Below, piece by piece: positions 1-63,160 of a DNA stretch of 63,160 nucleotides. The notes below the pieces were generated by a model that ran no database searches, was not told the DNA's origin, and saw nothing but the letters and a program-made list of their open reading frames with translations. Within the stretch, counting starts at the first letter, position 1. Each line of letters begins with the position of its first letter. Made by a program: the position numbers and the translations under genes. The stretch covers positions 1 to 63,160 of the forward strand of contig JAQWHD010000052.1 in NCBI GenBank assembly GCA_029237915.1, read 5' to 3'. The DNA is from Thalassotalea sp. Lineage in GTDB: Bacteria > Pseudomonadota > Gammaproteobacteria > Enterobacterales > Alteromonadaceae.

Positions 1-79
1 AGAGTTAAAACACTAGAAATGTCTGCCCTATTAATGTTAACTTCTTTAAGCTAATAACTATAAAGGAAGTATCAACGTC

Positions 80-2725
80 GTGTTATCAAATCCTATATTA
101 CCCTGCTCATTTACAAATAAGTTGGCTACCGCTGCCGCACCACTTTCCACTAAAGAAATAGTAGAGCTTGGTGAAGAATTTCACCTTTGGTTAAAACAAA
201 ACTTTAATCAATATGAAGTTGACCAGTTAGTGCGCGCTAGAGCAGATTACGTTGATAACGTATTGCAAAAAATATGGTGCCAACACCACCTCGACGAACA
301 TCAAATATCTTTACTTGCCGTTGGCGGTTATGGCCGCGGGCAATTACACCCACAATCAGACGTCGATATATTAATTCTCACCCAAGATAAGATTAGCAAA
401 GAATTAGAGCAATATATTGGTAGCTTTATAACCGAATTATGGGATGTACGCTTTGATATTGGTCACAGCGTACGCAGCGTTAAAGAATGCATTAAGCAAG
501 CAATTAAAGATGTCACTATTGCCACCAACCTCCTTGAATCAAGATTGATTTGCGGTAACGAATTGCTGGCAGATCAATTACAACCGCACCTTAATAAAAG
601 CAGTTTTTGGCCGACTGAAAAATTCTTTATTGCTAAACGAGATGAGCAAACCAAACGCCATTCTCAATATAAAGGGGCAGCTTACACGCTAGAGCCTAAC
701 TTAAAAGCGAATCCCGGTGGTCTGCGTGATATTCAGAACATCAGTTGGGTAGCACTACGCTACTTTAAAGCCGATAATTTAGAAGATTTAGTCGCTCATC
801 AATACCTTACACGTAATGAGTATTTTGAGCTAATCGAGTGTCAGGATTATTTGTGGCGGATGCGTTTTGCATTGCATATTGTCGCTGGTAGAAGTGAAAA
901 CCGATTATTGTTCGATCATCAAGGTAAAGTTGCCAAAATGATGGGCTTTGGCGAAGATGGTAAAGCGCCGATAGAACGCATGATGAAACGCTTTTTCAGG
1001 GTGATTAACTACGTTAGTGAGCTTAATCAAATGTTATTACAACATTTTGATCAAGCGATTATAAATGACCCTAAAAAGCAGATCCAAACCGATATAGATA
1101 AAGACTTCATCTTGATAGGTAATTTAATTCAGGTAAGGCATGAGCGAGCATTTACGCGTCCTGAAATCATGATGAAACTATTTTTAGTTATCGCCCAAAA
1201 CCCTAAAATAAGGGGCATACATTCCAAAACCATCCGCTTGTTGCGTAACACGCGCCGTCGTTTAATCGCAGGTTTAAATGACTATGCAGAGTGTCGTCGT
1301 CTATTTATTGAAATAATGAAACACCCTAACGGCTTAGGTCGAGCATTTAATTTAATGCATAAACATGAAGTCTTAGGCAGTTATTTGCCGGAGTGGCGCA
1401 ATATCGTTGGTCAAATGCAGTTTGACTTATTTCATGCTTATTCGGTTGATGAACACAGCTACCGATTAATTAAAAATTTATATCGTTTTAGTTTGCCTGA
1501 GCATAATCATGAATTCCCGTTAGCTAGTAAAATAATGCAAAAAATCCGTAAACCTGAGCTGTTATATTTAGGTGGTGTTTTTCATGATATCGCTAAGGGT
1601 CGTGGTGGTAGTCATAGCGAATTAGGTGCTATTGATGCTTTGGCATTTGGTAAAATGCATAATTTACCGGCACCAGATTATCGGATGATTTCTTGGTTAG
1701 TAAAATGGCACTTATTAATGTCGGTTACAGCCCAGCGTAAAGATATTTCCGACCCTGCGGTAATTCAAAAGTTTGGTGAGATAGTCCGTGATGAAGACCA
1801 TCTTGATTACTTATATTGTCTTACCGTTGCTGATATGCGCGCAACCAATGAAAGTTTGTGGAATAGCTGGAAAGCAAATTTACTAAATGACTTATACTTT
1901 GCCACTAAACGCGCTTTCCGTCATGGTCTTGAAAAGCCAGTAGAGTTACGCTCTAAAATACGAGAAAACAAACAAAAAGCGCTACAAGTTTTAGACTCTA
2001 AAAATATAACACCTCAGAGCGTACAACCACTATGGCAACAACATAAACTAGATTATTTCTTACGCTATACACCAGAACAAATATCTTGGCATAGCCGTCA
2101 TATTATTTGTCATGATAAAACCAAGTCATTAGTACTGGTTAGTGATAAACCTTATCGAGGTGGCACTGAAGTATTTGTTTATACCAAAGAAAGGGCCAAT
2201 ATTTTTGCAACAACCATAGCCTTTTTAGGTATGAGAAGGTTGTCGATCCATGACGCTAAAGTTCTAACATCAAAAGATGGCTATACCTTAAATACCTTTG
2301 TGGTGTTAGATGCAAAAAACCAACCGATAAAAGATCTCTATGTGATGGATGAAATAAAACAGCATTTGTCGGCGGTATTAGATCAAAAAGAAGAGATCGA
2401 AGTTGTACTTAAACCGGTACCGCAAAAGTTAAAGCAATTTAGCTTTCCAACTAAAGTAAGCTTTATAAAGCATAGTAATAAGAAAGTAACGGCTCTTGAA
2501 ATTGTTGCAACAGATCGACCAGGTTTACTCGCTGAATTCAGCTCCGTATTCCAAGAGCAACAATTAAATGTTCACATGGCGAAAATCACCACCTATGGTG
2601 AACGTGCAGAAGATGTATTTATAATCTCAAATAAAAATGATTTACCGCTATCCCAAAGTGAGCAAGATCAGTTAGAATCACTGCTATGTAGCCATGGCAC
2701 ACCAGAAGAATTAAAAATAAACTAG
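80..2725 (+). CDS. glnD: Bifunctional uridylyltransferase/uridylyl-removing enzyme GlnD
   Basis: GlnD uridylylates and deuridylylates PII proteins according to glutamine level and so sets the nitrogen status signal in the cytoplasm. The 881 residues match the family length (about 890). Visible in order: the nucleotidyltransferase motif [15 protein letters not shown] at residues 82-96, an HD hydrolase region with [14 protein letters not shown] near residue 510, and two C-terminal ACT domains (starting near [10 protein letters not shown] and [16 protein letters not shown]). The start is a GTG preceded by AAGGAAG about 11 bases upstream. dapD follows in the same direction, as in E. coli map-glnD-dapD. 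Confidence 0.97.
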
Positions 2726-2776
2726 AAAGATTGAATAATCTAGAAACTAAAATTGAAACATAAACAGGAAATTTAA

Positions 2777-3601
2777 ATGAACGCGTTACAAGATATCATT
2801 GAATCAGCATTTGAAAACCGAGCTAACATCTCACCAGCAAGTGTTGAACCAGCAATCAAAGAAGCTGTATTAACGGCTTTAGATCTTTTAAATAAGGGCG
2901 AAGCTCGTGTTGCTGAAAAAGTTGATGGACAATGGGTAGTTAATCAATGGCTTAAAAAAGCTGTTTTATTATCTTTCCGCATTTACGACAATGAAGTAAT
3001 TGACGGTGCAGAAAGCACTTTCTTCGATAAAGTACCATTAAAATACACTGGCTACGATAAAGCTAACTTTGAAGCCGATGGCGTTCGAGTTGTACCTGGC
3101 GCTTCAGTAAGAACCGGTAGTTTCATTGGTAAGAACGTTGTCGTTATGCCTTCATTTGTTAACATTGGCGCATTTGTTGATGAAGGCTGTATGGTTGATA
3201 CTTGGGCAACCGTTGGCTCTTGTGCACAAATAGGTAAAAATGTACATCTATCTGGTGGCGTTGGTATTGGTGGTGTTTTAGAACCACTTCAAGCTGGCCC
3301 TACAATTATCGAAGATAACTGTTTCATCGGTGCTCGCTCTGAAATCGTTGAAGGCGTAGTTGTTGAAGAAGGCTCAGTAATTTCTATGGGCGTATACATA
3401 GGTCAATCGACAAAGATTTTTGATCGTGAAACAGGTGAAGTTCATTACGGCCGCGTACCTGCTGGCTCAGTAGTTGTTCCAGGTAACTTACCATCAAAGT
3501 GTGGTACTTGTAGTTTATACGCAGCAATTATCGTGAAAAAAGTAGATGCTAAAACATTAGCTAAAACTGGTATCAACGAATTACTTCGCTCAGTTGAATA
3601 G
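2777..3601 (+). CDS. dapD: Tetrahydrodipicolinate N-succinyltransferase DapD
   Basis: DapD transfers succinyl from succinyl-CoA to tetrahydrodipicolinate in the lysine/meso-diaminopimelate pathway, feeding peptidoglycan and lysine synthesis. The 274-residue length is typical. An N-terminal helical part is followed by a left-handed beta-helix of hexapeptide repeats ([17 protein letters not shown] to [20 protein letters not shown]) and the conserved C-terminus [22 protein letters not shown] lies just upstream of the ATG. It sits 51 bases after glnD and is followed by a strong terminator, so glnD-dapD may end a transcription unit here. Confidence 0.97.
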
Positions 3602-3629
3602 TCAATTTTATAGCAAGCTATAAATAACA

Positions 3630-3656
3630 AAAAAGGAGCTAAGGCTCCTTTTTTAA
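3630..3656 (+). terminator. Rho-independent terminator after dapD
   Basis: A perfect stem with arms AAAAAGGAGC and GCTCCTTTTT around a TAAG loop is followed by a T run, 30 bases after the dapD stop. The A run on the left arm means it could also stop kdsB transcripts arriving on the other strand. Confidence 0.85.
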
Positions 3657-3667
3657 TGTCTGTTTTT

Positions 3668-3758
3668 TAGCTGCAAGCTTTCTAGCCTCTAGTTTCCTAG
3701 CCCTAATACCTAGTCCCTAGATTTTAGAATCTAGATTCTAGTTACTTAGCACCTAGAT
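3668..3758. repeat. Degenerate CTAG-rich spacer
   Basis: About 90 bases between dapD and kdsB consist of imperfect short words such as CCTAG, CTAGATT and TTCTAG. Similar low-complexity patches occur at 19838-19878, 27270-27310, 32660-32696 and 50622-50655, always between genes. No coding potential is seen. Confidence 0.6.
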
Positions 3759-3759
3759 T

Positions 3760-4524
3760 CTATAACGTCTTCGCGTAGGCCCTAGCTTTTTGCAAATCTT
3801 CAGGAGTATCAACCCCTTCAACAGGCAAATGCGACTGCGCAACTTCTACATGAATACGTTCACCTTGCCATAAGACTCTAAGCTGCTCTAACGCTTCTAT
3901 GTGCTCAAGAGCACTACTTGGCCAATTAACATAATCTTTAATAAAGCCGGCGCGATACGCATAAATGCCAATATGACGTAAGTAGAAATCCCCTACTTGA
4001 TCGATATCGGTTTTATTTAAAAAACGCTCTCTATCGTACGGGATAGTAGCCCTAGAGAAATAGAGAGCGTAACCATCTTTATCACAGAGTACTTTTACCG
4101 CATTAGGATTCAAGGCTTCTTCAACACTATCGATATTTACCGCTAAAGTCGACATACGAGCTTTTGTTTGCCCGGCTAAGTTACTTGCTACTTGCGCAAT
4201 GTTAGTGCTTGGAATAAACGGCTCATCGCCTTGCACATTAACAATGATCTCATCATCCGCAAACTGATAGTGTTCAACCACCTCAGCTAAACGCTCAGTC
4301 CCCGATTGGTGATCCGCTCTGGTTTTACACACTTCACCACCAAATGCCGTCACCGTATTGGCAACATCATCATTGTCGGTGGCAACAATAACGCGCTGCG
4401 CACCACTTAATTGTGCTTTTTCAACAACCCACTGGATCATAGGTTTACCATTAATATCGGCAAGAACCTTGCCTGGTAAACGTGATGATTGAAAACGTGC
4501 TGGGATCACCACTGTAAATTTCAT
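3760..4524 (-). CDS. kdsB: 3-deoxy-manno-octulosonate cytidylyltransferase KdsB
   Basis: KdsB activates Kdo with CTP to give CMP-Kdo, the donor for the inner core of lipopolysaccharide. The N-terminus [17 protein letters not shown] is the nucleotide-binding signature of CMP-sugar synthetases, and [11 protein letters not shown] near residue 100 carries the catalytic aspartate region. The 254 residues fit the family (about 250). Its ATG shares one base with the ycaR stop, so it is translationally coupled as the last gene of msbA-lpxK-ycaR-kdsB. Confidence 0.97.
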
Positions 4525-4709
4525 TAGCTGCGTTCTTCTTCGGTAAGTGCACGTGCTTCTGTTTCTAATAGCACAGGAATATCTTTTTCTATCGGATAAA
4601 CTAAGCGATCAAACTTACAAATCAATTCATTTTTATCTTTTGAAAATTCAAGCTTACCTTTACACACAGGACAAGCGAGAATATCGATTAATTTTATATC
4701 AAAGGCCAT
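4524..4709 (-). CDS. ycaR: Trm112-family small protein YcaR
   Basis: A 61-residue Trm112/UPF0434 protein, with CPVCKGKL near the N-terminus and [13 protein letters not shown] in the middle. In E. coli ycaR also lies between lpxK and kdsB. Only the first CPVC pair of a zinc knuckle is obvious; a second pair is not clear (one cysteine in ELICKFDR). Its molecular role in bacteria is not settled. It overlaps lpxK by 11 bases upstream and kdsB by one base downstream. Confidence 0.9.
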
Positions 4710-5706
4710 AACTTTTACTTCTCGTCATAATTAAATCTATTATTTGCTCACCTTGTTGAAGTTCAAAGTGAGCATTAACCGGTAAATACCATGTGTTGTC
4801 ATTTACCAACCCACGGCATTTAACCGCATCTTTCTCTGTCATTAATAACGCCATATCTTGCTCAAAATCAGCAAAGTCATCAGCGTTATATTTATGATGG
4901 TCAACAAAACCAACTTTTTTGTTTAGGCTAAAGCCTAAGTCATTTAAACTTACAAAGAAACGCTCAGGATTACCAATACCTGCCAAAGCATTTATTTTGC
5001 TGTTTGAAGGTGATTCTAAAAAGTCCTTGATCTCAATTCGTTGCTGGCTATTTATGTTGATTAACTCACTACCCTGTAAAGTCATTAAATCTTCACCAAC
5101 ACCTGCTAAACCGCCATTAACAATGATTTTATCCACCGTTTTCAAGCGCCACAAGCCTTCTCTTAAAGGCCCTGCAGGCATTAGCCAACCATTGCCAAAA
5201 CGGCGTTTACCATCAACAATAACTAATTCAACATCACGTTTCAATTTATAGTGCTGTAGGCCATCGTCACTAATAATAATGTTACAGCCAAGCGCCATTA
5301 ATTTTTTAACGCTACTCACCCTATCACTAGATACCATAACTGGCACTTTACAGCGCTGATAAATTAATACTGGTTCGTCTCCAGCTTGTACAGCAGTAGT
5401 GTCATCAGTGACGAGTAAAGGCTCTTCATGCTTGCTACCACCATAACCACGGCTTATAACGCCAACATTTAAACCTTTTTTACTTAGCTGCTCAATTAAA
5501 TAAATCACCATAGGTGTTTTACCATTACCACCGACGCCAATGTTACCAACGATAACAACAGGCACATTTAATTTTTCTTGCTTTAACACCCCAAGTTTAA
5601 ATAACACTCGGCGTAAAGCAGACAACAACCAAAACAAAAAATTTAGAGGTAGCAATAACCATTTAACTGGGTGGTTTTGATACCACGCACGTTCTATTAA
5701 GCGCAC
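4699..5706 (-). CDS. lpxK: Tetraacyldisaccharide 4'-kinase LpxK
   Basis: LpxK phosphorylates the 4' position of the lipid A disaccharide at the inner face of the inner membrane. The 335 residues start with a membrane-associated segment ([18 protein letters not shown]), followed by the Walker A motif [13 protein letters not shown] near residues 53-65 and the [21 protein letters not shown] motif typical of the family. The start is GTG with AAGG about 10 bases upstream. It lies between msbA and ycaR, the usual order. Confidence 0.96.
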
Positions 5707-5760
5707 AACAATACCTTTTTAGCAGATAATATTGAACGTACTAGTTGATTAGCCATAAGC

Positions 5761-7509
5761 TTAGGTCTCACCAAACTGGAAGTTATGAAGCTGTGCATAA
5801 GCACCATTTTTTTCGAGCAATTGTGCATGGTTACCTAATTCAAGTAACTGACCTTGCTCCATAACCGCAATAGCATCAGAGCTTTCTATAGTCGATAGTC
5901 GATGGGCAATGACAATACAGGTTCTGTTTTGTTGTAAGTAACTCAATGCATCTTGAATATGACGTTCTGACTCGGTATCTAAAGCACTGGTAGCTTCATC
6001 TAAAATCAAAATAGGAGCATCACAAAGTAACGCCCTAGCGATAGCTAAACGTTGACGTTGGCCACCGCTGAGCGCAGAGCCATTTTCACCAACTTGGGTA
6101 TCTAGACCTTCAGGTAGGTTTTGTACAAACTCAAGTACATGTGCACATCTGGCAGCTTCTTCTATTTGCTCTCTGCTTGCATCAGGTCTGCCATAAGCGA
6201 TGTTATTGGCAATGGTGTCATTAAATAAAACAACTTGTTGGGAAACATAGGCAAATTGCTGACGTAATTGGCTTAATTTATAATCTCTAATATCTTTACC
6301 ATCGATACAAACACTACCTTTGCTCGCAATATAAAAACGTAATAACAATGAGCTAATCGTTGATTTACCGCTACCCGAGCGCCCTACTAAAGCTAAAGAC
6401 TTGCCTGGTTCAACTTTAAAAGATAAATTCTTAAGCGCGAGATTCTCGCTGTTTTGATAGCTAAAACTCACATCTTTAAATTCGATTTCACCGCGGGCGC
6501 GCTCAATATCCATTGTGCCTGTATCTTCTTCGATACTTTGATCAAGTACAGCAAAAACGCTAGAACAAGCGGCCATACCTTTTTGAAATTCACTATTTAC
6601 CGTAGTAAGTAATTTTAATGGGCGCAGCATCATCACCATAGCAGTAAGTACTGTAGTAAAAGCACCGGGAGATAAGTCACCAATAACATCATCGAGGCTG
6701 GCAACATATAGAACAAAGGCTAAACCAAATGAAGCAATAATTTGAATAATTGGCACACTTGAGGATTTAGTCGCCACCATTTTCATTAATTGCTGACGAT
6801 TTTGATTATTTATTTTTGAAAAACGATCGGCTTCTCGCTGCTGTCCACCAAAAGACAATACCACCTTATGACCATTGAATGTTTGCTCTGTCGCGCTAGT
6901 AACCTTGCCCATCATACCTTGAATGCGTTTACTCACCTCGCGGAATCGTTTAGATACAAACACAACAATAGCGGCGATGATAGGAATAATAAGCAGGAAT
7001 ATAGCTGAAAGTTGCCAACTGTTATAAAACATTAAAGCAATCAAACCAACTACAAAGGCCCCTTCTCTGATCAAAGTCAGTAATGCTTTCGATACAGCAT
7101 TTAATAGTTGCTGAGTGTCGTAAGTAATCTTAGAAATAAGATTACCAGTAGATTCACTGTCATGAAAAGGCACAGGCATAGCAACAATGTGTTCAAATAA
7201 TTGCTGTCTCAAGCGCATAACCACATGGTTACCCATCCAAGCTAAACAATACGTTGCGGTAAAGTGAGAAATACCACGAATAAGAAAAGCTCCAATCACA
7301 AAGACAGGCGCATATTTCATAATATTTGGATTTGTATCGGTTAAACCTTCATCAATTAAAGGCTGGAGCTGCGAGAAAACTAGCGTATCAATAGCGGCAT
7401 AACCCAACATACCTATAATGGCAAAAAACATCCCGAATCTTAAACCTCGGGTATATTTGAAAAGTCGTTTAAAATTTTGCCAGGTTGTTGCTTCTAATGA
7501 TGACTGCAT
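5761..7509 (-). CDS. msbA: Lipid A export ATP-binding/permease protein MsbA
   Basis: MsbA flips core-lipid A across the inner membrane. The 582 residues contain an N-terminal ABC transmembrane domain (about residues 20-310) and a C-terminal nucleotide-binding domain. Walker A GRSGSGKST is near residue 374, the signature LSGGQRQRLAIARALL near 478 and Walker B ILILDEATSALD near 494. The product acts as a homodimer (family knowledge). It heads the run msbA-lpxK-ycaR-kdsB; comEC ends upstream of it with a 114-base gap. Confidence 0.97.
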   Translation of the reverse strand: MQSSLEATTWQNFKRLFKYTRGLRFGMFFAIIGMLGYAAIDTLVFSQLQPLIDEGLTDTNPNIMKYAPVFVIGAFLIRGISHFTATYCLAWMGNHVVMRLRQQLFEHIVAMPVPFHDSESTGNLISKITYDTQQLLNAVSKALLTLIREGAFVVGLIALMFYNSWQLSAIFLLIIPIIAAIVVFVSKRFREVSKRIQGMMGKVTSATEQTFNGHKVVLSFGGQQREADRFSKINNQNRQQLMKMVATKSSSVPIIQIIASFGLAFVLYVASLDDVIGDLSPGAFTTVLTAMVMMLRPLKLLTTVNSEFQKGMAACSSVFAVLDQSIEEDTGTMDIERARGEIEFKDVSFSYQNSENLALKNLSFKVEPGKSLALVGRSGSGKSTISSLLLRFYIASKGSVCIDGKDIRDYKLSQLRQQFAYVSQQVVLFNDTIANNIAYGRPDASREQIEEAARCAHVLEFVQNLPEGLDTQVGENGSALSGGQRQRLAIARALLCDAPILILDEATSALDTESERHIQDALSYLQQNRTCIVIAHRLSTIESSDAIAVMEQGQLLELGNHAQLLEKNGAYAQLHNFQFGET

Positions 7510-7623
7510 AAAACTCTCTAATGATAAATTTCACATGCTAAAATTTCACAACTATTTTAACGCTAATTCACTGATATACAAAATATAATAGCAAATAGAA
7601 TGGCAAATAGATTAGATATATAG

Positions 7624-9942
7624 CTAATTTTCAACAGAAACTTGCCACCAAGGCCAAAAAGGCAGCATATTTTGTCGATAAGAGCGCACCTTCACGCCCT
7701 TTTCATTTATATCAAATATTAGCATACCCGTTTCAGCAGTATTAAATTGCTGGGAATTTATTTTTTTATAATTATTAACAACAGCTTTTTTTGGAAACTG
7801 CCAGCGATTATAAAAGCCACTACTGTGCACCACATAGTCAGGCGACAAAACCTCTAAAAATGAAGATGATGACGAAGTATTTGAGCCATGATGGGGTGAG
7901 ATAAGTAAATTTATTTTAGCTACAGCGTTACTGGCAACTAATCTCTGCTCAACCACTTTACTAATGTCGCCGGGTAATAATATTTTATTAACACCGTCAT
8001 TGATCAACAACACACACGAATCATCATTTTCAGAAACGCCCTGATGATTTGGCCAAATAAATTTAAATTCAAGACCTTGCCAGTCAAACCCCATACCGGC
8101 CTTACATTGCAGGTGTTGCTTATTGCTGAGGTTGTAATAATATTTTTTTGCTAATTTATTGGCTTTTAATTGTTTTAAACCTCCGGCATGGTCGTTGTCG
8201 CTATGGCTGATCACGGCAAAATCTAACTGCTTTATAAACTGTTGCTGTAAGTAAGGTGATATTACCGTATCGACCATATTAAAGCCTGAAGGGTAAGCTG
8301 GTCCTGTATCATAAAGCACAGCTTTTCCTTGTTTTTGTAGTAATACAGATAAACCTTGGCCAACATCAAAAACCACTAACTGCCAGTGATTTGGTTTTTG
8401 TAATAGATAATTAATTAAGTAATGCGTAGACACACTAAACAAGCAAAAAATAACCACTAAACTAGCTAATAGCTTGCTATTAAATAAACGAAATGACATT
8501 AAAAGCAACACCATAGGTAACAATATAACTAAAGTTACATTCGCGAAATTAGGCGTTAAAACTAACTGTTTAAATTGACTTAGCCACAGTAAATACTGCC
8601 AACTAATATCGAGAAAAAATAATGCCAGTAGCAATAAGTATTCAGCCGCATCAAGAGATATCCATGAAACTATTGCCGCCATTAACGATAAAGGTATTGC
8701 AGTAAAGCTCAATAAAGGCACCACAATAACATTGGCTAAAGGGCTCAATAACGAAACTTGAGAGAACATCATCATGGTCAAAGGCAATAGCAGTACATTG
8801 ATCGCTAGCTGTATTAACAACAAACTGTAAATAAATTTTGTTATACGATTCAACTTTTTAAGACGATAGCCAAAGCGCCACAGCACAAATAAAATACTTA
8901 CCACGGCAGCAAGTGACAAATAAAAGCTGGCATCAATTATGGCGAACGGCTCAATGACTATAATTACGCAAACAGATATTAGTAGCCAACGAATGTAACT
9001 CACTTTTTGTTGGCTTAAGCGAATTCCCCAGTAAACTAACAGCATAACTAAAGCGCGAATTGTTGGTGTGGCGAAACCGGCTAAGTAAGCATAAAAACAC
9101 GCTAATGCTAAACTAAATATAATGGGAAAATAAAATAAGTAACGCTGAGAAAGCTGGCTCGCAGGTAGTAGATACACAACTCCCCTAGCTAAATACAAAC
9201 CGAACAAGGCTATAAGGCCTAAATGTAAGCCTGAAATAGCAATTAAATGTTGTGTTCCTGTAGCGCTAAGAACTTGCCATTGCTCTTGGCTAATTGCTGA
9301 CTTATCGCCTATGGCTAAAGCAATAAATAGCGGCTTAAGTTGGCTACCACTAAGCGTTTGTAAACCTTGATACATACGTTGACGGATAGAGTTTTCAGCA
9401 CTAATGACTTTATTAATCGCGGATGATTTTACATAACCTGTGGCAACGATACGCTTTTGCAATAACCAACGCTGGTAAGAAAAGGAGCCACCATTAGCTA
9501 AGCCATGAGCAGGTTTAAGCTTTACTTGTAACTGTAATTCATTGCCTTGCTTAATAATCAAGTTTGCCTTTTGCCAAGTTAGGCGCACAATGAAAGGTTG
9601 TAATAATGCGCTATTATTTAATTCTTTTACCAAAAAATTAAAACGAATAGGATTTTGCCCCTCTGCAACTAAGCTATTTACCTGGCCTTTAATGGTGTGA
9701 GCTTGCAAATTCAAATGCTCAATCGCTAATTTATTATTTGCTGTCCATGAGAAATGCAGGTGAGCACAAAATAATAAATAGCTAAAACCGAGCATAAATG
9801 GAATTAATTTACGCAGATACACAAAAAAGTGCAGATAAAAACAAGACAAGGCTAACAACAAAATATAGAATAATGGTGGTACAATTGGTAAAAATAGTGA
9901 CGCCAGAGTTCCAACAATAAAAAAAAGCAAGCACCGATCCAT
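7624..9942 (-). CDS. comEC: DNA internalization channel protein ComEC/Rec2
   Basis: A 772-residue inner-membrane protein of the ComEC/Rec2 family, which conducts single-stranded DNA into the cytoplasm during natural transformation. It begins with hydrophobic segments and a DUF4131-like soluble domain. The competence membrane domain follows (LIAISGLHLGLIALFG through about residue 490). The C-terminus is a metallo-beta-lactamase-like domain with VFDVGQGLSVLLQ, SHSDNDHAGG and SPHHGSNTSSSS. AAGGA lies about 10 bases before the ATG. A comEC-msbA neighbourhood is common in gammaproteobacteria. Other competence genes are not in the window, so transformability is only inferred. Confidence 0.95.
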   Translation of the reverse strand: MDRCLLFFIVGTLASLFLPIVPPLFYILLLALSCFYLHFFVYLRKLIPFMLGFSYLLFCAHLHFSWTANNKLAIEHLNLQAHTIKGQVNSLVAEGQNPIRFNFLVKELNNSALLQPFIVRLTWQKANLIIKQGNELQLQVKLKPAHGLANGGSFSYQRWLLQKRIVATGYVKSSAINKVISAENSIRQRMYQGLQTLSGSQLKPLFIALAIGDKSAISQEQWQVLSATGTQHLIAISGLHLGLIALFGLYLARGVVYLLPASQLSQRYLFYFPIIFSLALACFYAYLAGFATPTIRALVMLLVYWGIRLSQQKVSYIRWLLISVCVIIVIEPFAIIDASFYLSLAAVVSILFVLWRFGYRLKKLNRITKFIYSLLLIQLAINVLLLPLTMMMFSQVSLLSPLANVIVVPLLSFTAIPLSLMAAIVSWISLDAAEYLLLLALFFLDISWQYLLWLSQFKQLVLTPNFANVTLVILLPMVLLLMSFRLFNSKLLASLVVIFCLFSVSTHYLINYLLQKPNHWQLVVFDVGQGLSVLLQKQGKAVLYDTGPAYPSGFNMVDTVISPYLQQQFIKQLDFAVISHSDNDHAGGLKQLKANKLAKKYYYNLSNKQHLQCKAGMGFDWQGLEFKFIWPNHQGVSENDDSCVLLINDGVNKILLPGDISKVVEQRLVASNAVAKINLLISPHHGSNTSSSSSFLEVLSPDYVVHSSGFYNRWQFPKKAVVNNYKKINSQQFNTAETGMLIFDINEKGVKVRSYRQNMLPFWPWWQVSVEN

Positions 9943-10032
9943 AGTGTTTATCCTTTATTCCCTTAAATGGGGAGTATTTAGTACTGAAATTATTCAGCTT
10001 GACTTAAGTGACTCATACATTAAGTTTTATTT

Positions 10033-10542
10033 ATGCCCAAAAAATTAATTAAACGATGGTTGCCCGACCAGCACACCATTAAATCGAATAAACATCTGCA
10101 AATTTTTGGTGATGTATTGCATGATGCCAACCTATGGCATCTTAACCGTCGTTCTGCGTCTAAAGCATTTGCGATAGGCTTATTTTTTGCTTTTATTCCT
10201 GTGCCATTTCAAATGATGTTAGCTGCGGGTAGCGCAATATTTTTTCGAGCAAACTTACCGTTATCGGTGGCATTAGTGTGGATCAGCAACCCACTTACTA
10301 TACCGCCAATATTTTATGCCTGTTATAAGCTTGGCACAATTTTACTCGGCGTGCCTGAACAAGAGTTTGTTTTTGAGTTAACTTGGGATTGGGTAGTATC
10401 AAGTTTAGGCACTGTAAGTGGACCATTCCTATTTGGTTCAGGTGTTTGTGCGGTATTCTTTTCTATTGTCGGTTACTTTGGCATTAATATTTTATGGCGA
10501 GTATCAGTATCTCGTAGCTGGAAAAAACGCGAACATCGCTAA
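10033..10542 (+). CDS. DUF2062 domain membrane protein
   Basis: A 169-residue protein of the DUF2062 family. Hydrophobic segments around residues 47-70 (AFAIGLFFAFIPVPFQMMLAAG), 78-100 and 125-150 suggest three membrane passes. The family signature SNPLTIPPIFYACYKLG is present. The function is unknown in general, although the family often neighbours lipid or envelope genes, as here between comEC and the lol operon. The gene is divergent from comEC and convergent with lolE. Confidence 0.85.
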   Translation: MPKKLIKRWLPDQHTIKSNKHLQIFGDVLHDANLWHLNRRSASKAFAIGLFFAFIPVPFQMMLAAGSAIFFRANLPLSVALVWISNPLTIPPIFYACYKLGTILLGVPEQEFVFELTWDWVVSSLGTVSGPFLFGSGVCAVFFSIVGYFGINILWRVSVSRSWKKREHR

Positions 10543-10592
10543 GATAATGAATTAGTGGTGGATGTAAAAAATGGCACAGTAGAGAAAGCAGT

Positions 10593-10928
10593 GCCATCAA
10601 CAGAAATAGAAAAATAACTCCGTCATCCTGTCACGAGCACTAGCGAGATGCAGGACCTCCACCAGTGTACCGTGCCTGTAATAGAAGTGTTTTTCAAAAG
10701 CCACACACACCATCAACGGAAGTAGAAAATTTACTCCGTCATCCTGTCACGAGCACTAGCGAGATGCAGGACCTCCACCAGTGCACAGTATCTTTAATAA
10801 AAGTTTTTTTCTAAAAGCCACAGTACGCCATCAACGGAAGTAGAAAATTTACTCCGTCATCCTGTCACGAGCACTAGCGAGATGCAGGACCTCCACCAGT
10901 GTACAGTGTCTGTAATAAAAGTGTTTTT
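10593..10928. repeat. Three tandem copies of a 117-118 bp intergenic unit
   Basis: Units begin at about 10593, 10710 and 10828 (CCATCAACRGAARTAG) and run to the lolE stop. Each contains the block CGTCATCCTG (at 10621, 10737, 10855) and a hairpin with arms TCCTG and CAGGA around CACGAGCACTAGCGAG. The copies are nearly identical in the block and diverge slightly in the spacer. A single inverted relative lies at 50371-50412. The region lies between convergent genes and has no ORF worth calling. Confidence 0.9.
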
Positions 10929-12176
10929 CTAACCGCCTTGGCCCAACACTTGCGCAGGATCTATCTTAGTCGCGCGCCAAGCGGGATAAAGCGTTGCTAG
11001 CAAGCTTAGAACAAAAGCAGAAACAACGGTAAAGATCACATCGCGCATATCTAATTGGGTTGGTAAAAAATCAATAAAATAGATGTCACCAGATAAAAAC
11101 TTAACGTTGAAAAAATCTTCAATGTTACGAATGATAGCCGTTAGATAATTCGATAAATAAATGCCTAACAGCGCACCTGATATACAACCTAAAATACCAT
11201 TTACTATGCCTTGATAGACAAAGCTCATCATAATGGTAGATGATTTAGCACCCATGGTTTTTAAAATAGCAATGTCGCTCTTTTTATCATTAACTGCCAT
11301 AAACAAGCTCGACACAATATTAAAACTGGCCACCGCAATTACCAACAACATCACCACAAACATCACTGTGCGTACTAATTGAATATCGTTAAATAAATGG
11401 CCTTGACTGCGAGTCCAATCATTCATATAGACATAAGCATCAAGTTCGACACCAATCTCTCGAACAATTTTACGGGCTTGATAAACATCATCAACTTGTA
11501 GACGCAGGCCATGCACGCCAGTACCAATGCCAGCTAATGTTGCCCCTTGTTGCATAGACATAAAAGCGGAGGTTTCATCTATAGCACCACCGAACTTAAA
11601 AATGCCGCCAATGATCATATTACGCTTAATAGGAGCGGCAAATTGCAAACTATTACCACTGCTTTTACGTGGTAATAATAATTGCACCGTATCACCGACT
11701 TGTAATTTGAGTTTCTTCGCGATACCGGCACCAACCACTAAAGAGTTATCGTTTAATGATTGCCAACTGCCCTGCTGGACATAATCAGCAATAGACGATA
11801 CTTTCATTTCTAAGCTTGGCTCTACCGCACGAACTTCCAGGCCTTTAACGTTATCGCCTTTTTGTAATAACGCATCTAATTTAATTAGGGGCGCGGCAGC
11901 AGTAACATGAGGATGTTTTTCTATATCGCTAACCTGTTTTTGCCAATTTTCAATGGGCTTACTCACCGCAATAAATTCACCATGAGGCACAACGGATAAT
12001 AAACGCGAGGTTAGCTCTCTCTCGAAACCATTCATTGCCGACAGCACTAAAATTAACACCATCACGCCTAAGCCGATGCCTAAGGTAGAAGATGCTGAAA
12101 TAAAGGAAGCAAAACCATTACCTTGACGAGCTCGCACATAGCGCAAGCCTAAGAAAACACTTAGTGGTCGAAACAT
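10929..12176 (-). CDS. lolE: Lipoprotein-releasing ABC transporter permease LolE
   Basis: LolE is one of the two membrane subunits of LolCDE, which extracts outer-membrane lipoproteins from the inner membrane and hands them to LolA. The 415 residues show one N-terminal membrane helix (residues about 22-48), a large periplasmic domain and three C-terminal helices, ending with TLYPAWRATKIDPAQVLGQGG. The N-terminus SVFLGLRYVRARQGNGFASFISASS is typical. Its ATG abuts the lolD stop. The assignment LolE rather than LolC rests on gene order (third in lolC-lolD-lolE). Confidence 0.9.
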   Translation of the reverse strand: MFRPLSVFLGLRYVRARQGNGFASFISASSTLGIGLGVMVLILVLSAMNGFERELTSRLLSVVPHGEFIAVSKPIENWQKQVSDIEKHPHVTAAAPLIKLDALLQKGDNVKGLEVRAVEPSLEMKVSSIADYVQQGSWQSLNDNSLVVGAGIAKKLKLQVGDTVQLLLPRKSSGNSLQFAAPIKRNMIIGGIFKFGGAIDETSAFMSMQQGATLAGIGTGVHGLRLQVDDVYQARKIVREIGVELDAYVYMNDWTRSQGHLFNDIQLVRTVMFVVMLLVIAVASFNIVSSLFMAVNDKKSDIAILKTMGAKSSTIMMSFVYQGIVNGILGCISGALLGIYLSNYLTAIIRNIEDFFNVKFLSGDIYFIDFLPTQLDMRDVIFTVVSAFVLSLLATLYPAWRATKIDPAQVLGQGG

Positions 12177-12865
12177 TAAATTGCCACCAACTTGCCATGA
12201 TCTAATTTTAATTGTCTATCCATACGTGCCGCTAAAGTTAAATCATGGGTAACCACCACAAAACTGGTACCTTCCGATTGGTTAAGCTCTTTCAATAACT
12301 GAAATATTTGCTCTGCGGTATCAAAGTCTAAATTACCGGTTGGCTCATCCGCTAGTACCAGTGATGGTTTACTCACTAGTGCTCTAGCAATGGCAACACG
12401 TTGGCGTTCGCCGCCTGATAATTCACTCGGACGGTGATGCATTCTATGTTCTAGACCAACTTTAGTTAGCATGGCTTTCGCTGCTTTTGACGCATCGCTT
12501 GGTTTGTCACCACGAATAAGCAGTGGCATAGCAACGTTTTCTTCAGCACTAAATTCCATCATCAAATGATGAAACTGATAAATAAAGCCTAGATGTTTAT
12601 TACGAAATTTAGCTCGTTCATTATCTGATAATGCATAAATATCAACACCATCAATGGCTACCTGACCACTTGACGGGGTATCAAGTGCACCAGCTAAATG
12701 CAAAAATGTACTCTTACCACAGCCTGAGCTACCAACAATAGCTAAGAGTTCGCCAGATTTAACTTCTAAATCTAATCCGGTAAGTACCGATGTTAATTGC
12801 GGCCCTTGTTGGTACTGTTTTACCAACTGTTGACACACCAATACATTATTACCATTACTATTCAT
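12176..12865 (-). CDS. lolD: Lipoprotein-releasing ABC transporter ATPase LolD
   Basis: LolD powers LolCDE. In 229 residues it has Walker [10 protein letters not shown] at 45-53, the signature [15 protein letters not shown] near 145 and Walker [13 protein letters not shown] shortly after. The ATG at 12865 has the Shine-Dalgarno-like GAGGTG seven bases upstream. That GAGGTG lies inside codons for a copy of the LolC C-terminus (AEVLRNE), so lolD uses a ribosome-binding site embedded in upstream coding sequence. The true lolC gene is separated from lolD by the duplicated junction described separately. Confidence 0.97.
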
Positions 12866-13025
12866 TTCTTAACACCTCAGCAGGTTGCGTTTTCGACGCT
12901 CGATACGCCGGATTCAAGGTTATAGCGTTGCGGAAAAACTCATCACTAACGCAGATCCGAGAATAATGTTGGCACTGTTTAACCAATTGTTGGCAGACTA
13001 ATACACTATTGCCATTATTATTCAT
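12858..13025 (-). pseudogene. Duplicated lolC/lolD junction forming a 55-codon mini-ORF
   Basis: Read on the minus strand, this starts [17 protein letters not shown], a near copy of the LolD N-terminus ([17 protein letters not shown]). It then passes through a scrambled stretch (CQHYSRICVSDEFFRNAITL) and ends [18 protein letters not shown], the LolC C-terminus ([18 protein letters not shown]). Its ATG overlaps the lolC stop and its TAG lies just inside the lolD start (ATGAATAG). The DNA copies are offset by 160 bases, dropping to 150 after an indel. It could be translated in coupling with both neighbours or simply be a spacer; I treat it as a gene remnant. Confidence 0.85.
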
Positions 13026-14256
13026 TTCTTAACACCTCAGCAGGTTGCGTTTTCGACGCTCGATACGCAGGGTATAAAGTTGCGGAAAAACTCATCACTA
13101 ACGCAGATCCGATAATAATAAACACTTGTGATACTTGTAAATCAATTGGCAAGCTTTGCATAACAAAACCAGAGCCTAAAATATTAACGCCAAATAACGA
13201 CAACAATGAATTAATATTTAAGGTAAATATAACGCCAACAAGAGCACCCAAAAATGTCCCCCACAAGCCATTAACCATACCTTGGGTAATAAATATTTTT
13301 AAAATGCCAAACGGGTTCATTCCTAGTGTTTGTAATATACCTATTTCACCTTGTTTATCTATCACCACCATAACCAAGGCTGAAACGATATTAAATGCCG
13401 CCACCGCGATAATTAAACTCAGCATTAACCACATCATGTTTTTTTCAATTTGTACCGCTTGAAATAAGCTACCTTGACTGGTATTCCAAGTATGCATGGT
13501 AAGTGCATTAAGACGCTTATCTAAAGATAAACCTGTAGCGACTGTTTGTGCATTAAACGCGTCATCAAGATAAAGGCGAATTTTATCAACACCATCGCCC
13601 TTTCGGCGCAGCAACTTAGCAGCGTCTTGGCCATGAATAATGATCATTTGATCGTCAACCTGAGAGCCAATATCAAATACGCCAGTTAAGGTAAAGGTCC
13701 TTTGCACAGGTACTCGCCCCATAGGAGTAAATATGGTTTTGGTTGGCAGAACTAAACGAACTTTAGAGCCAATTCTTACCCCCATTTGGCGGGCTAACTT
13801 AACCCCCATGATCATTTTATATTTGCCCGCTACTAAATCATTAAACTCACCGGTTTGCATATTTTTGGCAATCGTCGATGAGCCTAGTTCAAACTCGGGA
13901 TAAACACCTTGCATTAACACGCCGCGTAATTGCGTAGGCGATTGCACTAAAGCATCGCTTTCAATATAAGGGGTCGCGGAGTCAACGTGTTCAATATTTT
14001 TAAGTTGAGCCAATAATTCTGGCCAATTGTCTATGTGCTGTTGTTCTGATTCAATAACCACGTGTGGCACTAAACCTAAAATGCGTTGTTTTAACTGGCC
14101 TTCAAAGCCATTCATAACAGACACTACAGTAACTAAAGAAGCCACGCCTAGTAAAATACCGGCGATCGAAAAAAAGGTAATAAAAGAGACAAAACCTGAA
14201 CGTTTTTGGCTGCGAGAATAGCGTAACCCAATAAAGAGACTAACCGGTTGAAACAT
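13018..14256 (-). CDS. lolC: Lipoprotein-releasing ABC transporter permease LolC
   Basis: The partner permease of LolE, 412 residues. It has the same architecture: N-terminal helix after SLFIGLRYSRSQKRSGFVSFITFFS, a periplasmic domain with MNGFEGQLKQRILGLVPHV, and C-terminal helices ending in [18 protein letters not shown]. It is the first gene of lolC-lolD-lolE and diverges from mfd with a 227-base intergenic region that should hold both promoters. Its last codons contain the GAGGTG motif that serves as a ribosome-binding site for the following start. Confidence 0.92.
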   Translation of the reverse strand: MFQPVSLFIGLRYSRSQKRSGFVSFITFFSIAGILLGVASLVTVVSVMNGFEGQLKQRILGLVPHVVIESEQQHIDNWPELLAQLKNIEHVDSATPYIESDALVQSPTQLRGVLMQGVYPEFELGSSTIAKNMQTGEFNDLVAGKYKMIMGVKLARQMGVRIGSKVRLVLPTKTIFTPMGRVPVQRTFTLTGVFDIGSQVDDQMIIIHGQDAAKLLRRKGDGVDKIRLYLDDAFNAQTVATGLSLDKRLNALTMHTWNTSQGSLFQAVQIEKNMMWLMLSLIIAVAAFNIVSALVMVVIDKQGEIGILQTLGMNPFGILKIFITQGMVNGLWGTFLGALVGVIFTLNINSLLSLFGVNILGSGFVMQSLPIDLQVSQVFIIIGSALVMSFSATLYPAYRASKTQPAEVLRNE

Positions 14257-14483
14257 TTATAATTATAATTTTATAGAGAAAGTATGACGATGATAAAAGC
14301 TTGCTTAGTTAAGTACAAGTTAGATACTGATAAATTCGCATTTAAATTGTAATTATTTTCTTTGCCGACCATGTTGTATGCTATCTAAACGTATGAAAAG
14401 TGGCTATTATATCAATCTCTGTATTTAAGCTAACAAACGGTCTTAAATAATTTAAATTTCAGTGTCAGGAATAAGTCGAAACA

Positions 14484-17400
14484 ATGAGTCAAACTAGCAA
14501 TATTTTTTCGCCCGTTTTAGCCTCTAGTAAAGTTAATGCCAAAACTAAAGATAAAAAGTACTGGTCTAACTTAGCCGGCAGCAGTGCAACCTTAGCCATT
14601 TACCATGGTGCTTTAAATGCGCACTCTCTAACCCTCATAGTAACTCCTGATACTGCCAGCGCCCTGCACTTAGAGCATGAGCTTAATAGTATTAATGAAG
14701 AACAACTCGATATTTGTTTGTTTCCTGACTGGGAAACCTTGCCGTACGATAGTTTTTCGCCGCACCAAGATATAATTTCTCAGCGCTTATCTACGCTATA
14801 TCAGTTATCGCGTATGCACACAGGTATTGTTATTGTTCCTGCACATACCTTAGTACACCGTCTACCACCTAAACAGTACTTAGAAGCGAACAGCTTAGTT
14901 GTAAAAAACGGTGATAAAAAAGATTTACAAGAATTACGTCGAGAGCTTGAGTCTTCTGGCTACAGAGCCGTTGAACAAGTTATGGAGCATGGTGAGTTTT
15001 GTGCCCGAGGGGCAATTCTAGATCTATTTCCTATGGGTTCAAGCTTACCGTTTAGACTGGATTTTTTTGATGATGAAATCGACTCAATTCGTACCTTTGA
15101 TGTCGATAATCAACGCTCAACAGATAAAATTAACGCAATTGAGTTATTACCCGCGCATGAATTCCCTACCGACAAAGACGCGATTAACTTATTCCGCAGT
15201 CAATATCGTGAAGAATTTAAAGTTAACCCTGACAAAGAATCGATTTACCACAGGGTAACTCAAGGCATAATGCCGGCCGGTATTGAATACTATTTGCCGT
15301 TATTTTTCCAAGAAACAGCCAGTTTATTCGATTACTTACCTGATGATACTCAGGCGATGATCATTGGTAATATCGATAAAAACTTAGAGCAGTTTTGGCT
15401 TGATATAAATTATCGCTTTGAGGACCGTCGTTATGATCCCAATAGACCTTTACTAGCCCCTGATAAATTATTCATTTCTCGAGAAAACTTATTTGCCAAA
15501 TTAAAGTTACTCGACCGAGTTAATATAGACAAAGACCCTCGCTCAGAAAAACCAGGGGTATGTAATTACAATACCGAAAAATTACCGAACATCGCGGTAA
15601 ATCATCAATTAAAGCAGCCGCTATCTGCAGTTTGTGGTTTCTTAAGTAATGCCAGTGACAACAAGCAAAAAATACTATTTATTGCTGAAAGCCAAGGGCG
15701 TCGAGAAACCTTATTAGAATTACTTGCTCGAGAATCAATACGTCCAGAAAATGTCGATAATATTTCCGATTTTATCGAACGAAAATGTGACATTGCCATA
15801 ACCGTAAATGCCTTAACGCATGGCTTTATTGTTAATGATAAACAAAGCTTTGCCTTAATTACCGAAGATGACTTATTTACCGACAGAGTAAAACAAGCAA
15901 GACGCAGAAATAAAGCTCAAGAAAGCAATACAGAAGCTATTTTCAAAAACTTAACTGAGCTTAGTATCGACCAACCTGTGGTTCATATAGAGCATGGTGT
16001 TGGCCGCTATCAAGGCTTACAAACCATTGAAAATGCGGGCATTAAAACCGAATTTTTAATGTTAAGTTACGCCAATGACGCCAAGTTATATGTACCGGTA
16101 TCATCACTGCACCTTATTTCTCGTTACTCAGGTAATGCCGGTGACAATGCACCATTAAATAAATTGGGTACCGACTCTTGGAGTAAAGCCAAGAAAAAAG
16201 CCGCTGAAAAAATTAAAGATGTAGCAGCAGAATTATTAGATATATTTGCCAAGCGTGAACAATGCCACGGTTATGCTTTTAAACGCGATAAACTCGATTA
16301 CCAAAATTTCTCAGAAAGCTTTGGCTTTGAAGAAACACAAGACCAGCGTAATGCCATAACTAATGTTATTGCAGACATGCTAGATCATAAACCTATGGAC
16401 CGATTGGTTTGTGGTGATGTTGGTTTTGGTAAAACCGAAGTGGCCATGCGCGCGGCTTTTATTGCAGCTAATGATAACAAGCAAGTGGTTATTTTAGTGC
16501 CAACAACCCTACTCGCCCAGCAACATTATGAAAACTTTAAAGACAGATTCGCTAACTGGCCGTTAAACGTTGAAGTATTATCACGCTTTAAAACCGCTAA
16601 ACAGCAAAAAGAAATTATCAGTAAAGTTGGCTCGGGTCATATCGATATCTTAATTGGGACGCATCGTTTACTTAACGACAGCATCAAATATCACGACCTA
16701 GGTTTATTAGTGGTTGATGAAGAACACAGATTCGGGGTGAAACAAAAAGAAAGAATCAAACAACTGCGTGCTAACGTTGATATTTTAACACTCACAGCAA
16801 CACCTATTCCTCGTACTTTAAATATGGCAATTGGCGGCATGCGCGATTTATCAATTATCGCCACCCCTCCAGCAAAACGCTTAGCGGTAAAAACATTTGT
16901 AAGAGAAAGAGAAAACGCATTAATTAGAGAGTCAATTTTGCGTGAAATTATGCGTGGTGGTCAGGTTTACTTCCTGCATAACAATGTTAAGACCATAGAA
17001 AAAACTGCCGAAGAATTACAAGAATTAGTACCAGAAGCAAAAATAATTACCGCCCATGGGCAAATGGGTGAACGCGATCTTGAACGTATAATGAGTGATT
17101 TTTATCATCAGCGTTACAACGTATTATTGTGTACGACTATAATTGAAAATGGTATCGATATCCCTAGTGCTAATACCATCATTATGGACAGAGCCGATCA
17201 TTTAGGTTTGGCGCAATTACATCAATTAAGAGGCCGAGTTGGTCGCTCGCACCATCAAGCTTACGCGTATTTGTTAACTCCACATCCTAAGCGTATGACC
17301 AAAGATGCGGCGAAACGTCTTGATGCAATCGCCCAATTAGAAGACTTAGGTGCTGGTTTCGCATTGGCAACTCACGATTTAGAAATACGTGGTGCTGGTG

Positions 17401-17966
17401 AATTACTTGGTGAAGATCAATCAGGACAAATGGCAAGTATAGGTTTTAGCTTATATATGGAAATGCTAGACCAAGCTGTAGCGGCACTTAAAGAAGGTAA
17501 GCAGCCAAGCTTGGAAGACTTAACCAGTAAACACACTGAAGTTGATTTAAAAGTACCTGCGCTATTGCCAGATGACTATATCTTTGATGTCAGTATACGA
17601 TTATCATTTTACAAACGCATCGCAAGTTGCGACACTGATAATGAATTAGACGATATACAAGTAGAGTTAATCGACCGTTTTGGCCTATTACCGCCTGCGA
17701 CTAAGAATATATTTTATATGGCCAAACTGCGCATCCAAGCAGAGTCTTTGGGGATCACACGCATCGATGTGAGTGATAAAGGCGGTATGTTTGAATTTAG
17801 TAATGACACTAAAATTAACCCTATGGTGATCATTGGCTTAATGCAGCAACAGCCAAGAATTTTTAAGATGGATGGGGCCAGCAAACTTAAATTTGCTATC
17901 CCAAGTGCGGATCATAAAGCACGATTTACTTTGGTAAAACAAATGATGAAAGATTTAAGCGCTTAA
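14484..17966 (+). CDS. mfd: Transcription-repair coupling factor Mfd
   Basis: Mfd removes stalled RNA polymerase from DNA lesions and recruits UvrA. The 1160 residues contain a UvrB-like N-terminal module (FPDWETLPYDSFSPHQDIISQRL), the RNA polymerase-interacting domain (VVHIEHGVGRYQGLQ near residue 500) and superfamily 2 helicase motors. Walker A GDVGFGKTE is at about 643-651 and VVDEEHRFG near 742. The TRCF domain is at the C-terminus. Length matches E. coli (1148). The ATG was chosen because it gives the standard N-terminus. Confidence 0.97.
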   Translation: MSQTSNIFSPVLASSKVNAKTKDKKYWSNLAGSSATLAIYHGALNAHSLTLIVTPDTASALHLEHELNSINEEQLDICLFPDWETLPYDSFSPHQDIISQRLSTLYQLSRMHTGIVIVPAHTLVHRLPPKQYLEANSLVVKNGDKKDLQELRRELESSGYRAVEQVMEHGEFCARGAILDLFPMGSSLPFRLDFFDDEIDSIRTFDVDNQRSTDKINAIELLPAHEFPTDKDAINLFRSQYREEFKVNPDKESIYHRVTQGIMPAGIEYYLPLFFQETASLFDYLPDDTQAMIIGNIDKNLEQFWLDINYRFEDRRYDPNRPLLAPDKLFISRENLFAKLKLLDRVNIDKDPRSEKPGVCNYNTEKLPNIAVNHQLKQPLSAVCGFLSNASDNKQKILFIAESQGRRETLLELLARESIRPENVDNISDFIERKCDIAITVNALTHGFIVNDKQSFALITEDDLFTDRVKQARRRNKAQESNTEAIFKNLTELSIDQPVVHIEHGVGRYQGLQTIENAGIKTEFLMLSYANDAKLYVPVSSLHLISRYSGNAGDNAPLNKLGTDSWSKAKKKAAEKIKDVAAELLDIFAKREQCHGYAFKRDKLDYQNFSESFGFEETQDQRNAITNVIADMLDHKPMDRLVCGDVGFGKTEVAMRAAFIAANDNKQVVILVPTTLLAQQHYENFKDRFANWPLNVEVLSRFKTAKQQKEIISKVGSGHIDILIGTHRLLNDSIKYHDLGLLVVDEEHRFGVKQKERIKQLRANVDILTLTATPIPRTLNMAIGGMRDLSIIATPPAKRLAVKTFVRERENALIRESILREIMRGGQVYFLHNNVKTIEKTAEELQELVPEAKIITAHGQMGERDLERIMSDFYHQRYNVLLCTTIIENGIDIPSANTIIMDRADHLGLAQLHQLRGRVGRSHHQAYAYLLTPHPKRMTKDAAKRLDAIAQLEDLGAGFALATHDLEIRGAGELLGEDQSGQMASIGFSLYMEMLDQAVAALKEGKQPSLEDLTSKHTEVDLKVPALLPDDYIFDVSIRLSFYKRIASCDTDNELDDIQVELIDRFGLLPPATKNIFYMAKLRIQAESLGITRIDVSDKGGMFEFSNDTKINPMVIIGLMQQQPRIFKMDGASKLKFAIPSADHKARFTLVKQMMKDLSA

Positions 17967-18104
17967 CTCGTTAAACGCTTAAATCAAAACAATATAAATA
18001 AGCTAGGGCTGTATCAATACACTATTATTTATAAGATGAATAGTGACCAGAGCTTCTAGGTAGTGCATGCACTGCCAAGTAAAATTACAAATAAAGAGTA
18101 AACT

Positions 18105-19487
18105 ATGGTTCAACACCTATACAAAAACAAAATGACTCCACCGAACAAGCTAAGAAAGGTTTACTTGGCTCTTGCTAGTTTAGTATTGACATCAAGCTTG
18201 TCTTTTACTGCCCAAAGCTTTGAGCAAAAGCAAGCACAAGCACAACCAGAAGAGCGTTGGTTTGAAATTGAAATTATTTTAGTTGAACAACTAATGGAAA
18301 AAGATCGTTACAACGAAGATTTTTCCGTTGAAAGCGCCCATAAAAATAAAACTAAAAGTATCGACTTAATCAATCGCCAGCTTAAAAACATTCTTACCTA
18401 TAAACAGCAATTAACCAGTTGTGACAGCTCAGCTTTAGATAAGCCAATAACGAGCAAAGGTACAATTGAAGTAACTAGTGAGTCATTGCAACAGCAAATA
18501 TCAGAGGTAGCTGAAAACATCACTTGTACCCCATACCAAAAAAGTGATTTTATTGATCCTGTTAGTGAGCAACTTAGTGCAGTACCAAGGACACTCGATG
18601 GTGTTGAAGACTTATATGCAAATACCCCTTACTTAATTGCAGAAGAACATTTACAACTTAGCTATATTGTCAAATCACTAAAGAGTTCAAAAGAATTTCG
18701 CCCTTTACTGCATCTAGCTTGGCGACAAGCGGTAGTTGCTCGCACTGAAGCCGTGCCAGTTAAGCTCATTGCTGGTGACAACTTTGCTCTTAAACAACAA
18801 AGTACACCGGTAAAAAGTGAAGAGTTTTTAACCCAAGTAGTTAACGAACAAGAAAGCATAGTAGATTTATCTTTAGCTGTAGATGACTCTGAGGCTGATT
18901 CTGAAATAGTTGAATTAACGCAAGCGCAGCAAGAAGATATATTAATTAAACAACACATCGAGAGCATCGTTGATACGTTGCAATTAGCCGAGCTAGAAGT
19001 TAGCGATATAGCGAACGCTGATATCACTACAGCAACTATTGGCTCTGCCAATATAGATAGCGCAACTATTGATACAACAAGCATAATTGCAGAAATAGAA
19101 CGTGGCGATATACAACCTATTATTGCTAAAACAGAGACCGTAAAAGTTGTTGATGAAAATGGGGTAAAACCCGGTTGGTTTATTGATGGTTTATTCAACG
19201 TACATTTAGACCATTACTTATATATCAATAGTGAATTTAATGTCTTTAGCCAAATTCAAGATACGCCAACAAGTAACGCAAAATCATTACTCGTCCCGTT
19301 TAAACAAAACCGCCGAGTGATCAGTGGTGAAATCCATTATTTTGATCATCCTTATATGGGTATGATAGTGCAAATTAGACGTCACCAACGTCCTGAGCCA
19401 GAAGCAGAAATTGAGGCCGAGCTTGTAGAGCCGAATGATGAAGACATCATCGAGCCTAGCAATTCTAATTCACAAACGATAAATTAG
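18105..19487 (+). CDS. csiV: CsiV-like peptidoglycan-associated periplasmic protein
   Basis: A 460-residue exported protein. A signal peptide (YLALASLVLTSSLSFTAQSF) is followed by ERWFEIEIILVEQL, and the C-terminus (PGWFIDGLFNVHLDHYLYINSEFNV to RRVISGEIHYFDHPYMGMIVQIRR) is the conserved CsiV domain. The middle (about residues 220-345) is acidic and low in complexity. In Vibrio cholerae csiV also follows mfd and supports LpoA/PBP1a peptidoglycan synthesis (family knowledge). The symbol rests on synteny and the C-terminal domain. An internal ATG (MTPPNKL, codon 11) could be the true start. Confidence 0.8.
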   Translation: MVQHLYKNKMTPPNKLRKVYLALASLVLTSSLSFTAQSFEQKQAQAQPEERWFEIEIILVEQLMEKDRYNEDFSVESAHKNKTKSIDLINRQLKNILTYKQQLTSCDSSALDKPITSKGTIEVTSESLQQQISEVAENITCTPYQKSDFIDPVSEQLSAVPRTLDGVEDLYANTPYLIAEEHLQLSYIVKSLKSSKEFRPLLHLAWRQAVVARTEAVPVKLIAGDNFALKQQSTPVKSEEFLTQVVNEQESIVDLSLAVDDSEADSEIVELTQAQQEDILIKQHIESIVDTLQLAELEVSDIANADITTATIGSANIDSATIDTTSIIAEIERGDIQPIIAKTETVKVVDENGVKPGWFIDGLFNVHLDHYLYINSEFNVFSQIQDTPTSNAKSLLVPFKQNRRVISGEIHYFDHPYMGMIVQIRRHQRPEPEAEIEAELVEPNDEDIIEPSNSNSQTIN

Positions 19488-19535
19488 TTAAAACTATAAT
19501 TAAAACTATAATTAAAACCGATTAAAGAGATAAAA

Positions 19536-19829
19536 ATGAGTACAGATAAACAAACAGAAATAGAAGCAGCAGTATTTCGTCGCTTGCTCAAGCACTTAGA
19601 CGAGCGTAAAGATGTACAAAATATTGAGTTAATGAATTTAGCTGGTTTTTGTCGTAACTGTTTTTCAAAATGGACAGTAGCTGAAGCCGAAAAGTTAGGT
19701 GTGAGTGTTGATATTAGCACCGCACAACAACAAGTTTATGGTATGCCATACAGCGAATGGAAAGCAAATCATCAGCTACCTGCAACCGAAGAGCAATTAG
19801 CAAAATTTGCCCAGCTCAATAAGAAGTAA
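19536..19829 (+). CDS. DUF1244 family protein
   Basis: 97 residues with the DUF1244 signature EAAVFRRLLKHLDERKDVQN, LAGFCRNCFSKW and YGMPYSEWKA. The family is small, cytoplasmic and of unknown function; a CRNC cysteine pair is conserved. It lies 48 bases after csiV, separated by a short direct repeat (AAAACTATAATTA twice). Confidence 0.9.
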   Translation: MSTDKQTEIEAAVFRRLLKHLDERKDVQNIELMNLAGFCRNCFSKWTVAEAEKLGVSVDISTAQQQVYGMPYSEWKANHQLPATEEQLAKFAQLNKK

Positions 19830-19835
19830 GGTAGG

Positions 19836-19880
19836 AACTAGGGCTAGAAAACTAGGAACTAGGAACTAGAAACTAAAGAC
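19836..19880. repeat. Short AACTAG-type repeat patch
   Basis: Imperfect tandem words (GGAACTAGG, AACTAGGAACTAG, AACTAGAAACT) fill the spacer before the isochorismatase-like gene. It belongs to the same low-complexity class as 3668-3758. Confidence 0.55.
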
Positions 19881-19949
19881 CAAGTATTATTCTTTGTAAA
19901 AGAAATAGAGTCAGAAGAAAATAATAATAAAAATTACTAAGAGACATCT

Positions 19950-20489
19950 ATGCTAAACAGAAACAATACCGCGCTAGTACTCGTGGATATACAAGGTAAT
20001 TTAGCGGGGTTAATGCACGATAAACACAATTTATATTGTAATGTGCAAAAGCTGATCCGCTCGCTAAAGGTACTTAATGTACCTATCATTTGGTTAGAAC
20101 AAAACCCACAAGGTATAGGCCCGACGGTGCCTGTCATCGCTAATTTACTCGAGAACCAAACTCCCATCAGTAAGATGACGTTTAGTGCTTATCAAAATGA
20201 AGAGTTTAAACAAGCGCTAGCTGATACGCACTGTAAGCAAATTTTAGTGGCAGGTATTGAATCTCACGTGTGTGTTTATCAAACGGTTGTCGATTTACAT
20301 AAAGCTGGCTTTGAAGTTGAAGTACTTAGTGATGCAGTATCTTCACGAACGCACTCTAATAAACAAATAGCTTTAATGAAAATGCAAAATCTTGGCATAC
20401 AGCTAACGAGTACCGAAATGGCCTTATTTGAGCTGTTAGGCACGTCTGAAGGGCAAGACTTTAAAGAAATAATCAAGATAATTAAATAA
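19950..20489 (+). CDS. Isochorismatase-like cysteine hydrolase
   Basis: 179 residues of the isochorismatase-like hydrolase superfamily. The catalytic triad can be placed as D13 (LVLVDIQGN), K75 (ISKMTFSA) and C108 in GIESHVCVYQT, the last with the usual cis-peptide neighbourhood. The family includes nicotinamidases and YcaC-type hydrolases; the real substrate cannot be read from the sequence. It is a single gene ending at a bidirectional terminator shared with rsuA. Confidence 0.88.
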   Translation: MLNRNNTALVLVDIQGNLAGLMHDKHNLYCNVQKLIRSLKVLNVPIIWLEQNPQGIGPTVPVIANLLENQTPISKMTFSAYQNEEFKQALADTHCKQILVAGIESHVCVYQTVVDLHKAGFEVEVLSDAVSSRTHSNKQIALMKMQNLGIQLTSTEMALFELLGTSEGQDFKEIIKIIK

Positions 20490-20518
20490 AGAGGAGCTTT
20501 CTAGCTCCTCGCTTTTCT
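20488..20518. terminator. Bidirectional terminator between the hydrolase and rsuA
   Basis: Stem GAGGAGCT/AGCTCCTC with a TTCT loop, followed by GCTTTTC on the plus strand and preceded by an A-rich run. It separates two convergent genes. Confidence 0.8.
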
Positions 20519-21210
20519 TAACCTATCGAATTAACTTCAGCTTCGGTCAGGTAACGCCACTGTCCCAGTTCTAACTCATCATCAAGTTCAATTTCACCAA
20601 TTTGTTCACGGTGTAAACCAACTACTCGATTACCAATGGCTGCAAACATACGTTTAACCTGATGATATTTACCTTCCGAGATGGTCAATAGCACCTCTTG
20701 CTCTGATATAACTTCAAGCTTAGCTGGTCGGGTTAATTTAGGCTCGTTTTGTAATTGCACACCATCAGCCATTAATTGCACGGCATCTTCTCTAATTGGT
20801 CTTGAGAGCTGCACACGGTAGCGCTTATTACAGGCTTTCTTTGGCGAAGTGATTTTATGCGACCATTGGCCGTCATCAGTAATTAACACTAAGCCAGTTG
20901 TATCGGCATCAAGTCGACCAGCAATATGTAAATCAAAAGCTCTATCAACTTCAACTAAGTGTAATACCGATGGATACAGCTCATCTACATTCGAGCAAAT
21001 ACAGTCAGCAGGTTTATGCAACATAATATAGCGAGCGCTGGCAAAACTTAATAAATTGCCGCTAAGTGTTACTTTTGATTCTTCATAAACTTGATGACCT
21101 GGGTCTTTGATCATTTCATCATTGACCATAACCGCACCACGTTTTAAGTACTTTTTAGCATCACTGCGTGTTAACTCGGTACAACGGCATATATATTTAT
21201 CTAAACGCAT
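20518..21210 (-). CDS. rsuA: 16S rRNA pseudouridine(516) synthase RsuA
   Basis: RsuA makes pseudouridine 516 in 16S rRNA. The 230 residues have an N-terminal S4 domain (MRLDKYICRCTELTRSDAKK) and the catalytic motif AGRLDADTTGLVLITDDG near residue 100, whose aspartate is the catalytic residue. Length equals the E. coli protein (231). It is a single gene, with the PilZ-ParA cluster upstream on the same strand but separated by a terminator. Confidence 0.93.
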   Translation of the reverse strand: MRLDKYICRCTELTRSDAKKYLKRGAVMVNDEMIKDPGHQVYEESKVTLSGNLLSFASARYIMLHKPADCICSNVDELYPSVLHLVEVDRAFDLHIAGRLDADTTGLVLITDDGQWSHKITSPKKACNKRYRVQLSRPIREDAVQLMADGVQLQNEPKLTRPAKLEVISEQEVLLTISEGKYHQVKRMFAAIGNRVVGLHREQIGEIELDDELELGQWRYLTEAEVNSIG

Positions 21211-21246
21211 AACACTTTAAATCTCTTCTACCAATAAATTTGGGGC

Positions 21247-21283
21247 ATAAAAAAAGGCATTTTATCATTAAAATACCTTTTCT
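21247..21283 (-). terminator. Terminator of the PilZ-ParA-RHH cluster
   Basis: On the minus strand arms AAAAGGTATTTTA and TAAAATGCCTTTT (one mismatch) enclose ATGA and end in a seven-T run. It lies 54 bases beyond the stop of the ribbon-helix-helix gene. Confidence 0.75.
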
Positions 21284-21336
21284 ACTGACTATTTTGCACG
21301 AGTCAAAAAATTAATAAGACAATTAAGTTAGCCCTT

Positions 21337-21699
21337 TCATTTTATGTTCGACTGCTGCAGTGTGCTTGGATTTTCTTCATAATAAAAATCATTCACTAAA
21401 ATACGTAATAAACGTGATTTTGGTATCGATGTTTTTTCTGATAACTCATTTAATTGCTGTATTACTTCAGTGCTTAATGTAAACGTGGCATGTTTAAATG
21501 GTTTATCATTATCATGTTCTACATGCTGAACCGACTTAGCGATTGTTTCAGTCAACTTTTTAGTCTGCGCCTTTAAATCAGCACTGACAATTTCAGGTCG
21601 ACCAGCTGCATAATTCGTCGCATCATCGATAAATTCATCAACCGTAAAATTACGCTTTACATCATTATAATTTTGCTTCTTAAGATCAGCCAAACTCAT
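21337..21699 (-). CDS. Small ribbon-helix-helix-like partner of ParA
   Basis: 120 residues whose C-terminal half (KHATFTLSTEVIQQLNELSE, then TSIPKSRLLRILVNDFYYEE) looks like a ribbon-helix-helix DNA-binding fold; the N-terminal half is charged and probably flexible. The start overlaps the parA stop by 14 bases, so the two are coupled. By position and fold it resembles the small partition proteins (ParG/omega type) that go with type Ib ParA ATPases. The role is inferred; no recognised family name. Confidence 0.65.
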   Translation of the reverse strand: MSLADLKKQNYNDVKRNFTVDEFIDDATNYAAGRPEIVSADLKAQTKKLTETIAKSVQHVEHDNDKPFKHATFTLSTEVIQQLNELSEKTSIPKSRLLRILVNDFYYEENPSTLQQSNIK

Positions 21700-22354
21700 A
21701 ACTTAGTTCCTGTTTTATTGCTAACATCTCATCGGCAATAGCGCGGATTTCATTAGCAGCTTTGCCGTCCGAATCAGTTTCCATAACAGATGCACCCTTT
21801 TCTTCACTATCATCGTAAATATTACGAGCATAAGTAATAGAATCAAGAACATTAATACCAAACGATGCACAAACCTCTTTAGCTTCAATTATACGAGAAG
21901 CTTGGTTTGGTAGAGATGGACATTGAGTAATAACAAAAGAAGCGATCATTTTAGGATTCACCATCTTACAAGTACTCAACATATCTTCCATATGTGGCGC
22001 AGTTTTTATATCTCGGCGCTTAGGACGCATCGGGATAAGTACATGATCGGCAACAGACATTGACGCACGTAAAGCTAAATTATCTTGGCCACCACAATCG
22101 ACAATAACGTAGTCGTAATGTTCATTTAAGCTTAATAAGTCATTACGAATTTTACCGTATAACTGAATACAATTAATGGTCACCAATTTAGGATCATTGT
22201 TTCGCGCTTGTATCCAATCAGAAGTAGTACGCTGTGGATCACAATCGGCAATCAACACTGTTGCGTGTTTTTCGTTTGCAAAATAAACGGCTATATTTTG
22301 GGCTAGGCAACTTTTACCGCTACCACCTTTTTCACCACCAACTAACAATATCAT
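21686..22354 (-). CDS. ParA/MinD-type partition ATPase (type Ib-like)
   Basis: 222 residues. The deviant Walker A GGEKGGSGKS lies at residues 6-15 directly at the N-terminus, without the extra DNA-binding domain of type Ia ParA. IADCDPQRTTSDW is the A' motif and DYVIVDCGGQDN the Walker B region. Such proteins position plasmids, chromosomal cargo or membrane clusters with a small partner. AAGGAAG lies before the ATG. Base composition is like its neighbours, so recent plasmid origin is not obvious. Confidence 0.88.
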   Translation of the reverse strand: MILLVGGEKGGSGKSCLAQNIAVYFANEKHATVLIADCDPQRTTSDWIQARNNDPKLVTINCIQLYGKIRNDLLSLNEHYDYVIVDCGGQDNLALRASMSVADHVLIPMRPKRRDIKTAPHMEDMLSTCKMVNPKMIASFVITQCPSLPNQASRIIEAKEVCASFGINVLDSITYARNIYDDSEEKGASVMETDSDGKAANEIRAIADEMLAIKQELSYEFG

Positions 22355-22405
22355 CTTTACTTCCTTTCATTATTCTTTGAACTACTAATGTTCTAACCAT
22401 CCGGT

Positions 22406-22708
22406 TTAGATCATTTGAAATCCGATTGAAAATTTACCTGTTGGTAATTCAACACAACGGACTACTTTAGCAGTTAATGGCTTGCTATCTGGGTGTTCGG
22501 CTTGGAATCTAAAATTTACTTGTGTATCTGCAACTATGGCAAATTCATGTTCGATACGTAAACCGCTGCGGGAAAAGTCTGCGCAAATGCTTGTTACTTT
22601 ATGAGATTGACCTTCAGCGTCACGCCAAAGCAAATCAACGGCTTCATTTTCCATATCAATACGGAAGTTTTGACGGCGGTCAATGATTTCTTGTTCTGGG
22701 CTCGACAT
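22406..22708 (-). CDS. PilZ domain protein (predicted c-di-GMP receptor)
   Basis: 100 residues forming a lone PilZ domain. The c-di-GMP motifs are visible as RRQNFR near residue 11 (RxxxR) and DFSRSGLRIE near residue 45 (D/NxSxxG). Proteins like this bind cyclic di-GMP and act through protein contacts. It lies 51 bases upstream of the parA-like gene in the same direction and diverges from the carbonic-anhydrase-like gene. Confidence 0.88.
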   Translation of the reverse strand: MSSPEQEIIDRRQNFRIDMENEAVDLLWRDAEGQSHKVTSICADFSRSGLRIEHEFAIVADTQVNFRFQAEHPDSKPLTAKVVRCVELPTGKFSIGFQMI

Positions 22709-22794
22709 TATTATTCCTTTTATCTTGAACCTGTTTAAGTCAATATAACAGCAAACGCTATTAATTTACAAATTTCTAACCATTTGGATTATTT

Positions 22795-23319
22795 ATGATT
22801 TATCAAATAGACAATAAACGCCCTACTTTTCATGGTGACAGCTTCATAGCCCCGAATGCCACTCTTATTGGTGACGTACAAATACATCACAATGCCAGTG
22901 TTTGGTTTAATGTGGTTATTCGCGCCGATAATGACACTATTACCATAGGTGAAAACTCTAATATCCAAGATGGCAGTATATTACACGTAGATACTGGTGT
23001 GCCACTAGCCGTAGGTAAAAACGTGACTATTGGTCACAAAGTGATGTTACATGGCTGTACTATTGGCGATGGCAGCTTAGTCGGCATGAACGCCGTAGTA
23101 TTAAATGGTGCGGTAATAGGGAAAGGTTGTTTAATTGGCGCTAATACGCTGATCCCTGAAAATGTGACTATACCTGATGGCTCTATGGTGTTGGGCTCAC
23201 CAGGTAAAGTGGTAAAACAATTAACCGCTGAGCATCAAGCCATACTTGCTAAAGGTGCAAATCATTATGTTGAAAACGGTAAAAAATACCGTTTAACAGG
23301 TAAAGTTATCCAAGCTTAA
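22795..23319 (+). CDS. Gamma-carbonic anhydrase-like hexapeptide protein (YrdA type)
   Basis: 174 residues of left-handed beta-helix repeats (APNATLIGDVQIHHNASVWF, then GENSNIQDGSILHVD). The histidines of HVDTG and GHKVMLHGC match the metal site of gamma-class carbonic anhydrases. E. coli YrdA/PaaY-type proteins have the same length and layout; enzymatic activity varies in the family, so the activity is not certain. Single gene with an AT-rich promoter shared with the PilZ gene. Confidence 0.9.
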   Translation: MIYQIDNKRPTFHGDSFIAPNATLIGDVQIHHNASVWFNVVIRADNDTITIGENSNIQDGSILHVDTGVPLAVGKNVTIGHKVMLHGCTIGDGSLVGMNAVVLNGAVIGKGCLIGANTLIPENVTIPDGSMVLGSPGKVVKQLTAEHQAILAKGANHYVENGKKYRLTGKVIQA

Positions 23320-23367
23320 TTTAGCTGAGCTTAACTTAATTTAGCTCAGCTTAGCTAGCGTAAAAAG

Positions 23368-24276
23368 CTAATCAGGGGTGTTACAAACAAATGCTAAATA
23401 TTGGCTATCAGCCGACATAGTTAAGCGCGTAACACTGCCACTACAATAACTTGTAACGTCGTGCCAATCTTGCCATTTAGAATCACTAGCTTGTACAGAG
23501 TTAATGACTAGTTTAGCGCCAATAGCTGAGATAAGACGGCCATCAACATGCCATGCGTAATACATATTATCTTTTGGTAGAGTAACGCTCTGTTGGGTTT
23601 TATTATTCTCTGGATCAAACAGCTGCATTTGCCATTGTTGGCCAACGGCCTTGTTGTAACTAAATAGTTTGCTATTGGGCACCTTACGCAGCGTTCTACC
23701 TATATCGGTATCAATAATGTCGCTTTTACCTGTGCTTAAGTTTACTCGCTGTAATTGCATTGGCTCTGCCAATACAAACATGAGTAGCTCACTAGTATTT
23801 AACCAGACATGATAACCAATATCGGCAAAGTTTTTATCAAGCTGTGTCACTAGTGAAGTGGCCTTGCCGCCCGCTAGCGGATAGCTTGAAAAACGTTGTC
23901 GTCCATCATCGCCAACATAAATAACAGAAAAGTCTTCGCCATTAAGCATTACTGTAGGCGAATATTCGCTGGCTGTAGATTTTGTCAGGTTAGTGGTTAC
24001 GCCTGTGCTTATATCAAAACGCATACTATCAGTTTGCGCACTATCATTTATACCTTCAACAAACATTGCACTATAAAGTACCGCTTGGCTATCAGGGGTA
24101 AAATGTGGTTGGTTATCATAACCTATACGTTTACTAATATTTATTACCTGCGTTACTTTATCTTGTTTTAAAGTAGCGAGATAAACTTCATCTTCGGCAA
24201 TACTTTGCGCACTGTTTGTTAGAAGAAATGAAGATATTAGCAGTTTAATAGCTGTTTTTATTTTTGAGTTAAGCAC
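23368..24276 (-). CDS. Exported TolB-like beta-propeller protein
   Basis: With the GTG at 24276 the product has a signal peptide (LNSKIKTAIKLLISSFLLTNSAQSIA) and then WD40/TolB-like repeats (YDNQPHFTPDSQAVLYSAMF, then EYSPTVMLNGEDFSVIYV). The frame is open up to 24357, but the extra N-terminus would precede the signal peptide, so I prefer the shorter start; its ribosome-binding site is weak. It is probably periplasmic. The function is unknown. The last residues (LAFVCNTPD) suggest no C-terminal extension. Confidence 0.65.
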   Translation of the reverse strand: MLNSKIKTAIKLLISSFLLTNSAQSIAEDEVYLATLKQDKVTQVINISKRIGYDNQPHFTPDSQAVLYSAMFVEGINDSAQTDSMRFDISTGVTTNLTKSTASEYSPTVMLNGEDFSVIYVGDDGRQRFSSYPLAGGKATSLVTQLDKNFADIGYHVWLNTSELLMFVLAEPMQLQRVNLSTGKSDIIDTDIGRTLRKVPNSKLFSYNKAVGQQWQMQLFDPENNKTQQSVTLPKDNMYYAWHVDGRLISAIGAKLVINSVQASDSKWQDWHDVTSYCSGSVTRLTMSADSQYLAFVCNTPD

Positions 24277-24372
24277 GATGTGAAAACCTATATAGTTATT
24301 TTTATAGGCATACTTTGACCAATTATTAGCGTTAGAGCAAGCAATAAATTGGGGCAAGAGATCAAGGCGGAA

Positions 24373-25203
24373 TTACAGCTTATTGGCGATAAATTCTTTA
24401 TATAATGCAATAGCGCCAGAGTTCGCCTGGTTCTTCTGTGACTTGGACTGTTGGTAGCGATAACTAAATACATCAAACCATAAATCTAAATGAATAGCGC
24501 TTTGCTTATCATCAAACATATTAAGTACTTTAGCAGCAACTTCGGCTGTAGCTAACTGCCCTTCTTTCTCGGCTTTGCGCATTTGATATCTTGAGTCAAA
24601 GTTATAAACAAGTTCGCTATTGCGCGGATCAACACTTTGCCTTTCCTTGACGGCAAGTTCTTCTGTATCACCTTGTTCACCCTTGATGCCTTCCCCCTCT
24701 AGATCGAGTGCAGGAATAGAAACGATTGGTAGTTTGGCTAAATAGTCACTTTTACGAAATATTTTTTTCGCTTGTCGCCAAGTAGCATCAATTAAAATAA
24801 ACAGTGGTGTTTTAGACTCATCAAAATCGACTGGTTTACACTCGTGCACTTCTTGCTGTGCATTTGCATACTCACCAGGAAAGATTAAAAACGCTTGATA
24901 TTTAGGGTTAGTAATTAACTGCTGTAGCTCATCACTTGGCTGGGTTCTATGCCACAAAAAGGCGTGCGTATCAGGAATAACATCTGCAATTAAACGTCCA
25001 GTATTACTCGGCTTTAATACTTCGTTATCATACATTATCAAAGCAAATGCACACGAGCTATTTGCTTGTTGGCGCAACGCACAAATACAGTTTTCAACGC
25101 CAAGACGGCAAACCTCACAGCGGATGATTTTATATCCACGGGCGCGAAACTCTGTAGTACTTAAACTTTGACGATATAAAAATAAGCGTTGAACAGCGTG
25201 CAT
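24373..25203 (-). CDS. tapT: tRNA-uridine aminocarboxypropyltransferase TapT (DTW domain)
   Basis: TapT makes acp3U47 in tRNA from S-adenosylmethionine. The 276 residues show the cysteine cluster IIRCEVCRLGVENCIC near residues 27-42, KPSNTGRLIADVIPDT near 65, and the DTW-type motif IDATWRQAKKIFRKS near 140. These match E. coli TapT (YfiP) closely. It is about 40 residues longer than E. coli TapT because of a charged insertion (LEGEGIKGEQGDTEELAVKE). The ATG follows a 247-base spacer full of repeats downstream of ycgN. Confidence 0.87.
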   Translation of the reverse strand: MHAVQRLFLYRQSLSTTEFRARGYKIIRCEVCRLGVENCICALRQQANSSCAFALIMYDNEVLKPSNTGRLIADVIPDTHAFLWHRTQPSDELQQLITNPKYQAFLIFPGEYANAQQEVHECKPVDFDESKTPLFILIDATWRQAKKIFRKSDYLAKLPIVSIPALDLEGEGIKGEQGDTEELAVKERQSVDPRNSELVYNFDSRYQMRKAEKEGQLATAEVAAKVLNMFDDKQSAIHLDLWFDVFSYRYQQSKSQKNQANSGAIALYKEFIANKL

Positions 25204-25245
25204 GGTAATAATCTTTTAAATAGTACTTAATTAATTGCTATAAAT

Positions 25246-25350
25246 TAATCTATGTCGGCTAAGTGTTAATCTATGTCGGCTTCTGGCTATGGTATAAGTA
25301 AGAATATGATTTTCGTAGTCAATTGGGGTTATCGACTTTGTGATCTTTAA
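25246..25350 (-). pseudogene. Degenerate copies of the ycgN 3' end
   Basis: TAATCTATGTCGGCT, which carries the ycgN stop and last codons at 25451-25465, recurs at 25246-25260 and 25267-25281. The second copy continues with homology through the DYENHI codons (DYENHIL in the copy, DYENHIV in the gene). The copies are out of any sensible reading context and diverged, so they are remnants of a duplicated gene end lying between ycgN and tapT. Confidence 0.8.
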
Positions 25351-25353
25351 CCA

Positions 25354-25417
25354 CCAAATAACCAAATAACCAAATAACCAAATAACCAAATAACCAAATA
25401 ACCAAATAACCAAATAA
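25354..25417. repeat. Eight tandem copies of the octamer CCAAATAA
   Basis: A perfect simple sequence repeat: units start at 25354 and every 8 bases to 25410. It sits between the ycgN stop and the degenerate ycgN-end copies. An 8-base unit shifts any reading frame when it changes number, but only the junk ORF MVIWLFGYLVIW crosses it on the minus strand. Confidence 0.95.
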
Positions 25418-25449
25418 AATATTAACTAATTCATTTGGCTAATCCATTT

Positions 25450-26001
25450 CTAATCTATGTCGGCTTCTGGCCAAGTAACAATGTGATTTTCGTAGTCGTT
25501 CGTATCAACTTGGTTATCTTTTACAACTTTGCCACGTACCGACATACCCGCTTTGTGCATAGCCGACTTTTTGCCTTTGTTAAGCAAAGGATGCCAACTT
25601 GGTACACCACGACCTTCATGTAAACGGCGATAGGTACAGCTTTCAGGCATAAAGAAAATATCGTCTAAATTTTCCTGGGTAAGCTTTACACAATCAGGTA
25701 CATATTTTGTACGCTCGGCATATTTACTGCAATTACAGGTTTTATCATTAAGTAAATGACAAACGATATTGGTATACAGTAATACTTCACCCTCACGAAT
25801 AAAATCTGTTGGCGCATGTTGTAATAACGCCAACTCTTCATCGCTAATATTATCGTCGACTACTTCTTCATCTTCGGCGTCATCAATAAATTTATGCAAA
25901 CAACATTTACCACAACCGTCACAAAGAGATTCCCATTCGGATTCACTCATTTGCGCTAATGTTTTACTTTGCCAAAATGGCACTGCTGATGTCTGAGTCA
26001 A
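25450..26001 (-). CDS. YcgN/UPF0260 family cysteine-rich protein
   Basis: 183 residues with the family core VPFWQSKTLAQMSESEWESL, CDGCGKCCLHKFIDD, CNCSKYAERTKYVPDC and MPESCTYRRLHEGRGVPSWHPLL. The many cysteines suggest a metal or Fe-S site; the function is unknown. Compared with E. coli YcgN there is an acidic insertion (DAEDEEVVDDNISDEELALL). I chose the TTG at 26001 with AAAGGT upstream because the longer frame (to 26070) would run through a terminator hairpin. Confidence 0.85.
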   Translation of the reverse strand: MTQTSAVPFWQSKTLAQMSESEWESLCDGCGKCCLHKFIDDAEDEEVVDDNISDEELALLQHAPTDFIREGEVLLYTNIVCHLLNDKTCNCSKYAERTKYVPDCVKLTQENLDDIFFMPESCTYRRLHEGRGVPSWHPLLNKGKKSAMHKAGMSVRGKVVKDNQVDTNDYENHIVTWPEADID

Positions 26002-26032
26002 TGTTCTATTACCTTTTATAACCTGTACAAGC

Positions 26033-26076
26033 TGTAAAAATAAAAACACCTTGTATGCTATTACATACAAGGTGTT
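26033..26076 (-). terminator. Terminator after the MltB-like gene
   Basis: Perfect 13-bp stem AACACCTTGTATG/CATACAAGGTGTT with a six-base loop. On the minus strand it is followed by TTTTTATTTTT. It lies between the transglycosylase stop and the ycgN start. Confidence 0.85.
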
Positions 26077-26129
26077 ATACCAATAACCTTAGTTTAACAG
26101 CTTTAAGCGTAAACGTGTTATTGATAGAT

Positions 26130-26155
26130 AATGCCTATTTAATTAAATAGGCATT
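26130..26155. repeat. Perfect 26-bp palindrome
   Basis: AATGCCTATTTAA followed directly by its inverted copy TTAAATAGGCATT, six bases beyond the MltB-like stop. With no T run it is more a stem than a terminator. Together with 26033-26076 the gene has two hairpins in a row. Confidence 0.75.
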
Positions 26156-26161
26156 ATTTGT

Positions 26162-27217
26162 CTAGTTTACTTTTGAAAATTTGATCTTATCAGCTAAATG
26201 ACCAACACTGGTGACAAAATAATAAGATAAATTCCAATGCATCAACGACTTGTAGTTATCATACGCTAAGTAGGCTCTACCTTCTTCGCCATCAGGAAAC
26301 ACAAGTGCGGCAGTAATATCTACTTGCGGTAAATCACTACCATCAAACTTACGTACACCAGCTTTTTGCCAGTCGCTCAGTTTCATTTCAGTTTTCGACC
26401 ACTGCTTTAACCAAGGCGAGCGACCACCTGTGTTTTGCGGGATCGCTAGTTTATAGTCAAAATTCTCTGGCAATTTTACTTGTCTTGCCCAAGTAATGTC
26501 GTTGTCCCAACCTACTTTCTTCAAGTAATTGGCAATTGAGGCAAACACATCTGAAGTATTATTCCAGATATCTTTTTTACCATCAAAGTCACCATCAGCG
26601 GCATAAGCTAAAAATGAGCTTGGCATAAATTGGTTATGACCCATAGCGCCAGCCCAAGAGCCTTTCATATCTTCGTTCGTTATATGACCTTGCTCTAAAA
26701 TAGTTAGCGCATCCCAAAGTTGTTTTTTGAAAAACGCTTCACGGCGACCATCATAGGCTAAAGTTGTTAACGCTGAAACAACATTAAAGTTGCCCGTTAT
26801 TTTACCAAAATTAGACTCAAGCCCCCATAGTGCCACGATAAATCTAGGCTGTACGCCAAACTGTTTGCCTACACTTTCTAGCTCATCATGATATTTGTCC
26901 ATCATATCTTGCGCTCGCTCGACCTTCCAATCTGGTACACGTTTGGGCAAATACGTCTCTAGTGTTTCAATTGTTTCCGGCTGATTTCTATCAGCTTTAA
27001 CGGCTTTTTTATGGTAGCGAACTTTAGAGAAGCTATCTTCGATTAAGGCTTTTGAATATCCTTTCGCAAGGGCTTCAGTTTTTAAATTTTCAACATAATC
27101 TGCAAAGCTAATTTCAGTCTCTTGGTGAGGCTGCGCTGCAACTTGTGCAGAAACAGAAAGGGAGAACATTGCTGAACTGGCCAGTAATACCGCGGCCAGG
27201 CTTTTCTTTAATAACAT
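26162..27217 (-). CDS. Lytic murein transglycosylase (MltB/GH103 family)
   Basis: A periplasmic enzyme that cleaves the MurNAc-GlcNAc bond of peptidoglycan to form 1,6-anhydro ends. The 351 residues begin with a signal peptide (MLLKKSLAAVLLASSAMFSLSVSA) lacking a clear lipobox. The SLT_2 domain includes ALWGLESNFGKITGNFNVVS, whose glutamate is the expected catalytic residue, and GAMGHNQFMPSSFLAYA. The ATG at 27217 has GGAG six bases upstream; a TTG two codons earlier is less likely. Confidence 0.9.
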   Translation of the reverse strand: MLLKKSLAAVLLASSAMFSLSVSAQVAAQPHQETEISFADYVENLKTEALAKGYSKALIEDSFSKVRYHKKAVKADRNQPETIETLETYLPKRVPDWKVERAQDMMDKYHDELESVGKQFGVQPRFIVALWGLESNFGKITGNFNVVSALTTLAYDGRREAFFKKQLWDALTILEQGHITNEDMKGSWAGAMGHNQFMPSSFLAYAADGDFDGKKDIWNNTSDVFASIANYLKKVGWDNDITWARQVKLPENFDYKLAIPQNTGGRSPWLKQWSKTEMKLSDWQKAGVRKFDGSDLPQVDITAALVFPDGEEGRAYLAYDNYKSLMHWNLSYYFVTSVGHLADKIKFSKVN

Positions 27218-27315
27218 TTTCAACTCCAGTTATTAATTAATACTAATTAAGTGTTTATTTCGAGTAACTAGTTGCTAGCTTCTAATTTCTAGCTTCTAAT
27301 TTTAACTTCAAACTT

Positions 27316-27612
27316 CTATTCATCATCCGCAGTGCTATTCTCACTACGATGGTTTTTTAATAAATCTTCTCTAGGCGGTGGTAATTGTAAGTAATAACCT
27401 TGCGTTAACAGCATCTTTTTTACTTTATCAATATCAGCAAGTGCCAATTTATCACGTTTAGCTAGGCTTAATACCGTCACTAACATTGGCGTACCAAAGG
27501 TTGTCATTAAACCTTCAGGAACCACTGAAAAATCATCTCTTTTGATCACGTAAAGATAAGTTTCTGCCTTTTTAGGGCTTTTATATACTGCACACAACAT
27601 TGCTTTAATCAC
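27316..27612 (-). CDS. ycgL: YcgL domain protein
   Basis: 98 residues of the YcgL family: MLCAVYKSPKKAETYLYV, DDFSVVPEGLMTTFG and LTQGYYLQLPPPREDLL. Small, cytoplasmic, of unknown function. In enterobacteria and Vibrio it also sits near rnd and ycgN. Confidence 0.92.
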   Translation of the reverse strand: MIKAMLCAVYKSPKKAETYLYVIKRDDFSVVPEGLMTTFGTPMLVTVLSLAKRDKLALADIDKVKKMLLTQGYYLQLPPPREDLLKNHRSENSTADDE

Positions 27613-27759
27613 TAACTAGATTTCATTGCTTAAAATATATCATGCACGCCCTTTAACGCCTAGGCTTACTAGAAGATATGACAAAGAAAATTGTCAGAGG
27701 TTGCAAATAAATTGAGATTTATTCGTTTAAGTTAAAAAAACTTGAATGGGGAGTAAACG

Positions 27760-27808
27760 CTAGGTTTATTAGAATAAATAAATATAAAAATTTATTAAAC
27801 AAACCTAG
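27760..27808. repeat. AT-rich inverted repeat downstream of rnd
   Basis: CTAGGTTT and AAACCTAG form an 8-bp outer stem around an A/T-only loop that can pair further. It lies 34 bases beyond the rnd stop on the minus strand and may act as a weak terminator. Confidence 0.4.
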
Positions 27809-27842
27809 TTTTCAAAGTATAGATAGGCAAAAGGTATTCAGG

Positions 27843-28982
27843 CTAAGCAAAGCCATTTTCAGCAAATGCTTTTAACTTATCGGCAAATAACTCGCCGCGC
27901 CAGCCATTAAGTAACTCAATATTCTCAGGGCGATTATGTTGGTCATTAAGTTGCCAGAACCAAGATAAAAACTGATTAAGCTGTTTTTTACCTGCAATAA
28001 CAGAAATATCAAGTTGTTGCTCTTGCGCAAGACTCGCTACATAGGTTTTAAATGCTTTAAAAATTTGTTTATAACCTGGGTAGTTATCCAAACGAGTAAT
28101 ATGGGCAGGATACTGCTCGCTAGGTAATTGATTTGCTTCACGAAGTACCGCAAGCATAGCCTTACCTTTATGGCGAATATCTAATATATCAATACCATCG
28201 TAATGTGCCATAGCGCCGAGGTTGTCTGGGTTACGTTGTGCAATTAAAAATAAAGTATGGTCTTTGGCCACAAAACTAAGCGGTAAATTACGTTTTACCG
28301 CCTGTTGGTAGCGCCAAATAAGTAATTGCTGTAACAGTAGTAACTGGGCAGGTGTAAGCTTCCACGCTTGTTTAAAGTCGAGATACAGCGCCTCAACATC
28401 AATCTTTTTAAATTTTTTCTCTATTTGCTGTTTGGTTTCAGCTTTAGCCTGCTCTAACCAGCCCGCCTGTTCCACTTGAGATAGTAAACTTTCACTTATT
28501 TGGTGCAGATGAAGTACGTCAGCGGCGGCATAATCGAGTTGTTTACTCGATAATGGTCTTTTCATCCAATCGGTTCTTGATTCACTCTTGTCGACGTCAA
28601 TATCAAGAAAGTGTTTGATCATCGCGGCATAGCCCATAGATAAACCATGGCCTAAAAATGACATGATAATTTGCGAATCTATCATATTCTTTGGTTTGCA
28701 ATTACCGCTGTGTAAAAACACTTCTAAGTCTTCCGAGCAAGAATGAATAATTTTACACAAAGATTCGTCTTCAAGTAGATGCCAAAAAGCTGATAAATCT
28801 TCACAAGCAACAGGATCAATTAACGCTAATTGCTTGCCATCATAAGCTTGGATCAAGCCTAAGTTTGGAAATAAGGTACGAGTGCGAACAAATTCAGTAT
28901 CAACCGCTAATATGTCGGCGTGACTTACTTGCTGACAATAATCGATTAACGCTTGTTGGGTTTCAATGTAGATAAACTGCAC
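27843..28982 (-). CDS. rnd: Ribonuclease D
   Basis: A 3'-5' exoribonuclease that trims tRNA and other RNA ends. The 379 residues contain the DEDDy exonuclease domain: DTEFVRTRTLFPNLGLIQ near residue 27, SCSEDLEVFLHSGN near 82 and YAAADVLHLHQI near 151. An HRDC domain follows (LLIWRYQQAVKRNLPLSFV). The length equals E. coli Rnd (375). It lies downstream of fadD, as in E. coli. Confidence 0.95.
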   Translation of the reverse strand: MQFIYIETQQALIDYCQQVSHADILAVDTEFVRTRTLFPNLGLIQAYDGKQLALIDPVACEDLSAFWHLLEDESLCKIIHSCSEDLEVFLHSGNCKPKNMIDSQIIMSFLGHGLSMGYAAMIKHFLDIDVDKSESRTDWMKRPLSSKQLDYAAADVLHLHQISESLLSQVEQAGWLEQAKAETKQQIEKKFKKIDVEALYLDFKQAWKLTPAQLLLLQQLLIWRYQQAVKRNLPLSFVAKDHTLFLIAQRNPDNLGAMAHYDGIDILDIRHKGKAMLAVLREANQLPSEQYPAHITRLDNYPGYKQIFKAFKTYVASLAQEQQLDISVIAGKKQLNQFLSWFWQLNDQHNRPENIELLNGWRGELFADKLKAFAENGFA

Positions 28983-29054
28983 ATTATTTCCTGATAATAA
29001 TTTTATGATGACTCGATGTATGACAAGTCTAATACGTATAGCTTAGAAACAAAA

Positions 29055-29084
29055 TAAAAAAACCGAAGTTTCATCAACTTCGGC
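29055..29084 (-). terminator. Terminator after fadD
   Basis: On the minus strand GCCGAAGTT-GATGA-AACTTCGG followed by a seven-T run, 33 bases past the fadD stop. Confidence 0.85.
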
Positions 29085-29117
29085 CTTTATCGCAATTATT
29101 GTCTGCTTAAAATGCGT

Positions 29118-30773
29118 TTAACGTAACTCTTTACGCAGAATTTTACCTACGTTCGATTTAGGTAACTCATCTTTAAACTCAAACAGCTTAGGTACTTTAT
29201 AGTTGGTTAAATTTTTCTTACAGTGTTTAATTAGCTCTTTTTCAGATAAATTAGGATTAGTGCTTACTAAAAATACTTTTATCGTTTCACCACTAACGTC
29301 ATGTGGTATGCCAATAGCAGCAGCTTCAAGCACATCGGGGTGCATCACTAACACTTCTTCAATTTCATTTGGAAAAACATTAAAGCCAGATACAATGATC
29401 ATATCTTTTTTACGATCAACTATCTTCACAAAGCCATTATCATCAACGGTTGCAATGTCACCTGTTGCTAACCAGCCATCTTTAAGAATTTCGGCGGTTG
29501 CATCTTCTCGCTTGTAGTAGCCCTTCATCACTTGTGGGCCGAATACATATAACTCACCCGGTTCGCCAATAGCACATTCACTGCCATCTTCTGCGACAAT
29601 TCGAATATCAGTTGATGGTGCTGGTAAACCAATAGTGCCATTAAAACCTTTTTGATTGTATGGGCTAACCGTAACTAGTGGTGCACATTCCGTTAAACCA
29701 TAACCTTCTAATAAATAGGTTTTAGTCACTTGCTCCCAGTGTTCTGCTACCGGTTTTTGTACTGCCATACCGCCGCCAAGGGCCAGTTTTAACGAACTAA
29801 AGTCTAAATCTTTAAATCCTGGAGTATTTAATAAACCATTGAATAAGGTATTTACGCCAGTAAGGGCAGAAAATTTATATTTACTTAACTCTTTAACAAA
29901 ACCAGGCATATCGCGAGGATTGGTAATTAATAAGTTACTACCACCTAAGGTGATAAAGACTAAGCAATTCGCGGTAAGTGCAAAGATATGATAAAGCGGC
30001 AGAGCAGTAACGACTAGCTCTTCACCATCATTTAATAAAGGGCTAATCGCCGCTTTTGCTTGTTGCATATTAGCAACCATATTTCTGTGGGTAAGCATGG
30101 CCCCTTTTGATACACCTGTAGTACCACCGGTATATTGTAAAAAGGCTAAGTCATCACCGCAAATATCAACCGGTGTAAAACTATGCTTAGCGCCTAGTGC
30201 TAATGCTTTATTAAATGATGTGGTATTTGTAAGCTTAAACGCTGGTACTAATTTTTTGACATGACGCACCACTAAATTAACGATTGCGCCCTTGATCATA
30301 CCTAAACGTTCACCAAGAGATGTTAAAATGACATGTTTAACCTGGGTATCTTTGATCACTTCGGTAAGAGTCGATGCAAAATTTTCAATGATCAGGATCG
30401 CTGTCACTTCTGCATCATTGAGTTGATGTTTTAATTCTCGTGCCGTGTATAAAGGATTAACGTTAACAATAGTTACACCAGCTAATAAACCACCAAACAA
30501 GGCAATAGGATATTGCAAGGTATTAGGTACCATTATGGCTAGTTTATCGCCTTTTTTAAGACCTAGTTCATGCTGAAGATAAGCGGCAAAGTCTTGCGCT
30601 TGCTGCTCTAACTCTTTATAGGTTATTTTAACATCCATATTAATGAACGCGGTTTTGTCAGCATACATTTGTGCATATTTGCTAAACATTTGTGCTATTG
30701 AGCTATACTTATCTGCATCAATTTCATGCGCAACACCTGGTGGATAACTCTTTTCAAGCCACACTTTTTCCAC
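29118..30773 (-). CDS. fadD: Long-chain fatty acid-CoA ligase FadD
   Basis: Activates long-chain fatty acids to acyl-CoA at the inner face of the membrane for beta-oxidation. The 551 residues show the AMP-binding motif [18 protein letters not shown] near residue 210, [16 protein letters not shown] near 355, the FACS motif [20 protein letters not shown] near 435 and the C-terminal lysine region [15 protein letters not shown]. The N-terminus [18 protein letters not shown] is typical of FadD. It has a 260-base upstream region with no obvious FadR operator. Confidence 0.94.
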
Positions 30774-31033
30774 GGTAAATCTCCTAAAAATCTATCATTT
30801 GATCAGTTTTGTTTAAGCCGTTAGGGCATTAAAGCAAACCAGCCTTTTTATTATATTTTTTGTTTTATATTGGTTTTGTATTTATTCTGAGCAAAACATC
30901 TTCAATTATAGTCAATTTTTAACAACATATTGTCGCAATTTGGTAACCGTAACAGCAAAACTCTTGCAGAAAATTGTTATGTATCATTTCATAGATAGAA
31001 ACAATTGCAAGAGGTATGACCAGAAAAAACGCC

Positions 31034-31891
31034 TTATTTTAGAAATTTATTTACCAGTTCTGCCATTTTAATCGAACTTTCCATATGCGGATGATGGCCA
31101 CCAGCAAGAGTAAAACAGTTAAAATCATTAATATGCTCAGCAAAGACTTTAATACCCGTTTGGATCATATCAAAGCCTGAATCGCCAACAATCAAAGTCA
31201 CAGGACAATGAATATTCGCAACCACTTGAATGGCTTGTTTTAATGAAAAGCGTTGCGCAGATGTATTTCTTAAACGTGGATCGGAGCGCCAGCACACACC
31301 GTTTTCAACAGCAGTAACACCACGTTCAACAATTAATTTGGCGGCGCTATTGGGTAAATCAGATACATTTACCCGCGCTTGAATAGCAGCTTCTAGATTC
31401 TTATGTACATTGAGCTTTTTAGGGGCATTTTTAATTCGGCTCTGTAAGCCCTTGCGCAGTTGTTTGCTCGGGTTTTCACTCTCTGTTAATAAACCGATTG
31501 CTTCAATCAGCATTAACTTTTCAACTTTATCATTAAAGGCTGAAGTAAATGCATTAGCAACCATGCCCCCCATTGAGTGCCCTATTATGCTGACTTTTTG
31601 CCATTGCTGCTGTTCAAACAGTTGCAGCAAATCATAACACCAATCAATAAAATGATAATGAGCATCAAGGCTGCGATGCGAAGACAAACCATGCCCAGGC
31701 CAATCGATGGCAATAAATTGATAGCGCTCTAATAACTCAGGAAAGTCTTGTTGCAACTGCTCAAATAAAGGAAAAAAGCTAGCGGCATTATCTAACCAGC
31801 CGTGTAAGCATAAAACCACCGGCTGTTCTTCCCCACCAATAGCAACAGCGCTAATGGTTTTATCTGTTAACTCATAACTAATATTACGCAT
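31034..31891 (-). CDS. Alpha/beta hydrolase
   Basis: 285 residues of the alpha/beta hydrolase fold. The oxyanion motif LCLHGWLDNAASF is near residue 28, the nucleophile elbow GHSMGGMVAN carries the serine near residue 105, and a C-terminal GGHHPHME contributes the histidine. The substrate is unknown. It lies 37 bases after the M50-like gene in the same direction. Confidence 0.88.
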   Translation of the reverse strand: MRNISYELTDKTISAVAIGGEEQPVVLCLHGWLDNAASFFPLFEQLQQDFPELLERYQFIAIDWPGHGLSSHRSLDAHYHFIDWCYDLLQLFEQQQWQKVSIIGHSMGGMVANAFTSAFNDKVEKLMLIEAIGLLTESENPSKQLRKGLQSRIKNAPKKLNVHKNLEAAIQARVNVSDLPNSAAKLIVERGVTAVENGVCWRSDPRLRNTSAQRFSLKQAIQVVANIHCPVTLIVGDSGFDMIQTGIKVFAEHINDFNCFTLAGGHHPHMESSIKMAELVNKFLK

Positions 31892-31928
31892 ATAATTCTT
31901 CTTTAAAGTGCAATGTAAGCATTAATTC

Positions 31929-32621
31929 CTAACTTCCTGAATTCTTTTTAACCTTGCTGCCTTTCCCCTTAACACCTAACCGATAAATGCTAAACGCGCC
32001 AAGTGCAGTCCAAAGCGCAATCCAAATAAATTCAGGTATAAAGGTTATCTCTGACAGCGCACTGCCATCACCAATCCCCCGGCCATCGATTAAATATAAC
32101 GGACTCTGAAAGCTATTGAGTAAAACCATGAGTGCAATGATTTTTAAGACTAAAGGCAGTAGTTGAAAGTGAGAAATTTTAACGCTAAGTAAAAAGAGGA
32201 CTATCAGCAGCGCACAAATAAACAAGGTAAGAAAATCGCGAACCCATAACACGCAAGAGATAAGTAACAAGGCCAATATAAAGTAACTAAAGTACTTGCT
32301 ATAACTGGATTTAAGATCGGCAATTTTATAAATTAATACCCCCCAGGCTACTGCGCCAGCATAGCCGGAAAAGGCAATTAAAAAAGCTGAGCCGCCTAAG
32401 GTAGTGCACAGACCGGCACCATTAGTAAATAATTGGATTTGTACTATGCGGCCACCGCTAATAACAGCAGCTAAGCCATGGCTTATTTCATGAAAATAGC
32501 TCTCTAACCAGTTAAATGGAATGGTGACATAGGGGATTTGTTTAAGGGCAATAGCAAGGATTAATAACAACCAAAAATTCGGTGCTTTCATCGAGAAAAA
32601 ATCACTCTGCTTATTATTCAT
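31929..32621 (-). CDS. M50B-like membrane metalloprotease
   Basis: 230 residues with HEISHG (zinc site HExxH at residues 44-48) in LESYFHEISHGLAAVISGG, and at least five hydrophobic segments. This is the peptidase M50B-like family, related to site-2 proteases; the substrate is unknown. The C-terminus is basic (GVKGKGSKVKKNSGS). It may be co-transcribed with the alpha/beta hydrolase. Confidence 0.82.
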   Translation of the reverse strand: MNNKQSDFFSMKAPNFWLLLILAIALKQIPYVTIPFNWLESYFHEISHGLAAVISGGRIVQIQLFTNGAGLCTTLGGSAFLIAFSGYAGAVAWGVLIYKIADLKSSYSKYFSYFILALLLISCVLWVRDFLTLFICALLIVLFLLSVKISHFQLLPLVLKIIALMVLLNSFQSPLYLIDGRGIGDGSALSEITFIPEFIWIALWTALGAFSIYRLGVKGKGSKVKKNSGS

Positions 32622-32690
32622 TTAGTCATTATCCTTAACCATCTATCCTCGCCCTATCGCCTGCTAGCTCTAGTATCTAGTATCTAGCGG

Positions 32691-33392
32691 CTACTCTCTA
32701 CCTGGCAATTTCTTCCAAGAAACCGTATCACGTACATAAACGGGTTCGGCATGCTCAGGGGCAACAGAATTACCTTTAGTAAATTCAGCTTTACCTAGCG
32801 CAAGCATGGCGATTGCGTTAGGAAATAACACCCCAGCATTAACACTAACTTGTGCCTGAGTATTAGCAAGTTGCTCCGAGTAAGCAGCCCATGCACTGCC
32901 AACACCAGTCAATGCTGATTCAGTTGTGCTAGTAATATAGTCTGCAACAGTATCTGGCTTAATCACCGCTTCAGCTTTTAGTGGCTGCATTAGTTCATTG
33001 TCATCCAAAGCAAACAAACCACAATATGCCTCACTCATACGAGCATCAATAGCAGCTATAACGTGTTTATCACCTGATTTAATAAAGGCTTGTTGCGCCA
33101 TGGTTTGAAGTGTTGATACACCAACCACATTTAAATCTGCAGAATAAGCTAAACCTTGTGCCACACCAACACCAATACGCACACCAGTGAAACTGCCAGG
33201 GCCGCGACCATAAATTAAGCCATCAAGTTGAGCAAGCTTTACGCCCGCTTCTTTAAGCACTTCATCAACCATAGGCAATAGTAATAGACTATGTGACTGC
33301 GGGCTAAATTCATAACGACTGTATACTTGTCCTGCAATCTCAAGGGCTACTGAACAAGCTTCTGTGGAGGCATCTATGGCCAAATAATTCAT
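32691..33392 (-). CDS. tsaB: tRNA t6A biosynthesis protein TsaB
   Basis: TsaB is the structural partner of TsaD and TsaE in making threonylcarbamoyladenosine 37 of ANN-decoding tRNAs. It begins MNYLAIDASTEACSVALE and has YGRGPGSFTGVRIGVGVAQGLAY near residue 65, both family hallmarks. The ATG at 33392 gives 233 residues (E. coli 231); a TTG four codons upstream is the longer option. It follows yoaA, as in E. coli. Confidence 0.95.
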   Translation of the reverse strand: MNYLAIDASTEACSVALEIAGQVYSRYEFSPQSHSLLLLPMVDEVLKEAGVKLAQLDGLIYGRGPGSFTGVRIGVGVAQGLAYSADLNVVGVSTLQTMAQQAFIKSGDKHVIAAIDARMSEAYCGLFALDDNELMQPLKAEAVIKPDTVADYITSTTESALTGVGSAWAAYSEQLANTQAQVSVNAGVLFPNAIAMLALGKAEFTKGNSVAPEHAEPVYVRDTVSWKKLPGRE

Positions 33393-33457
33393 CTTTTCAC
33401 TCAATTTATTTATTAATTTATTTAAATTCCAAAAAAAACTAGAATTTAGTTCCGTTG

Positions 33458-33475
33458 GTCCGAATTCATTCGGAC
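33458..33475. repeat. Perfect short palindrome between yoaA and tsaB
   Basis: Arms GTCCGAAT and ATTCGGAC with a two-base centre. No T run follows on either strand, so it is a stem or protein-binding site of unknown use. Confidence 0.5.
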
Positions 33476-33524
33476 GTTATCTTCGACGAACTAGGGCGTT
33501 ATCTTTTAGTTCTTTTCGACCAAC

Positions 33525-35504
33525 CTACCCCGTAGTTCCTGCCTTTATCTCCTGCAAAAACTTAACCGCACTATTAATCTCACGAGTTCTAGTCATCGGC
33601 GGCAAACTGCTTAAAAACACTTGTCCATAAGGACGATTGACAATTCGGCTATCACATATCACTAACACACCGCGATCACTAACATCACGTATTAAGCGGC
33701 CGACACCTTGCTTTAATGCAATGACCGCATCAGGTAACTGGATCTGGCCAAAAGGGTCGCCACCTCGGCGCTTTAAGTCCTCACTTTTGGCTTGCAATAA
33801 AGGTTCATCAGGCGCTCGAAAGGGTAATTTATCAATAATAACACAAGTGAGGTTATCACCTCGAACATCAACACCTTCCCAAAAGCTAGCGGTGGCTAAT
33901 AATATCGCATTTTTATCTTCAACAAAATGATCAAGTAAGACACTTTTCGCCATTTGTCCTTGAACTAACAATGGATTATCAACTTGTTCGGCCAATAACT
34001 CCGCAACCTGATTTAGCACTCGATAAGATGTAAAAAGAAAGAAACAGCTGCCTTTACTTGCCTTAATTAACGGTAAGGCAATATTTACCAACGAGCTGGC
34101 TCGATTAAAATCATTCGCTTCAGGTAAATACCTTGGTACTAACAGCTTAGACTGCTGCGGGTAATCAAATGGACTGGCGAGTAATAACTGCTCAGCCTTA
34201 CCTAGCCCTAAATCTTCTGCGAAATGCTCAAAGCTATCATTTACCGCAAGAGTTGCTGAGGTAAAAATCCAAGCTGAATCATGCTCTTGCATATAAGCAC
34301 TAAATTTTTCAGCTATTGATAAAGGCGTTTGATGTAACACCACATGCCGGCGAGTGGTTTCATACCACAGACTCATGCCTTTAGCTTCGGTGTTTTTCAT
34401 TACCTCATATTTAGCTAATAATTCGGTAGCTCGTTCAAAGCAATTATCAATAACTTCGGTGCGCGATACGCACATTTTTAGCACATCAAATAAGAATTTA
34501 AGATCGGTATGTAATTGCGCAAACGCTTGCATAAACTGCTGTTGCTGTATTTTATGACGCCAATTACCGCGCTCATTGTCATAAGGGAATAACAGGCGAA
34601 AATCACCAGCCCCCTTTTGCAACTTTTCAGCGGCAATGCCTAACTGTTTAACATCGGCTAACTCCGAGCGGTATTGACTGATGGCATCACTGGCAAGCTC
34701 TAAAATTTGCCTAGTAGAAAATGCTTGGCCGAAATACTCACTTGCAATATTACCAATTTGATGAGCTTCATCAAAGATCACTACCTCAGATTGCGGGATT
34801 AATTCGCCAAAGCCGGTATCTTTAAGTGCCATATCAGCAAAAAACAAATGGTGATTAACCACAACTAAATCTGCTTCGATTGCTCGCTCGCGTGCTTTAA
34901 CTAAATAACAGCTTTCATAATCAGGGCAATTACGTCCTAAACAATTATCTGTGGTAGAAGTAATTTGCGGTAATATCGCCGAATCTTCAGCAACATCAAT
35001 AAGCTCACCTATGTCGCCCGATTGAGTAATGCTCGACCATTGCCTAACTTTTACTAAATCAGCTAAGGTAGAAGCATCTAATGTAGCCCCTAATTGATGT
35101 CGCGGTGTCGGTTGTTTGCCTCTTTGCGGCGCGGGAGGAGAGCTATTAAAGTTCTCTTCTAAACGAAAGTTACATAAATAGTTGCTACGCCCTTTTAATA
35201 GCGCAACTTTTTGTGAACTATTTAAGGCTTTTTTAACTAAAGGTAAATCTTTGTGAAATAGCTGCTCTTGTAAGTTTTTGGTACCAGTAGATACCACCAC
35301 TTTTTTGCCACTTTGCAGTGCGGGAATTAAGTAGGCAAATGTCTTACCTGTACCGGTACCCGCTTCAACGATTAAAGTTTGTTGCGATTGGATCACCGAT
35401 TCAACTTTACTCGCCATATCGACTTGCGCTTTACGGGGGTTAAATCCGGGAATAATCTTGGCTAATAGGCCATCTTCGGCAAAGGCCTTAGCAACTGAGG
35501 TCAT
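33525..35504 (-). CDS. yoaA: ATP-dependent DNA helicase YoaA (DinG/XPD family)
   Basis: A superfamily 2 helicase with an iron-sulphur cluster that takes part in DNA repair with the polymerase III chi subunit in E. coli. The 659 residues show Walker A VEAGTGTGKTFAYLIPAL near residue 45 and a cysteine cluster around CNFRLEE and CLGRNCPDYESC. VVIFDEAHQIG lies near residue 240 and QGVGRLIRDVSDRGVLVICD near the end. The length (E. coli YoaA 636, DinG 716) and the tsaB neighbour favour YoaA over DinG. Confidence 0.9.
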   Translation of the reverse strand: MTSVAKAFAEDGLLAKIIPGFNPRKAQVDMASKVESVIQSQQTLIVEAGTGTGKTFAYLIPALQSGKKVVVSTGTKNLQEQLFHKDLPLVKKALNSSQKVALLKGRSNYLCNFRLEENFNSSPPAPQRGKQPTPRHQLGATLDASTLADLVKVRQWSSITQSGDIGELIDVAEDSAILPQITSTTDNCLGRNCPDYESCYLVKARERAIEADLVVVNHHLFFADMALKDTGFGELIPQSEVVIFDEAHQIGNIASEYFGQAFSTRQILELASDAISQYRSELADVKQLGIAAEKLQKGAGDFRLLFPYDNERGNWRHKIQQQQFMQAFAQLHTDLKFLFDVLKMCVSRTEVIDNCFERATELLAKYEVMKNTEAKGMSLWYETTRRHVVLHQTPLSIAEKFSAYMQEHDSAWIFTSATLAVNDSFEHFAEDLGLGKAEQLLLASPFDYPQQSKLLVPRYLPEANDFNRASSLVNIALPLIKASKGSCFFLFTSYRVLNQVAELLAEQVDNPLLVQGQMAKSVLLDHFVEDKNAILLATASFWEGVDVRGDNLTCVIIDKLPFRAPDEPLLQAKSEDLKRRGGDPFGQIQLPDAVIALKQGVGRLIRDVSDRGVLVICDSRIVNRPYGQVFLSSLPPMTRTREINSAVKFLQEIKAGTTG

Positions 35505-35689
35505 GAATACTACAATGTGAGCAATTAATGCCTTTGAGAATAAATTGATTCAATCAATATTGCAATATTAAGGCGGTAAACTTTAAAAACCAGGCCACTA
35601 GATAATAAATCAATAAAACTAAATAACTATGCTTATTCCTTTTACGACTAAAGTTAACCAAAATGTCATATTTATTTCATACTTTTCGC

Positions 35690-35719
35690 TTGACGACATA
35701 CGCTTAAAACCTATATGGT
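35690..35719 (+). promoter_or_regulatory. Probable sigma-70 promoter of the his operon
   Basis: TTGACG at 35690 and TATATG/TATGGT at 35712-35719 form -35 and -10 boxes 16-18 bases apart, placing transcription start near 35726, about 25 bases before the leader peptide ATG. Confidence 0.6.
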
Positions 35720-35750
35720 TAATATATATAAACATTTAGACGAATTTATT

Positions 35751-35795
35751 ATGAATAACCTTAAACTACATCATCATCATTTAATTATCGATTAG
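35751..35795 (+). CDS. hisL: His operon leader peptide
   Basis: Fourteen codons reading MNNLKLHHHHLIID, with four consecutive CAT histidine codons. Translation of a His-rich leader senses charged tRNA-His and decides between terminator and antiterminator. E. coli HisL has seven histidines; four is short but in the right place, 150 bases before hisG and just before a terminator. Confidence 0.88.
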   Translation: MNNLKLHHHHLIID

Positions 35796-35807
35796 CTCTC
35801 AGGTTAT

Positions 35808-35884
35808 TCGCTGAAGGGCTATGGACCTTTCAGTGCAGTGCAATATAAGCAAGCCCCGAAAAGTCCAACTTTCGGGGCTTTTTA
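35808..35884 (+). promoter_or_regulatory. His attenuator: competing hairpin and terminator
   Basis: The terminator is the perfect 10-bp stem AGCCCCGAAA (35852-35861)/TTTCGGGGCT (35870-35879) followed by TTTTTAG. Upstream, CTGAAGG and CCTTTCAG around 35811-35833 can form another stem that shares the region needed by alternative pairings. With the His-codon peptide in front, this is a classical transcription attenuator. Confidence 0.85.
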
Positions 35885-35944
35885 GTTTCAAGTTACGTTT
35901 AAATTCAATAAATCACAAAACAATAAGTTGTATAGGAATAGTAT

Positions 35945-36850
35945 ATGAGTAACACAGACAGCACACGCCTTAGAATTGCGATTCAAAAATCAGGCAGATT
36001 AAGCGATGAGTCACAAGCCTTACTAAAAGGCTGTGGTTTAAAGATAAACTTAGCTGACCGCCGTCTACTTTCTCATGTAGCCAATATGCCTATCGATTTA
36101 ATGTTAGTGCGCAGCTCAGACATTCCTGGCTTAGTAATGGATGGTATTTGTGACTTAGGTATTGTTGGCGACAACACGCTTGAAGAGCACGAATTAGAGC
36201 GTTTATTAAAAGGCGAAACTGCCGAGTATGAAAAAATCCTTTCTCTTAAGTTTGGTGGCTGTCGATTATCTATCGCCCTACCTGAAGAAATGGAATACAG
36301 CGGAGTTAAAAGTTTAGATGGTTTGCGCTTAGCAACTACCTACCCTAGATTGCTTAACCGTTTCGCCGAAGAAAATTGCATTAAGTTTGAAATGTGCCAA
36401 CTCAATGGCTCAGTTGAAGTAGCGCCGCGTGTCGGCCTTGCTGATGGTATTTGTGATTTAGTCTCTACCGGTGCAACGCTTGAAGCAAACGGCTTAAAAG
36501 AAGTTGCCGAGATCTACCGTTCAAAAGCAGCCTTGATCAAAAGAACCAATGGCTTATCTGATGAAAAACAAAGCATACTTAATACCCTGTTACCGCGTAT
36601 TCAAGGAGTATTAAAAGCCCGTGAAAGTAAATACATCATGCTGCACGCGCCAAAAGATAAGTTAAATGAAGTTGTTGCCTTAATGCCGGGATCTGAAACA
36701 CCAACCGTGTTACCTCTAGCTGATCGTGATGATCGTGTTGCTGTGCACGTGGTAAGTACAGAAACTTTCTTTTGGGAAACCATGGAGCAACTCACCGATC
36801 TAGGTTGTAATTCAATACTGGTTATGCCGATTGAAAAAATGATGGGTTAA
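35945..36850 (+). CDS. hisG: ATP phosphoribosyltransferase HisG (long form)
   Basis: First step of histidine synthesis: ATP plus PRPP to phosphoribosyl-ATP. The 301 residues are the long form with a C-terminal ACT-like regulatory domain ([23 protein letters not shown]), so no HisZ is needed. [15 protein letters not shown] opens the protein and [15 protein letters not shown]-type sequence ([16 protein letters not shown]) marks the PRPP site near residue 165. The gene is feedback-regulated by histidine in the family. Its last 17 codons are copied just downstream. Confidence 0.96.
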
Positions 36851-36856
36851 GTGAAT

Positions 36857-36967
36857 ATGACTAAGCAAATTAATGACTATGGTTGTGACTTAGCTATTAA
36901 CTCAGCTATTAACTCAGCTATTAACTTAGCTCTGGTAATGGCTTCAACTGAAAAAATGATGGGGTAA
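36857..36967 (+). pseudogene. Duplicated hisG 3' end forming a 36-codon mini-ORF
   Basis: An in-frame ORF starting MTKQINDYGC and ending LALVMASTEKMMG. HisG itself ends [17 protein letters not shown], so the mini-ORF carries a diverged copy of the gene's end. Three 12-base units (AGCTATTAACTC, 36892-36927) expand its middle into AINSAINSAIN. It begins six bases after the hisG stop and ends five bases before the hisD ATG. Its GATGGGG supplies a Shine-Dalgarno-like GGGG eight bases before the hisD start. It could be translated, but is probably a spacer remnant. Confidence 0.82.
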
Positions 36968-36972
36968 ACAAC

Positions 36973-38259
36973 ATGCTTACATGGTCCAACCTTACAGAGC
37001 AACAGCAAATTGATGCCCTTGCCCGTCCAGCAATAGCTGACAATGCCAGCTTAGCGACTGCGGTTGCCGATATTGTCAGTGCGGTAAAGGTAAATGGCGA
37101 TGATGCGTTATTCAAACTTACCGAAAAATTTGATGGTGTTAAGCTTGCAAACTTAGCATTGAATAGCTCAGCCTTTGCACAAGCAAGTGAACGTTTAAGT
37201 GCTAGCCGTAAACAGGCTATTGTAACTGCTTATCAGCAAATTGAGCGTTTTCACCAAGCGCAAGTAGCAACAGATATCGTGGTAGAAACTATGCCAGGCG
37301 TGGTTTGTACCTTAAAGACCGAAGCGATTGAAAGTGTCGGTTTATATATTCCTGCAGGCTCAGCGCCTCTGCCGTCAACGGTATTAATGTTAGGCGTGCC
37401 GGCTAAAATAGCTAAGTGCGATCGCGTTGTTTTAGTATGCCCACCAAATAAAGATGGCTTAATTGCTGACGAGATAATTTACGCAGCGCAAATTTGTGGC
37501 ATTGATGAAATCTACACCATAGGCGGTGCGCAAGCCGTTGCCGCATTAGCTCTTGGTACTCAAACTATAAAAGCGGTAAATAAAGTATTCGGCCCTGGCA
37601 ACCGCTTTGTCACAGAAGCCAAAAAACAACTATCACAACAAGTGCCTGGCTTTGCAATTGATATGCCGGCAGGCCCTTCTGAGGTGTTAGTTATTGCCGA
37701 CAATAGTGCAACTCCGAAGTTTGCTGCTGCCGATTTACTTTCACAAGCAGAGCACGGCACTGACTCACAAGTTATTTTATTAAGTGACAGTAAAGAGTTC
37801 ATTACCGCTGTTCAGAAAGAGCTTGATAGTCAAGTTGAGTTACTTTCACGTAAGGACATTGCCAAACAAGCACTGCAATCGAGTCGCTTAATTTTAACCG
37901 ACGACTTAGCGCAAGCTGTGCAAGTATCTAACCTTTATGGTCCTGAACACTTAATTGTACAAACCCAAAATCCAAATAAATTATTGCCAAGCTTACGTAA
38001 TGCAGGTTCTATTTTTGTTGGTGACTACTCGCCAGAATCGGCTGGTGATTACGCCAGTGGTACTAACCACGTATTACCGACTTATGGTTATTCAAAAGTG
38101 GTGTCGTCATTATCACTCGCTGATTTTTCAAGACGCTATACAGTGCAAGAGTTAAGCAAACAAGGTTTAGCAAGCTTAGCGCCAACCCTTATTGAATTAA
38201 CCGATGCTGAAGGGCTTGATGCACACCAACGTGCCGTAACCGTACGGTTAGAGGACTAG
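36973..38259 (+). CDS. hisD: Histidinol dehydrogenase HisD
   Basis: Zinc enzyme that oxidises histidinol to histidine in two NAD-dependent steps. The 428 residues include VGLYIPAGSAPLPSTVLMLG near residue 118, VFGPGNRFVTEAKK near 205, DMPAGPSEVLVIAD near 230 and the C-terminal YASGTNHVLPTYG with the catalytic histidine region. Length is typical (about 434). Confidence 0.97.
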   Translation: MLTWSNLTEQQQIDALARPAIADNASLATAVADIVSAVKVNGDDALFKLTEKFDGVKLANLALNSSAFAQASERLSASRKQAIVTAYQQIERFHQAQVATDIVVETMPGVVCTLKTEAIESVGLYIPAGSAPLPSTVLMLGVPAKIAKCDRVVLVCPPNKDGLIADEIIYAAQICGIDEIYTIGGAQAVAALALGTQTIKAVNKVFGPGNRFVTEAKKQLSQQVPGFAIDMPAGPSEVLVIADNSATPKFAAADLLSQAEHGTDSQVILLSDSKEFITAVQKELDSQVELLSRKDIAKQALQSSRLILTDDLAQAVQVSNLYGPEHLIVQTQNPNKLLPSLRNAGSIFVGDYSPESAGDYASGTNHVLPTYGYSKVVSSLSLADFSRRYTVQELSKQGLASLAPTLIELTDAEGLDAHQRAVTVRLED

Positions 38260-38262
38260 AGC

Positions 38263-39360
38263 ATGTCTGAGTCTTTAATAAATAAATTAGTTCGCTCTGA
38301 TGTACTAGATATGATCGCGTATCAATCAGCCAGACGAGGCCAAACTGGAGGCAATTGTTGGTTAAATGCCAATGAGGCTGGCGGTAATAATCAACTGGAT
38401 GTTAGTTTAGACAATTTAAATCGTTACCCAGACTTTCAACCAAGCGAGTTAGTGAATAATTATGCCAAATACGCCAAGCTAACAACTGAACAAGTTTTAG
38501 CAACTCGCGGTGCTGATGAAGGCATTGAAGTATTAATTAGAACCTTCTGTACCAGTGCGCAGGATAATATCGTTATTTGTCCGCCAACATACGGTATGTA
38601 CGCCATAAGTGCAAAAGGCCATAACAGTCAAACCAGCTTAGTACCTTTAACTAGCGATCTACAATTAGATATTCCGGCGTTAACTAAGCAAGTGGGTAAT
38701 TGCAAAGTGGTCTTTATCTGTTCGCCAAACAATCCAACCGGCGATGTGCTCAAGCGCGAAGACATTATCAGCGTTATAGAGTTATTTAAAGACTCTGCCT
38801 TAGTGGTAGTTGATGAAGCTTATATTGAATTTTGTCCACAGTTTAGTTTTGCCGAGCTTATAAATAGCTACCCTAATTTAGTGGTACTGCGCACATTATC
38901 AAAAGCCTTTGCTTTAGCAGGTTTACGTTGTGGTTTCACCTTAGCGAGTAAAGAAATTATTACCATGATGAGTAAAATCATCGCCCCGTACCCTATTTCA
39001 CAACCGGTTGCCGCAATAGCAAGTGCAGCGCTGACAAGTGAAGGTTTAGCGGTAATGACTGACCGAGTTAAAACCACCATTGCATTGCGCAGCCAAGTGG
39101 AGCAATTTTTAGATAAACAAACTTGGCTCAATAAACGCTTTAAATCGAGCACTAACTATGTTTTATTTAACACCGAGCTAGCGCCACAGCTATTTAGCTT
39201 CCTAACCGAGCAAGGCGTACTTATTCGCAATCAGTCAAGTCAATTAAGCCTTGAAAATTGTTTACGAGTGAGCATAGGCAATGAACAAGAAATACAACAG
39301 TTTATCGATGCAGTACAAGCATTTAATCAATCGATTAACCAATCAACTAGTAACAATTAG
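38263..39360 (+). CDS. hisC: Histidinol-phosphate aminotransferase HisC
   Basis: PLP enzyme converting imidazole acetol phosphate to histidinol phosphate with glutamate. The 365 residues contain CSPNNPTGDVLKRED near residue 150, VVVDEAYIEF near 185 and VLRTLSKAFALAGLRCGF near 210, whose lysine binds PLP. It starts four bases after the hisD stop. A short polar tail (NQSINQSTSNN) extends the C-terminus. Confidence 0.97.
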   Translation: MSESLINKLVRSDVLDMIAYQSARRGQTGGNCWLNANEAGGNNQLDVSLDNLNRYPDFQPSELVNNYAKYAKLTTEQVLATRGADEGIEVLIRTFCTSAQDNIVICPPTYGMYAISAKGHNSQTSLVPLTSDLQLDIPALTKQVGNCKVVFICSPNNPTGDVLKREDIISVIELFKDSALVVVDEAYIEFCPQFSFAELINSYPNLVVLRTLSKAFALAGLRCGFTLASKEIITMMSKIIAPYPISQPVAAIASAALTSEGLAVMTDRVKTTIALRSQVEQFLDKQTWLNKRFKSSTNYVLFNTELAPQLFSFLTEQGVLIRNQSSQLSLENCLRVSIGNEQEIQQFIDAVQAFNQSINQSTSNN

Positions 39361-39372
39361 AGAGCCAGCATT

Positions 39373-40443
39373 ATGAGCGCAGAAAACATTTTATTTATCG
39401 ACCGTGACGGTACCCTAATTGAAGAGCCATTAATTGATAAGCAAGTTGATAGCTTAGAAAAGTTAGTCTTTGAACCGCAAGTGATCCCGGTGCTATTAAA
39501 GCTAATTGCCGCTGGCTACAAACTAGTATTGGTATCAAACCAAGATGGTTTAGGTACTGACAGTTTCCCTACAGCCGATTTTGACTTAGCACAAAATAAG
39601 ATGATAGAGATCTTTGCCAGCCAAGGGGTGCACTTTAGCGAACAATTAATTTGCCCACATTTTGATGAAGACAACTGCAGCTGTCGTAAACCTAAACTGG
39701 GTTTAGTCAGTGATTATTTGCAACAAAAACGCATTAATTTTGCTAACTCGTTCGTCATTGGCGACAGAGAAACTGATGTACAACTAGCTGCCAATATGGG
39801 CTTACCTGCCCTGCAATATAATCGTGACAGCCTAAATTGGGATGACATTAGCGACAAATTACTTACCTCGCCGCGCGTCGCAGAAGTGACTCGTACCACT
39901 AAAGAAACAGACATCAATGTTATTGTTAATTTAGATAAAAAAGGCGGCAACAAAATTGAAACAGGCATTGGCTTTTTCGACCATATGTTAGATCAAATTG
40001 CCACTCACGGCGGATTTTCAATGCAATGTAGCGTTAACGGCGATTTGCACATTGACGATCACCACAGCGTTGAAGATACCGCCCTTGCTCTTGGTGAAGC
40101 ATTAAAACAAGCATTAGGTAATAAACGCGGTATTGCTCGCTTTGGCTTTGTGCTGCCTATGGATGAATGTAAAGCTGAGTGTTCTTTGGATTTATCTGGT
40201 CGCGCTCATTTAGAATTTAACAGTGAGTTTACCGACAACCGTGTTGGCGGCATGTCAACGCAAATGGTCAGTCACTTTTTCAAAAGTATTACTGATGCAA
40301 TGGCGGTTACTTTGCACCTATCAACCACTAAAGGCAATTGTCACCACCAAGTCGAGAGCTTATTTAAAGTATTTGGCCGCGCCCTTGGGCAAGCAATTAC
40401 GGTTAGCGGTGACGCCATGCCAAGCTCAAAAGGTGTGTTATGA
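39373..40443 (+). CDS. hisB: Bifunctional histidinol-phosphatase/imidazoleglycerol-phosphate dehydratase HisB
   Basis: One polypeptide with two activities of the pathway. The N-terminal HAD phosphatase carries [12 protein letters not shown] at residues 7-18 (nucleophile and acid aspartates) and a zinc-binding [11 protein letters not shown] loop near 97. The C-terminal dehydratase (from about residue 168) has [34 protein letters not shown] and [15 protein letters not shown]. The fusion is the gammaproteobacterial form; 356 residues is normal. It overlaps hisH by four bases (ATGA). Confidence 0.97.
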
Positions 40444-41069
40444 CCCTAGATGCACAAACAGCTGATGCGGTGATTATTGATACTGGCTGCGCGAATATAA
40501 GCTCATTAAAATTTGCCCTTCAACGCTTAGGCTATCAAATATTAGTCTCTGCCGATAAAGCGCAAATACAAAGCGCGAGTAAAGTGTTTTTACCTGGCGT
40601 TGGCTCGGCTGAATTTGCCATGAACAGCATTAATGAACGTAACCTTGTTGGCGTTGTACAAAGCTTGAAACAACCGGTATTAGGGATTTGTTTGGGCATG
40701 CAGTTAATGACCGAGCATTCCATTGAAAATGACATTGATACCCCCTGTTTAAATTTGATCCCAGGGGAAGTTAAACGTATTACCGCAGAAAATGCTGATC
40801 ATAACTTACGTTTACCGCACATGGGTTGGAACACTTTAGAAAACATTAGTGACTCGCCATTGTTTAGCGGCATTACCGGTGAAGATTATTTTTATTTTGT
40901 GCACACCTACTGCGCGCCAATAAATAGCGCAACCATTGCTCAATGTGATTACGGTCAAAGGTTTTCAGCAAGTTTGCAAAACAACAATTTTTCCGGGGTG
41001 CAATTTCACCCTGAGCGCTCTGGTAAAGCTGGCGCAAAACTACTTAGTAATTTTATGGAGCTGTGCTGA
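40440..41069 (+). CDS. hisH: Imidazole glycerol phosphate synthase glutaminase subunit HisH
   Basis: Class I glutamine amidotransferase that feeds ammonia to HisF. The 209 residues show the oxyanion strand [12 protein letters not shown] near residue 50, the nucleophile motif [15 protein letters not shown] near 82 (cysteine) and [12 protein letters not shown] near the end (His-Glu). It overlaps hisB at the start and hisA by one base at the end. Confidence 0.97.
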
Positions 41070-41806
41070 TGATCATCCCTGCAATCGACTTAATTGATGG
41101 TAAAACCGTACGTTTATATCAAGGCGATTACCAACAAAAAACCAACTATCAGCAAACACCTGAAGAGCTTGTTGCGAGCTACTATGAACAAGGTGCGCAA
41201 ATACTGCATCTGGTTGATTTAGACGGCGCAAAAGAAAGCAGTAAGCGCCAAACTAAACGCTTACAAGAAATTATTTCGGTGGCTAAAATGCCAGTACAAG
41301 TTGGCGGCGGCGTACGTTGCCAGCAAGACGTGGATGATTTACTTGCCCTTGGCGCTGCTCGCGTTGTTATTGGCTCACTAGCGATTAAAGAGCCAGAGTT
41401 AGTTAAATCTTGGTTTGGCATTTACGGCAAAGAAAAAATAGTACTCGCCCTTGATGTGCAAATTAGCGCCAGCGGTGAAAAACTGCTACCAACCCACGGT
41501 TGGATCAATGCCAGTGATACGACCTTAGAAAGCTTACTCGCTTTTTATGGTGAAGACTGCGTACAACATGTACTTTGTACCGATATATCTAAAGACGGTA
41601 CCTTAACCGGCAGTAATGACGGCCTTTACAAAGAGCTTAAACAACAATTTCCAGCCATTACTTGGCAAGCATCAGGCGGTATAGGTAATTTAGATAATAT
41701 AACCTCTGTTGCGCAATCTGGCGCCGATGGCATTATCTTGGGACGCGCTTTATTAGAAGGTAAATTTACCTTAGAGGAGGCGATTACATGCTGGCAAAAC
41801 GCATAA
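41069..41806 (+). CDS. hisA: ProFAR isomerase HisA
   Basis: A (beta/alpha)8 barrel that opens the ribose ring of ProFAR to PRFAR. It begins [20 protein letters not shown] and has LDLDGAKE-type and [20 protein letters not shown] motifs near residue 75, with the second-half [11 protein letters not shown] near 200. I chose the ATG at 41069 (TGATG overlap with hisH) over a GTG two codons earlier. It yields 245 residues, the usual length. Confidence 0.96.
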
Positions 41807-42561
41807 TACCTTGCTTGGATGTAAAGGACGGCTTAGTAGTAAAAGGCGTACAATTTCGCAATCATGAAATTATTGGCGATATAGTCCCACTTGCTCAGCG
41901 TTATGCTGATGAAGGTGCTGACGAACTGGTATTTTACGACATTGCAGCTAGCTCAGACGGCCGTGTAGTAGACAGAAGTTGGGTTGAACGCATAGCACAA
42001 GTTATCGACATTCCTTTTTGTGTTGCGGGCGGCATAAAAACTGAACAAGACGCACAAACCTTATTATTAATGGGCGCCGATAAATTATCGATCAACTCGC
42101 CAGCCTTATCAGATCCAAGTTTGATCACTCGCCTGACTCGCCAATTTGGTCAGCAATGTGTAGTCATCGGCATTGATTCATTTTATGATGACAACACGGG
42201 TTTATACCAAGTACATCAGTTTACCGGTGATGAAGCAAAATCGGCAAAAACCACTTGGCAAACCATTGACTGGGTTAAAGAAGTACAACAGCGCGGCGCG
42301 GGTGAAATTGTTTTAAATGTAATGAACCAAGACGGCGTACGTCAAGGCTATGATATTGAACAATTATCTATGGTACGCGAGCACTGCAACATCCCATTAA
42401 TTGCGTCCGGCGGTGCCGGCACTATGGCACATTTTAAAGACGTATTTGAACAAGCAGATGTTGATGGCGCACTAGCGGCAAGCGTGTTTCACAAAGGCAT
42501 CATCGACATACAAGATTTGAAAAGCTACTTGCGCAGCCAGAATATCGCGATGAGAAAGTAG
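41788..42561 (+). CDS. hisF: Imidazole glycerol phosphate synthase cyclase subunit HisF
   Basis: Partner of HisH. It closes the imidazole ring and releases AICAR. The 257 residues start [20 protein letters not shown] and include the catalytic aspartates in CLDVKDG (residue 11) and ...VCIDSF-equivalent [10 protein letters not shown] (residue 130), plus [12 protein letters not shown] near 205. It overlaps hisA by 19 bases. Confidence 0.97.
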
Positions 42562-42598
42562 CAACTAGCTCCATGATAAAAATTTAAAGAGAATAACA

Positions 42599-43216
42599 AT
42601 GAAAGTAACATTAGAAAATATCAGCAGTTTAGCGTGGCAAAAAATGGATAACATGATCCCAGCAATTATCCAGCACAGCGACACCGGCGCCGTTTTAATG
42701 CAAGGTTATATGAACACCGAAGCATTAACGCAAACCCTTACGTCAGGTAAAGCGACGTTTTTCTCACGCTCAAAACAACGGTTATGGACTAAAGGCGAAA
42801 GCTCAAATAACTTCCTAGATGTACAGTCTGTACTTACCGACTGCGACAATGACTCATTACTTATTAGCTGTCGCCCACAAGGCCCTACTTGTCATTTAGG
42901 TACTAACTCTTGTTTCCCAGAAGAGCAATGCTCACAGCAAAACTTCTTAAGCTACCTTGAACAAGTTATCGAGCAACGCAGCCAAGAAAAGCCTGAAGAC
43001 AGTTACACCGCACACCTATTATCTAGAGGCACAGCTCGTGTTGCGCAAAAAGTTGGTGAAGAAGGCGTAGAAGTTGCTCTTGCGGCGGCAACCAATCAAA
43101 AAGAAGAGTTTATTGGTGAATGTGCCGACTTGTTTTATCACACTTTGGTTTTACTAAAAGATCAAAATGTCAGTCTAAGCCAAGTTATGGCAGTATTACA
43201 GCAAAGACATAAGTAA
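42599..43216 (+). CDS. hisI: Bifunctional PRA-CH/PRA-PH HisI (HisIE)
   Basis: Two early steps of histidine synthesis in one protein: phosphoribosyl-AMP cyclohydrolase (N-terminus, zinc/magnesium site with VLTDCDNDSLLISCRPQGPTCH) and phosphoribosyl-ATP pyrophosphatase (C-terminus, QKVGEEGVEVALAAATN and ECADLFYHTLVLL). 205 residues, as in E. coli. It is the last gene of the operon, after a 37-base gap with a good AGAG ribosome-binding site. Confidence 0.96.
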   Translation: MKVTLENISSLAWQKMDNMIPAIIQHSDTGAVLMQGYMNTEALTQTLTSGKATFFSRSKQRLWTKGESSNNFLDVQSVLTDCDNDSLLISCRPQGPTCHLGTNSCFPEEQCSQQNFLSYLEQVIEQRSQEKPEDSYTAHLLSRGTARVAQKVGEEGVEVALAAATNQKEEFIGECADLFYHTLVLLKDQNVSLSQVMAVLQQRHK

Positions 43217-43252
43217 CTAATTGTCTAAACCTATAACTAGCAAGAAACCGAC

Positions 43253-43717
43253 ATGACATTAAACATAAATTGGCAAGCAAAACACTTTGTTGAGCTCACT
43301 ACCGACGAGCTCTACGAAGCACTGAAACTCCGTGTTGACGTCTTTGTAGTAGAGCAAACATGCTACTACCCAGAGCTTGATGAAAAAGACCGCGACAGCG
43401 AAACCATCCACTTACTCGGCTATGATAACGGCGTTTTGGTGGCTTATTTAAGACTCTTAGCCCCGAATATTTCTTACCCTGATTGCGTAAGTATAGGCAG
43501 GGTTGCAACCGCACAAGCATATCGCGGTAAAGGCATTGGCCACCCACTAATGTACAAAGCACTTGAGCTTTGTGCACAAAGCTGGCCAAACATCGACATA
43601 AAAATCGGCGCCCAAGAACACCTTGAAAAATACTACAACCAACACAACTTCATCCGTGTGTCAGACATGTATTTAGAAGACGACATCCCCCACATCGACA
43701 TGCTCCGCCCTAGCTAA
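43253..43717 (+). CDS. ElaA-like GNAT acetyltransferase
   Basis: 154 residues of the GNAT fold, most like E. coli ElaA: LYEALKLRVDVFVVEQTCYYPELDEKD near the N-terminus, SIGRVATAQAYRGKGIGHPLM with the acetyl-CoA loop near residue 90, and IGAQEHLEKYYNQHNF. Substrate unknown. It follows hisI by 36 bases and could be read through from the his operon. Confidence 0.88.
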   Translation: MTLNINWQAKHFVELTTDELYEALKLRVDVFVVEQTCYYPELDEKDRDSETIHLLGYDNGVLVAYLRLLAPNISYPDCVSIGRVATAQAYRGKGIGHPLMYKALELCAQSWPNIDIKIGAQEHLEKYYNQHNFIRVSDMYLEDDIPHIDMLRPS

Positions 43718-43796
43718 AATCAAGAGGGTCAGATCAACTTGAAATCAATCTGGCCTAAATCAAGAGGGTCAAATCAACTTGAAATCAATCTGTCCT
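43717..43796. repeat. Two tandem 40-bp units of the AGATCAACTTGAAATC family
   Basis: Units at 43717-43756 and 43757-43796 differ in two positions. The core AAATCAAGAGGGTCAGATCA recurs in other spacers: as a perfect palindrome at 45055-45113 and inverted at 50521-50550. It directly follows the elaA-like stop. Confidence 0.9.
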
Positions 43797-43860
43797 TTAA
43801 CCTTTTACATTAACTCCTTGCTCCGTTATTACTTGAAGAAAGCTTGCTCCTAGCTCGGCA

Positions 43861-44460
43861 TCATTTACCAAAATCTAAACGTACAGAAAGGTTTTCTTGC
43901 TTTACGGTTTTGCCTTTTTCAATCATAGGTTTGTACTTCCAGCGATTTAAGGCATCAATAGCCGCTTGATCAAAAATAACTTCGGGTTCGGAATCGATAA
44001 TTTGAATATCTTCAATCTTGCCATCACGATTTACTGAAAAACTTAACTTTACCCAACCCTTAATTTTATCACGAGCGGCTTTTACTGGGTACCTTGGTAG
44101 TGAGCGATAGATTGGCTGGGCGTTATTATCTTGGATTAATTGCAAGTCAAATTCTTGTGGTTCAAGGGCTATGTTTATTTCAACATTAGGTACCTTGATA
44201 TCCTGATCAATGATAATTTTATTCTCAACTTTATCTTCATTGATAACTCCGCTAGGCATTGTCGCAGGTTTAGGGGGAGGATCTAGGATACGATGTTTTC
44301 GTTGAATTTTTGTATCTTCAGGTTTATTAATAATAGTGACGATTGCCCATTCAGGCACTTCTTCAATATATTTCTCTTCTTGCACAACAAGCGAAGCCAT
44401 TAATGCAAATAATGCAAAAGAAATGAATGCAGCTATTAAAATTGAAATAAAAAACTTCAA
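43861..44460 (-). CDS. TonB-family energy transducer
   Basis: 199 residues: a single N-terminal membrane helix (FFISILIAAFISFALFALMASLVV), a proline-containing linker (RKHRILDPPPKPATMPSG) and a TonB C-terminal domain (LPRYPVKAARDKIKGWVKLSFSVNRDGKI then AIDALNRWKYKPMIEKGKTV). TonB proteins pass proton-motive energy to outer-membrane receptors. No ExbB/ExbD lies nearby, so its partner genes are elsewhere. It is monocistronic. Confidence 0.85.
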   Translation of the reverse strand: MKFFISILIAAFISFALFALMASLVVQEEKYIEEVPEWAIVTIINKPEDTKIQRKHRILDPPPKPATMPSGVINEDKVENKIIIDQDIKVPNVEINIALEPQEFDLQLIQDNNAQPIYRSLPRYPVKAARDKIKGWVKLSFSVNRDGKIEDIQIIDSEPEVIFDQAAIDALNRWKYKPMIEKGKTVKQENLSVRLDFGK

Positions 44461-44656
44461 CTGAGCTCCTTACCAGTGAACAACTTCCTGTTATTAAAGT
44501 ACTAAATGTGAATTAAGTATAGATGAATATAATTAATTTATACTAAGGCTGTGCATAAAAGCAATTTAAAGTAACTTGAAACAAAGGCTAGTTGTTCACA
44601 TAACTTTACTCTAAGATATCTAATACAAACTTAACTAAATTTATAGAGAACTCAAA

Positions 44657-45049
44657 ATGTTACACTCACTGATTATCACAGGCTTTTATGGCGGTATACT
44701 CGCCGTTATTTTATTAGCATTATCTTTTAAAGTTATCGGTCTTAGAAAACAACATAAAATTGGTATAGGTGATGGTGATAACGCTGAACTAGCTAAAGCG
44801 ATAAGAGTACACGGCAACTTTACAGAATATGTACCACTTAGCTTGGCACTATTAGCGATAAGTGAAATAAATGGTGCAGCACCTTGGTTTGTACATGCTA
44901 TGGGCGGCTTATTAGTGACTTGTCGTTTTTTACACGCCATAGGCCTTAGCTCATCAACTGGCACATCATGGCAGCGTTTTGCTGGCACAGTAGGCACATT
45001 CATCACCCTACTTATATTAGCTGTCGCCAATATCATCACTATATTCTAA
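44657..45049 (+). CDS. MAPEG family membrane protein
   Basis: 130 residues with four hydrophobic segments and the MAPEG hallmark KAIRVHGNFTEYVPLSLALLAI (residues about 45-66), as in E. coli YecN-like proteins. Members are membrane-associated glutathione or eicosanoid enzymes in eukaryotes; the bacterial role is unknown. Single gene; a large palindrome follows its stop. Confidence 0.88.
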   Translation: MLHSLIITGFYGGILAVILLALSFKVIGLRKQHKIGIGDGDNAELAKAIRVHGNFTEYVPLSLALLAISEINGAAPWFVHAMGGLLVTCRFLHAIGLSSSTGTSWQRFAGTVGTFITLLILAVANIITIF

Positions 45050-45054
45050 ATAAA

Positions 45055-45113
45055 AAAATCAAGGGGGTCAGATCAACTTGAAAGTTTCAAGTTGATCTGA
45101 CCCCCTTGATTTT
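45055..45113. repeat. Perfect 59-bp palindrome (29-bp arms)
   Basis: The left arm (45055-45083) starts AAAATCAAGGGGGTCAGATC and its exact inverse occupies 45085-45113, with one central base. The arms carry the same core as the units at 43717-43796. It lies six bases after the MAPEG stop and may also serve as a transcription stop on either strand (A and T runs at both ends). Confidence 0.95.
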
Positions 45114-45120
45114 AGGTAAC

Positions 45121-45147
45121 AAAAAAGGCTGCAAATGCAGCCTTTGG
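45121..45147 (-). terminator. Terminator after adk
   Basis: Stem AAAGGCTGC/GCAGCCTTT with loop AAAT; a run of T follows on the minus strand. It lies 32 bases beyond the adk stop. Confidence 0.8.
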
Positions 45148-45178
45148 TTTAATTAATCAAAGAAAATCTATGTATTAA

Positions 45179-45883
<705 letters not shown>

Positions 45884-46102
45884 TCACACTTGCAAACAAG
45901 TGGTTAACTGTAATAGTTGTTTATTTTTTTGTATTATTACACGTCTTACTACAAAAACTACTAGACCTTGGTGGTAAAGACCGTAATTTACGAGACTTAT
46001 TATCCCATGAATCTAATAAAATGAACTAATATAAGTAACTAATGCAGTAACTAAAGTGACAAAAAATAAAAATGAGAGACATACGTCTCCCACTTTGGCT
46101 TT

Positions 46103-46137
46103 AAAAAAGCACCTAGCTTACTGCTTGATGCTTTTTT
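46103..46137 (-). terminator. Possible terminator after htpG
   Basis: AAAAAAGCA and TGCTTTTTT face each other across a 17-base loop, giving a T run on the minus strand 23 bases past the htpG stop. Confidence 0.5.
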
Positions 46138-46159
46138 CCTTGTAGCTTATAGCTAATAC

Positions 46160-48100
46160 TTACTTAGTTAAGCTCAGCATTAATTTGTTTAAACGAGCAA
46201 CGAAAGATGCAGGATCTTTCAAGCTACCGCGTTCAGCAAGCATTGCTTGTTCAAATAATACCTCAGTCCATTCAGTAAATTTCGCTTCGTCTTGCTCATT
46301 TGATACATGAGTAATTAAGTCATGCTCAGCGTTAATTTCAAACACTGGCTTGCTCTCAGGTACTTCTTGACCAACAGATTGCATTAGCTTAACCATTTGC
46401 GAGCTCATGTCATCTTCATCAGTAACAATACACACTGGAGAGTCAGTTAAACGATGTGAAATTCGCACATCTTTTACTTTATCACCAAGAGTTGTTTTTA
46501 AACGAGTGACTACTGAATCAAATTCTTTCTCAAGCTTTTCTTGCGCTTCTTTGGTTTCAGCATCATCTAAATCACCTAAATCTAAACCACCACGAGTTAC
46601 CGATTGCAGTTGTTTTTCAGCAAAGTCAGTTAAGTGGCTCATTAACCACTCATCAATACGGTCGCTAAGTAATAATACTTCGATACCTTTTTTGCGGAAA
46701 ACTTCTAAATGCGGACTATTTTTCGCAGCTTCATAGCTGTCAGCAACCACGAAGTAAATTTTGTCTTGGCCTTCTTTCATACGCTCAATGTAATCGTTTA
46801 ATGATACATTTTGCACAGATGAGTCGTTTTCAGTAGAAGCAAAACGCAGTAGCTTAGCAACAGCTTCTTTGTTCGCCATATCTTCAGCTGGGCCTTCTTT
46901 TAATACTTGCCCAAACTCATCCCAAAAACCTTGGTATTTTTCAGCGTCTTTTTTACCAAGCTTATCAAGCATAGTTAATACACGCTTAGTACAACCTTTA
47001 CGCATTGCCTGCGTTACTTTGTTGTCTTGTAAAATTTCACGAGAAACGTTTAATGGTAAATCGTTTGAATCAAGTAAGCCTTTAACAAAACGTAAGTAAG
47101 TTGGCATAAACTGTTCGGCATCATCAAGAACAAATACACGTTGAATGTATAGTTTTAAACCTTGTTGACGTTCGCGGTTGTATAAATCAAATGGTGCTTT
47201 GCTTGGTACATAAAGCAGTGAAGTATACTCGGTGCTACCTTCAACTTTGTTATGTGCCCATAATAATGGTTCAGCGTGATCGTGTGATACGTGCTTGTAA
47301 AACTCATGGTATTCGTCATCTGAGATGTCTGATTTATCACGAGTCCAAAGCGCTTCAGCTTTGTTAACCCCTTCCCAAACTGCAGGTTGTGCAGGAATGG
47401 CAGGAGTAACGTCACCCGCTTCATTCGTACTTTCAGGTACTTCAGCTACTGCTGGTGTTTGCATTTGTACAGGAATAGAAATGTGATCAGAGTACTTAGT
47501 CACAATTGATTTTAAACGCCAATCGTCTAAAAACTCTTTTTCTTCTTCTTTTAAGAATAAGATAATGTCGGTACCGCGATTTTTCTTTTCAATGCTTTCA
47601 ACACTGAAGTCGCCCTCACCTTTTGATGTCCATTCAACACCTTCACTAGCATCATGACCTGCAGCACGAGTACGTACAACAACTGTTTCAGCTACAATGA
47701 AAGAAGAGTAGAAACCAACACCAAATTGACCAATTAATTGTGAGTCACTTGCTTGGTCGCCTGATAACTTAGAGAAGAAATCTGCAGTACCCGATTTAGC
47801 AATGGTACCTAAATGGGCGATAACGTCATCACGCGTCATACCAATACCATTATCTGAAATAGTAATGCTATTGTTGTCTTTATTTACTGAAACACGTACG
47901 CGTAAATCACCGTCACCTTCGTAAAGGCCGTTATCTGATAACGCTTTAAAACGTAATTTATCGGCAGCATCAGCTGCGTTAGAAACTAATTCACGAAGGA
48001 AGATCTCTTTGTTTGAGTACAAAGAATGGATCATAAGTTGTAATAATTGCTTAACTTCTGTTTGAAAACCGTGAACTTCTTTATGGCCTGTATCAGACAT
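46160..48100 (-). CDS. htpG: Molecular chaperone HtpG (Hsp90)
   Basis: Cytosolic ATP-dependent chaperone. The 646 residues show the GHKL ATPase motifs [18 protein letters not shown] near residue 30, [14 protein letters not shown] near 80 and [16 protein letters not shown] near 120. The middle and C-terminal dimerisation domains follow ([28 protein letters not shown] near 330). It is about 20 residues longer than E. coli HtpG because of an alanine/proline-rich insertion near residues 212-236 ([20 protein letters not shown]). Confidence 0.96.
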
Positions 48101-48165
48101 AAAAATACATCTCCTAATAACTAATTTATGGCACCAACTATGGTGTATTTCTTGGTATGGAATAT

Positions 48166-48193
48166 ATGTGGGGCTAACTGATTTTTTTTAAAG
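48166..48193 (-). promoter_or_regulatory. Heat-shock (sigma-32) type promoter of htpG
   Basis: On the minus strand CTTTAAA (48193-48187), a 13-base spacer and CCCCACAT (48173-48166) match the sigma-32 pattern CTTGAAA-N13-15-CCCCATNT at most positions. Transcription would start near 48159, about 60 bases upstream of the ATG, which fits htpG being a heat-shock gene. Confidence 0.65.
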
Positions 48194-48372
48194 GGCAAAG
48201 GCTAAAATAATATTTATTAAAAAATAATGAACTTTTTAAGTACTGAAATAAAACTGTAACAATTGCGCAGTATTATGTACGACATCAACTTATATAATAA
48301 ATTTCATCGAATAATAAAATAAGCTATATTGATGAAGTTAACAATTGACTAACAATAATTTAGGAGTCAGCA

Positions 48373-49536
48373 ATGACTAATGTTTCAAATAAATTTTTAT
48401 TAACTAGCCTATCAACAGCATTGTTAATGGCAAGCAGCAATGTTCATGCAGAAGAAGATACTAGTGGCTATGACAATGTATGGTCGTACGCTAATTTATA
48501 TGAAAATAAAGAATCTAACGGTCTACAAAAACTAGCCCTTAGTGGCCGTTTGCATATTGACGCTGCGCACTTTGAAGCCGATGAAGCTAATGGCAGCAAT
48601 AAAACTGACGAGTTTGAAGATGCAAACTTTCGCCGCTTACGCTTTGGTTTTAAAGGCCAAATAGCCGATAACTGGTCATTTAATGTTGAAGCAGATCTTG
48701 ATATCAATGATCAAGCTCCTGATACTTACAAACGTTTAACTGATGCTTATGTTGCTTGGACTTATGGTAAAAGCTTAAAAATTAAAGTGCTAAAACAAAG
48801 TGCTGGCTTTACTATGGATGGTGCTACATCATCGAAAAAACTATACACATTACAGCGTAACAATCTAACAAATAACTTATGGTTTACGAAAGAGTACTTC
48901 ACGGGTGTTTCAGCAAGCGGGAGCTTGAACTCTAACTGGAGCTATAAAGCAGGTGTTTTCTCTTCAAATAATGATGATGAGATCGCAGTTGAAGATGCAA
49001 ATACATTTGTATTGACCCACTTAACATACAAATTTGGTGAAACGAGCTTTGCTGATAAATTAAGCGTATCGTTAGATTATGTTTATAAAGATAAAGATGC
49101 TGGCTCAGACACTAGCAAAGACAACGCTCCAAATCATGAAAACGTTGTTTCGTTAAGTTCAAAAATGAAAATAGGTAAATTTGGCCTAGATTCTGAGTAT
49201 GCTTTTGGTGAAGGTTACGACGGTCAAAGTGACTTATGGGGTATCGTAATAATGCCGCACTACGATTTCACCAGCAAATTCCAAGGTGTATTGCGTTACA
49301 CCTATATGGAAAGTGATGACAGTAGTGGCATTAAGCTTGGTCGTTATGAAAATAAAATCGGTGGAGAAAAAGGCGATGAATACCAAGAATTCTACACAGG
49401 TTTAAACTACTATTTCTACGGTCAAAAACTAAAAGTTCAAGCAGGTGTACAATATGCAGAAATGGACGATAGCATTAATGAAGCTAGTCGTTATGAAGGT
49501 TGGGGTATAACAACTGGTTTAAAAATGTACTGGTAG
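48373..49536 (+). CDS. Phosphate-selective porin-like outer-membrane protein (OprO/P family)
   Basis: 387 residues with a signal peptide (FLLTSLSTALLMASSNVHA) and beta-strand-rich mature sequence. FRRLRFGFKGQIADNWSFNVEADLD is the family signature, and the C-terminus ends with aromatic GLKMYW as expected for barrel assembly. Proteins of this family take up phosphate, polyphosphate or other anions; the specificity here is not readable. It diverges from htpG and is convergent with recR. Confidence 0.87.
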   Translation: MTNVSNKFLLTSLSTALLMASSNVHAEEDTSGYDNVWSYANLYENKESNGLQKLALSGRLHIDAAHFEADEANGSNKTDEFEDANFRRLRFGFKGQIADNWSFNVEADLDINDQAPDTYKRLTDAYVAWTYGKSLKIKVLKQSAGFTMDGATSSKKLYTLQRNNLTNNLWFTKEYFTGVSASGSLNSNWSYKAGVFSSNNDDEIAVEDANTFVLTHLTYKFGETSFADKLSVSLDYVYKDKDAGSDTSKDNAPNHENVVSLSSKMKIGKFGLDSEYAFGEGYDGQSDLWGIVIMPHYDFTSKFQGVLRYTYMESDDSSGIKLGRYENKIGGEKGDEYQEFYTGLNYYFYGQKLKVQAGVQYAEMDDSINEASRYEGWGITTGLKMYW

Positions 49537-49590
49537 AATCTGCTAAAGAAATTGTTATTTAACTCTGTAACAATTTTTTATAGAGTACAC

Positions 49591-49630
49591 AAAAACGCCT
49601 TAATGTGACTAACAGCATTAAGGCGTTTTT
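49591..49630. terminator. Bidirectional terminator between porin and recR
   Basis: Perfect 15-bp stem AAAAACGCCTTAATG/CATTAAGGCGTTTTT with a 10-base loop, ending in T runs on both strands. Confidence 0.9.
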
Positions 49631-49653
49631 CTATGTAACAGTAAATGATATAA

Positions 49654-50253
49654 CTAAAAGCATTTACGCCCAGAGAAGGCATGCGATAACGTATTACCAT
49701 CAACAAACTCTAACTCTCCACCAACCGGTACGCCGTGTGCTATACGAGATGTATTAATGCCATATTTTTTAGCAATATCTGCAATAAAGTGAGCCGTAGC
49801 ACCGCCCTCAACCGTTGGGTTTGTGGCTAATATCATCTCATCAAAATCGCCACTCGCAAGAAGTACATCAAGCTTGTCTAAACCAAGCTCATCAGGACCT
49901 ATGCCATCAATAGGAGATAAATGCCCCATTAATACAAAATAGCGCCCGGTAAACTCACCAGTTTGCTCAATCGCTAAAATATCTGCAGGAGATTCTACTA
50001 CACACAAAATACGTTTCAATTGGCGCTTAGGGCTTGAACATATCTCGCATAATTCTAACTCGGTAAAGGTACGACACCCTTGGCAATAACCAATATCAAC
50101 CATAGCTTTAGCTACAGTATCAGCAAGCTTAGCGCCGCCAATACGATTACGCTCTAATAAATGAAAGGCCATACGCTGTGCCGATTTAGGACCAACCCCT
50201 GGTAAACAACGTAAGCTGTCAATTAGCTCTTGTACTAACGGGCTTAATTTCAT
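49654..50253 (-). CDS. recR: Recombination mediator RecR
   Basis: Acts with RecO and RecF to load RecA at gaps. It starts [20 protein letters not shown] with the helix-hairpin-helix [15 protein letters not shown], then a C4 zinc finger ([16 protein letters not shown]) and a Toprim domain ([19 protein letters not shown]). The ATG at 50253 gives 199 residues (E. coli 201); the frame runs 14 codons further up but without a family match. Unlike E. coli it is not adjacent to ybaB. Confidence 0.96.
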
Positions 50254-50370
50254 GAAAATATACTGCTTAGATAATAATTGCCTAAAGGTTATCACAATAT
50301 TGTATTTTCGATAATCCTTTACGTAGAAAAAGTTCGCTCACTCCCCTATATAAAAGCACACTGTCAAGCA

Positions 50371-50412
50371 TGGAGGTCCCTCATCTCGCTAGTGCTCGTG
50401 AAGGGATGACGA
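50371..50412. repeat. Single inverted copy of the 10.6-kb repeat core
   Basis: Read on the minus strand this is CGTCATCCCT, then CACGAGCACTAGCGAG, then AGGGACCTCCA. Compared with the copies at 10621-10890, the stem arms TCCTG/CAGGA have become TCCCT/AGGGA: both sides changed together. The region 50296-50659 otherwise holds an AGATCAACTTGAAA relative (50521-50550), a terminator and CTAG-type low-complexity sequence. Confidence 0.85.
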
Positions 50413-50556
50413 TGTATTGGTTTAATATAAGTTTATTAGACAATAGAATTAAAACAATTCATGGAGCAATCGTCGAGACGGGAATCCATTCATCTACTTG
50501 AATCAATAAACAAGTGCTGAAATTTCAAGTTGATCTGACCCTCTTGATTTTGGCAT

Positions 50557-50583
50557 AAAAAAAGAGAGGCCAAAGCCTCCCTT
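50557..50583 (-). terminator. Terminator after the fah-like gene
   Basis: On the minus strand GGGAGGC-TTTG-GCCTCTC followed by seven T, 77 bases past the stop. Confidence 0.8.
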
Positions 50584-50659
50584 CCATACAAAAACATTTT
50601 ACTTAAACGATGATGGAGTTTCCTCCTAGTCTCTCGTTTCTAGTGCCTCGTTCCTGTCT

Positions 50660-51667
50660 TTAGCCTTTCACAACAGTTTGGTTGATCTGACCAAAAATAG
50701 ATACGCCTTGGTCGTCGAACATTTCCATTTCGATCGTATCACCGAAATCCATAAAGCGAGTGCTTGGTTTGCCATCATTAATGGTTTCAATCATACGTAC
50801 TTCAGCAATACAGCTATAACCAACGCCGCCATCATGCACGTGTTTACCTGGGCCATCGTTTAACTTGTTAGAAACCGTACCTGAACCAATAATTGTACCA
50901 GCACATAGTGGACGAGTTTTTGCCGCGTGTGCAATTAACTCACCAAAGTGGAAGGTCATATCAATACCAGCATTTGGCTTGCCAAATAACTCTTTGTTGT
51001 AACAAGATTGCAGTTCAAGCGATAACTTACCGTTATTCCATGCATCGCCAAGTTCGCTTGGTGTTACACAAACAGGGCTAAATGCACTTGATGGTTTTGA
51101 TTGGAAAAAGCCAAAACCTTTGGCTAATTCACCAGGAATTAGGCCACGTAATGACACGTCATTTACGATCATCACTAAACGTATGTAGTTAAGTGCGTCA
51201 TCAGCTGATACGCCCATAGGCGTGTCATCAACAATAATGGCAACTTCCGCTTCAAAATCGATACCAAAGCCTTCGCTTTGTGGCATCACAATAGCATCAC
51301 GTGGTGCTAAGAATGAATCTGAGCCACCTTGATACATTAGAGGATCAGTCCAAAACGTTGCTGGCATTTCAGCGTTACGCGCCTTACGTACCAACTCAAC
51401 ATGATTGACATAAGCACTGCCATCAGCCCATTGATAGGCGCGAGGAAGTGGTGATGCACAAGCAGTTTGGTCAAAGTCTTCACCGGCAAGTGTACCGGCT
51501 TCTAATTGCTCAAAACGTGCTTCAAGTTGTGGTGCAATGTTAGCCCAATTATCTAATGCATCTTGCATAGTTGCAGCAATATCGGCTGCACTTACCATCT
51601 TAGTTAATTCAGTATTAACAATAACTAGTGCGCCATCACGGCCTGACTTTAAACTTGCTAACTTCAT
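50660..51667 (-). CDS. Fumarylacetoacetate hydrolase family protein
   Basis: 335 residues, the bacterial FAH type that splits fumarylacetoacetate to fumarate and acetoacetate at the end of tyrosine breakdown. The motif FEAEVAIIVDDTPMGVSADD near residue 140 carries metal-binding acids, and GTIIGSGTVSNK near 265 is conserved. The ATG at 51667 has AGGAG eight bases upstream, inside a copy of the end of the VOC gene. Downstream of hppD and a VOC gene the role in tyrosine catabolism is likely, though homogentisate dioxygenase and maleylacetoacetate isomerase are not in the window. Confidence 0.85.
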   Translation of the reverse strand: MKLASLKSGRDGALVIVNTELTKMVSAADIAATMQDALDNWANIAPQLEARFEQLEAGTLAGEDFDQTACASPLPRAYQWADGSAYVNHVELVRKARNAEMPATFWTDPLMYQGGSDSFLAPRDAIVMPQSEGFGIDFEAEVAIIVDDTPMGVSADDALNYIRLVMIVNDVSLRGLIPGELAKGFGFFQSKPSSAFSPVCVTPSELGDAWNNGKLSLELQSCYNKELFGKPNAGIDMTFHFGELIAHAAKTRPLCAGTIIGSGTVSNKLNDGPGKHVHDGGVGYSCIAEVRMIETINDGKPSTRFMDFGDTIEMEMFDDQGVSIFGQINQTVVKG

Positions 51668-51671
51668 TCTT

Positions 51672-51755
51672 TTACTCCTGAAAATTCTTCGTCAAATATG
51701 TGTTAACCACTTCTACTACACAATTACGGGCTGACTTAAAACTTGCTAACTTCAT
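51672..51755 (-). pseudogene. Duplicated VOC/fah junction forming a 27-codon mini-ORF
   Basis: The ORF begins MKLASFKSARN and continues VVNTYLTK; the FAH-family protein begins MKLASLKSGRD and continues IVNTELTK, so residues 1-23 are a codon-aligned diverged copy of its N-terminus. Its ATG overlaps the VOC stop (ATGA) and its TAA is four bases before the fah ATG. The 3' part repeats the end of the VOC gene in another frame (DNA GAAGAATTTTC in both), supplying the AGGAG used by the downstream gene. Confidence 0.88.
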
Positions 51756-52300
51756 TTTGCTCCGCCAGAAAATTCTTCATCGTTATGTAACCATGCTGCA
51801 TGGTTAGGGGCTTTCTTGGTAATAGCCCACTCATCTAGCATTGCTGGTGCAACGCGTTTTAATTCTTCTAACATACCGGGTTTGTTGGTATTGGCAACCA
51901 ACTCTAAACGATGTCCGTTTGGATCAAAGAAGTAAATTGATTTAAAAATAGTATGATTAACCGGACCAATGACATCAATGCCTGCAGCTTGTAATTGCTC
52001 TTTCTTGGCAACTAGCTCATCCATCGACTCAACTTCAAAGGCAATGTGTTGTACCCACTCAGGCGTATTCACATCACGGCCCATTTTTGGCGAGTTAGGA
52101 ATTTCAAAAAAAGCCAATACATTGCCTTGTCCTGCATCTAAAAATACATGCATGTAAGGATCTGGGGCTTTTGTTGACGGTACTTCGTTTTCAGCAATTG
52201 CTAACAAAAACTCCATACCCACAACATCACGGTAAAACTCAACCGTTTGTTTCGCATCATTACAACGATATGCCACATGATGAATTCGTTTAATAGCCAT
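51752..52300 (-). CDS. VOC (glyoxalase/extradiol dioxygenase-like) protein
   Basis: 182 residues of the vicinal oxygen chelate fold. Likely metal ligands are the histidine in RIHHVAYRCND (residue 6 or 7), the histidine in QHIAFEVES near residue 91 and the glutamate in RLELVAN near 139. The phrase SIYFFDPNGHRLELVAN is typical of glyoxalase-like enzymes. The substrate is unknown; its place between hppD and the fah-like gene suggests a step or side reaction of aromatic amino acid breakdown. Confidence 0.82.
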   Translation of the reverse strand: MAIKRIHHVAYRCNDAKQTVEFYRDVVGMEFLLAIAENEVPSTKAPDPYMHVFLDAGQGNVLAFFEIPNSPKMGRDVNTPEWVQHIAFEVESMDELVAKKEQLQAAGIDVIGPVNHTIFKSIYFFDPNGHRLELVANTNKPGMLEELKRVAPAMLDEWAITKKAPNHAAWLHNDEEFSGGAK

Positions 52301-52325
52301 AATCTATTACTCCTTTACCAACAGT

Positions 52326-53402
52326 TTACGCTTTTTCGCCAATAACGCCACGCTCTAATTGATCACGTTCAATTGATTCAAATAACGCTTTAAAGTTACC
52401 TTCACCAAAACCGTCATCTTCTTTACGTTGAATAAACTCAAAGAAAACAGGGCCTAATAGTGCATCAGAGAAAATTTGTAATAATAAACGTGGTTGGCCA
52501 CCATCAGTAGTACCATCCATTAAGATACCACGCGACTGTAACTCTTCTACGTTTTCGCCATGACCTGGTAAACGCTCTTCTAACATATCAAAGTAAGTTG
52601 CAGGAGGAGCAGTCATAAATTTCAAACCATTGGCTTTTAATCTGTCCCAACAAGCAACAATATCATCACATGCAAACGCAATGTGTTGGATACCTTCACC
52701 GTTGTATTTCATTAAAAATTCTTCAATTTGACCACCGCTACCCGCTTCTTCATTTAATGGAATACGAATTTTTCCATCAGGTGCAGTCATCGCTTTTGAC
52801 AATAAACCTGTGTACTCACCTTTAATATCGAAGTAACGAATTTCACGAAAGTTAAATAAATCTTCGTAAAAACCAGCCCAGTAATCCATACGGCCACGGT
52901 ACACATTATGCGTAAGGTGATCTAAGGTATGGAAACCACAACCTTCAGGATGAATATCCACGCCTTCAATCCAGTTGAAGTCGATGTCGTAAATTGTTTT
53001 GCCTTCAGCATAACGGTCAATAAGGTATAGTGTTGCGCCGCCAATACCTTTAATTGCAGGTAAACGTAGCTCCATAGGACCCGTTGCAATTTCTACCGGC
53101 TGTGCGCCCTTCTCTAGAACACTGGTGTAAGCATGCTGTGCGTCTTTAACACGAAAAGCCATACCACAAGCAGAAGGACCATGTTCTTGCGCGTAGTAAT
53201 CTGCGTGACTGCCTTTGGTGTAGTTAGTGATAAAGTTAATATCACCTTGGCGCCATAACTCAACAGCTTTTGATTTATGTTTCGCAACTAAGGTAAACCC
53301 CATAGTCTCGAACATTGGCTCTAAAATGCCTTTTTCTGGTGCAGTAAATTCTACGAACTCAAAACCATCAAGTCCCATTGGGTTTTCAAATAAATCAGCC
53401 AT
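52326..53402 (-). CDS. hppD: 4-hydroxyphenylpyruvate dioxygenase
   Basis: Converts 4-hydroxyphenylpyruvate to homogentisate with a non-haem iron. Two VOC-type halves are visible; the iron ligands fit [11 protein letters not shown] near residue 160, [10 protein letters not shown] near 240 and the glutamate of [20 protein letters not shown] near 320. The ATG at 53402 has AGGAG six bases upstream and gives 358 residues; a longer frame lacks this site. First gene of hppD-VOC-fah. The 420 bases upstream contain no gene and no operator I can name. Confidence 0.94.
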
Positions 53403-53822
53403 TTTCATCTCCTGAAAAGAATTGCTTCTAAAAGTGAGCAATTTGTATCGATATAATATGGGGCTGACATTAATGATATTGCGGATTAAATACAATTTTT
53501 GCGGATAAATAACGAATTAAGAAAGGCTTGCTAGTGACTTTAAGTTTGGCATTAAATGTTTACAGTAACAGATCCAACTGCTCTAACCTGTAGTCACCAG
53601 ATAAAGCAAAGGTTGATGTAGTTGGAGATCAGCCATTAATAACAAGTTAGCTGCAATAATTCCATTGCAGATTAAGCGCTACACAGCTGTACAGAAGTGT
53701 TTACATAAGTAAAACATAGTAAAAAACAACAACTCAAAAAATAACCGATTAGTTTTTCGCTCACGCAAGCGCAAAGGGCAAAGGGCAAAGCGTAAAGGTC
53801 TGTGTGAACAAAACAGATTAAA

Positions 53823-55439
53823 TTAATTAACCAAAACTATTTTATATTCTTTATTGTCTTTACTCTGCCAAGCAATGTTATCTGTTTTAAATGGCATTAC
53901 TGGGCCACCGCTAGCATCGTACAAATTTAACTTACCAGGATTATCAGCCCAGCCATAACGCACGTACTTAGGTGCGGCGACTTGAGAGCTAGTTAACAGC
54001 AGTTGATTATTTTCAAGCTTAGCATCTGCCCAATAAAACTTTAAATCACTGCCGGCAACAGCAAAACCTAGCACCGGTTCATTAACCTTAACCAATTCAA
54101 TTGAATGGCTTGATTTTTTCTTCGCTACTATCAAAGAGCTACTTACCCTTTTGAACGAAACTAAAACCTTATTATCATCAATTTTTAAATGACTAAATTC
54201 GGGGCTGCTATATTGAATGTCTTGCTCATACACTTTTGCCAGTGCGAGTTTAGCTAAACGCTTACCCGGTAGTTGTTTATTGGTAGGATGAATATTACCC
54301 TTTTTTTGCGTATCCAAAATATTGACGACATAAACTTGCTCATCAGCTTTAGCCACATTAATTTGCGCTTGTCGTAACTCGGCAATTAAGCTCTCACCAG
54401 GTTTGGCTTGTTGTTTTTTCAGCTCAGGTAACATCACTTGTAAAAAAGGTAATTTAGGATCATTAAACAGCTCTCGCCACAGCCCTATCATTTCAGGTAG
54501 CAAGGTTTAATATTGTAAGCCACGCTCCATATTTGCTTCACCTTGCGCCCAAATAACACCTTTTAATGATAGGCCTTTAATTGGCATGATCATGCCGTTG
54601 AACGCGCCTGCTGGATATAAACGGCTTTCGCTTATGTGCATTACTTGGCTAGGTAGTTGTTGCTTTTTCTTACTAACTTTTACACCTTTGGCCAGTAACA
54701 CCTTAATTTTTCGTTTATGCCTAGCTTGGGTTTTAGTTAAATAGTTTGCTTGCTGCGTTGACCAATTTTTCTCAGCGTTTAGCCAGTTTTGCACCGTTTC
54801 AGCAAAAGACGCTTGTTGTAAATACTGGTTAGTTACCCAAGAAGAGACACCTGTACTGCCAACTGAAGCGGAAACCACACCAATTGGCACTTGCAGCTCA
54901 GCTTGAATATCTTGTGCAAAAATTGCCGCAATGGCGCTGAAGTTTTTAATATTAGCACTGCTCGACTCTTGCCACTTAGTGTTAAGCGTTGTTTTGGGTT
55001 GCTTAGCGATAGTTTGTGGGATATTAAACACACGTATTAAGCTGTTATTGGCTTTTTCACTAAGTGCATTAAAGTCATCGACTTTGCCTAATGTCCACTT
55101 CATATTTGACTGACCACCAGCAAGCCACACATCACCAATCAATAGATTATCTAGCGTAACGGTATTGCTAGCAGTAACGATAAGTTTAAAAGCTTGTGTT
55201 CTCGCGCTTTTAGCAGCAAAGCTTACTTGCCAATAGCCACTACTATTTGCCTTAGTATCAGCGCTCTCACCTAAAAGTTGTACCGATACGCTCTCACCTG
55301 GCGCCGCACTGCCCCATACGTTTATTGGTTTATCACGTTGAAGTACCATATTATCGGAAAAAATAGCCGCTAGTTGTACTGCCGCGTTAGCTTGTAAACA
55401 ACTAAGGGCTAAAACAGTCGAGAGTAATATTTTGATCAT
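53823..55439 (-). pseudogene. Sialate O-acetylesterase-like gene interrupted by an in-frame TAA
   Basis: The upstream part (to 54507) has a signal peptide (MIKILLSTVLALSCLQANA), FSDNMVLQRDKPINVWGSA, the serine motif WLAGGQSNMKW near residue 107 and GVIWAQGEANMERGLQY, then TAA. The next codons, ACC TTG CTA CCT, continue in the same frame as TLLPEMIGLWRELFNDPKLPFLQVML, the expected family continuation. One base change (for example CAA to TAA) explains the break. The downstream part could restart at the TTG of 54503, but a split enzyme is unlikely. The gene would encode a 538-residue periplasmic carbohydrate esterase. Its 5' side carries an AACAAT repeat. Confidence 0.85.
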
Positions 55440-55453
55440 TTGGATATCTTAGT

Positions 55454-55477
55454 ATTGTTATTGTTATTGTTATTGTT
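55454..55477. repeat. Four tandem ATTGTT hexamers
   Basis: A perfect hexanucleotide repeat 15 bases upstream of the esterase start. It would lie in the 5' leader of that mRNA; changes in copy number would alter leader length but not a frame. Confidence 0.85.
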
Positions 55478-55623
55478 ATGGCTTAAACCATAATTTCGCG
55501 AGCAATTAGAGCCGCAGCGGCATTTATACGTGATAACTGGGGATGCTTACCATAAGCGTGCTTTTATATATAATATCTCAGGCAGAGCCTATGTCAACCA
55601 TTTGTATCGGGAGATAAAAAGGC

Positions 55624-55654
55624 AAAAAAAAGCACGCTAACAGAATTAGCGCGC
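55624..55654 (-). terminator. Terminator after ybaB
   Basis: On the minus strand GCGCGCTAA-TTCTG-TTAGCGTGC (one mismatched pair) followed by eight T, 29 bases past the ybaB stop. Confidence 0.85.
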
Positions 55655-55682
55655 TATCTTTATATGGTGAAGCGATAAAAGC

Positions 55683-56009
55683 CTAGAAAGGCATCTTCAT
55701 CCCTGGAGGCATTTGCATGCCGCCAGTTACGCCGCTCATTCTTTCTTTGCTTTCTTCTTCAACACGGCGTACTGCATCGTTAAATGCTGCAGCAACAAGA
55801 TCTTCGATCATGTCTTTGTCGTCTTCCATTAAGCTGTCGTCAATTTCTACTTTACGTACGTTATGATTACCAAGCATAGTTACTTTAACCATACCTGCAC
55901 CAGCTTCACCAGTAACTTCCATTGCAGCGATCTCTTCTTGAGCCTTCGCCATTTTTGCTTGCATTTGTTGGGCCTGTTTCATCAGGTTACCCATGCCGCC
56001 TTTGATCAT
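55683..56009 (-). CDS. ybaB: YbaB/EbfC nucleoid-associated protein
   Basis: 108 residues: [20 protein letters not shown] opens a helical dimerisation region and [24 protein letters not shown] follows. It binds DNA as a dimer (family knowledge). The ATG at 56009 has GGAG eight bases upstream and gives the E. coli length (109); the frame extends 19 codons more without family support. It follows dnaX, as in E. coli. Confidence 0.95.
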
Positions 56010-56135
56010 AATATTATCTCCAAAATCTGTTGCGCCAACCTTAGAGGCAAACGCGGAAAAATTCAAGTGTATTGTACAATAATACCCTCGATATGCTTAC
56101 TATTATAACAAGTTCATAAATTAATTAACTTGCTA

Positions 56136-58685
56136 TTACAATGCCTCTATTGAGTTCTCTTCAACGAAAGCATCAAATTCTGTTTGTAAATGTTGAATAA
56201 ACTTATCATTAGCAATAATCGCTTTGGCGTAGGCTAAACGTTTATCGTTAATAACCGATTGTATATAAAATGGTGTAGCGCCAGCATCCGAAACTAAGTT
56301 GATTAATACTTCTGCGGTTGTGTTTTTCAATAATGAATAACACTGGCTAATTTGCTCAACTGCCGCTTGCGAATTGATGTGGTTAAAGTTTTGATCTAAG
56401 TTAATCACCAAATGCGAATCGCTAGTTGATGCATCAATTGTGGCATTAAGCGTTAATTGACGTACTCGCCCGCCTAAGCCCATGGCATCTATCATATTAG
56501 TCCACAAATCAATTTGATTAGCGTTTTTGATGATCGCTGGGTCAATACTTTCTGGATTAAAGCTATTCGCTTGTAGATGTGAGACATCCGGTAGCAGTTC
56601 GTTTTCAGGCAAACCAGTATCCGCTTCTGCTGCATCCATATCCTGTTGTAAAGTATTGGCTTTATCGGCTAGTTGCCTAGCCGGTAAATCCGCTTCAATT
56701 TCTGCGCTCACCGCTACATTAGATAAAACTTGCGCCACATTAATAGAACCACTTGTAGCGGACACATTTACTTGTTCAGCTTGCACAGGAGCTTGTGGCT
56801 CTGGTGCTTTGTGTTCTGTTGCTGGTGCTTGAGCTTTTGGTTCATGCTGCGCTTGTTTTAACGCAACCTTACTTACTGGCTTTTTTGCACTACCCTCCGA
56901 GAGTTTTTTACGACTCCTCAGCTGGTTACGAATGGCGAGCATTTTTTCAAGTTCTGAGGTTGGCTGTGCATTAACATCAGTAACTGGCGTACTTTCTGCA
57001 GGTGCAGGCTGTTGAGTTGGTTGTTGAGTTGTCTGTTGAGTTATATGAGGATCTTGCTCTACAACAGTTGCAACGGTGTCCTCAGTAATACTAGCTGCGG
57101 CTGGTGCTTCTACTGGTATTTGTACAGGCTCTGTTAAAGGTTGCTCTAAAGGCTGCGCTGCTTGCTCAGAAAACAAATCAGGCTCTGGCGCTACATTAGT
57201 TTCAACTGCATTAAGTTGTTGTTCAGCAATAGTTTCAAGTTGCTGTTGCTCGGCATCTAAACTTTGTGGTGTAACGTCTTTGTTTCTATCAATAGTTAAA
57301 ACGTCAGGAGCAATTTCGTTAGCAACGACAGGTTCAATTTCTTGTTCAATTTCCTGTTCAATTTCTTGTTCAATGTTTTGCCCAGCATTTGCGTCTTGCT
57401 CTGCTATAACCGCTTCGCTAGGCTCACTTGCTATTTCTGTAGCTGGCGCTTCTATCGGTTTAGCTTCAGCTTTAGTTACTGGAACTGCAGGCTCTGCCGC
57501 CTTTGCTGCGGTTTGTGCTAATTCAACATCATCAAATTGAGTACTATCAGAGTGAGTGACTTGTGCTTGGTTTTCGCTGCTCGATACTGTGTTTGCAAGC
57601 TGCGCAGGTTTAAACGCTAACATGCGTAAAATAACCATATCAAAGCCCGCTTGCTCGTCAAAACTATAAGCTAAGTCTTTACGGCCATTAAGCACGATTT
57701 GATAATACAACTGTATATCTTCTGGCGACATAGCACTGGCAAACTTAGTTAATAAAGTTGCTCGCTGTTGGTCAACATCCACTGAATTAGGCACTAACTG
57801 CCATAATGCTACTTGATGTAACAGCTGTAATAATTCGGCTAATAAGCGGTGATAACTTGGTGCGTAACTGGCAATGTTTTTGCTTAACTCAAGTAATGCT
57901 TTAGCATCATGTTGGATCAAGGCAATTAGGATTTTAAACACCCAATTTTGATCCACACCGCCAAGCATTTGCTGTAAGTTAGCCAATTCAATATGGCCTT
58001 GTCCTTGCGCGATGGCTTGGTCGGTTAAACTTAATGAGTCGCGCATACTGCCACGGGCAGCTTTTGCTAATAGCGCTAATGCCCCATCTTCATAGGTCAC
58101 TTCTTCAGCGGCTAAAATTTCAGTAAGTTTTTGTTCTATTTGAGTCGGCGTTAACGCCTTCAAGTGAAACTGTAAACAACGTGATAGCACAGTCACAGGT
58201 AACTTTTGTGGATCTGTGGTAGCTAAAATAAACTTAACATGTGGTGGTGGCTCTTCTAGAGTTTTTAATAAAGCATTAAAACTACTTTTCGAGAGCATGT
58301 GCACTTCATCAATAAGGTAAACCTTATAGCGTCCACGCGACGGTGCATATTGCACGTTGTCTAAAATCTCGCGAGTATCATCAACTTTTGTTCGAGACGC
58401 GGCATCAATTTCTAATAAATCAACAAAACGTCCGGCATCGACATCTTCACAAACGTCACATTTTCCACAAGGGTTTGAACTTATACCCTCGGCGCAGTTC
58501 AAGCTTTTTGCAAAAATACGGGCAATGGTGGTTTTACCTACACCGCGAGTGCCGGTAAATAAATAAGCATGATGTAAACGCTCTTGCATAAGTGCATTTA
58601 CTAAAACGGTAACAACGTGCTCTTGTCCCATTAACTGTGAAAAATCTTTTGGCCGCCATTTACGAGCCAGAACTTGATAACTCAT
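56136..58685 (-). CDS. dnaX: DNA polymerase III subunits tau and gamma DnaX
   Basis: Clamp-loader ATPase. The 849 residues have Walker A GTRGVGKTT at 45-53, a zinc site around CAEGISSNPCGKCDVC, YLIDEVHMLSKSSFNALLKT near 120 and the SRC motif. Domain III ends near residue 365. Residues about 370-690 form an unusually long, acidic and glutamine-rich linker (runs of EQEI), then the tau-specific C-terminal domain follows. E. coli tau is 643 residues. A programmed -1 frameshift site that would produce gamma lies at 56880-56886. Confidence 0.96.
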   Translation of the reverse strand: MSYQVLARKWRPKDFSQLMGQEHVVTVLVNALMQERLHHAYLFTGTRGVGKTTIARIFAKSLNCAEGISSNPCGKCDVCEDVDAGRFVDLLEIDAASRTKVDDTREILDNVQYAPSRGRYKVYLIDEVHMLSKSSFNALLKTLEEPPPHVKFILATTDPQKLPVTVLSRCLQFHLKALTPTQIEQKLTEILAAEEVTYEDGALALLAKAARGSMRDSLSLTDQAIAQGQGHIELANLQQMLGGVDQNWVFKILIALIQHDAKALLELSKNIASYAPSYHRLLAELLQLLHQVALWQLVPNSVDVDQQRATLLTKFASAMSPEDIQLYYQIVLNGRKDLAYSFDEQAGFDMVILRMLAFKPAQLANTVSSSENQAQVTHSDSTQFDDVELAQTAAKAAEPAVPVTKAEAKPIEAPATEIASEPSEAVIAEQDANAGQNIEQEIEQEIEQEIEPVVANEIAPDVLTIDRNKDVTPQSLDAEQQQLETIAEQQLNAVETNVAPEPDLFSEQAAQPLEQPLTEPVQIPVEAPAAASITEDTVATVVEQDPHITQQTTQQPTQQPAPAESTPVTDVNAQPTSELEKMLAIRNQLRSRKKLSEGSAKKPVSKVALKQAQHEPKAQAPATEHKAPEPQAPVQAEQVNVSATSGSINVAQVLSNVAVSAEIEADLPARQLADKANTLQQDMDAAEADTGLPENELLPDVSHLQANSFNPESIDPAIIKNANQIDLWTNMIDAMGLGGRVRQLTLNATIDASTSDSHLVINLDQNFNHINSQAAVEQISQCYSLLKNTTAEVLINLVSDAGATPFYIQSVINDKRLAYAKAIIANDKFIQHLQTEFDAFVEENSIEAL
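56866..56900 (-). promoter_or_regulatory. Programmed -1 frameshift signal in dnaX
   Basis: On the minus strand codons GCA AAA AAG give the slippery heptamer A-AAA-AAG (56886-56880), the same as in E. coli dnaX. A Shine-Dalgarno-like GGAGGG ends six bases upstream. After a -1 slip the frame reads GCC AGT AAG TAA, ending translation three codons later. About 12 bases downstream of the heptamer, GTTGCG and CGCAGC can form a 6-bp stem. The protein context RNQLRSRKKLSEGSAKK resembles the E. coli site. Predicted gamma: about 605 residues. Confidence 0.82.
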
Positions 58686-58752
58686 ATGTTATTCATTCAC
58701 CTGAGGTTAAATTTATTATTATTGCTTTTAACTATTTGTATTGAACACATTC

Positions 58753-58785
58753 TAGCTTGTAGCTTGTAGCTTGTAGCTTGTAGCT
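58753..58785. repeat. Tandem heptamer TAGCTTG, 4.7 copies
   Basis: A perfect simple repeat in the spacer between apt and dnaX, 12 bases beyond the apt stop on the minus strand. Confidence 0.9.
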
Positions 58786-58796
58786 CAAATTATATC

Positions 58797-59348
58797 TTAG
58801 TCACCTTCATACTCTAGCATTGAATACACATCAATACCTAAAGCTTCAAGACGTTTATGACCATTTAGATCAGGCAAGCCAATCACAAAGGCTGCAGAGT
58901 TAACCGTAGCACCAACACTTCTAATTAATTGCGTAGTCGCATCAATTGTACCGCCAGTTGCTAATAAATCATCAACCATTAAAACTATGTCGTCTTTGGC
59001 AAGTGCATCTTGGTGGATCTCTAGCGTATCGGTACCATATTCTAAATCATAAGTTTGCGATAGAGTCGCTCTTGGCAATTTACCAGGTTTACGCACTGGT
59101 ACAAAGCCTACGCCTAACGCTAAAGCCAAAGGGGCACCAAAAATAAAACCACGCGCCTCAGTACCAACAATTTTAGTAATACCTTGGCCTGCGAAACGTT
59201 GCTTTAAGTGCTCAATACAAAAAGAAAATGCCTTTGGGTCTTCCAAAATACCGCTGATATCGCGAAACATAATGCCGTCGATTGGGTAGTTTGGCACATC
59301 GTAAATAACACTTTTTAGGTAAGAAATATCGTTTTCAGTCATCATCAT
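58797..59348 (-). CDS. apt: Adenine phosphoribosyltransferase
   Basis: Salvages adenine with PRPP to AMP. The 183 residues contain [18 protein letters not shown] near residue 21, [19 protein letters not shown] near 62 and the PRPP loop [17 protein letters not shown] near 125. Length as E. coli (183). The start is one of three consecutive ATG codons; the first is taken. apt-dnaX-ybaB is the conserved order. Confidence 0.95.
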
Positions 59349-59540
59349 AAATATACAAATTAATTTGTTACAGGATAATAGAATTTACTGAAATTTTATA
59401 GTCACAAATTGCAACTAATCGTGGATAGTGAAATTTATTTAGTACATAGAGTAAGTACGCGGGGATAAAACAAGGGATGAAACAAGGGATTAAAATGAAT
59501 AAACAAATAGATACTCTGCACAAGAGTGTGTTTGTTTAAA

Positions 59541-59569
59541 TAATATAAAACCATAACGGTTTTATATTA
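59541..59569 (-). terminator. Possible terminator after the receiver-domain gene
   Basis: AATATAAAACC and GGTTTTATATT form a perfect 11-bp stem with a five-base loop and a T-rich tail on the minus strand. The rest of 59349-59668 holds three copies of TTAGTGAACTTAAA-like sequence (59615-59667) and a doubled ACAAGGGAT word; no gene is seen. Confidence 0.55.
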
Positions 59570-59668
59570 TTTAATAAGCTTAACTAGTGCGTTGAATACT
59601 AATCAGATGCTAGTTCACTAAATTAATTAGTGAACTTAAATTAGTGAACTTAAATTAGTGAACTTTTA

Positions 59669-60052
59669 TTAACAAGCTACTGCTGTTTGCTCTAATAACT
59701 CGGCAACGTTATTAAGTAAATCATCACTAGAAAGCGGCTTACTCAAAACCATATCAGCAATACACATTTCTGGTAATTGTTCGACAATACCTAGCTCTTG
59801 CGTACTTAAAAATATTACTGCGGTTGGTGCGCGTTCGCCCATAGCATGTAAATTTTTTAATAATTGTGGTCCATTCATTAACGGCATTAAATGATCAACG
59901 ATGCATAAATCAAACTTTTGAGTTTGGACTTTAGCAAAGCCATCTAAACCATTAACTGCTGTTGTAACCTGATAACCTTGTGCGCTTAAAGCGTCGCGAA
60001 ATTGTGCTAATGCAGCACCATTATCTTCGACTAGCAATACACGTTCAGACAT
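59669..60052 (-). CDS. Stand-alone response regulator receiver protein
   Basis: 127 residues forming one CheY-like receiver domain: acidic pocket LLVEDNGAA, phosphoryl aspartate in LCIVDHLMPLMNG near residue 53, threonine/serine IFLSTQE near 83 and lysine LSKPLSS near 105. There is no output domain, so it must act through partners. No kinase is in the window. A small membrane protein gene lies just upstream on the same strand. Confidence 0.88.
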   Translation of the reverse strand: MSERVLLVEDNGAALAQFRDALSAQGYQVTTAVNGLDGFAKVQTQKFDLCIVDHLMPLMNGPQLLKNLHAMGERAPTAVIFLSTQELGIVEQLPEMCIADMVLSKPLSSDDLLNNVAELLEQTAVAC

Positions 60053-60097
60053 AAAATTTCCTTATCTTAAACAGCGAAAAAATCTTAAAGATCAATA

Positions 60098-60220
60098 TTA
60101 AGAAGCGTAGGTGTACCAGCCCATAACCATAGGTAACAATGGCATTGCTACTAATGTAAGTAAGCCAATAAACAGGTGACGCTTAGAAGTTGATTCTTTA
60201 AATGAATTATCTTGTGACAT
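60098..60220 (-). CDS. Small single-span membrane protein
   Basis: 40 codons: MSQDNSFKESTSKRH, then a hydrophobic stretch LFIGLLTLVAMPLLPMVMGW (residues 16-35) and YTYAS. The charged N-terminus and one helix suggest an inner-membrane microprotein. The ribosome-binding site is weak. It ends 45 bases before the receiver-domain gene, so both may share an mRNA. I do not recognise a family. Confidence 0.5.
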   Translation of the reverse strand: MSQDNSFKESTSKRHLFIGLLTLVAMPLLPMVMGWYTYAS

Positions 60221-60444
60221 ATTATAACTACTACTCAGTAAAAATTTGCGCGGATAATACACGATCAATCGATACATTGATATAGATCAAATTAATTAAA
60301 TGCACATTCGTACAAAAAACACCCGACAATGTTAAAACGAAGTTAATTAATCAATATTTAAACGCCTTTTAGAAGAATAGATGACTTGCACAAATTGTAT
60401 GTTCGCTAACTCTAGCATTAGCATGAGCACTAATTTTTTCAATA

Positions 60445-60480
60445 AAAAACCCGACAGTTGGCAAACAACTCTCGGGTTTT
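60445..60480 (-). terminator. Terminator after the cysteine-repeat precursor
   Basis: AAAACCCGA-C-AGTTG and CAACT-C-TCGGGTTTT form a long stem with a GCAAA loop, with a T run on the minus strand, 106 bases past the stop at 60587. The rest of 60221-60586 shows no gene. Confidence 0.8.
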
Positions 60481-60586
60481 ACAGTGTAGGACTTGCAAAT
60501 GTTAAATACTTTACTTTATTTAATTTTTTATCCCGCTAATTAACTAAACGTTTAAATGGCAAATAAAGTGCGTATTAAATCGTTAA

Positions 60587-61009
60587 CTATTTACCTTCAC
60601 CACATTTGCTTTCTTTAGATTTTTTACCTTCGCCACATTTGCCTTCACCGCATTTGCCTTTGGCTTTTGCTTTACCTTCGCCACATTTGCCTTCACCGCA
60701 TTTGCCTTTGGCTTTACCTTCGCCACATTTGCCTTCGCCGCATTTGCCTTTGGCTTTACCTTCGCCACACTTGCCTTCGCCGCATTTACCTTTGGCTTTA
60801 CCTTCACCACACTTGCCTTCGCCGCATTTGCCTTTGGCTTTACCTTCGCCGCATTTGCCTTTGGCTTTTTCATCGTCAAAATCTGCAGAGGTTACAACTT
60901 GTTGCGCTTCAAAAGGGTTACTTTCAGCTTTAGCTGGCATTACCGCCAATAAACCTAAAACTAATGCACTTAAAGTAACTTTTAATAAATGTTTATTTAA
61001 TAATTTCAT
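60587..61009 (-). CDS. HvfA-type cysteine-repeat RiPP/metallophore precursor (orphan)
   Basis: 140 residues from the ATG at 61009, which has AGGAAGAG just upstream. A signal peptide (LLKVTLSALVLGLLAVMPAKA) is followed by a short leader (ESNPFEAQQVVTSADFDDEK). Twelve KCGEG units then alternate with KAKG spacers to the C-terminus; every cysteine is in a KCGEG context and five read EGKCG. This resembles HvfA-type (bufferin-like) precursors whose EGKCG cysteines are converted to thioamide/oxazolone copper ligands by DUF692 and DUF2063 partner proteins (family knowledge). No such partners lie in the window, so modification here is an inference. An AATTGTTTT/AAAACAATT palindrome (61029-61046) lies in the leader. 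Confidence 0.78.
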   Translation of the reverse strand: MKLLNKHLLKVTLSALVLGLLAVMPAKAESNPFEAQQVVTSADFDDEKAKGKCGEGKAKGKCGEGKCGEGKAKGKCGEGKCGEGKAKGKCGEGKCGEGKAKGKCGEGKCGEGKAKAKGKCGEGKCGEGKKSKESKCGEGK

Positions 61010-61370
61010 AATTCTCTTCCTAAATTTTAATTGTTTTAAAACAATTTTATTAATGAACTTGCTATTACCACCAACACCCAGTCTATGGCTATCAACTAAG
61101 ACCAAGCTTGTGCCTAAATAATTTCATTAGTTCAAAAAATTAGCAAGCTTTTAACAAAAAACACACATTTAAAAAGCTTTGATCGCTTAAATGTTGCACT
61201 TTTGTTGATCATAAATAATTCAGCAACCCGGTAACCAGAATGTTTTTCAGTCAATATAACACTCCGTTAGCGCTGAAAATGAATAAACAATTTTTTAGCT
61301 TAGTAAGCTATAACGAGTAATACAAAGAGTAATTAAAATAAACTTAGATTCATAAAAATCAAAAAAAATA

Positions 61371-61546
61371 GCAATGTTATTAAAACCTTAGCATCCATGC
61401 ATACAGTACCTTGGTCAGGGATTAAGACTCCTTGGGTAAATTTTAATAACATTGCGTACAAGCTTCAGATGGGATTTAGTTGATATGAGGGAACATTCAG
61501 CCAAGTCCATTTATCTGAATTAATGCTCTGGATTTCTAACAGAGCA
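61371..61546. other. Structured intergenic segment with nested stems
   Basis: GCAATGTTATTAAAA (61371-61385) and its exact inverse (61441-61455) form a 15-bp stem around 55 bases. TTCAGAT (61464-61470)/ATCTGAA (61513-61519) and GCTCTG (61525-61530)/CAGAGC (61540-61545) add two more stems. There is no ORF. It could be a small RNA on either strand, a 5' leader or a miniature element. The surrounding 61010-61950 is AT-rich with no gene; a further GU-containing stem TAACTGGGT/ACCTAGTTA spans 61801-61838. Confidence 0.5.
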
Positions 61547-62011
61547 CAGCTATAAATTTGAGATCCAAATGACGATTTGTCAAACCAGGCGTTTTAATTA
61601 ATTTGCGACTAGAGCCCAAATATAGAGCAAGCACTTGATAACTTTAAAATATTTTTTTGTTTAATTATTTTATAACGACAAATCCACTGAATAAATATTG
61701 AATGATAAGTGAATAAGCTTGCATTTTAAAATTGTTACAAAATATTTTAAAAAGATATTTGCAAGATTTAAAATATCATTCTAAGGTTAAACTAACAACT
61801 TAACTGGGTGGTAAGGAAAAGCTACACAGACCTAGTTATAACATATGGTTTCAGAGGTTTTGTAATTTTACATTTGTTCAAAAAAGGTTAATTACAAATG
61901 AACTTAAAAATTATAGGTACATATGTTCAATTAAGTTTTAGTTTCTAAAACGATTTGAATAAAAAAACCTTAAAATGGATATTTATTAATTTTTGGAATA
62001 AAGGATTAACC

Positions 62012-62200
62012 ATGAATACAACAACAAAATTAACCTTCATCAATAGTAAAAGTACTAGAGCTGAACCTGCAAAAAAAATACCTATGCTAGGCATTTCTCT
62101 ATTAACACCAGCAAAACCAATTAAAGTAACCAGCCGATATACTTACACATTCAATTTGCCGAAAATAATACTTAGATCAAATAGGCAATCCCCTAATTAA
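62012..62200 (+). CDS. Small hypothetical protein
   Basis: 62 codons starting MNTTTKLTFINSKSTRAEPA with AAAGGA six bases before the ATG. The sequence is basic and has no clear membrane helix or motif (IPMLGISLLTP in the middle). The good ribosome-binding site is the main support; I do not recognise a family. It lies about 115 bases upstream of the CsrB-like RNA. Confidence 0.35.
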   Translation: MNTTTKLTFINSKSTRAEPAKKIPMLGISLLTPAKPIKVTSRYTYTFNLPKIILRSNRQSPN

Positions 62201-62280
62201 TGCTTGCTAGGCAAATTTAAAAGCCGCATGACATAAACTGGCAACAAACATTAAGCAATTGTTTTAATGAAACATTAGAT

Positions 62281-62310
62281 TTGCCCGATTATTCAGTCGA
62301 TATGTATGAA
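62281..62310 (+). promoter_or_regulatory. Possible promoter of the CsrB-like RNA
   Basis: TTGCCC at 62281 and TATGAA at 62305 are 18 bases apart, placing a start near 62317, right before the first GGA hairpin. I see no convincing TGTAAG/CTTACA box for a UvrY/GacA-type activator upstream. Confidence 0.35.
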
Positions 62311-62316
62311 TAATTG

Positions 62317-62580
62317 GTAGAGGTACACAAGGAGTTGTACCTAAATAGGAATACCTCAAAGGATATGAGGCGCTATGGATAGCACAAGGATGACACTGAG
62401 CTAAGGAAGGCTTATGCCGAGTCCATTAATTTACTGAGCATATTAAATTAGTGGAATTAGTATTAAAGGATACGAGTATTGAGACGTTGCTCGGAGGGCT
62501 TAAAGGTCCTAATCAGGATGATGAAGCATAACAGGTGTAAGGATGACACCTTAAAGAAGGGAGGATAAAGAGAGTTGTAC
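62317..62580 (+). ncRNA. csrB: Probable CsrB/RsmZ-like CsrA-sequestering RNA
   Basis: About 260 bases with roughly 13 GGA triplets, some three to four times the number expected by chance. Several lie in loops of perfect small stems: AGGTACA/TGTACCT with loop CAAGGAGT (62321-62342), CCTCA/TGAGG with loop AAGGATA (62354-62370), GCTA/TAGC with loop TGGA (62372-62383), and AGGTGT/ACACCT with loop AAGGATG (62533-62551). A TGAGC/GCTTA stem with AAGGA in its loop is at 62397-62414. CAGGATG occurs once. Such RNAs titrate the translational repressor CsrA. The 3' end is not defined; no classical terminator is visible. Confidence 0.68.
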
Positions 62581-62733
62581 AAATTTGAGTATTTTAAGCT
62601 TATTTTACAGGACGTAATTGAACTTAAATGTACTGATATTTGTTTCTCTTTAGAATCTTATAAAAGGAAAAATCTAGAATCAGAACCTAGGATGCTAGAA
62701 GCTAAACACGCAAACGGCAAAGGCAAAAGACAA

Positions 62734-63157
62734 GATTGCGACCTGCGTCACAATGACGCTGAACCTAACAATTCACAAGAACGCTATACGCTAAAAGCAA
62801 AAGACAAAGACAAAGACACAGACAAGATTGCGACCTGCGTCACAATGACGCTGAACCTAACACGTCACAATGAACTTTAAGGCTAATCGTTGCATCACTT
62901 ATAGATAAAATTCGTCGTCCTCGCGCATGCGGGGATCCATTTTTAACCCTGTTAGACGATGGGATTTAACTTCGTAAAAGCAAGAGCAAGATTGCGACCT
63001 GCGTCACAATGACGCGAAACCTGACACGTCGCTATACGCTAGAGGCAAAGACAAAAGCAAGATTGCGACCTACGTCACAATGACGCTGAACCTATCACCT
63101 CACATTGACGCTATACGCTAAAAACAAAAGCAGATTGCGACCTACGTCACAATGACA
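62734..63157. repeat. Five degenerate repeats with a CGTCACAATGACG palindrome
   Basis: The word GATTGCGACCTRCGTCACAA starts at 62734, 62826, 62990, 63061 and 63133. Each copy contains the palindrome CGTCA-CAA-TGACG and is followed by words like CGCTATACGCTA and by AGACAAAGACAAAG-type purine runs. The ORF that crosses part of this (62575-62880) reflects the repeat. The array continues past the end of the window. Confidence 0.88.
62912..62940. repeat. Short hairpin element CCTCGC-GCAT-GCGGGG
   Basis: TCCTCGC and GCGGGGA pair across GCAT (one G-T pair), followed by TCCATTTT. This form is a common dispersed hairpin in marine gammaproteobacteria and interrupts the repeat array here. Confidence 0.6.
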
Positions 63158-63160
63158 CTA

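Follow-up and report, generated by a model that had tools for sequence, protein, structure and literature searches.

The forward strand of the window (the whole 63,160-nt stretch analysed here, which is the entire contig C68 of G000, a draft genome of 3.22 Mb split into 71 contigs, from a genus of the marine family Colwelliaceae) presents between positions 62282 and ~62655 an array of GGA hairpins that quite probably corresponds to a non-coding, CsrB/RsmZ-like CsrA sponge of ~370 nt acting in trans. The best reading of the sequence data is a candidate sponge that is restricted to the genus and lacks a Gac box, and which would be the second, non-canonical Csr-type RNA of the G000 genome. Comparative evidence is the main support for this candidate. 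The original prediction of a CsrA-binding RNA is supported by GGA hairpins that follow the same order in the genus, by stems that change in a compensatory manner while the ANGGA they enclose is invariant, by the CsrA, BarA and UvrY proteins encoded in the genome and by weak scores of two of the 12 copies with Rfam models of the Csr/Rsm clan. The multiple GGA motifs, preferably ANGGA in hairpin loops, by which the Csr/Rsm class is recognized are present in the window RNA and in its relatives; repeated ANGGA motifs in hairpin loops are the CsrA/RsmE site, according to the excerpted text of PMC7652899. We infer that the RNA is transcribed and sequesters CsrA: its ANGGA sites number eight, the loops of hairpins H1–H4 and H8 holding five, and several CsrA dimers would bind to it, so that CsrA would be withdrawn in trans from its mRNA targets.

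The length originally claimed, ~260 nt, had to be revised. The fold of 62300–62620 barely exceeds chance (z −1.67; 6 of 100 shuffles as good), whereas inclusion of H0, an 11-bp stem without GGA located ahead of the first GGA hairpin (62285–62317; 3 of 300 shuffles as good), and of a long 3′ stem improves the z-score to −3.37 for 62282–62658, with 0 of 100 shuffles as good. The RNA was therefore placed at ~62282–62655 (+), that is ~370 nt, its ends being taken from the helices. This stretch lacks a convincing protein gene: no ORF of at least 50 aa lies inside 62282–62574, and a 101-aa ORF with a TTG start overlaps the 3′ end of the proposed RNA from 62575 onwards.

As originally noticed, GGA is strongly enriched in 62317–62580, with 13 GGA in 264 nt, eight of them ANGGA, which is the contig maximum. 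Among 3812 overlapping 264-nt intervals (both strands, step 33, mean 1.28), a single one reaches 13 GGA, the segment itself. Shuffling the segment is a harsher test than comparison with the rest of the contig, because the G richness is retained; 13 GGA were reached by 16 of 2000 base shuffles (mean 7.2) and by 8 of 500 dinucleotide shuffles (mean 8.3). At least five GGA indeed lie in hairpin loops (H1–H4, H8 and others), and the three perfect stems are as described: H1 (62321–62342; AGGTACA/TGTACCT around caaggagt), H2 (62354–62370; CCTCA/TGAGG around aaggata) and H8 (62533–62551; AGGTGT/ACACCT around aaggatg), the latter with the counterpart AAGGTG/CACCTT in the nearest named relative, Thalassomonas sp. 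M1454 (G013; NZ_VKDD01000002.1; Colwelliaceae, Alteromonadales). The stem scan and hand comparison that also cover H2 add H3 (62372–62383; GCTA/TAGC around tgga) and H4 (62397–62414; TGAGC/GCTTA around taaggaag). A further stem with a GGA loop, TTAGT/ATTAA (62448–62466), is located within an AT-rich palindromic segment of 52 nt (62412–62463) that is absent from the M1454 copy in pairwise alignment. In the fold, GGGAGGAU is followed in the 3′ domain (62560–62651) by a long stem, which AAAGAGAG/TTTCTCTTT closes and which bears an apical TTAC/GTAA hairpin around aggac (62605–62617), and by a pyrimidine-rich tail. The 3′ stem of relatives is closed by other sequences, e.g., AAGAGG/CCTCTT (by eye).

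The excess of GGA-hairpin stems in the single window sequence is modest. When the GGA positions of 62271–62660 were fixed and the other bases shuffled (n = 1000), the five observed stems of at least 5 bp with a GGA loop (mean 1.64) were reached 8 times, the seven of at least 4 bp (mean 4.42) 100 times and the two of at least 6 bp (mean 0.58) 111 times. Elsewhere in the window, 390-nt intervals (2073 in total) contain at most three GGA hairpins at a minimum stem of 4 bp.

A promoter had been predicted just before the first hairpin, but the only sigma-70-like match in 61950–62800 is located at 62142–62169, with 3.1 expected by chance. The same region has no terminator-like site on the forward strand and three on the reverse strand (0.4 expected), two of which are complements of GGA hairpins. 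The 3′ domain is possibly a weak terminator; T-runs are seen by eye in four relatives (G012, G009, G011 and G007), and the long 3′ stem of the window copy has a pyrimidine tail. Just upstream of the RNA, a 62-aa ORF (62012–62200, +) is 48% identical in M1454 and has no match in the 16 other loci scanned. The RNA that follows this ORF could be derived from its 3′-UTR, as RsmW of Pseudomonas aeruginosa appears to be.

In a blastn search against 39 genomes, M1454 gave the sole clear match (81–86% in two pieces). In the apt neighbourhoods of other genus members, the equivalent position is occupied by GGA-rich segments in the same orientation. A pattern scan of genome contigs returned 27 stretches, among which, judged by record title, the M1454 copy is the only one from Colwelliaceae. 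Most copies share the order H1, linker GGA, H2, H3, linker GGA and H4 (by eye, in a hand-made listing). Aligned with relatives, the array is kept in 12 of the 15 genus genomes and the ANGGA of H1 is invariant in 11 sequences. In these 11 sequences, unguided RNAalifold shows double changes at all eight pairs of H1; pairing is broken or interrupted by a gap in 10 of 88 cells. H1 is the only hairpin of the 5′ domain recovered by MAFFT and RNAalifold, because differing loop lengths shift the other hairpins. For this reason the profile built from the 11 sequences (R1) contains eight pairs and is otherwise mostly sequence. With E values no higher than 1.2e-10, R1 matched 12 of the 15 genomes of the genus, of which 11 had supplied its training set; the twelfth, G007 (E 1.3e-16), lies outside this set and is a close relative of the trained G011. 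No convincing R1 copy was found in G001, G002 and G003, the last being a fragmented genome (78% complete); in G002, inspection by eye shows a candidate with GGA hairpins where the RNA would be expected.

H2–H4 were compared by hand, and the pairing of each stem with its own arm (100%) is by construction, because stems were selected for pairing. Arms combined between species pair at only 52–71% of positions (55% for H1), so that differing, hand-chosen stem sequences pair in different species. Some of the 12 rows were absent or dropped in this comparison: G014 for H2, G014 and G012 for H3, and G008 and G012 for H4. Between G000 and M1454, the 97 predicted pairs divide into 55 identical ones, 8 double changes, 6 one-sided changes, 15 broken and 13 gapped pairs. 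The H0 stems of these two genomes cannot be aligned to each other. An H0-like stem is strong (at most 11 of 300 shuffles as good) in 7 of the 12 genomes and weaker in G011 (19 of 300), G007 (53), G008 (69), M1454 (76) and G012 (249), which gives a combined Fisher p of 1.1e-6 over rows that are not independent. The alignment of the 3′ region (A2) was too divergent for use and was set aside.

Beyond the genus, R1 identified no orthologue in 196 family and 394 order genomes, in searches whose filters lose weak matches. The five family matches (E 0.001) were rejected: four look canonical, because they combine a UvrY box with 19–22 GGA per 300 nt, and the fifth lies within a long open frame. The five order matches (E 1e-4) were likewise discarded (two with boxes, one GGA-rich without box and two GGA-poor), as were R1 matches on contigs C38 and C46 of G000, which look like dispersed repeats with ATGGAT hairpins.

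Rfam models do not recognize the window copy: nothing Csr-like was reported at the gathering score or at E ≤ 10, and the sole match is to U6 (E 7.7). Among the 12 copies, the CsrB model (RF00018) gave 23.3 bits in G007 and 19.7 bits in G011, below the gathering score of 71, and the RsmZ model (RF00166) gave 27.5 bits in G011, below that of 44. Neither of the two Csr-type RNAs of G000 (on C68 and C54) was reported by Rfam. A blastn search of plasmids returned no match. Elsewhere in the order, one genome has five consecutive CsrB copies, all of them above the Rfam cut-off (G030:C1:4533806–4536939). Tandem short hairpins with GGA loops, e.g., GTGCAGGGATGCAC and CTGCATGGATGCAG, were also observed at ~1400–1850 in G012:C14 (L125) and G009:C1 (L126); these are possibly CsrA-binding repeat arrays.

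The components of a Csr system are encoded in G000. CsrA is present at C2:795–950 (87.1 bits, over the cut-off, with an ORF), and contig C8 has another, partial match that likewise exceeds the cut-off (46.3 bits). Models NF007018 (PRK09483; 385.6 bits on C24, cut-off 280) and NF008318 (PRK11107; 998.8 bits on C18, cut-off 890) detect proteins that we take to be UvrY and BarA, respectively. The UvrY/GacA box was searched as TGTRAGN6CTYACA in the 1200 nt upstream of the window-type RNA, and with at most one mismatch it was found in 0 of 12 genomes, as opposed to what a Gac-activated RNA would show; sites with two mismatches occur at −541 in G000, at −531 and −425 in M1454 and at −1179 in G006. 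Since this box is missing, BarA-UvrY is probably not what drives transcription of the window RNA. Gac-independent members of the Csr/Rsm class are known, so that the missing box argues against BarA-UvrY control and not against a sponge. For instance, Yersinia CsrC is activated by PhoQ/PhoP, as cited in the excerpted text of PMC4950607.

Weak R1 matches in G004, G006 and G010 led, via a conserved neighbour protein, to a second GGA-hairpin RNA, located in G000 on C54 (L167) at ~766–1210. Its first GGA lies 193 nt downstream of a perfect box, TGTGAGATATCTCTTACA, and a T-run terminator (by eye) comes after the RNA. In all seven second-type loci examined, the box is located 189–194 nt ahead of the GGA array (exact in four, one mismatch in three), if a lone GGA ~26 nt past the box in G004, G006 and G010 is left out of the array. 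Among the ten best loci of the neighbour protein, seven have an adjoining GGA-rich stretch (8–14 per 300 nt) and three have none (G011, G008 and G001). The C54 RNA thus shares with the window RNA its GGA hairpins and its genome, and differs by its perfect UvrY box, its T-run terminator and its locus.

The neighbourhood of the window-type RNA is conserved as well. Upstream of the RNA, near the end of C68, are located dnaX, apt (PF00156), a lone response-regulator receiver (PF00072) and a KCGEGK-repeat protein; the names dnaX, apt and galU are our presumed assignments from the protein sequences. The KCGEGK-repeat protein (60587–61030, −), a small protein ending in many such repeats, is matched at 10 of the 14 apt loci taken from the rest of the genus and has no match in a Pfam search; it presumably resembles metal-binding peptides of the HvfA/bufferin type. 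In 8 of the 12 genomes (M1454, G012, G009, G005, G014, G006, G004 and G010), both apt and galU are inside the fetched 11–13 kb. G008 has apt and no galU in its 11 kb. The RNA is beside galU in G011 and G007, the apt region being elsewhere in G007 and the apt contig of G011 ending early. In G000, a contig break separates the RNA from galU, which is the first gene of contig C63 and is preceded by the same repeats that follow the RNA. These REP-like repeats, GATTGCGACCTGCGTCACAATGACGC and CGTCGTCCTCGCGCATGCGGGGATCC, flank the break on both sides (window 62700–63160 and C63 1–450, L195).

Downstream of the RNA, on the same strand, a transposase gene is present in 10 of the 12 RNA loci, with a partial one in G002 (L204–L211, L213, L215 and L216). 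The three that were tested all belong to Y1_Tnp (PF01797), and we take this protein to be a REP-associated tyrosine transposase (RAYT). Among 15 such genes in the genus, the 11 at the RNA locus have 9–13 GGA per 300 nt upstream and the four elsewhere 3–6. Because the transposase gene follows 10 of 12 RNAs and is GGA-rich upstream at this locus only, a serious rival is a 5′ leader under CsrA control: the array would act in cis on the transposase gene and survive as a remnant after gene loss in G000 and M1454; no strong terminator was seen between the RNA and the transposase gene, in line with such a leader. We nevertheless consider it unlikely. M1454 has kept the RNA, but a search of that genome at E 1e-10 revealed no such gene, and the RNA is followed there by galU, encoded on the opposite strand; the only transposase copy found in G000 is located on contig C50, which lacks the RNA, the gap between C68 and C63 being unsequenced. 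Moreover, the copies of G000 and M1454 are among the GGA-richest (15 and 14 GGA, with 15 in G006) and their H1–H4 are still paired.

A structured RNA with GGA loops for a ligand other than CsrA, either a different protein or ribosome binding, seems very unlikely to us. CsrA binding of the window RNA is a prediction, and such a reading would fit with the lack of an Rfam match for the window copy and with the missing UvrY box, but repeated ANGGA hairpin loops are the CsrA/RsmE site (PMC7652899, excerpted text) and two of the 12 copies score, albeit weakly, with the Csr/Rsm clan. Finally, the GGA counts exceed composition-preserving shuffles only moderately, stems of at least 4 bp are unexceptional and REP-like repeats come next, yet chance GGA- and palindrome-rich intergenic DNA producing no RNA is hardly credible, given the place, order and covariation conserved within the genus.

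The proposed sponge can be compared with several known systems. It resembles CsrB/RsmB (RF00018) in its size range of 300–400 nt, its many GGA hairpin loops and a genome with CsrA, BarA and UvrY, but differs in having no Rfam match, no upstream UvrY box and no strong terminator. With RsmZ/PrrB (RF00166) it shares the GGA hairpin array, but that model has 133 positions, compared to ~370 nt here, and the GacA box is missing. For rsmY and rsmZ, the GacA site TGTAAG-N6-CTTACA is located 75 and 196 bp upstream, respectively (PMC4950607, excerpted text). RsmW of P. aeruginosa offers a parallel by description: this Rsm RNA is not activated by GacA, its only GacA site, a weak one, lies 830 bp upstream, and it follows a small ORF; RsmW appears to be 3′-UTR derived, and the likeness is one of description and not of sequence (PMC4950607, excerpted text). 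Pf1–Pf3 of Pseudoalteromonas fuliginea are likewise Csr RNAs of marine Alteromonadales, with 25, 21 and 9 GGA, but promoters have been tested, and terminators predicted, for Pf2 and Pf3, in a comparison by description only (PMC11882849, excerpted text). According to the same excerpt, Thalassotalea sp. LPB0316 has a partial match to Pf3, possibly but not necessarily the window RNA (PMC11882849). Among the titles listed on Csr RNAs in Colwelliaceae or Alteromonadales, on Csr-RNA predictors and on RAYT, only the P. fuliginea papers came close (PMC11882849, PMC9927453). The window RNA would thus be a new, unannotated member of the Csr type, unusual in the absence of a Gac box. Earlier genome-wide predictions of Csr RNAs could include relatives of it.

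The presence of a REP-type transposase gene in the conserved neighbourhood of the RNA is an oddity that can be tested. A sponge outside BarA-UvrY control could be genetically tied to the resident REP-type transposase, CsrA titration and transposase expression sharing a transcript or a signal; we regard this as rather unlikely. If true, the tie would give the Csr network a second input and connect Csr regulation to REP elements. If the proposed sponge itself is real, these bacteria would possess at least two CsrA antagonists, one behind a UvrY box and one without, and this pair of RNAs would allow one to ask how a second signal enters a Csr network, as happens with RsmW in P. aeruginosa.
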